From: Paracoccaceae bacterium
GTDB taxonomy: Bacteria > Pseudomonadota > Alphaproteobacteria > Rhodobacterales > Rhodobacteraceae
Direction of reading: 5' to 3'
Assembly: GCA_019090405.1 (NCBI GenBank)
Contig: JAHRVZ010000198.1
Location: forward strand, 1 to 32,507
Length of the DNA: 32,507 nt
A program made the position numbers and the translations under genes. The notes beneath the pieces are model-generated. The model worked only from the letters and a program-made list of their open reading frames with translations, had not been told where the DNA came from and did no database searches. Below, piece by piece: positions 1-32,507 of this stretch (position 1 is its first letter; the number at the start of each line of letters is the position of its first letter).

Positions 1-669
1 GAAAAGCGGCCAATCACCGAAGGTGTTTCGCAATCGGCAATTGATGCCTATGAAAATGAGTTAAAGAAATTGCAGGCCTCAATGGTCGCCCAGCGCACCA
101 AGGTCGAGTCGATGATCGAAGCCGCCAAAGCGGTCGAAGCCGACGCAAATAAGACCCGTGCAGATGCCGCAGAGGTTTTGCAAGTAGCTGCAAACAAGGC
201 GCTATTGGCCGAACTTCGTGAAGATTTACAATCTGGATCGCCATACGCAACTGTATTAAGCGAGCTCACAGTCAATGGTGTGAAAATACCGGATGATCTT
301 GCCGCGTCTGCTGCCACGGGTGTCACAACGCTTGCCGCATTGCAGGACAATTTTCCCGAGGCTGCCCGCACGGCACTAGCCGCCGCACGGGATGCAAACA
401 AGGACACCGAGACCGGAATCGCCGCGTATTTGCGTCGCCAGCTTGGCGCACGGTCGGTTTCACCCCGCGATGGCGACAGCGCAGACGCGATTCTGTCGCG
501 CGCCGAGGCCGCGCTGACCAACGGTCAGGTTTCTGATGCGCTTGATGAACTGGCAAAAATGCCCGACGATGTTACGGCGACGATGACAGACTGGATTGAG
601 CCTGCAAAATCGCGGTTGGCGGCCATTTCGGCGTCTGACGCAATTGGGCGTGAATTGAACACAAAATAA
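1..669 (+). CDS. C-terminal part of a COG4223/mitofilin (Mic60)-like inner membrane protein, truncated at window start
   Basis: Reading frame is open from base 1 to TAA at 667-669. Alanine-rich helical protein with a C-terminal mitofilin-like region (AYLRRQLGARSVSPRDGD...ALDELAKMPDD), directly upstream of hemY as is typical in alphaproteobacteria. Confidence 0.75.
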   Translation, partial: EKRPITEGVSQSAIDAYENELKKLQASMVAQRTKVESMIEAAKAVEADANKTRADAAEVLQVAANKALLAELREDLQSGSPYATVLSELTVNGVKIPDDLAASAATGVTTLAALQDNFPEAARTALAAARDANKDTETGIAAYLRRQLGARSVSPRDGDSADAILSRAEAALTNGQVSDALDELAKMPDDVTATMTDWIEPAKSRLAAISASDAIGRELNTK

Positions 670-679
670 AGGGTCTGCC

Positions 680-2137
680 ATGTTGTGGTCATTGATCAAA
701 ATTCTGGTTTTCGTGGCAATTATCGCACTTTTGACGGTGGCCGGGGGGATGTTGCTTGAAACCCAGGGCGGCATTCAGATTACCGTGGCGGGCACGGAAT
801 ATACGCTAGGGCCGCTGCAGTCAGTGATTGCTGGATTGGCGTTGATCGTTACGCTTTGGATGTTTCTTAAACTGTTGTCGCTGCTGGTTGCGACACTGAA
901 ATTCCTCAACGGGGATGAAACGGCACTGTCACGGTATTTTGATCGAAATCGCGAACGCAAAGGGTTTCAGGCCATTTCAAACGGGTTGATGGCATTGGCC
1001 TCGGGCGAAGGTCGGGTTGCGATGGCACAGGCCGCCAAGGCCGAGAAATATCTGAACAAACCGGAACTGACCAATCTGCTGACCGCACAGGCTGCGGAAT
1101 TGTCCGGGGACACCAAGAAAGCAACCGAGACCTACAAAAAGCTGATTGCCGACGACGCAACCCGGTTCGTTGGCGTGCGCGGGATTATGAAGCAGCGTCT
1201 TGCCGAAGGCGATACCGACACCGCCCGAAAGCTGGCCGAAAAGGCGTTCGCGCTGAAACCCCGCCATGAGGAAACGCAGGATGTTCTGCTGAAACTTCAG
1301 GCTCAGGCGCGCGATTGGTCCGGCGCCCGGACGACACTGAACGCGAAACTGAAATCCGGCTCATTGCCGCGCGATGTCTATTCCCGACGCGAGGCTGTGC
1401 TGGCCTTGTCCGAAGCGCGCGAAATCATCGACGATGATTCCAGCATCGAGGTGCAGGTAAAGGCGATCGAGGCGAACCGACTGTCCCCTGATCTGGTTCC
1501 AGCGGCGGCGATGGCGGCGCGATCCTATATCGCCAAGGGCAAACCACGCAACGCGGTACGCATTCTGAAAAAAGCATGGGACACCCGACCGCACCCGGAT
1601 CTTGCAGCAGCCTTTGCCGCCATAGAACCGGACGAAACTGCGGCCGAGCGTGTCGCCCGATTTGCCGCTTTGACCAATATTCACCCGGACGATCCGGAAA
1701 CAAAGCTGGTAAGGGCCGAACTGAGTATCGTAGCCGAAGATTTCCCCGAAGCGCGTCGCGCTTTGGGTGATCTGGTCGACACCAACCCGGATTCCCGCGC
1801 CTTGACATTGATGGCAGCAATTGAACGCGGCGAAGGAGCATCTGACACGGTGGTGCAGGGATGGTTGGCCAAAGCCCTGAATGCACCTCGTGGCCCGCAA
1901 TGGGTGTGCGACAATTGCCACCACGTCCATGCCGACTGGACCCCGGTTTGTGAAAGCTGCGAAAGTTTTGACACTCTCAGCTGGAAAACGCCCCAAGCCC
2001 CCGAAATCACCAGTGCGACAGGAGTGCATCTGTTGCCGTTGATCGTTGGTGCCTTGCCGACCGATGATGCTGCGACAGAGTCTGACAGTCCAGAAGCCGA
2101 GTTGATGGATGAAGATGACGACGCGTCTAAGGCCTAG
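680..2137 (+). CDS. hemY: HemY-like protein: N-terminal TM helices, TPR-like region, C-terminal CxxC...CxxC zinc-ribbon-like segment
   Basis: 485 aa ORF, HemY-like N-terminus (two hydrophobic segments, then YFDRNRERKGFQAISNGLMALASGE), position after the mitofilin-like gene. Confidence 0.85.
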   Translation: MLWSLIKILVFVAIIALLTVAGGMLLETQGGIQITVAGTEYTLGPLQSVIAGLALIVTLWMFLKLLSLLVATLKFLNGDETALSRYFDRNRERKGFQAISNGLMALASGEGRVAMAQAAKAEKYLNKPELTNLLTAQAAELSGDTKKATETYKKLIADDATRFVGVRGIMKQRLAEGDTDTARKLAEKAFALKPRHEETQDVLLKLQAQARDWSGARTTLNAKLKSGSLPRDVYSRREAVLALSEAREIIDDDSSIEVQVKAIEANRLSPDLVPAAAMAARSYIAKGKPRNAVRILKKAWDTRPHPDLAAAFAAIEPDETAAERVARFAALTNIHPDDPETKLVRAELSIVAEDFPEARRALGDLVDTNPDSRALTLMAAIERGEGASDTVVQGWLAKALNAPRGPQWVCDNCHHVHADWTPVCESCESFDTLSWKTPQAPEITSATGVHLLPLIVGALPTDDAATESDSPEAELMDEDDDASKA

Positions 2138-2261
2138 CTGACCCAAGCCCTGGAAAACTATCACCAAAGAACTTCAATCAGAGCGCGATTTCTCTCGATT
2201 TATCGGGCATTGCGAGGCACAATGCAGGTTGATGAGTTTTAACATGGTTTGGCGAGTTTAG

Positions 2262-3578
2262 ATGCACATTTACAAACAATCTGGCGGCACATTGGTGCAA
2301 TTGCTGACGCTATTGGCGATGCTGGCCCTGCCCCTCGCGGCTTTTGCCCAGCAAACCGATGACAGTGCTACGAATTTTCAGGCCGCTGACGCCGCTGACG
2401 AATCTGATCTGACCAAGGACGAACTGCGGTTGTTGACCCTGCCTATGTCTGAGGCAGAATTGGGAAAACTTGCCGAAGTCTGGCAAGGCCACCTTCAGGA
2501 CAGCGTTAAAGACAATGTCCTGCTTGAGCTTGAATTGCGAAACGCCACTTCTGGCCAAGCCAGCGCGATCCGCAAACAAATTGTTGTTTCTGCGACTGAA
2601 CTGAATACGACGCTTGAGAAATATCGCACCGTTCTGGACCAGTGGAAACTAAAGGGTGCCAGTCAGGATAGTCTGGCTCTTCATACCAAATACGCCAGCG
2701 CCGTTTCGGCAGAGCTGTTTAGGGTGACGGATATAAGGGCATTGTTTCGTATCGCTAAGGTTTGGTTGCTTTCGTCAAATGGTGGGCTTGGGTTTTTTAT
2801 CAAAATCGCGGCCGGGATCATTGCATTGTTTGTCTTGAGCCTTATCGCAAAATTCAATCGACGTTTGGCCCGACAGGCGCTTGAACGCGTATCTGCGATG
2901 TCGCAACTTTTGAAATCTTTTGTTCAAAGGGCGGTTTACTGGCTGACGCTGGTCCTTGGGTTTGTGTTGTTCCTTGCAATTGTCGGGGTGAACGTAACGC
3001 CGGTATTTGCAGTGTTTGGCGGCATCAGCTTTATTCTTGCGTTTGCATTGCAGGATACGCTTGGAAATCTGGCCAGCGGATTGATGATCATGTTGCTAAA
3101 GCCCTTTGATACAGGTGATCTGATCCATGTCAGTGGAACATCTGGCGTCGTTGATGAAATGTCGATCATTGCGACAACCATCCGGACATTTGACAACCAG
3201 ATTATCGTGGTGCCGAACTCAAAAGCCTGGGGCGACGTCATTACCAACGTCAATGCCGCCCCCGAGCGTCGGGTCGATCTGGTGTTTGGCATCGGATATG
3301 CCGACAACGCCCCGAAAGCGATCGAAATTCTGTCCACTCTGATTGAGAAGAACAATCTTTGCCTTAGTGATCCGGCTCCATCAATTTTTGTCGGTGAACT
3401 GGGTGATAGCTCGGTGAATATATTCTGCCGTCCGTGGGTGAAAACTCCGGATTATTGGACTGTTTATTGGGCCTTGCTGCATCAGGCGAAAGAACAGTTT
3501 GATGCCGAGGGAATTTCCATTCCGTTCCCGCAGCGCGATGTGCATGTGTATCAGATGAGCGACCAAACCGAAGGCTAA
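2262..3578 (+). CDS. MscS-family mechanosensitive ion channel (438 aa) with N-terminal signal peptide
   Basis: MscS core: FGGISFILAFALQDTLGNLASGLMIMLLKPFDTGDLIHVSGTSGVVDEMSIIATTIRTFDNQIIVVPNSKAWGDVITN. Confidence 0.93.
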   Translation: MHIYKQSGGTLVQLLTLLAMLALPLAAFAQQTDDSATNFQAADAADESDLTKDELRLLTLPMSEAELGKLAEVWQGHLQDSVKDNVLLELELRNATSGQASAIRKQIVVSATELNTTLEKYRTVLDQWKLKGASQDSLALHTKYASAVSAELFRVTDIRALFRIAKVWLLSSNGGLGFFIKIAAGIIALFVLSLIAKFNRRLARQALERVSAMSQLLKSFVQRAVYWLTLVLGFVLFLAIVGVNVTPVFAVFGGISFILAFALQDTLGNLASGLMIMLLKPFDTGDLIHVSGTSGVVDEMSIIATTIRTFDNQIIVVPNSKAWGDVITNVNAAPERRVDLVFGIGYADNAPKAIEILSTLIEKNNLCLSDPAPSIFVGELGDSSVNIFCRPWVKTPDYWTVYWALLHQAKEQFDAEGISIPFPQRDVHVYQMSDQTEG

Positions 3579-3697
3579 TTCTGTTCTCTAGGCTCTGCAA
3601 GCGTGTAAGAAACCTTGCTCAGAAGAAATTTGCGTCGCATTATTGCTAAAACGTTAGTGTCGTTGATCGACATTCGGTCAGCAATTTAGAGAGCCGA

Positions 3698-5371
3698 TTG
3701 AACATGTTCAAATCCAGAAGCAAGGTTGTAGTGATCTGGTTGGGGCGTCTGATACTTGCCCTAACCGTGACCCTTACGTTTTGGCAAATGCCAGTTGTCG
3801 CGCAGAACTCTGAGTCCGACACCCCCCTGACCAACGCCACAGAAGGCAAGCCTGACCCGGCGTTTATCAAACCGGTTGTGATTGAAGGCGTCAGTTTGTT
3901 CAGTGTTCGCGGTACAACCGCACTTCCCGCCAATCAACGCGCTAAGAATATTCAAAAACAGTTGCTGGCGATTGCAGCGGCGTCGCGAAACAAATTCGTA
4001 CATATGGAAACCAAAACCGACGAATTGGGATTTGGCATATATGCGGATGGAGAACTTGTAAGTATCACCACCGAAGCCGACGCAGAATACGAACAGGTCG
4101 ATATTGTTGTTCTTGCGAGTATTCAGTCCGAAGCCATTGAAAAGGCGATTTTGAACTATCGAGCGGGCCGAACCGACGAGGCACGCGTGCAAAGCGCCTA
4201 TGAGGCGCTTATCTGGACCGCTGGCTATGCGATCCTGGTTCTTATCCTTTTAAGTCTTCGGAAAAGAATACCAAAACGGGTCGAACGATATGTAGACACC
4301 AAGTTTTCAGATGTTCAGGCAGCAACGAAAGATGTGGTCAAAAGCCACGCGGTCGCCGCCTTGGCCCGATATTTTGTGCACTTTGTTATTCTGGTCATCA
4401 TGTTTGGATCGTTCTACTATTACTTGTCTCTGGTGCTATTGTCCTTCGCAGAGACCAAACCCTTTGCGCAGCTTTTGATAACCTATGTAACAGCGCCGGT
4501 CTTCACTATCCTCAAGGGTTTTGTCGCGTTTATTCCCAATATGATTACCATTGGCATCATTGTTGCAATGACCCGCGGGCTGATAAAAGGGTCGTACCTG
4601 TTCTTTCAAAACATCGACGTCGGAACAATTAAGATCAAAACTTTTGAAAAGCACTGGATCTGGCCCACATATAACATTGTGCGGGTCGCTCTTATACTGA
4701 TTGCTGTGGTTATTTGTTTTCCGTTTATTCCTGGTGCTGAATCCGAGGCCGTTAAGGGTCTGACTTTGCTGGTGGGTGTCATGGTCTCTCTTGGGTCAAA
4801 TTCTGTCGTCAGCAACGTCTTGGCCGGACTGTTTGTGATTTATCGGCGCAGCATGAACATCGGAGACCGCATCCGCGTCGGGGAACATGTTGGCGACGTG
4901 ATACAAATCAAACTGATGGAGACCTATATCAAGTCGATCAAAAACGAACTTATCAGTGTACCAAACAATCAAATTCTGAATTCCGAAGTGATCAATTATT
5001 CAAGCAAGATCGACGGCCGCGGATTGCTTTTGCATACCACCGTCGGGATTGGGTACGAAGAACCGCAAGACAAAATTGAAGCAATGTTGATTGAGGCCGC
5101 AAGGCGGACGACTAACCTTAAGAACAATCCATCGCCGTTTGTACTGCGCTCTGGTCTTGCAGATTATGCGATCAACTATCAGGTCAACGCGTTCAGCACG
5201 CGAGGGTCGATCATACCAAAAATCATGTCGGATTTGCATAGTAATATTATCGACGTATTCAATGAGAATGATGTTCAGATCATGACGCCTTCTTATATTG
5301 CCGACACGGACACTCCAAAGATACCGGCACAGAAATGGGACGGAGAATTGGCCGTCATAAAAAAGAAATAG
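3698..5371 (+). CDS. MscS-family mechanosensitive ion channel (557 aa) with extra N-terminal periplasmic domain
   Basis: MscS core: VMVSLGSNSVVSNVLAGLFVIYRRSMNIGDRIRVGEHVGDVIQIKLMETYIKSIKNELISVPNNQILNSEVINYS; signal-like N-terminus and several TM segments. Confidence 0.9.
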   Translation: MNMFKSRSKVVVIWLGRLILALTVTLTFWQMPVVAQNSESDTPLTNATEGKPDPAFIKPVVIEGVSLFSVRGTTALPANQRAKNIQKQLLAIAAASRNKFVHMETKTDELGFGIYADGELVSITTEADAEYEQVDIVVLASIQSEAIEKAILNYRAGRTDEARVQSAYEALIWTAGYAILVLILLSLRKRIPKRVERYVDTKFSDVQAATKDVVKSHAVAALARYFVHFVILVIMFGSFYYYLSLVLLSFAETKPFAQLLITYVTAPVFTILKGFVAFIPNMITIGIIVAMTRGLIKGSYLFFQNIDVGTIKIKTFEKHWIWPTYNIVRVALILIAVVICFPFIPGAESEAVKGLTLLVGVMVSLGSNSVVSNVLAGLFVIYRRSMNIGDRIRVGEHVGDVIQIKLMETYIKSIKNELISVPNNQILNSEVINYSSKIDGRGLLLHTTVGIGYEEPQDKIEAMLIEAARRTTNLKNNPSPFVLRSGLADYAINYQVNAFSTRGSIIPKIMSDLHSNIIDVFNENDVQIMTPSYIADTDTPKIPAQKWDGELAVIKKK

Positions 5372-5453
5372 GTGCATTTTCTATGCCCAGATTGTTTAGT
5401 GGCATTATCAGCGCAACTACGACTATGATTGCTGAAAACGGGAGAGAAATACA

Positions 5454-7082
5454 ATGAACGGAACAATGATGCTCCAGCAGCTGACGATCAGCTCACTGAT
5501 TGCACATACAGCGCGTTATCACGGTAAAACACCAGTGATTTCGGTTGAGACAACGGGTGGAATTGCCCAAACCAATTGGGCCGAAATTGAACTGAACGCG
5601 CGCAAACTTGCGTCGGCATTGGAAACCCTGGGCATCAAAAAAGGCGAACGCTGCGCCACGATTGCGTGGAACAACCGCCGCCACCTTGAGATTTATTTTG
5701 GCGTGGCCGGGGCCGGCATGATTTGCCATACGATCAACCCGCGCCTGTTCCCCGAACAGCTTATCTATATCATCAACCACGCGCAGGATCAGGTGCTGTT
5801 TCTGGACCAGACTTTCCTGCCGATTGTCGCCAAATTGGGCGAACATCTGAAAACCGTCAAACATGTGGTCCTACTTGGCCCACGCGATGAGGCCGCTGCC
5901 GAAATGGTCGAAGGTCTGCTGTTTTACGACGAATTACTGGACGCCGAGGGCGACGATTACGTTTGGCCCGATATTGACGAAAACACGCCATCCAGCCTGT
6001 GTTACACGTCCGGCACCACCGGCCACCCCAAGGGTGTGCAATACACTCACCGCAGCAATATCTTGCATTCAATGGGGGCCAATCAAGCTGATGGGCTTGC
6101 GTTGTCTGCCCGTGATACCATTATGCCGGTTGTTCCGATGTTTCACGCCAATGCTTGGGGCGTTCCTTATGCGGTTGCCATGTCCGGGTCCAAACTGGTG
6201 CTACCGGGGCCAGGCTTGGACGGTGAAAGCCTTGTAAAATTGATTGATGAGCAAAAAGTAACAATGGCGATGGGTGTCCCGACGATCTGGATGGGCCTGC
6301 TCGCCGCATTGGAAGCCACCGGAAGCAAGGTAGAGTCCTTGAACCGGACCCTTGTTGGCGGTTCGGCATTGCCGAGTTCGATGCTCAAGGAATTCCGTGA
6401 GAAATACGATATTGAGCTGATTCATGGTTGGGGAATGACGGAAACCAGCCCGCTGGGGACGTTGAACCAATTGCTGCAAAAGCACGTGGACTTGCCCAAA
6501 GACCAGCAATACAAACTGCGCGAAGGTCAAGGACGTCCGCCTTTCGGAGTAGAGCTGCGTGTGGTCGACGAGAACGGCGCATTGCTGCCTGAGGACGGAG
6601 AAACCCAGGGCAATCTGCAAATTCGCGGCCATTGGATCATCGAGTCCTATTTTGGAGTGAATGAAACTGCGCTGACCGAAGACGGCTGGTTTGATTGTGG
6701 TGATGTAGCGACGATTGACCAGGATGGTTATGTGATCATCCGCGACCGCTCTAAGGACATAATCAAGTCCGGTGGCGAATGGATTTCTACGGTTGAACTA
6801 GAGGACATAGGCATTTCGCACCCACATGTGGCCAATGCAGCAGCTATCGCCGCGCGACACAAGAAATGGGATGAACGCCCGGTTCTGGTTGTGATCAAAG
6901 CCGAAGGTCAAACCCCGTCCGAGGCCGACATTCTGGACCATTTCGAGGGTCGCATCGCCAAATGGCAAATCCCGGACAAAGTGGTTTTTGTAGATGAATT
7001 GCCTATCGGGGGAACCGGCAAAGTGTTGAAAAACAAACTGCGGGATCAATTTGGCGACATACTTTGGGAAGAAAGCGCCTGA
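5454..7082 (+). CDS. AMP-forming acyl-CoA synthetase (long-chain / methylthiopropionyl-CoA ligase DmdB-like family)
   Basis: AMP-binding motif SSLCYTSGTTGHPKGVQYTHRS, GWGMTETSPLG, GWFDCGDVATID, and C-terminal GTGKVLKNKLR lysine motif. Confidence 0.93.
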   Translation: MNGTMMLQQLTISSLIAHTARYHGKTPVISVETTGGIAQTNWAEIELNARKLASALETLGIKKGERCATIAWNNRRHLEIYFGVAGAGMICHTINPRLFPEQLIYIINHAQDQVLFLDQTFLPIVAKLGEHLKTVKHVVLLGPRDEAAAEMVEGLLFYDELLDAEGDDYVWPDIDENTPSSLCYTSGTTGHPKGVQYTHRSNILHSMGANQADGLALSARDTIMPVVPMFHANAWGVPYAVAMSGSKLVLPGPGLDGESLVKLIDEQKVTMAMGVPTIWMGLLAALEATGSKVESLNRTLVGGSALPSSMLKEFREKYDIELIHGWGMTETSPLGTLNQLLQKHVDLPKDQQYKLREGQGRPPFGVELRVVDENGALLPEDGETQGNLQIRGHWIIESYFGVNETALTEDGWFDCGDVATIDQDGYVIIRDRSKDIIKSGGEWISTVELEDIGISHPHVANAAAIAARHKKWDERPVLVVIKAEGQTPSEADILDHFEGRIAKWQIPDKVVFVDELPIGGTGKVLKNKLRDQFGDILWEESA

Positions 7083-7095
7083 TTTTTCCAGCGCA

Positions 7096-8817
7096 ATGCA
7101 AGACTCAAAAATAGAGTTTCCCGAGTACGATATTGCATTGGCTGATCTGGCCCGGGCCAAAGATTCCTGGGCCAAATCGTCCATTGCAGATCGTATTCAG
7201 GTGCTGTTGGACATCAAGAATGCCTTGATGCCTGTCACGCAAACCTGGGTGGAAATTGCGTCACGCAAGAAATTGATCCCTCAGGGCGCAGCTGCCGAGG
7301 GTGAAGAATGGACATCAGGTCCATACGCATTGATGATGGCCTGCAATGGCCTGATCGAAACCCTGTCTGGGATGGACGGAAAGACGTTTCTGAACGGTCT
7401 TGCCACGCGTCAGACAGCAACCGGACAGCTGGCTGTCAAAGTGACCCCAAGCTCCATCTGGGACCACCTTTTGCTGTCCGGCATACGCGCCGAGGTTTGG
7501 ATGCAGCCAAGTGTAACCAAGGCCAATTTGCCCGACCATACAGCTAGTTCATATGGCATTCCTGCCAATCAGCGTGTCGGCAAGGTTGCGCTGGTGCTTG
7601 GGGCTGGCAACATTTCTTCAATCGCTCCACTGGATTGCTTTCAGAAGCTGTTCATTGAACATCAGGTGGTGGTGCTCAAACTTAACCCGGTTAACGACTA
7701 CTTGTTTGACGTTCTAAATGAAGCTCTCGCACCGCTTATCGAACACGATGCTTTGCGCATTGTCCGTGGTGATGGTGCGGCAGGAGCCTATCTGGCCACC
7801 CATCCGAACGTGGATGAAATACACATTACCGGAGCGATGGCGACACATGATCTGATCGTATGGGGTGCAGGGGCCGAAGGTAAGGCCAATAAGCAGGCCG
7901 GAACACCAATGAACACGCGCAGGATAACATCGGAATTGGGCGCAGTTTGTCCCACAATCGTGGTGCCAGGCCCATGGTCGAACGCAGACATAGCGTTTCA
8001 GGCCGAACACATTGCCAGTCAGAAAATGCACAATTCAGGGTTCAATTGCATTGCTTGCCAGGTACTTGTGATGCCTAAATCCTGGGATTTGTCCGGCCCA
8101 TTGCTCAGGGCCGTCAAGGCCGTCATCAGCAAAACAACGCGCCTGCCCTACTACCCCGGAGCCGAACAGCGGATGGATGATTTTGCCAGTCATTCCGATG
8201 AAACAATTTCGGTCCCAAGAGGCAAAGCCAAACCCGCAGTGATCACCGAAATTCGGGATCAGAACGATGAATGGTTCGAGAATAACGAGATTTTCTCCCC
8301 GGCGATGAGCATTTACAAAATCGAAGAAAACGACCCGGAAACCTATCTGAAAGCAGCTATTGAATATGCCAACAGTCGGCTACACGGAACATTGGGCGGC
8401 AATATCCTTGTTCATCCAAAAACCATCAAAGCCATTGGAAAACAAAGGTTTGAGCAGATAATTGGCGAATTCCGCTATGGAACTGTTGCGATCAATGCCT
8501 GGTCTGGATTGGGATTTAGCCTGACCGCTACGCCGTGGGGCGCGTTTCCCGGTCATACGCCTGAGGATGTTCAAAGCGGCATTGGAACCGTGCACAACAC
8601 ATTCATGTTTGACGCCTCTGAGCGCACCGTGGTTCAGGCTCCGTGGCGACCGTTTCCGCGATCTTTTCTTGCCGGTGAATGGACGATGCTGCCCAAGCCT
8701 CCTTGGTTTGTGACCAACAAAACCGCACAGAGAGTCGGCAAAGCGATGACAGGGTTTTATTACAAACCCAGCTTGCAAAAACTGCCTGCGCTTATCTTGG
8801 CAGCAATACGAGGGTAG
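7096..8817 (+). CDS. Divergent aldehyde dehydrogenase superfamily protein
   Basis: ORF track starts at TTG 7051, inside the upstream CDS; the ATG at 7096 gives MQDSKIEFPEYD and is preferred. ALDH-like features: VALVLGAGNISSIAPLDCFQKL, HITGAMATHD, SELGAVCPTIVV, GFNCIACQVLVM (candidate catalytic Cys region). Confidence 0.8.
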   Translation: MQDSKIEFPEYDIALADLARAKDSWAKSSIADRIQVLLDIKNALMPVTQTWVEIASRKKLIPQGAAAEGEEWTSGPYALMMACNGLIETLSGMDGKTFLNGLATRQTATGQLAVKVTPSSIWDHLLLSGIRAEVWMQPSVTKANLPDHTASSYGIPANQRVGKVALVLGAGNISSIAPLDCFQKLFIEHQVVVLKLNPVNDYLFDVLNEALAPLIEHDALRIVRGDGAAGAYLATHPNVDEIHITGAMATHDLIVWGAGAEGKANKQAGTPMNTRRITSELGAVCPTIVVPGPWSNADIAFQAEHIASQKMHNSGFNCIACQVLVMPKSWDLSGPLLRAVKAVISKTTRLPYYPGAEQRMDDFASHSDETISVPRGKAKPAVITEIRDQNDEWFENNEIFSPAMSIYKIEENDPETYLKAAIEYANSRLHGTLGGNILVHPKTIKAIGKQRFEQIIGEFRYGTVAINAWSGLGFSLTATPWGAFPGHTPEDVQSGIGTVHNTFMFDASERTVVQAPWRPFPRSFLAGEWTMLPKPPWFVTNKTAQRVGKAMTGFYYKPSLQKLPALILAAIRG

Positions 8818-8865
8818 CTGATTTTGGCCCCTTTCAACCACAACAAATAGCTCAAACTGTACTTG

Positions 8866-8881
8866 TTAGGCTTGTCTTAAC
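8866..8881 (+). promoter_or_regulatory. Candidate CtrA-type site TTAG-N7-TTAAC upstream of motB
   Basis: TTAGGCTTGTCTTAAC, 7 of 8 match to TTAA-N7-TTAA, in the motB upstream region. Confidence 0.5.
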
Positions 8882-8916
8882 CTCTGATCTGTTACGCCAG
8901 TAATGGGTGAGAAAAG

Positions 8917-9753
8917 GTGGTGGAGATGGGTGCGTCGACAAATGTCGCGCCAGTCATCATCAAACGGAAAAAGGTTATAGCTGGCGGCGGTCATCATGGC
9001 GGCGCATGGAAAGTCGCGTATGCGGACTTTGTCACAGCAATGATGGCTTTTTTCCTGTTGATGTGGCTGTTGAACGCGACGACTGAAAAACAACGAAAAG
9101 GACTGGCGGACTATTTTTCGCCTACGATTCCGATACATCGGATTTCCGGAGGAGGAGACGGTGCATTTGGTGGTAATGACATGTTTTCAGAGGATATTTT
9201 ACCTCTGGATGGATCTGGTGCAACTAACCGGAATCCCACCGAAGGTCGCAAAGCCCGCGGAGACTCTGGCGTCGACAAGAACGGTGTGGAAACGGATCAG
9301 TTCAGTAGCATCCAGGAGGCTCTAAAAGGCAAAAGTGGTGAGAGTCTTGTTGCTTCTGAGATGCTGAAACACATCCTGACCCGTGTCACAGATGAGGGGC
9401 TGATAATTGACATCTTCTCAACCGAAGAGAGCCCTCTTTTTGAAAAAGACAGTGACACTCCAAAACCCCTGCTGCGTGATCTGGCACGCATGATCGCACG
9501 GGTATCTGGGCAGGTAGTCAACAATATCGCGATTGAAGGCCACGTTAACGCCCATCCCCTGGTTTTGATCGAAAACCCGGTCTGGAGCCTGTCTGCCGCG
9601 CGCGCCACCCGTATGCGCCTGCTGCTCGAACAAGCTGGCCTTGAATCGAAACGGGTTCGCCGAGTTACCGGACATGCAGATAGAGAACCTGTTTTAAAAA
9701 ACACGATGGCGATTCGAAACAACAGGATCGAGGTGATTTTGCTACGCGAATAA
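8917..9753 (+). CDS. motB: Flagellar motor stator protein MotB (TM helix plus OmpA/MotB peptidoglycan-binding domain)
   Basis: VIIKRKKVIAGGGHHGGAWKVAYADFVTAMMAFFLLMWLLNAT contains the MotB TM with conserved Asp. C-terminal OmpA-like region. GTG start at 8917, or ATG at 8926. Confidence 0.93.
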   Translation: MVEMGASTNVAPVIIKRKKVIAGGGHHGGAWKVAYADFVTAMMAFFLLMWLLNATTEKQRKGLADYFSPTIPIHRISGGGDGAFGGNDMFSEDILPLDGSGATNRNPTEGRKARGDSGVDKNGVETDQFSSIQEALKGKSGESLVASEMLKHILTRVTDEGLIIDIFSTEESPLFEKDSDTPKPLLRDLARMIARVSGQVVNNIAIEGHVNAHPLVLIENPVWSLSAARATRMRLLLEQAGLESKRVRRVTGHADREPVLKNTMAIRNNRIEVILLRE

Positions 9754-9782
9754 TCTGGGCGAAATACAAAACATTTTAACTG

Positions 9783-9797
9783 TTAGCGTGGTGTTAA
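9783..9797 (+). promoter_or_regulatory. Candidate CtrA-type site TTAG-N7-TTAA upstream of flgE
   Basis: TTAGCGTGGTGTTAA in the motB-flgE intergenic region. Confidence 0.45.
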
Positions 9798-9855
9798 GTC
9801 ACCGCACGTTATCCGTTGTGTCAAGACTTGTGTGACACAGCAGAAAGGCGTGTTT

Positions 9856-11157
9856 ATGACTATTTCCTCTTCCCTTAATGCCGGAGTTGCCGGGCTTTCA
9901 TCGAATGCCAGTCGATTGGCATCCATTTCAGACAACATCGCAAATTCTTCGACTTATGGATATAAACGGGTTCAGACCGATTTTCATTCCATGGTCATTT
10001 CATCATCGGGCGGTACCTATTCCGCTGGTGGGGTGCGCACAACAAACCAGCGCCTGATCGACGAACGCGGGCCACTGGTCTCAACAAACAACCCAACCGA
10101 TTTGGCTGTTCGCGGGCGCGGCATGTTGCCAGTTGCATCACTTTCAAGTGTTTCCGTAGACAACGGGGATCCACAGATGATGTTGGCGACAACCGGATCG
10201 TTCCGAACTGATGCGGATGGTTATTTGACCACCGATTCCGGTCTTGTACTTTTAGGCTGGCCAGCGCTACCAGACGGATCAATTCCAAGTTATCCGCGCG
10301 ATACAGCCGACGGGTTGGAACCGGTACAAATAAACGTTAACCAATTTTCCGGTGAACCAACGACACAGATGTCTTTGAGCGTCAATCTGCCTGCAACAGA
10401 AACAGAATCCATTTCTGAAGGTGACATGCAGGAATTGTCGGTCGAATATTTCAACAATCTCGGCAATTCCGAAAATATCAGTGTCGAATTTACCCCAACT
10501 GTTCCGGCGGCAGGATCGTCCAATGAATGGACTGTTGTTATGCGCGACTCGGCCTCAGGTGGGGCAGTCATTGGTGAATATATTCTGACATTTAATGACA
10601 GCCGCACAGCCGGTGGCACGCTGGCGTCAGTTACGACCGTTTCAGGCGGAGCCTATGATCCGGCCACCGGATCTATGATCGTCAACGTCGACGGAGGGCC
10701 GATTGAAATCGACATAGGAAATATCGGCGAAAGCAATGGAATAACTCAACTTTCAGATCAGTTCGCCCCTGTGTCGATCTCCAAAGACGGATCCCCGGTC
10801 GGTAACATGACCAGCGTTGAAATCGACGCCAACGGTTATGTTCACGCCTTTTTCGATACCGGCATTACTCGTACAATTTATCAGATTCCACTGGTCGATC
10901 TGCCCAACCCCAATGGCATGATCGCGCTGGATAGACAAACTTATCTACCTTCACCAGAAAGCGGGACTTATTTCTTGTGGGATGCAGGTGAAGGGCCAAC
11001 AGGTGATATTGTATCCTATGCACGTGAGGAATCAGCGACCGATGTAGCAGGTGAACTGACATCCATGATTCAAACGCAACGGGCCTATTCGTCAAATGCC
11101 AAGGTGATCCAAACCGTGGACGAAATGCTTCAGGAAACGACCAACATCAAACGCTAA
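9856..11157 (+). CDS. flgE: Flagellar hook protein FlgE
   Basis: MTISSSLNAGVAGLSSNASRLASISDNIANSSTYGYKRVQTDF N-terminal rod/hook motif; C-terminal AYSSNAKVIQTVDEMLQETTNIKR. The ATG at 9856 is preferred over the GTG at 9832 in the ORF track. Confidence 0.93.
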   Translation: MTISSSLNAGVAGLSSNASRLASISDNIANSSTYGYKRVQTDFHSMVISSSGGTYSAGGVRTTNQRLIDERGPLVSTNNPTDLAVRGRGMLPVASLSSVSVDNGDPQMMLATTGSFRTDADGYLTTDSGLVLLGWPALPDGSIPSYPRDTADGLEPVQINVNQFSGEPTTQMSLSVNLPATETESISEGDMQELSVEYFNNLGNSENISVEFTPTVPAAGSSNEWTVVMRDSASGGAVIGEYILTFNDSRTAGGTLASVTTVSGGAYDPATGSMIVNVDGGPIEIDIGNIGESNGITQLSDQFAPVSISKDGSPVGNMTSVEIDANGYVHAFFDTGITRTIYQIPLVDLPNPNGMIALDRQTYLPSPESGTYFLWDAGEGPTGDIVSYAREESATDVAGELTSMIQTQRAYSSNAKVIQTVDEMLQETTNIKR

Positions 11158-11190
11158 CCTTTTGACTGACACCCTAAATCTGGAGATCTC

Positions 11191-12636
11191 ATGAGCATTT
11201 CATCAGCCTTCAACAGTGCGATGAGCGGTCTGAATGCCGCCAGCCGTGCCTCGGCGATTGTGTCCGAAAATATAGCAAATGCGATGACACATGGCTATTC
11301 AAGACGATCACTTAGCCTGACATCAAACAGCCTGACCGGCCCAGGTGTGAGGGTTATTGGTATCGTCAGGCATTCTGATCCTGTTATCGTCGCAAATCGA
11401 CGGGTTGGCGATGCCAGTTTTGCATCTGCAAACACCTTGGCGGGGTTTCATACTGGTTTTGAATCTCTGGTCGGCACGGTGACCGACCCGTCCTCTATTA
11501 GCTCGCGATTGGCCACATTTGAAAGCAGCCTGATTTCATCTGCCAGCATGCCAAATTCAACTCAAAGACTGGATATTGTGGCTAGCGCAGCTCGTGATCT
11601 GGCGCAATCCATTTCGCAAGCTGCGCAAGGGGTGCAAGATTTGCGGACCCATGCGGACAAGACAATCAACCTTCAGGTCGATACACTGAATTCCGCATTG
11701 GAAAGCGTACAAGAACTCAATGTGCGTATCACTGCCGCGAATTCCAGAGGCAGCGATATTGCATCGCTTCAGGATCAACGCCAACTTTTGATAGACGAGA
11801 TCAATCAATTGGTTCCGGTTCGCGAAATTGAACGTCAAAACGGCCAAATCGCGCTGTACACAGAGGGTGGGGCCATTCTTTTGGACGGTCCTGCCGCGAC
11901 TGTTGAGTTTACACCGGTCAACCTGACAACACCGGATATGTCTATTGAAAACGGTACCCTTTTTGGTTTGGAAATCAATGGGAGCCCAGTTTCAACAAAG
12001 GCATTTTCCGGAGGTGAATTGGCAGCCCAGTTTCACATCCGTGATGATCTGGCTGTTACTGCGAATGCGGACTTGGATGGTGTTGCCCGCGATCTGATTG
12101 AACGATTTGAAACTTTGGGGCTGGATCCATCACAACCTGCAGGCGCGCCCGGATTGTTCACAGACAACGGTTCGGCTCTGAATCCGGCGGACGAAACCGG
12201 CCTGGCATTGCGACTGTCATTGAATAATGTGGTTGATCCGGCTCAGGGTGGAGAAAGTTGGCGATTGCGAGACGGGCTTGGTGCGGCAGGCCCCGGTTCA
12301 GTTGGGGATGCCACTTTGCTCCAGGCATTTGAATCGGCTCTGACCGAAAATCGGGTGTCCGGTTCACCAATATTTGGATCCGCTCAATATTCGGCAGCTG
12401 ATGTTGCAGCCGAGCTGATGTCTAAAGCAGGATTGAGACAAGATCAGGCCGATCAAACCCTTAGCTTTGCCGCAACCAATAAAACCGAATTAACCAGAAT
12501 TGAATTGGCTATGGGAGTCGACACTGATGCAGAACTGCAAACCCTCATGGTCGTCGAACAGGCCTATGCCGCTAACGCCCGCGTGATCGAAGCGGTGGAC
12601 CAGATGATGGATGAATTGATGAGGCTTGGACAATGA
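11191..12636 (+). CDS. flgK: Flagellar hook-associated protein FlgK
   Basis: N-terminal FNSAMSGLNAASRASAIVSENIANAMTHGYSRRSL, C-terminal VVEQAYAANARVIEAVDQMMDELMRLG, position after flgE. Confidence 0.93.
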   Translation: MSISSAFNSAMSGLNAASRASAIVSENIANAMTHGYSRRSLSLTSNSLTGPGVRVIGIVRHSDPVIVANRRVGDASFASANTLAGFHTGFESLVGTVTDPSSISSRLATFESSLISSASMPNSTQRLDIVASAARDLAQSISQAAQGVQDLRTHADKTINLQVDTLNSALESVQELNVRITAANSRGSDIASLQDQRQLLIDEINQLVPVREIERQNGQIALYTEGGAILLDGPAATVEFTPVNLTTPDMSIENGTLFGLEINGSPVSTKAFSGGELAAQFHIRDDLAVTANADLDGVARDLIERFETLGLDPSQPAGAPGLFTDNGSALNPADETGLALRLSLNNVVDPAQGGESWRLRDGLGAAGPGSVGDATLLQAFESALTENRVSGSPIFGSAQYSAADVAAELMSKAGLRQDQADQTLSFAATNKTELTRIELAMGVDTDAELQTLMVVEQAYAANARVIEAVDQMMDELMRLGQ

Positions 12637-13640
12637 GTATGACTTCAATCGGGGATATGTCCCAGACCCTACTGCTTCGCAGTCGTGCAACGGACCTAAA
12701 ACAAACAATGTCGGTCTTGATGGAAGAACTTAGTTCGGGTCGAATTTCGGATCCGTCAAGCAGACTTGGTGGTGACTATTCACATTTGATTGATATTGAC
12801 CGCAATCTGACACGGCTTGAGGGTTATTCTATTGCAGCGACCGAAGCAAATTTATTTGCCAGTTCCACGCAATCCCGTTTGGGTCGGCTGCAGGACATTT
12901 CCGGATCGCTGTCTTCAAATATGATTCTGGCTACAAGCTCGTCAGATCACACCATGCAGGCCAGTGTTTCACAGCAGGCCCGCGCTAATCTGGCCGATGC
13001 TATGGGGATATTGAATGGTGAGGTCGCGGGCAAAAGCCTGTTTTCCGGAATAGATACTGATTTGGCCCCTCTTGAATCTGATGACTTACTTATGAGCGAG
13101 TTAAAAACCGTCTTGACCGGTTTAACTTCGGCCACTGACATAATTCAGGCGGCCGAAGACTGGTTTGAGGATCCCGCGGGATTTCGGGCAGCGATCTATC
13201 GCGGATCTACACAGGATTTATCTCCAATTCAAATCTCATCAAGCCAGCATGTTGGACTGTCGCTTAGGGCCGACAATTCAGAATTTCGAGACATGCTTCG
13301 CAATATGGCAGTGGTTGCAATTTCTTCTGATACTGACCTGAATATTTCCACTTCGGCCAAACAGGATTTGTTTCAGTCAGTGTCCGGAGATATTCTGGAA
13401 AAAAACGAAAATTTGACCTTGCTTAGTGCAAATCTGGGTTACGCAGAAATGCGAATTGAAGAGGCAATTACCCGAAACGAAAGCGCACGCACTAGCCTGG
13501 AATATGCCAAAGGCGCCTTGCTGGAAGCTGACCCTTATGAAACGGCGACACGACTGGAAAATGTGCAATTTCAGTTGGAAGCATTGTATTCCACTACTGT
13601 GCGCACATCTCGCCTCTCACTACTGGCGTTTCTGCAATGA
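12633..13640 (+). CDS. flgL: Flagellar hook-associated protein FlgL (flagellin-like)
   Basis: Flagellin-like N and C termini (LSSGRISDPSSRLGGDYSHLIDIDRNL), 4-bp overlaps with flgK and flgI. Confidence 0.88.
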   Translation: MSMTSIGDMSQTLLLRSRATDLKQTMSVLMEELSSGRISDPSSRLGGDYSHLIDIDRNLTRLEGYSIAATEANLFASSTQSRLGRLQDISGSLSSNMILATSSSDHTMQASVSQQARANLADAMGILNGEVAGKSLFSGIDTDLAPLESDDLLMSELKTVLTGLTSATDIIQAAEDWFEDPAGFRAAIYRGSTQDLSPIQISSSQHVGLSLRADNSEFRDMLRNMAVVAISSDTDLNISTSAKQDLFQSVSGDILEKNENLTLLSANLGYAEMRIEEAITRNESARTSLEYAKGALLEADPYETATRLENVQFQLEALYSTTVRTSRLSLLAFLQ

Positions 13641-14737
13641 GAATACTGCGCTTTTTTTTGATATTTTTGCTTGTGCCATCGTTTCTTCACGCTGGCAATA
13701 TTCGGCTGAAGGACCTCGTTGAATTTGATGGCGTTAGAGGTAATGACCTAGTTGGTTTCGGGTTGGTTGTCGGGCTGAATGGAACCGGAGACGGGCTTCG
13801 AAACTCACCCTTCACCGAAGAAATCATGTCAAATATTCTGGAACGCCTTGGGATCAACGTAGCGGGCGAGAAATTTCGTCCCAAAAATGTAGCTGCGGTT
13901 TTCGTGACAGCAACTTTGCCGCCATTTTCCCGAGTTGGCAGCCAAATTGATGTGTCAGTCTCTGCAACCGGAGATTCAGATAGCCTGTTGGGCGGAACGC
14001 TAATTATGACACCATTGAACGCAGCAGATGGACAGATTTATGCCGTTGCACAAGGCACCGTTCTTGCTGGTGGCGTTGCTGCCGAAGGCCAGGCCGCATC
14101 TATTGTTCAGGGAGTACCAACTTCTGGAGTGATTCCGGCGGGTGCGCGGGTTGAGCAGGAAATTGATTTTGAGCTTTCGGAATTGACGACTGTCAGACTG
14201 GCCTTACGCGAACCTGATTTTACGACCGCCGGCCGGATAGAGCAGGCAATAAACCGCGAATTCAGTCAACGTGTAGCCGTTATGAAAGATTCCGGCACTG
14301 TTGAATTGAACATTCTTGCAACCCGCTCAAATTCGACGGCTCATGCCCTTGGCAGGATCGAAAACATCTTGGTTGAACCGCAGCTAAAAGCTCGCGTTGT
14401 TGTTGACCAGAGATCCGGGACAATTGTCATGGGGAACGATGTGCGTCTGTCACGAGTGGCGGTATCGCAAGGAAATTTGACCCTGCGTATCGAAGAAGCA
14501 CCGATCGTTGTGCAGCCCAATCCATTTGCGGATGGTGAAACAGTTGTGGTTCCAAGAACCGGAGTATCCATCGATGAAGAGGATGGTGTGTCTCTTGCTG
14601 AAGTACCGGACAGCACATCGTTGTCTGAGGTGGTCGCAGGATTGAATGCGCTGGGTGTATCGCCGCGGAATATGATCGACATCCTTAAAAGCCTAAAAGC
14701 TGCGGGTGCGCTTCACGCAGAGTTCGTGGTTCGGTGA
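13637..14737 (+). CDS. flgI: Flagellar P-ring protein FlgI
   Basis: IRLKDLVEFDGVRGNDLVGFGLVVGLNGTGDGLRNSPFTEEIMSNILERLGI; signal peptide. Confidence 0.97.
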   Translation: MRILRFFLIFLLVPSFLHAGNIRLKDLVEFDGVRGNDLVGFGLVVGLNGTGDGLRNSPFTEEIMSNILERLGINVAGEKFRPKNVAAVFVTATLPPFSRVGSQIDVSVSATGDSDSLLGGTLIMTPLNAADGQIYAVAQGTVLAGGVAAEGQAASIVQGVPTSGVIPAGARVEQEIDFELSELTTVRLALREPDFTTAGRIEQAINREFSQRVAVMKDSGTVELNILATRSNSTAHALGRIENILVEPQLKARVVVDQRSGTIVMGNDVRLSRVAVSQGNLTLRIEEAPIVVQPNPFADGETVVVPRTGVSIDEEDGVSLAEVPDSTSLSEVVAGLNALGVSPRNMIDILKSLKAAGALHAEFVVR

Positions 14738-14765
14738 TGCAACTCACTGCGGGCTCTTCAAAGTC

Positions 14766-14803
14766 CACTCAGACAATAAACAAAAAGAACTGATGTCTGA
14801 GTG
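14766..14803. terminator. Perfect 10-bp inverted repeat between convergent flgI and fliP; candidate bidirectional terminator or hairpin
   Basis: CACTCAGACA (14766-14775), 18-nt loop, TGTCTGAGTG (14794-14803); no strong T tract follows. Confidence 0.45.
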
Positions 14804-14846
14804 TTTCGGTAAACCACTTGCGCCGTACCTGAAAACCTATCGCGAT

Positions 14847-15593
14847 CTATGGAAAGTAACTGCGGACCAAGGCACCTGCGATCAAGCTCCATCCATCTGC
14901 AACCACAAAAAAGGCGAGCTTGAAAGGCAAAGATACGATGGCTGGCGGTACCATCATCATGCCCATAGACATCAGAATTGCGGCAACAACCAAATCAATT
15001 ATCAGGAAAGGTAGAAACACCAGAAACCCAATCTGAAAGGCTCGGGAAATTTCTGATAACAAAAAGCTGGGAACCAACACTGAAAGATCCGCGTCTTGAG
15101 TGAGGCCGTTCGGCTCTATATCTGGACGGAGTTCTGCCATAGCAAGAAATGTATCTGGGTCGACACGGGCAGCCATGAACTCACGAAAAGGTTCCAGCGT
15201 CAGATGAAAAGCCGTTTCCACGTCAATGGCGTTTTCGACTAACGGACTGATGCCGGTCCGCCAAGCCTGAGTAAAAACCGGCTCCATAATGAAGTAGGTT
15301 AAGAACAATGCTAGACTGACGATCAGCATATTCGGTGGTGATTGCTGCAAGCCAATGGCCTGTCTCAGAATTGAAAGCACCGTTACTAAAAATGGGAAAC
15401 AAGTGATCATGATGATTAGCCCCGGTGCGATGCTGAGGACTGTAATCAACAAGATTAGCTGAATTGACCGGGCAGAAATTGAACCATCGCTGCCCAAAGA
15501 CAGCGATATTTCCTGTGCAAAAACAATTTGCGGCAAAGTGATGAACGATATTACACCAGCCAAGAATATCAGAAACTTAAGATGGGTTTTCAT
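14847..15593 (-). CDS. fliP: Flagellar export gate protein FliP
   Basis: IMITCFPFLVTVLSILRQAIGLQQSPPNMLIVSLALFLTYFIMEPVF...FQIGFLVFLPFLIIDLVVAAILMSMGMMMVPPAIVSLPFKLAFFVVADGW. Confidence 0.97.
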   Translation of the reverse strand: MKTHLKFLIFLAGVISFITLPQIVFAQEISLSLGSDGSISARSIQLILLITVLSIAPGLIIMITCFPFLVTVLSILRQAIGLQQSPPNMLIVSLALFLTYFIMEPVFTQAWRTGISPLVENAIDVETAFHLTLEPFREFMAARVDPDTFLAMAELRPDIEPNGLTQDADLSVLVPSFLLSEISRAFQIGFLVFLPFLIIDLVVAAILMSMGMMMVPPAIVSLPFKLAFFVVADGWSLIAGALVRSYFP

Positions 15594-15886
15594 CCCAGCC
15601 CATTCTGCAGATTAGCAATTTCTGTCAGGCGAACAGCAAGTTGGCCAGAGTTTTCGCCGTTCATTTCTTCTAATTGCCCTCGTGCGATCAGCCGATCGCC
15701 AACAAATAGGTCAACTGGGTCTTCCACCCGTTTATCAAGGATCAAAACTGCGTTCTCGCCCATTTCGACTAAATCGCGGATAAGAGGCCGCGCTTTGCCG
15801 ACTGAAACGACAATTTCGATTGGGACGGAAACAAATGGGTTGGATTGATCCGCCGCCAGGTGTGTTGGTTCAGCTGAACTGCTCAT
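15590..15886 (-). CDS. fliN: Flagellar C-ring/switch protein FliN
   Basis: SpoA-type domain: VPIEIVVSVGKARPLIRDLVEMGENAVLILDKRVEDPVDLFVGDRLIARGQL. The ATG at 15886 (MSSSAEP) is preferred to the 15955 ORF start. Confidence 0.92.
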   Translation of the reverse strand: MSSSAEPTHLAADQSNPFVSVPIEIVVSVGKARPLIRDLVEMGENAVLILDKRVEDPVDLFVGDRLIARGQLEEMNGENSGQLAVRLTEIANLQNGLG

Positions 15887-16481
15887 GTGAAATTTCCCTT
15901 CTAGTTGTATACTCAAATGCTTCGACAGCAGATCGAATTTCTTCAACCAAATCAAAGCTGTCTACTTCCAGCTCAGTAACGCCGACTTTCAGTTGAACTT
16001 GCCCTTCATTTAGCCTGGGGTCTTCGCGCAACATAACCGGAACAGAGAATTCCTGAGCCAGTATTGGTCGAAGCGCGATTCCCGATCCCACTGGAACGAC
16101 AAGTTCTACTGGTTGCTCAGCTTGCATTCGCGCCATCGCGGACAATTTTTCGACAATTAGAGGCACCAGAGTTTCCTGTATCACTTCAGGTACAATCGAC
16201 TCTGTAATCGCCTGGAAAACTGGTTCGATTGAACTCAACATCTGAGAAAGCGCTTCGTGGTAGGTAAACGATACATCCTGAAGGTTCTGCGCCAGCTTTC
16301 CAGTCAACCGGGTTTGATCGTTGGATTGCGCATCAATCGCGTCGTCCCATCCGGCCGTATAGCCCTGCTCAAACGATGCCAGCCGCTGATCTTCAATTGC
16401 AACATCGCTCATCAATTTATTTGATTCTTGCGATGCGGTTTGCATGCTGAAATCTTCCAGAATATGGGCAATTGGCATCAA
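15870..16481 (-). CDS. FliH-like flagellar assembly protein
   Basis: 203 aa between fliF and fliN, FEQGYTAGWDDAIDAQ near the N-terminus, C-terminal FliH/HrpE-like pattern; positional support. Confidence 0.65.
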   Translation of the reverse strand: MMPIAHILEDFSMQTASQESNKLMSDVAIEDQRLASFEQGYTAGWDDAIDAQSNDQTRLTGKLAQNLQDVSFTYHEALSQMLSSIEPVFQAITESIVPEVIQETLVPLIVEKLSAMARMQAEQPVELVVPVGSGIALRPILAQEFSVPVMLREDPRLNEGQVQLKVGVTELEVDSFDLVEEIRSAVEAFEYTTRREISHEQFS

Positions 16482-18100
16482 ATACTCTCCTCTTTTTCTT
16501 CAAGCCAGCCGCGCAATATTTCGACAGTTTCTTCCTGGCGTTCACCAATCATTGAACGCAGACGATCAACCGGGTCATCTGCTCGACCGCGCAAAGCAGT
16601 CATTTCACCAGTTGTCGCCGCTCCGGCAGAATCATCCTCTATTTCACCCGTCAAAACCGTACCGATTGGTGGTGCCGAAATTGGCATCGTAGTTAGCGCG
16701 TTAGCTGGAAAATCTACCGATTTCGACAAAACTGGGCGAACAACAAACAACCCCAAAACCATCGTCACCAACGCAAGCAATCCAATTTGAATCAAAGACA
16801 TCAAGTCTAGTTGAAGCTGCGACATTAGCGAGGAAACGGCAGGGGTCCCTAAAGGGTTAGAAACAGGAAGATCCATTGATTTCAGTGTGATAACGTCACC
16901 TCTTTCGGCATCAAATCCGACAGCCGATGCCACCAAATCACGCAACGCAGCCATTTCACCTTCGGTACGCGCCTGAAAAGATTCACCGCCATTTGCGTCA
17001 TCAGCAGACAGGCCATTTACAAGAACGGCAACGGTCAGACGTTTTACAGCCCCTGGAACACGTAGGATTTCGTGTTCAGTCTCCGAAATCTCAAAATTAA
17101 CACGTTCGCGCGTTTCTGATGTCTGCGCTGTTGATCCATCTGGCTCTTGCGCATCTCCATCAGGCAGATTTGATGCAACTGTGACACTCCCGGCCTGACT
17201 GGTTGAGTTGTCTGTGCGTTCTTCAGAATCGGTGCTGATGGCCACACGGCTTTCAGGATCTACAATGCGTTGCCGGACTGTTTCAGATTCGGTCACAGTC
17301 TCAACGCTAACCTCGACCACTGCATTTCCCGCACCGACACGTGCCTCTATCAGTCTTAAGACTCGGTCGCGCAAAATTTGCGCTCTATCCTCGGCGGAGT
17401 TTGCTGAAGCAGGGGCTTCTGCATTCCCGATTAGGGCACCATTCGCATCAATAACAACAACATTTTCAACCGACAGATCGGCCACTGCCGAGGCAATAAG
17501 ATACCGGAGCGCATTTGCTTGCGAGGGAGTCACCGGCGTACTGCTGGGGACGATAGACACTGATGCCGACGATTCAGCCGTACGTTGAAACGGGTTTGAA
17601 CCATTCTGAGCAATGTGCACACGCGCCTGTGCCACGTAAGGGCTAGCGACAATTGTACGAGCCAATTCACCTTCTTTTGCACGCCAATACGCAGCGTCAA
17701 ACATTTGCGAAGTCGTACCAAATCCGCTGAGCGAATCGAGCAATTCATACCCGGCAGATCCATTGGCAGGCAGCCCTTCGCTGGCCAACGTCATTCGCAG
17801 TTCGTCACGCAGCTTTGATTCTACATAAATTGACCCACCACGAACTTCGTAAACCGCGCGACGCTGTTCCAGAACGCGCACAACATCTCCTGCTGCACCG
17901 TTTTCCAATCCAGCATAAAGTAACGTCATCGAAGGCGCAGCGATCATTCTGGACATCGCAATAATGCTGACAATTATTGCCAATCCAGCCAGAAACACGA
18001 CACCTTGTTTACGTTTGTCCAAACCCACCCAGACATTTTTGATCTGTTGCAAGCCACCCTCCTTAATAACCGGCGATTCTGCGCGGCGATGAACCATCAT
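16478..18100 (-). CDS. fliF: Flagellar MS-ring protein FliF
   Basis: 540 aa; LLYAGLENGAAGDVVRVLEQRRAVYEVRGGSIYVESKLRDELRMTLASEGLPANGSAGYELLD; two TM segments; C-terminal EETVEILRGWLEE FliG-binding-like tail. Confidence 0.96.
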   Translation of the reverse strand: MMVHRRAESPVIKEGGLQQIKNVWVGLDKRKQGVVFLAGLAIIVSIIAMSRMIAAPSMTLLYAGLENGAAGDVVRVLEQRRAVYEVRGGSIYVESKLRDELRMTLASEGLPANGSAGYELLDSLSGFGTTSQMFDAAYWRAKEGELARTIVASPYVAQARVHIAQNGSNPFQRTAESSASVSIVPSSTPVTPSQANALRYLIASAVADLSVENVVVIDANGALIGNAEAPASANSAEDRAQILRDRVLRLIEARVGAGNAVVEVSVETVTESETVRQRIVDPESRVAISTDSEERTDNSTSQAGSVTVASNLPDGDAQEPDGSTAQTSETRERVNFEISETEHEILRVPGAVKRLTVAVLVNGLSADDANGGESFQARTEGEMAALRDLVASAVGFDAERGDVITLKSMDLPVSNPLGTPAVSSLMSQLQLDLMSLIQIGLLALVTMVLGLFVVRPVLSKSVDFPANALTTMPISAPPIGTVLTGEIEDDSAGAATTGEMTALRGRADDPVDRLRSMIGERQEETVEILRGWLEEKEESI

Positions 18101-18113
18101 TGTTCGATCCGCC

Positions 18114-18128
18114 TTAATAATCGGTTAG
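18114..18128. promoter_or_regulatory. Candidate CtrA-type site TTAA-N7-TTAG in the divergent fliF/fliL intergenic region
   Basis: TTAATAATCGGTTAG, 7 of 8 match to TTAA-N7-TTAA. Confidence 0.45.
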
Positions 18129-18173
18129 CTCCTGATCAGTTATGAGAGAGTCAGCAAGTTCGAGGTAACTCAG

Positions 18174-18674
18174 ATGACCGAAACGGCAACGGAAATGTCA
18201 GACGCATCAGCAAAATCCGGAAAAATGCCAATAATTCTTGGCATTATTCTTGCAATCGGCGGCGCAGCTGGCGGATTTTTTGCAGTACAAAAGGGTATCA
18301 TTCCTTTGATTCCCTCTTCCCAAAACCCTGCGGCAGAACACGAAGTAAGTAGGTCGGAAATGCACAATACGGCTGATATCTCGTTTGTTGAAATCGAACC
18401 CATCATGATTTCTTTGAATGGGAACGGGCAAGTTCAACACTTGCGATTCCGCGCTCATCTTGAAGTCGGCAAGGCAGACGAATCAGATGTTGCTTTGCTA
18501 TTACCGCGGGTGGTCGACGTACTTAATGGTTATCTCAGGGCTCTGGAATTGGACGATTTGCGCGACCCCATGGCCTTAACCAAGTTGCGTGGCCAGATGT
18601 TGCGCCGTGTTCAAATTGTCGTCGGAAAAGATCGGGTTCGCGATCTTTTGATCATGGAATTCGTACTGAATTAG
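18174..18674 (+). CDS. fliL: Flagellar basal body-associated protein FliL
   Basis: 166 aa, single TM, ISFVEIEPIMISLNGNGQVQHLRFRAHLEVGKADESDVALLLPRVVDVLNGYLRAL...FVLN. Confidence 0.9.
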   Translation: MTETATEMSDASAKSGKMPIILGIILAIGGAAGGFFAVQKGIIPLIPSSQNPAAEHEVSRSEMHNTADISFVEIEPIMISLNGNGQVQHLRFRAHLEVGKADESDVALLLPRVVDVLNGYLRALELDDLRDPMALTKLRGQMLRRVQIVVGKDRVRDLLIMEFVLN

Positions 18675-18683
18675 GAAATTGTT

Positions 18684-19067
18684 GTGGAAATGATAGCAGA
18701 CATTCTTCTTGTTGCGGGTGCTTTAGGCGCCGGATTTTATTGTTTTATTTTGGCCCAGCGGCTCAATCGTTTCAGTGATTTGGAAAAAGGCGTTGGCGGT
18801 GCGGTGGCCGTGTTATCATCACAGGTTGATGACCTGAACAAATCTTTGCAATCCGCTCAGAGCGTTTCTGCCGCATCAAGTACGGCATTGGATCAGCTAA
18901 CTAACCGCGCCGAAGATGTTTCAAAACGGCTCGAATTATTGATGGCCTCAATGCATGATGTGCCGGACCCAATTGCCGAACATTCGGTCACTCAGGAAAC
19001 GACGCGCCCAGATTCCCAACCGATGTTTTCACGACGGATGCGTGGGCAAAGCGGAGCTTCTCAATGA
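18684..19067 (+). CDS. Small single-TM, coiled-coil protein of unknown function in the fliL-motE-motA operon (DUF6468-like by resemblance)
   Basis: 127 aa; N-terminal TM (IADILLVAGALGAGFYCFILAQRL) followed by a helical region; GTG start at 18684 or ATG at 18690; 4-bp overlap with next gene. Confidence 0.7.
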   Translation: MEMIADILLVAGALGAGFYCFILAQRLNRFSDLEKGVGGAVAVLSSQVDDLNKSLQSAQSVSAASSTALDQLTNRAEDVSKRLELLMASMHDVPDPIAEHSVTQETTRPDSQPMFSRRMRGQSGASQ

Positions 19068-19663
19068 CAGCATCCAAAAAAAATGGCCGCCGCGTTCGTG
19101 GCGGATCCCTAGTGCTGATCTCAATTCTGCTCTTCGGCTCAGCATTTTTACGGATAGGAGTTCAGGCCGGACCAGCAATTTCCAAAGAGGTTCAGCAAGC
19201 AACCGAACAGAACGAGCCATCTGGAATAATAATGACGCCAGCTATTGCTGAGCTGAACGATCTGCAACCAATGCTGGCTGCATTTCAGGCACGCGAGATG
19301 AAAATCAGCGCACAGGAAGCTCAAATACTGGATCGCATGAAAGCACTTTCGATCGCCGAATCAGCGCTTGACTTGAAGCTGGCAGAATTGGTCAGTGTTG
19401 AAGAATCTTTGCGAGCGACACTAGCTTTGGCTGATGGAGCAGCAGAAGGAGACTTAGACAGATTGACCGGTGTCTATGAAAAAATGAAACCCAAAAATGC
19501 TGCCGTTTTGTTCGAAGAAATGGATCCAAAATTCGCCGCTGGTTTCCTTGCGAGAATGCGCCCCGAAGCAGCAGCAAACATTCTGGCAGGTTTAACTCCA
19601 CAGATGGCTTATTCTATCAGCCTGATTTTTGCAGGGCGAAATGTGAACGTTCCGAAAGACTGA
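19064..19663 (+). CDS. MotE-like protein with MgtE N-domain-like repeats
   Basis: N-terminal TM, coiled-coil, then LTGVYEKMKPKNAAVLFEEMDPKFAAGFLARMRPEAAANILAGLTPQMAYSISLIFAGRN; adjacent to motA. Confidence 0.75.
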   Translation: MTASKKNGRRVRGGSLVLISILLFGSAFLRIGVQAGPAISKEVQQATEQNEPSGIIMTPAIAELNDLQPMLAAFQAREMKISAQEAQILDRMKALSIAESALDLKLAELVSVEESLRATLALADGAAEGDLDRLTGVYEKMKPKNAAVLFEEMDPKFAAGFLARMRPEAAANILAGLTPQMAYSISLIFAGRNVNVPKD

Positions 19664-19740
19664 ATTTCCAGCCACGCTTAGGAAATCTTAAGTTTAAGGA
19701 GTCAAACAGGAAGAACCACAATTAGAGCGGAGCACCATTC

Positions 19741-20610
19741 ATGATCGGATTAGTCGGAATAGCCATTATCTTCATCATGGTATTCGGCGGGTATTTAGCC
19801 GCAGGTGGGAAAATGGGCATTATTTTCAAAACCTTACCGTTTGAAATGATGATGATTGGTGGCGCAGCTGTGGGGTCGTTTTTGATTGCCAACAATTTGG
19901 CAGCGATTAAACACACGGTAAAAGACATTGGAAAAGTATTCAAAGGCACCAAGTGGAATCCAGATGACTATCGGGATTTACTATGTCTTTTGTTTGCTTT
20001 GATTAGAGTTTCCCAACAAAGCCCTATGGAGGCCGAAAAACACATCGAAGAGCCCGAAACTTCGACAATTTTTGGCCAATACCCCAAAATATCTAAAGAT
20101 ATAGAAGCGGTGCATTTGATATGTGATACAATGCGCTCAGCGTCGATGAATTATGATGACCCACACCAGGTCGAGGAAGTTCTTGAAAAACGAATTGAGG
20201 CAAATTTTCATCATGCAATGCACTCCAGTCACGCCTTGCAAACCGTTGCTGATGGGCTTCCGGCGCTAGGAATTGTTGCGGCTGTGCTTGGCGTTATCAA
20301 AACTATGGGGTCAATTGACCAACCCCCTGAAGTTCTTGGGAAAATGATTGGCGGTGCCCTGGTTGGAACTTTTCTGGGCGTATTTCTTGCTTATGGCCTT
20401 GTTGGGCCGTTCGCTGAAAAGGTCAAATCCGTGATCGAGGAAGATGGTCATTTCTACCAACTCATACGCGAAGTTTTAGTCGCAAATTTACACAGCCATT
20501 CCCCGGCAATCTGCATCGAGGTAGGGCGCCAGAACACACCTTCGCATATGCGCCCGGATTTTGGCGATCTGGAAGAGGCGCTAAAGCGTGTCAAACAGGA
20601 CGCGGCATGA
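19741..20610 (+). CDS. motA: Flagellar motor stator protein MotA
   Basis: MIGLVGIAIIFIMVFGGYLAAGGKMGII...ALQTVADGLPALGIVAAVLGVIKTMGSIDQPPEVLGKMIGGALVGTFLGVFLAYGLVGP. Confidence 0.97.
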   Translation: MIGLVGIAIIFIMVFGGYLAAGGKMGIIFKTLPFEMMMIGGAAVGSFLIANNLAAIKHTVKDIGKVFKGTKWNPDDYRDLLCLLFALIRVSQQSPMEAEKHIEEPETSTIFGQYPKISKDIEAVHLICDTMRSASMNYDDPHQVEEVLEKRIEANFHHAMHSSHALQTVADGLPALGIVAAVLGVIKTMGSIDQPPEVLGKMIGGALVGTFLGVFLAYGLVGPFAEKVKSVIEEDGHFYQLIREVLVANLHSHSPAICIEVGRQNTPSHMRPDFGDLEEALKRVKQDAA

Positions 20611-22868
20611 ACCTGAGGTCATTGGTTCTTATTGCCAGTCTATTTATAGCGCAGCCGGTGTTTGCCCGCATAATTGACATACGATCAGGAGAACATAATA
20701 CGTTTTCCCGAATCGTCCTTAATATCCCTACGGGAACCAATTGGACTTTGACACAAACCGGTAGGCAGGCTGAATTATCCTTACAACTGCCCGATATTCA
20801 ATTTGATACAAGTCAAGTTTTTAGCCGAATTCCAAGAAGTCGTCTACTTGGATTGACACAAGTGCAACCGGGCAAGGCACTACAAATAACTATGGGCTGT
20901 CTTTGCAAAGCCGTGGGGTTTTTGCAAGATGGTACGCTATTGGTCATAGACATACATGACCCGAAAACGCCGATTAGTTCCCCCTCACTTACCTTGGGCG
21001 CAACACCGGTTTTGAGGTTTAGCAACGTTACTCCATTGGCCTCTCATAGCCCAATATTTAAATGGAAATTGAAACCAGAAACATCTATCGAAATCGCTGA
21101 ACCCGCGTCGTTTGCGAAGCCAAGACCAACGTCGGTAATTGACTTACCAACACAGGAAAACCTAACAAACGTGAACGCATCAGAATTGCGTTTACTTTCT
21201 CAAATTGACCGAGCAACAGCTCAAGGATTGTTGCATCCGAATTTAGACATTTCCAACCCAGTGAACGACAATGCAATACTTCAGATTGGCGAAAACGACA
21301 CTCACGAACGCCACCAGAAAATCGATACACCTTCGACTGTCAGTATGACTGTGATATCCAGCATGGATCGTGATCTGGCTGACGACCGCGGTCATGGTCA
21401 ACTGAGAGAAGATCAACTTCCATGCCTACCCGTCGACCTTGTCAATTTACCCGATTGGGGCAATACACTGTCGTTTGGAACGCAAATTGGAAGCCGACGT
21501 TCCCATTTGTATGGTGAATTTGACAACGTCAATCAACAGAGCGTGATTGAATTGACCAAAAATTTGTTGTTCTTTGGGTTTGGCGCGGAAGCAAGAACAA
21601 CGCTCAATCTGTTTACTGGCGAAGACTCGAAACGCCAAGTGCTGACTGCTCTTGCCGAGATTATGGACAATGGGCACATCGTTACCCGAAATCCGTTTGT
21701 GGGACAAAGTGCTTGTAACAATGATGTCGCGTTATGGGCTTATCTTGCTCTTTCTGATGCCTCAACTTCTGAAGAATCCAATCCCGAGGCAATCCTGACA
21801 GCATTCGCGCGCCTGCCTCACCATCTCCGAGTTTTGTTGGGCCCGCTTTTGGTCGGCAAATTTTCAAAGTCAGGCGATATCCAATCTATGGATATTGTAT
21901 CGCGGACAGCGGCTCGGGCATTGAACAGATCGGACCCTGCTTTGGATCTTGCACAGGCAAATGCAAATATGCAGCACGGGGACCCCATAGCTGCGGTAGA
22001 TCAAATGGCCGCTATCGCACAGTCAGGAACGGAATATTCACCACAAGCTTTGATTGATTTGGTCATTGCACAAACTGAGGCCGATCAAACAGTGTCACCG
22101 GATATTCCCGATTTGATCGCTGCCTATGAGTTAGAACACCGAAAGTCCGACCTGGGACCCGCACTGCAACAAGCGCATATTCTATCTTTGGCAATTACCG
22201 GGCGATTTTCCGAAGCATTCAAAAATTATTATGAACAAAGCTCGGACGACAGCAATTCAAGTAAAGACTATACGCTGACCCAGATATTAACCATTTTGAC
22301 CAAACGCGCCGATGACATCACATTTTTGCGCTACACGCTGTTCCAGATTGAGCAAACAAAATCGAATTTTCCGGTTGAGTTGCAAAATTTGTTGGCAGCC
22401 CGTTTGATTGAGCAAGGGTTTTCTTCACAGGCATCGATAGTTCTGGCAGGACAAGAGGGACAGGAAAGCGGTGATCGCAGATTGATGAATGCTCAAATCG
22501 CAATCACTGAAAACCTGCCGCGCCGCGCGCTCGTCGAGCTTTTTGGAGCCAGTGGCGCGCAGGCAGATGGTATTCGCGCCCAGGCGTTCTTAGACATTGG
22601 AGAATATGAAAATGCAGGCATTTCGCAAGAAGCGAGCGGTACTGATCCGGGGCGCTCGTTTTGGCATGCTGAGGATTGGGACGCCGTCATCCGCCAAAAG
22701 GATTCTCCGTTTTCAGAACCAGCCATATTGGCCAAATCCTTAAGAGACAGCAGCGACATTCCTGAAGATCGCGGCTCTCTTGCTTATGCGCGGGAAATTG
22801 AAAATAGCAGTCTGGCCACCCGATCTGACATATCAGATCTGTTGAACATAATTGGACCACTGCAATAG
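20607..22868 (+). CDS. Large secreted protein with AMIN-like N-terminal domain and helical-repeat-like region; function unknown, possibly MotC-like
   Basis: 753 aa; signal peptide MNLRSLVLIASLFIAQPVFA, then IIDIRSGEHNTFSRIVLNIPTGTNWTLTQTGRQAELSLQL...GTLLVIDIHDPK (AMIN-like); long alpha-rich C-terminal part; ATGA overlap with motA. Confidence 0.75.
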   Translation: MNLRSLVLIASLFIAQPVFARIIDIRSGEHNTFSRIVLNIPTGTNWTLTQTGRQAELSLQLPDIQFDTSQVFSRIPRSRLLGLTQVQPGKALQITMGCLCKAVGFLQDGTLLVIDIHDPKTPISSPSLTLGATPVLRFSNVTPLASHSPIFKWKLKPETSIEIAEPASFAKPRPTSVIDLPTQENLTNVNASELRLLSQIDRATAQGLLHPNLDISNPVNDNAILQIGENDTHERHQKIDTPSTVSMTVISSMDRDLADDRGHGQLREDQLPCLPVDLVNLPDWGNTLSFGTQIGSRRSHLYGEFDNVNQQSVIELTKNLLFFGFGAEARTTLNLFTGEDSKRQVLTALAEIMDNGHIVTRNPFVGQSACNNDVALWAYLALSDASTSEESNPEAILTAFARLPHHLRVLLGPLLVGKFSKSGDIQSMDIVSRTAARALNRSDPALDLAQANANMQHGDPIAAVDQMAAIAQSGTEYSPQALIDLVIAQTEADQTVSPDIPDLIAAYELEHRKSDLGPALQQAHILSLAITGRFSEAFKNYYEQSSDDSNSSKDYTLTQILTILTKRADDITFLRYTLFQIEQTKSNFPVELQNLLAARLIEQGFSSQASIVLAGQEGQESGDRRLMNAQIAITENLPRRALVELFGASGAQADGIRAQAFLDIGEYENAGISQEASGTDPGRSFWHAEDWDAVIRQKDSPFSEPAILAKSLRDSSDIPEDRGSLAYAREIENSSLATRSDISDLLNIIGPLQ

Positions 22869-22957
22869 CAGAATTGAAAATTTGCCAGAACTGATAACCA
22901 TTTTTCAACTTGATCCAAATATCTTAGCGGAGGAACAAATAGAATTGGATAGGCAGA

Positions 22958-23692
22958 ATGCCTCGATTTTTCAGGGCCACAATGGCTCTAATAACCGTGT
23001 TTCTTTGCGGACCAGTAGAAGCCAACAAGAATGACGTTGAGTCGACTTTATGTGATTCCGCCGCACGCATTGCATCTCAGGAGTTTGGGATTCCCGTTGA
23101 AGTGCTACTGGCGCTAACCAGAACGGAAACCGGACGCAACGGGAAACATGGTCTTTATCCGTGGCCATGGACCGTCAACATGGAGGGCCCCGGATATTGG
23201 TTTGGAAATCGTGATGAGGCGGTGAATTTTACGCTGGATCACCTTAATAACGGAGCAATCAGTTTTGATATCGGGTGTTTTCAAATCAACTATAAATGGC
23301 ATGGCGAACACTTTGATTCCGTCGAAGACATGTTTGTACCCCGTTTGAACGCCAACTATGCGGCCCAGTTTCTAACGCAACTTTTTTTTGAGTTTGGCAG
23401 TTGGTCAGCCGCTGCCGGAGCATTCCATTCACGTACACCTTCAAAAGCAGAATCCTACATTGCTCGCTTTGATAGAATCCGATTGATCATACGCAACGAA
23501 CCTCCTGAGACGGTACCTGTCAACTTACCTCCACTTGGTATTTTTGATCGCCGGGGAGATTTGAGAATGGTCACAGCGTCATTGATCCCTCTTGTTTCTG
23601 GCGGTGCTCCAAAACTTGGGTCTCTATTTCCGAATGTTAGCGCTTCTGTTGGCATCAACCGCCAAAACGACACGCAAAATCAGGGCAGCTAG
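22958..23692 (+). CDS. Secreted lytic transglycosylase (SLT-type) within flagellar operon
   Basis: Signal peptide; IASQEFGIPVEVLLALTRTETGRNGKHGLYPWPWTVNMEGPGYWF...DIGCFQINYKWHG...NANYAAQFLTQLFFEFGSWSAAAGAFHSR. Confidence 0.88.
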   Translation: MPRFFRATMALITVFLCGPVEANKNDVESTLCDSAARIASQEFGIPVEVLLALTRTETGRNGKHGLYPWPWTVNMEGPGYWFGNRDEAVNFTLDHLNNGAISFDIGCFQINYKWHGEHFDSVEDMFVPRLNANYAAQFLTQLFFEFGSWSAAAGAFHSRTPSKAESYIARFDRIRLIIRNEPPETVPVNLPPLGIFDRRGDLRMVTASLIPLVSGGAPKLGSLFPNVSASVGINRQNDTQNQGS

Positions 23693-23695
23693 CCG

Positions 23696-25780
23696 ATGCC
23701 AACATTTGATATTAGGTCTCTATTCAGCCCGACGATTCTACTCGCACTTGCATTGATGGCGGTCATCGTCATGATGATTTTGCCGATGCCCGCCTGGGTC
23801 CTGGACATTGGGCTGGTAGCATCATTTGGTCTGGCTCTACTTATTTTTACGGTCACATTGTTCATCGAACGGCCGCTTGATTTTTCAGCTTTTCCGACAA
23901 TTTTATTAGCATCCTTGATGTTGCGGCTTTCGCTGAACGTGTCTTCCACCAAGCTAATTATCGGCAAAGGCCATACCGGTCCCGGCGCGGCGGGGGACGT
24001 CATTCAAGGATTTGCGCAATTTGTAATGGGTGGCAGCGTATTTTTGGGGTTAGTGGTTTTTGGTGTATTGCTGATCGTAAACTTTATGGTCATCACCAAA
24101 GGCGCCACACGAATGGCCGAGGTCGGAGCGCGTTTTGCGCTCGACGGGATGCCGGGCAAACAATTGGCCATCGACAGCGATATGTCTGCCGGTGCAATTG
24201 ACCACACTGAGGCAAAAAGACGCCGCGAACAAGAACAACAAGAAACGACTTTCTTTGGCTCATTGGATGGAGCATCAAAATTCGTCAAAGGGGACGCAGT
24301 GGCGGGCCTGCTGATTACGTTGTTGAACCTGGGAATGGGGTTAGCGATGGGAGTCGTTGTCCACCAAATGCCAATTGGTGCAGCGTTCAAAACATATTCA
24401 GTACTGACCGTAGGCGACGGGCTTGTCACACAATTCCCAGCAGTCATCATTTCAATTGCATCAGCTCTTTTGCTGGCACGCGGCAGCAATCGCGGAGCAA
24501 CGGATGTCGCGATATTTAGCCAGTTGGGCAAATTTCCGGCCGCTTTGACAACAGTATCGGTACTGATGATCTTGTTTGGGCTGATCCCAGGGTTACCATT
24601 TTTGCCATTCATTATTGGCGGTGGCGCATTAGGTTTTGCAGCGTTCTTTATACAAAGAAAACAAAAAGCTCTGCTCAACAAAACCGAGACGGAAACAAAC
24701 AGCGAGGAACAGCCAGCACGTAAGGCGTTGGGGGATGTACTGGACCTTGACGACGTGCATGTTGAATTTTCACCCGATCTTGTTGGTATGGTTTTGGATC
24801 CCGGGACAGGACTGGATGCACGTATTGCGAATATGCGAACTCATGTAGCCTCGACATTTGGTCTGGTTCTCCCCGAAATCCGGTTAACAGACCAACCCGA
24901 ATTGCCCGCCGGCTCTTACCTGATTCGCGTCCAAGGTGTGGAACAAGTACACGGGATTTTGCACCCCGATTTGGTATTGGCCTTGACTCCTGATCAGTCC
25001 CACCTATTACCCTCTGGAAAAGATGTCGCCGAACCGGTCTATGGCGCGCCTGCGCGTTGGATAACGCAAAAAGATCAGGAAACGGCTGCTCTTGCCGGGG
25101 CCATAATCGTAACGCCACCGGAAATTCTTGCAACGCATCTTCTTGAAGTAATCAAACAGAACTTTGGGCGCTTGCTGACACTAAAATCATTGCGCCGACT
25201 ACTGGCAGAAATGACTCAGCTATCGGATTTGGATCGTTCCGAGGCCAATCGCAAACTGTTGGACGAGTTAATTCCCGACAAAGTACCAATCGATACGCTG
25301 CACCCAGTATTACGGTTACTACTGGAAGAGCGCGTATCGATCCGAAACATGCCTTTGATACTCGAATCAATTTCAGAGGCTCGAATAATTTCAACCCAAC
25401 CTGAGATCATTTGCGAACATGTTCGCCAGAAACTGGGATTTCAACTTATTGCTGAATTAAAGCGAGAAGATGGAAGCATCCCGCTGATTCAATTGGCGCC
25501 AGAGTGGGAAGATACCTTTGCTACTTATCAAATTGAAACTAAAAACGGGCTGGATATCGCACTGCCTCCAGATCTATTCAACCGACTGGCAGATGGCGTA
25601 TCAGATCGAATTAAGCAAACGACAGAACAGGGTATTAACTCTGCTGTTGTCACGTCTGTACGTAGGCGGAGATTTGTTCGCACAGTTTTGCGCGCGCGCG
25701 GAATTACCAATCCGGTATTGTCTTTCGAAGAAATCGGAATTGATGCGCGGCCCGCACTGGTAGGGCTTGTTGCGGCATGA
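23696..25780 (+). CDS. flhA: Flagellar export protein FlhA
   Basis: 694 aa; FHIPEP-family features: LLIFTVTLFIERPLDFSAFPTILLASLMLRLSLNVSSTKLII, MPGKQLAIDSDMSAGAIDHTEAKRRREQEQQETTFFGSLDGASKFVKGDAVAG. Confidence 0.98.
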   Translation: MPTFDIRSLFSPTILLALALMAVIVMMILPMPAWVLDIGLVASFGLALLIFTVTLFIERPLDFSAFPTILLASLMLRLSLNVSSTKLIIGKGHTGPGAAGDVIQGFAQFVMGGSVFLGLVVFGVLLIVNFMVITKGATRMAEVGARFALDGMPGKQLAIDSDMSAGAIDHTEAKRRREQEQQETTFFGSLDGASKFVKGDAVAGLLITLLNLGMGLAMGVVVHQMPIGAAFKTYSVLTVGDGLVTQFPAVIISIASALLLARGSNRGATDVAIFSQLGKFPAALTTVSVLMILFGLIPGLPFLPFIIGGGALGFAAFFIQRKQKALLNKTETETNSEEQPARKALGDVLDLDDVHVEFSPDLVGMVLDPGTGLDARIANMRTHVASTFGLVLPEIRLTDQPELPAGSYLIRVQGVEQVHGILHPDLVLALTPDQSHLLPSGKDVAEPVYGAPARWITQKDQETAALAGAIIVTPPEILATHLLEVIKQNFGRLLTLKSLRRLLAEMTQLSDLDRSEANRKLLDELIPDKVPIDTLHPVLRLLLEERVSIRNMPLILESISEARIISTQPEIICEHVRQKLGFQLIAELKREDGSIPLIQLAPEWEDTFATYQIETKNGLDIALPPDLFNRLADGVSDRIKQTTEQGINSAVVTSVRRRRFVRTVLRARGITNPVLSFEEIGIDARPALVGLVAA

Positions 25781-26550
25781 TTGGCCTTCCCCCAGAAATT
25801 CTGGATTGGCTTTCAGACGCTTTCAGGCACGGATTTCTGGTGTTTTTGCGAGTTTCGGCGCTAGTTTCACTGCTTCCAGCGTTTGGCGAACGGTCCGTGC
25901 CTGTTCGCGTCAAACTCATTCTGGCCATTGCGTTTTCAGCAATCGTGGCACCGGCAGCACCATTCCTGACGCTAACAGGCGGGCCACTGGAGTTTGTCGG
26001 GTTCGTTTTACCAGAAATCACGATCGGTTTGGTACTGGGCATCGCGATCAGATTGTTCATCCTGGCACTGCAAACAGCCGGTTCGATTGCAGCTCAGGCC
26101 ACTTCACTATCGCAGCTATTGGGCGGTGCCGCCGCCGAACCAGTTCCCGCAATGGGATATGTGTTGGTTGTCGCCGCATTGGCGTTGGCCGTAATGTTCG
26201 GATTGCACATCCGCGCCGCCGAATTGCTGATCCTGTCTTATGAGTTGTTTCCGGCGGGTGTTTTTCCGGATGGCCGTTTGCTTTCGAGTTGGGGACTCTC
26301 ACGAATTTCTCATGCCTTTAGTCTCGCGTTCATGCTGGCAGCACCATTTGTAATTGCATCACTTGTCTACAATTTGACATTGGGTGTCATAAACCGGGCA
26401 ATGCCACAACTCATGGTGGCATTCGTTGGTGCGCCGTTGATTACGTTTGGCGGCTTGTTTCTTTTGTTCGTAAGCACACCATTTATGCTGACCGTTTGGA
26501 TTGAAGCCCTAAGCGTATTCTTCCAGAATCCGGCAGGTGCCTCCAGATGA
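25777..26550 (+). CDS. fliR: Flagellar export gate protein FliR
   Basis: 257 aa, multi-TM, EITIGLVLGIAIRLFILALQTAGSIAAQATSLSQLLGG; 4-bp overlaps with flhA and flhB. Confidence 0.96.
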   Translation: MIGLPPEILDWLSDAFRHGFLVFLRVSALVSLLPAFGERSVPVRVKLILAIAFSAIVAPAAPFLTLTGGPLEFVGFVLPEITIGLVLGIAIRLFILALQTAGSIAAQATSLSQLLGGAAAEPVPAMGYVLVVAALALAVMFGLHIRAAELLILSYELFPAGVFPDGRLLSSWGLSRISHAFSLAFMLAAPFVIASLVYNLTLGVINRAMPQLMVAFVGAPLITFGGLFLLFVSTPFMLTVWIEALSVFFQNPAGASR

Positions 26551-27635
26551 GCGCGTCAGAGCAAGATGACAGCGACAAGTCGTTTGAACCAACGCCGCAA
26601 AAACTTAAGAAATCTCGTGAAAAGGGCGACATCGCCCGTTCTACCGATCTATCTGTATTTGCGGGTTATGCTGGGCTTTTACTTGCCTTGATGTCAACCG
26701 GAGCCGCCTCGATAGAGACCTTTGCAAGTGAACTTATGTCATTTCTCGACCATCCCGAAAAATTGTCTGATTCCTTCTTTGATGGCTCTGGACAACGCCC
26801 TATGGGCCGCGTTTTATCAAACACCAGCCTCGCAATTGCTCCATTTTTTGCACTGCCCACCTGCGCCGTCGTCTTATCTATCCTGGCTCAGAAAGGACTG
26901 GTGTTCGCTCCTGACAAAATTCGTCCAAAGCTGTCGCGCATTTCAATCATTTCAAATGCAAAGAATAAATATGGTCGATCAGGATTATTTGAATTTTCAA
27001 AGAGTTTTGTCAAATTGGTACTGTATTCTATTTGCCTCGGTTTCTTCCTGAGATCAAAGCTCCCCGACATGATTTCCGTCATGCACAGCGGACCGGGGTT
27101 AGTGCTGACTTTGCTCGCCCGCCTATGCGTCGAGTTTTTGTTTTTTGTGTTGGTTGTATCGGGCTTAATCGGTGCAATTGATGCCATTTGGCAGCATGGC
27201 GAATATTTGCGTAAAAACCGGATGTCGCGCAAGGAGGTTACGGATGAGAATAAGGATTCCGAGGGTGATCCCCACATGAAACAGCAAAGGCGTCAGCGCG
27301 GACAACAAATTGCAATGTCCCAGATGATGGCTGATGTGCCCAAGGCTGACGTGATTGTTGTCAACCCAACCCACTATGCAATCGCTTTAGGCTGGAGTCG
27401 CGCAGCAGGTGATGCTCCTGTTTGTTTGGCAAAAGGTGTCGATGAAATTGCGGCGGCCATAAGAAAAACTGCGCATGAATCCGGGGTACCGATTCATCAT
27501 GATCCTCCAACTGCGCGCGCGCTTTATTCTACTGTATCGATAGGTCAGGAAATTCCAGAAGATCAGTATCGCGCCGTAGCCGCCGCCATTCGATTTGCCG
27601 AACAAATGCGCATCCGCGCCAAAGGAGGAGTTTGA
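26547..27635 (+). CDS. flhB: Flagellar export switch protein FlhB
   Basis: EPTPQKLKKSREKGDIARSTDL N-terminus; autocleavage motif in ADVIVVNPTHYAIALGW. Confidence 0.97.
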   Translation: MSASEQDDSDKSFEPTPQKLKKSREKGDIARSTDLSVFAGYAGLLLALMSTGAASIETFASELMSFLDHPEKLSDSFFDGSGQRPMGRVLSNTSLAIAPFFALPTCAVVLSILAQKGLVFAPDKIRPKLSRISIISNAKNKYGRSGLFEFSKSFVKLVLYSICLGFFLRSKLPDMISVMHSGPGLVLTLLARLCVEFLFFVLVVSGLIGAIDAIWQHGEYLRKNRMSRKEVTDENKDSEGDPHMKQQRRQRGQQIAMSQMMADVPKADVIVVNPTHYAIALGWSRAAGDAPVCLAKGVDEIAAAIRKTAHESGVPIHHDPPTARALYSTVSIGQEIPEDQYRAVAAAIRFAEQMRIRAKGGV

Positions 27636-28036
27636 TGAGCCGGGATACGCTTTCCCAAATGTCCGACGTGACCGAAGCAATGTTTCAGCGGGAATTCAGC
27701 ACAATTCAACACTTGCTGAAGGAAGAGTCCAGTCTTAGGCAATCTCTGACTCAGCTTGAGGCGCAGTCCAATACCGGCAAAATCAACGAGGCACAGGACC
27801 TTTCTATGAATACAATTGGGGCCGACATTCTATGGCAAGCTTGGGTTTCAAAAACACGGCGCCAGTTAAATATAGAACTTGCCCAGATAATGGCCCAAAA
27901 AATTGAGGCTATGGCTCATATCCGCAGAGCGTTTGGCCGAAAAGAAGCCGTAAAGCGCGTTATGGAGGCTGCTCATGATGAACGACGCAAAAGGGTCGCC
28001 CGACAGCGGGCCGAGCGTCTTGCGTATTTTTGCTAA
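27635..28036 (+). CDS. Small highly charged helical protein of unknown function, downstream of flhB (possible FliJ-like)
   Basis: About 133 aa from ATG 27635 (the ORF track uses TTG 27632); predicted helical with a basic C-terminus RRKRVARQRAERLAYFC; overlaps the flhB stop. Confidence 0.6.
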   Translation: MSRDTLSQMSDVTEAMFQREFSTIQHLLKEESSLRQSLTQLEAQSNTGKINEAQDLSMNTIGADILWQAWVSKTRRQLNIELAQIMAQKIEAMAHIRRAFGRKEAVKRVMEAAHDERRKRVARQRAERLAYFC

Positions 28037-28038
28037 AT

Positions 28039-28512
28039 TCAGACGTCTTGTCGGGCGATCCCAACAATCAGGACGTTAGAAATGTCATTGCCAAATTCCA
28101 GTTGAGCCACCTCACGTAGAGCCGTTCGCAAGGTGTCCAGAGTATTAGAACTGGTAAATGAACCATCAAAACCCCCCATATTGGCATGGTCGAACATGAC
28201 CTGTAAAAACGCATCCCGCAGTTTTGGTTCGCGGGAATAAATTGTTTCGGTCATGCCGGGTACAGTTTCAAGACTAAGGGTCATAACCACAAGCGCTGAA
28301 ACCTGGTCTCCGCTAACGACGGGCACCACAAATTGATTGTTTAGTTTGACATATTCTGGTTCGCCCGCAGGCGTTTCGTGACTATCAGTCGGAACATGTT
28401 CTGTTTGCTCGTCACTGTTATCAGTCGGATCAACACCCAGAAAGATTCCGGCACCAACACCTGCGCCAATACCGACCAACAGAAACAAAACTGGTATGAT
28501 TTTCTTTAGCAT
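28039..28512 (-). CDS. Second FliL-like protein
   Basis: 157 aa, single N-terminal TM, YVKLNNQFVVPVVSGDQVSALVVMTLSLETVPG...LRDAFLQVMFDHAN...LRTALREVAQLEFGNDISNVLIVGI. Confidence 0.75.
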   Translation of the reverse strand: MLKKIIPVLFLLVGIGAGVGAGIFLGVDPTDNSDEQTEHVPTDSHETPAGEPEYVKLNNQFVVPVVSGDQVSALVVMTLSLETVPGMTETIYSREPKLRDAFLQVMFDHANMGGFDGSFTSSNTLDTLRTALREVAQLEFGNDISNVLIVGIARQDV

Positions 28513-28520
28513 CTAAGTCC

Positions 28521-29261
28521 TCAGAACGGTAAAATTGCGTCCAATATTTGCTGGCCATACCGCGGTTGCTGGGCATCTGTTATGTGTCCACGCCCCCCAT
28601 ATGACACGCGGGCCGAGGCAATTTTGTCATACGTAATCTCGTTAAGCCGCGAGATATCTTGCGGGCGGACATAGCCAGCGACCGACAGTTCACGCAATTC
28701 GAAATTCACTCGAAGTTCTTGTGATCCAATGATTGATAATACGCCATTAGGAAGCACATCCACGATAGTCGCAGCAATTCGAAGAGTGAGCTTCTCTTTT
28801 CGTTTGACAGCCCCTTTGCCACTGCTCGAACTGTCAGAATCCAAGTCCACGGCGTCTGCCATCGTTGCACCTTCTGGCAAATAGGCATCGCCTTTTTGAG
28901 CCAAGCCCAATAGTTGGGTAATCCCCATTTTTTCTGACCCGGAACGCTCTCGTGAAGTATCATTTGAAATCTCGGCTTTTTCATCGATCTCAATAACAAC
29001 GGTCAAAATGTCACCTTTTTTGATCGCGCGCCTGTCCCCCAACAGCGAATGCTGCCCGCCGCTCCACAACGAAGCGCTATCCACTGGGCGTTGTGCAACG
29101 GCCGTCAACGGCAAACCTGGCCAAAGCATAGCCACGTGTTCAGGGGTTTCAGTGCTTGATGTAAATGATGGAGGTCGGCCAAAATGGTCAACACGTGAAC
29201 ATGCACTCAATGCGAACACTGAAAGCAAAGTTATGGTTATTCCGGCAGTTTGCTTAATCAT
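28521..29261 (-). CDS. flgH: Flagellar L-ring lipoprotein FlgH
   Basis: Lipobox-like LSVFALSACSRVD; SLWSGGQHSLLGDRRAIKKGDILTVVIEIDEKAEISNDTSRERSGSEKMGI...VRPQDISRLNEITYDKIASARVSYGGRGHITDAQQPRYGQQILDAILPF. Confidence 0.97.
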   Translation of the reverse strand: MIKQTAGITITLLSVFALSACSRVDHFGRPPSFTSSTETPEHVAMLWPGLPLTAVAQRPVDSASLWSGGQHSLLGDRRAIKKGDILTVVIEIDEKAEISNDTSRERSGSEKMGITQLLGLAQKGDAYLPEGATMADAVDLDSDSSSSGKGAVKRKEKLTLRIAATIVDVLPNGVLSIIGSQELRVNFELRELSVAGYVRPQDISRLNEITYDKIASARVSYGGRGHITDAQQPRYGQQILDAILPF

Positions 29262-29677
29262 TGTTGGACCTCGATTGAACCATCAGATTGGATGCGCCCC
29301 GAAATTGTGGTGCGGGACGCGATATTCATGACGCGGATTATCTCACCAACAGAGCCGCGACCCAGAGACCGGCCATCTGCCTTGATTTGCAATCTGCCCT
29401 TGGAGAAAACTAAAACAACAAAATCATTGCGGTCGACTATTGCCGGAGGCCCAATGTCACCCTTGCGGATTGGTCGACCCGGATATAGTGCGATGCGCGC
29501 TTCTTGACCTACGATTTCGGTGAGATCCGAAATTGCCCCGTCCAAATTTGCCGACTTCCAGATGACATCGTTTGCGCCAACTATTTCCTTTGCACGGATC
29601 GTGCGCACCGGCACTAACATTTCGGCAGCCGCTGAGAACCCAAAACTGCAATAAACTATCACATAAAACCAACGCAT
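29258..29677 (-). CDS. flgA: P-ring assembly chaperone FlgA (short form)
   Basis: SAF-type region PVRTIRAKEIVGANDVIW...VGQEARIALYPGRPIRKGDIGPPAIVDRNDFVVLVF; between flgH and flgG. Confidence 0.92.
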   Translation of the reverse strand: MRWFYVIVYCSFGFSAAAEMLVPVRTIRAKEIVGANDVIWKSANLDGAISDLTEIVGQEARIALYPGRPIRKGDIGPPAIVDRNDFVVLVFSKGRLQIKADGRSLGRGSVGEIIRVMNIASRTTISGRIQSDGSIEVQQ

Positions 29678-30462
29678 TATCGCACCTGCGTGGTTGCGCC
29701 CATCATTTGATCGGCAGCTGATATGACTTTGGCGTTCATTTCATATCCGCGCTGGGCCTCGATCAGCTCGGTCACTTCACGCACCGCATCAACCGAGCTG
29801 CTTTCAAGATAGCCTTGCCGCAATGTGCCCAGCCCGTCTTCACCGGGTGTAGATAAAACCGCTTCTCCGGACGCTTCGGTTTCCTTGAACAGATTGCTGC
29901 CCAACGCTTCGAGACCCTTTGCGTTCGCAAACCCAGCCATCGTAAATTGCCCAAGTAACTCGGCCTCGGCAGCCTCTTCGAAATAGGCGTAAACCTCGCC
30001 CGCACCATTGATCGAAATACTAAGCGCATCAGATGGAATTGTTATTTCAGGGGCGACTGCATGACCATCAGACGTAACAATCAGACCCTCGGCGGACCGT
30101 TTCAAACTGCCGTCGCGCGTATATGCCGATGCACCAGACGGCAGCGTCACTTCAAGAAATCCACTGCCTTCAATCGCGACATCCAGATCGCTGCCGGTGG
30201 CGGCCAATGCTCCTTGTTCAAGATGAACTGTAATTGCCGCAGGCCGTACACCTAGCCCCAGCTGAACACCCGTCGGCAACACCGTTCCATCTGACGCATT
30301 GATTGTCCCAGCGCGCGACATTTGCTGATAATGTAAATCCGAAAACTCGGCCCGGCGGGCGTTGTATCCGGTGGTGTTCATATTGGCGAGGTTGTTGGCG
30401 ATTGTCTCAACACGCATTTGTTGCGCGCTCATTCCGGTAGCTGCGATTTTTAGGGCTCTCAT
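29677..30462 (-). CDS. flgG: Flagellar distal rod protein FlgG
   Basis: MRALKIAATGMSAQQMRVETIANNLANMNTTGYNARRAEFSDLHYQQM...GYLESSSVDAVREVTELIEAQRGYEMNAKVISAADQMMGATTQVR. Confidence 0.97.
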   Translation of the reverse strand: MRALKIAATGMSAQQMRVETIANNLANMNTTGYNARRAEFSDLHYQQMSRAGTINASDGTVLPTGVQLGLGVRPAAITVHLEQGALAATGSDLDVAIEGSGFLEVTLPSGASAYTRDGSLKRSAEGLIVTSDGHAVAPEITIPSDALSISINGAGEVYAYFEEAAEAELLGQFTMAGFANAKGLEALGSNLFKETEASGEAVLSTPGEDGLGTLRQGYLESSSVDAVREVTELIEAQRGYEMNAKVISAADQMMGATTQVR

Positions 30463-30484
30463 GTTATATCTCCTTTATTATTGA

Positions 30485-31198
30485 TCAGCGCATCAGCGAT
30501 TTGACTGAGTTTCGGATACGTTCATCTTCAGCTTCAAGAAAACTCTGGCCCATCTCATAGGCACGCTGAATTTCAATCATCCGGGCAACTTGCCCAATGG
30601 GATTAACGTTCGACGACTCTAAAAAACCTTGCAATATCTGAGCAGTATCCGCCGGACCGACCGGGCCTTCGGCGAGAAACAAAACACCGTCTTCGCGGAT
30701 TAAGCGGGTGGTTTCTTCGGGTTGAAAAAGACCTATTTGCCCAACTGGCTGACCTTGCGCACTTACCGTGCCGTCACTAGCAATCTCAACACCACCGACT
30801 CCGGTTGGAACAAAGACAGGCGCTCCGCCAGCATCCAGTACGCGAAACCCCGACATATTCACCAAGTCACCAACAGCATTTGGTGCAAAGCTGCCCGCTC
30901 TGGTCAGTCGATTTCCCGATGGCGTTTCAACCATGAAAAATCCATCACCTTCGATTGCAAGGTCAAGATCGCTGTTGGTTTGGGTTAATGCCCCTTGGCC
31001 CAACGACGTATTTTGTATCTGCGCTCGCCCCATCGACACCGAAGATTGACCAGGTGAAGACGCGACAAATTCAGAAAAAACCACCCCTTCTTGCCGATAG
31101 CCGGTGGTTGCAGCATTGGCGATATTATTCGCAACAATCTGCATTTCACGCATAAGACCCGTTTGACGGCTTAATATTGGATATCCAGCGGATCCCAT
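30485..31198 (-). CDS. flgF: Flagellar proximal rod protein FlgF
   Basis: MGSAGYPILSRQTGLMREMQIVANNIANAATTGYRQEGVVFSEFV. The ATG at 31198 is preferred; the 31426 ORF start lies within fliQ and adds a non-homologous extension. Confidence 0.93.
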   Translation of the reverse strand: MGSAGYPILSRQTGLMREMQIVANNIANAATTGYRQEGVVFSEFVASSPGQSSVSMGRAQIQNTSLGQGALTQTNSDLDLAIEGDGFFMVETPSGNRLTRAGSFAPNAVGDLVNMSGFRVLDAGGAPVFVPTGVGGVEIASDGTVSAQGQPVGQIGLFQPEETTRLIREDGVLFLAEGPVGPADTAQILQGFLESSNVNPIGQVARMIEIQRAYEMGQSFLEAEDERIRNSVKSLMR

Positions 31199-31470
31199 TA
31201 GGATGCCCCCTCGATTAACGGTAATATTTGGCTGTGAAAAAACGTGACCAGCGTTTGAGTCATAAACCCCATCGATACCCAGAAAACGATTACGATTGCC
31301 GCTAGTTTGGGTACAAATGTCAGTGTCATTTCCTGGATTGATGTCAGCGCTTGAAACAGGCCGATCACCAGACCCGTGATCAATGCCACCGACAATATCG
31401 GCACGGATATGATCACTGCGACCCAAAGACCAGCGCGCAACGTGTCAAAAAATATTCCTTCTGTCAGCAT
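31198..31470 (-). CDS. fliQ: Flagellar export gate protein FliQ
   Basis: 90 aa, two TM helices, VIISVPILSVALITGLVIGLFQALTSIQEMTLTFVPKLAAI. Confidence 0.96.
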   Translation of the reverse strand: MLTEGIFFDTLRAGLWVAVIISVPILSVALITGLVIGLFQALTSIQEMTLTFVPKLAAIVIVFWVSMGFMTQTLVTFFHSQILPLIEGAS

Positions 31471-31471
31471 G

Positions 31472-31762
31472 TTACACCGGCATCCGCAGAATTTCCTGAT
31501 AGGCCTCGACCACTTTGTTGCGCACTGTTACCGCAGTCTCGACAGCCAATTCGGTTTGCGCCAAGGCCAAAACCAATGCATGCGGATCAGCGTCACTACT
31601 CATTGCTGAAAGTGCCGCGGATTCCCCTTGCTGCATCGTTTCTGCAAAATCCATCGCCGCCGATTTTATTCCGGCCGCTGCCTCGTCTGTTTGAGGTATT
31701 GCCTCGGTCGCGGGTCTGGCGTTGGCATATTTCAGGGCGGCGGTAACACTTTGAACGTCCAT
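31472..31762 (-). CDS. fliE: Flagellar hook-basal body complex protein FliE
   Basis: 96 aa; C-terminal ALAQTELAVETAVTVRNKVVEAYQEILRMPV. Confidence 0.93.
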   Translation of the reverse strand: MDVQSVTAALKYANARPATEAIPQTDEAAAGIKSAAMDFAETMQQGESAALSAMSSDADPHALVLALAQTELAVETAVTVRNKVVEAYQEILRMPV

Positions 31763-31774
31763 TCTGGAGCTCCT

Positions 31775-32167
31775 TTATTTGCGTAATAAATCCATCAGCC
31801 CAGCAGACATTTGCTGGGACTGGTCAAACATTTTAAGATTTGCCTCGTAACTGCGCTGTGCTTCGCGCGCATCTGCAATTTCGATCATCAAATCGACATT
31901 TGATCCTTCGAAATATCCATTTTCATCAGACAAAGGATGAGAGGGATCAAATACCTGCTTCAACTCGGTTTGGTCCAATTTTACGCGACCAGTGTTTACC
32001 AATGAAAGGTCATCACCGGGGCCACGTGTCGCCTCAAATGAAACCAGTTTGCGTCGATAACCAGGCGTATCAGAATTCGAAATATTCTCGGAAACATGAC
32101 GAAGCCGGGTCGACTGCGCCTTTAAAGCGCTGGCCGATACTTGCAAAGCTTTGGAAAAATCACTCAT
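31775..32167 (-). CDS. flgC: Flagellar proximal rod protein FlgC
   Basis: LKAQSTRLRHVSENISNSDTPGYRRKLVSFE...GSNVDLMIEIADAREAQRSYEANLKMFDQSQQMSAGLMDLLRK. Confidence 0.95.
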   Translation of the reverse strand: MSDFSKALQVSASALKAQSTRLRHVSENISNSDTPGYRRKLVSFEATRGPGDDLSLVNTGRVKLDQTELKQVFDPSHPLSDENGYFEGSNVDLMIEIADAREAQRSYEANLKMFDQSQQMSAGLMDLLRK

Positions 32168-32178
32168 TCCACCACTCC

Positions 32179-32507
32179 CTATGCGCGACCAAGGCTGGTG
32201 CGAATAATTTTCAGCGATGATTTATAGATAGCGATTGCACGATCGTGTTGACGTTTTGCGTCGGCGGCCCTGAGCATTTCCTGTTCGATTGACACAGAAT
32301 TGTCGTTCGGGTCGCTTTCCAAGTTCATTTTGGAATCGTTCAAATCACGACCGACAACTGAACCTGTGCTCAGATGGCCAGCCCGGCTTACCTGCATGAA
32401 ATTCCGACCGTTTTGTTGCTGAAAACTGTCGACAAAAGATATCAAATCGCGCGCCTGATATCCGGGCGTGTCTGCATTTGCGACATTCTGCGCAATGATG
32501 GCCTGGC
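32179..32507 (-). CDS. flgB: Flagellar proximal rod protein FlgB, start lies beyond the window edge
   Basis: The frame stays open to the edge: QAIIAQNVANADTPGYQARDLISFVDSFQQQ... upstream of the ORF-track Met; C-terminal SIEQEMLRAADAKRQHDRAIAIYKSSLKIIRTSLGRA. Confidence 0.93.
   Translation of the reverse strand, partial: QAIIAQNVANADTPGYQARDLISFVDSFQQQNGRNFMQVSRAGHLSTGSVVGRDLNDSKMNLESDPNDNSVSIEQEMLRAADAKRQHDRAIAIYKSSLKIIRTSLGRA

Follow-up and report, generated by a model that had tools for sequence, protein, structure and literature searches.

What is the function of the gene that follows motA in a flagellar cluster of this Rhodobacteraceae bacterium, encoding a secreted protein of 753 amino acids? 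The window analyzed is a stretch of 32,507 nucleotides from a genome that is 75% complete in 458 contigs. The closest named relative of the host genome is a Rhodobacteraceae MAG. The window contains motB, flgE, flgK, flgL, flgI, fliP, fliN, fliF, fliL, a pflI-like gene, motE and motA; after the 753-amino acid gene come an SLT-like gene, flhA, fliR, flhB, flgH, flgA, flgG and flgF. A sequence-only reading had grouped a motE-like gene, motA and the long open reading frame, and all three lie exactly where it had placed them, including the overlap with the motA stop codon.

The features given below with coordinates are on the + strand. The run fliL-pflI-motE-motA-motK begins with fliL (18174..18674; Pfam FliL, 47.1 bits with a cut-off of 24.6). 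The pflI-like gene (18684..19067) matches DUF6468 with E = 0.001, under the cut-off, and has an 80% identical neighbor in Glo_4 in the same order; in Cereibacter sphaeroides this place is occupied by WS8N_12050/pflI (order according to PMC10954123). motE (19064..19663) encodes a signal or anchor segment, a predicted coiled coil and a C-terminal MgtE_N/ARM-like domain. motA (19741..20610) encodes a stator ion-channel subunit of the MotA1 type (TIGR03818, 360.3 bits with a cut-off of 303.8). The 753-amino acid gene, motK (20607..22868), has its ATG embedded in the motA stop codon, in the sequence ATGA at 20607-20610. The N-terminus of the protein, MNLRSLVLIASLFIAQPVFA (residues 1-20; 20607..20666), was judged by eye to be a Sec-type signal peptide. 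It is followed by an AMIN-like domain (residues 20-125; 20664..20981) with the motif RSGEHxxFSR and C98xC100, and by a predicted helical-repeat region of TPR or solenoid-like character (residues 283-670; 21453..22616). The SLT-like, i.e. lytic transglycosylase-like, gene (22958..23692; SLT E = 0.0012, under the cut-off) is of a kind that often sits between motK and flhA; a relative comes directly after motK in about half of the loci inspected, and was not found in the others. motB (8917..9753; MotB_plug, 69.7 bits with a cut-off of 24) encodes the expected partner of MotE and MotK, a partnership known for C. sphaeroides MotB2 only.

From its domain make-up and synteny we identify the protein as the MotK of this bacterium. 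It is of a known kind: the family was described recently, and this member of it is an ordinary one. What we add to that family is modest. The sequence-only reading had suggested a MotC-like role in positioning or activating the stator, with MotE as partner, and this agrees with published C. sphaeroides MotK (PMC10954123). The suggestion was right but not new, the work on C. sphaeroides having appeared in 2024; the same gene order (fliL2, pflI, motE, motA2, motK) and the same domain make-up had been described there. Similar proteins, of low similarity, were also reported in Roseobacteraceae (PMC10954123).

On its own the 753-amino acid protein stays under the cut-off of every Pfam and NCBIfam family, and searches of Pfam, NCBIfam and the PDB with the single sequence gave nothing useful. 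That no family reaches cut-off would suit an unrelated envelope protein whose only link to the motor genes is the operon. A search with the single MotK sequence, however, matched 20 of 41 genomes (the window's own counted), all of the same family, and at the inspected loci the match comes right after motA. Of 20 family members, the window included, 18 keep the overlap of the motA stop and the motK start. Excepting the closest relative, identity to the window protein is 19-33%, compared with 63-83% for MotA; MotK diverges fast relative to MotA. A family profile built from the 20 sequences is present in 134 of 199 Rhodobacteraceae genomes, and MotA1 is above cut-off in 142. Both occur in 132 (Fisher P = 4e-36, a statistic that ignores shared ancestry). 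Given the relatives in 134 genomes and the overlap in 18 of 20, the open reading frame is not a chance one. Conservation of the overlap across genera, the tight co-occurrence with MotA1 and the presence of relatives beside motE in other families together make an unrelated protein very improbable.

Ten MotA1-positive Rhodobacteraceae genomes have no MotK match, and seven of their loci were inspected. In six of these MotA is divergent (~48-53% identical to that of the window) with no fliL or motE nearby; they probably represent a different flagellar type. A second MotA locus in genome G106 is of the same divergent kind, with MotK elsewhere in that genome. In G024 the order is fliL-pflI-motE-motA-flhA, with an open reading frame of 235 amino acids lacking a MotK match at the motK position. 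MotE and MotA can thus occur without a recognizable MotK.

Applied to 190 genomes of the class, the MotK profile found long proteins in 56, including two Rhodobacteraceae. The open frames are mostly about 930-1430 amino acids in length. FlhA is present in 51 of the 56 genomes, and in the remaining five the locus itself includes flagellar genes; the proviso in the sequence-only reading, that the family should not be common in genomes without flagella, is thus supported by all 56, and by 132 of the 134 MotK genomes above, which have MotA1. Outside Rhodobacteraceae, motE and fliL stand beside the MotK-like gene in most loci. At a few loci it has no flagellar neighbors; in two of these the neighbors scanned are unrelated genes, TolB and phosphofructokinase (L140) or a methyltransferase and an acyl-CoA dehydrogenase (L117), and FlhA is encoded elsewhere in both genomes. 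Within the same sample of 190, 62 FlhA-positive genomes gave no long MotK-like match, which may reflect divergence, loss or replacement, for example by MotC. No MotC was named among the open reading frames scanned at two loci with the other type of MotA (L102 and L103); a TPR protein was found in L102. Velez-Gonzalez et al. (PMC10954123) found no BLAST similarity between MotK and proteins of Caulobacteraceae, and Feng et al. linked the two by structure. Since the earlier link was structure-based only, connection to other families through a sequence profile is a modest strengthening.

The AMIN-like character of the N-terminus was confirmed by profile comparison. Using hhalign with 73 sequences, the N-terminal segment of MotK aligned with the AMIN amidases of relatives over 98 columns (Prob 92.6, P = 4.5e-7); with only the 20 Rhodobacteraceae sequences the values were Prob 48.6 and P = 1.8e-4. 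Pfam AMIN-like was matched by 29 of 60 MotK N-terminal segments, and AMIN by 7 of 60. Searching all PDB chains with a 60-sequence AMIN profile placed PilQ at the top (E = 9.1e-8, summed from several weak domains) and Slr0280 second (E = 0.0066), with AmiC at E = 1.5. The full MotK profile additionally recovers genuine proteins with Amidase_3 and AMIN. AlphaFold2 modeling of the AMIN part alone gave pLDDT 55 from two alignment rows; a Foldseek search with this model returned small heat-shock beta-sandwiches, none with E < 1e-3, and no AMIN structure was among the 50 matches listed.

The number of AMIN segments is split by lineage, with one in Rhodobacteraceae and two or three in most others. 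With a second-round model all 20 Rhodobacteraceae MotKs have one segment, whereas among 50 long homologues of the class 38 have two or three. Third segments get low scores (mostly 8-21 bits), and segments of this kind also went into the second-round model, so a count of three is a soft figure. The Rhodobacteraceae-only model already shows pairs in tandem.

For the remainder of the protein the evidence is weaker. TPR models match 6-7 of 20 MotK relatives, weakly, and the MotK profile gives solenoid matches in the PDB. AlphaFold2 modeling of full-length MotK, with an alignment of the window protein and a close relative in two contig pieces (three rows), reached a low-confidence pLDDT of 38; the model has beta structure at residues 35-116, coil to about 282 and helices from 283 to 670. 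An AMIN-like domain followed by helical repeats had been read from the sequence. The first part stands on the profile searches, and the weak TPR matches and low-confidence model are consistent with the second. All 20 MotKs have C273, just ahead of the helical region, and C370, inside it; C98/C100 are present in 18 of 20. This suggests that they are candidates for disulfides.

The MotE-like protein had been credited with MgtE-N-like repeats, but it has a single MgtE_N match (residues 135-182; 26.0 bits with a cut-off of 25.9) and so one barely passing domain. The coiled coil upstream of this domain was judged by eye. Membership of the MotE family is better supported by synteny and relatives than by the MgtE_N score; in most loci whose flanks are long enough, MotE relatives occupy the corresponding place. 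The C20A substitution in C. sphaeroides (mature numbering) and C53A in Sinorhizobium meliloti destabilize MotE, and the dimer-linking cysteine has been reported for these two species. By residue count there is no cysteine in MotE of the window or of Glo_4. Since 36 of 55 MotE sequences have none, this cysteine does not define the family, and its absence here is best read as a lineage trait, not an error.

We consider it fairly probable that MotK is one sequence-recognizable family spread through much of Alphaproteobacteria, ancestrally beside motE and with a lineage-dependent number of AMIN segments, and that MotE here works without the dimer-linking cysteine that had seemed to be required. 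If so, AMIN copy number may tune the anchoring of the stator scaffold.

The best explanation of the locus, with a probability of about 0.9, is that the protein is the MotK of this bacterium and acts with MotE and MotB to recruit the stator or open its plug so that the flagellum rotates. The helical-repeat body would bind the coiled coil of MotE and the periplasmic part of MotB, and the AMIN domain, on a linker of ~155 residues, would anchor the complex near peptidoglycan. The complex would then bring the MotA/MotB stator to the rotor, or unplug its channel. Without MotK the flagellum would be built yet not rotate. Against this explanation stand the ten MotA1-positive genomes without a MotK match, G024 in particular, the missing cysteine of MotE, the low confidence of the structure models and the incompleteness of the genome. 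The observed basis is the MotK family, its gene order, the AMIN-like N-terminus and confinement to flagellated genomes; the function would be carried over from data on paralysis, binding and localization in C. sphaeroides. There, motE and motK mutants build filaments that are paralyzed and do not swim, MotE, MotK and MotB2 bind one another in vitro, and polar localization of MotK-sfGFP needs MotA2/MotB2 (PMC10954123).

In later papers MotE is assigned to the E-ring (FlgY/FlbB; COG3334) and MotK is described as a PflA-like spoke. The E-ring was demonstrated in Campylobacterota and in Borrelia, and the spoke formed by PflA in Campylobacterota; by analogy these roles might extend to this bacterium. 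MotK could then be mainly structural, with its solenoid bridging the MotE ring and the stator ring and setting the stator radius, and with AMIN bound to another motor protein, not peptidoglycan. We give this slightly less than an even chance. In PflA an AMIN-like beta-sandwich is followed by a flexible loop and TPRs, an order of parts predicted for MotK as well; PflA binds FlgY, the counterpart of MotE, and with its loop it binds PflB, and its loss removes the stators. But C. sphaeroides MotK is unlocalized without MotA2/MotB2, unlike a scaffold that precedes the stators, and MotK has no direct sequence match to PflA, no PflA chain occurring among the PDB chains that the MotK profiles, full-length and AMIN, matched by sequence. 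The dependence on MotA2/MotB2, together with the binding of MotB2, would suit MotK being chiefly an activator, keeping MotB plug-open and bound to peptidoglycan after the stator has arrived. Stator plug mutations in Caulobacter bypass the defect of the related fssA. That bypass was demonstrated for fssA and not fssB, however, and motility is not regained in the fssA fssB double mutant. We regard a chiefly activating role as possible but rather doubtful.

The assignment provides a name and a testable role for a gene that public annotation may still list as a hypothetical protein (on a Paroceanicella plasmid, for example). The MotK profile finds counterparts across many alphaproteobacterial families, and a comparison of stator scaffolds between Alphaproteobacteria, Campylobacterota and Spirochaetota is now easier to test.

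Among known systems, MotC of S. meliloti is similar in being periplasmic, TPR-rich according to a review, partnered by MotE and needed for rotation. It differs in having no AMIN domain and in being encoded after motB, and it is reported to be absent from C. sphaeroides. The position after motA and the AMIN domain set the 753-amino acid protein apart from MotC, in keeping with the earlier expectation of a sequence unrelated to MotC or highly diverged from it. PflA of Campylobacter jejuni and Helicobacter pylori resembles MotK in its AMIN-like domain, loop and (as predicted for MotK) TPR body, its FlgY partner and the need of the stators for it; in Campylobacter, PflB, a cage and disks are present besides PflA. 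CC_2058/FssB of Caulobacter crescentus, likened by description and proposed as a distant homologue only, is a secreted TPR protein with an AMIN-like N-terminus whose gene adjoins motE (CC_2059); its deletion leaves cells paralyzed, with loss of stator-dependent signaling. The profile-linked proteins of other families differ in being mostly 930-1430 amino acids long, with two or three AMIN segments. The closest likeness in our comparison by description and synteny is MotK of C. sphaeroides Fla2 (RSWS8N_12065, UniProt Q3IY86), a periplasmic protein of 652 amino acids compared with 753 in the window, with a TPR-like body (PMC10954123). It too is encoded after motA in the order fliL-pflI-motE-motA-motK, and it shares the AMIN-like N-terminus and, as far as these are predicted for the window protein, the signal peptide, disordered linker and helical body.

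The gene for MotK, the predicted secreted protein with an AMIN-like segment and probable helical repeats, is also found on a plasmid. In Paroceanicella profunda a motA-motK run lies inside a flagellar cluster on a 137-kb plasmid (NZ_CP040822.1, locus L195), where the motK start overlaps the motA stop and the product is annotated "hypothetical protein". In G024, a MotA1-positive Rhodobacteraceae genome without a match to the MotK profile, the gene order is fliL-pflI-motE-motA-flhA (locus L099). The position of MotK is taken by a 235-aa ORF (L099 7626-8333) that has no similarity to MotK, and this ORF too overlaps the motA stop.

All 20 of the 20 Rhodobacteraceae MotK proteins examined have a single AMIN-like segment. 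Most MotK-like proteins from other alphaproteobacterial families have two or, less certainly, three in tandem (L109, L111, L118, L128, L136, L146 and others). BLAST analysis of the neighbours revealed no flagellar genes beside some MotK-like genes of small genomes (L117, L130, L135, L138, L140 and L161); at two of these loci the adjacent genes were additionally examined by Pfam. FlhA is present in these small genomes.

The cluster in the window contains two FliL-like genes (18174-18674 and 28039-28512). The second adjoins flgH, scoring 21.6 in Pfam, below the cut-off of 24.6, and a FliL-family gene follows flgH on the Paroceanicella plasmid too. A 588-aa ORF (window 7051-8817) adjoining motB and an AMP-binding enzyme gene has as its sole match a partial one to aldehyde dehydrogenase (residues 230-344, Pfam 46.4 bits).

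The probable E-ring protein MotE contains no cysteine in the window (19064-19663) or in the closest relative (L025 4458-5054), and 36 of the 55 sequences gathered are cysteine-free. A cysteine requirement for MotE stability has been reported for two model species, C. sphaeroides and S. meliloti.
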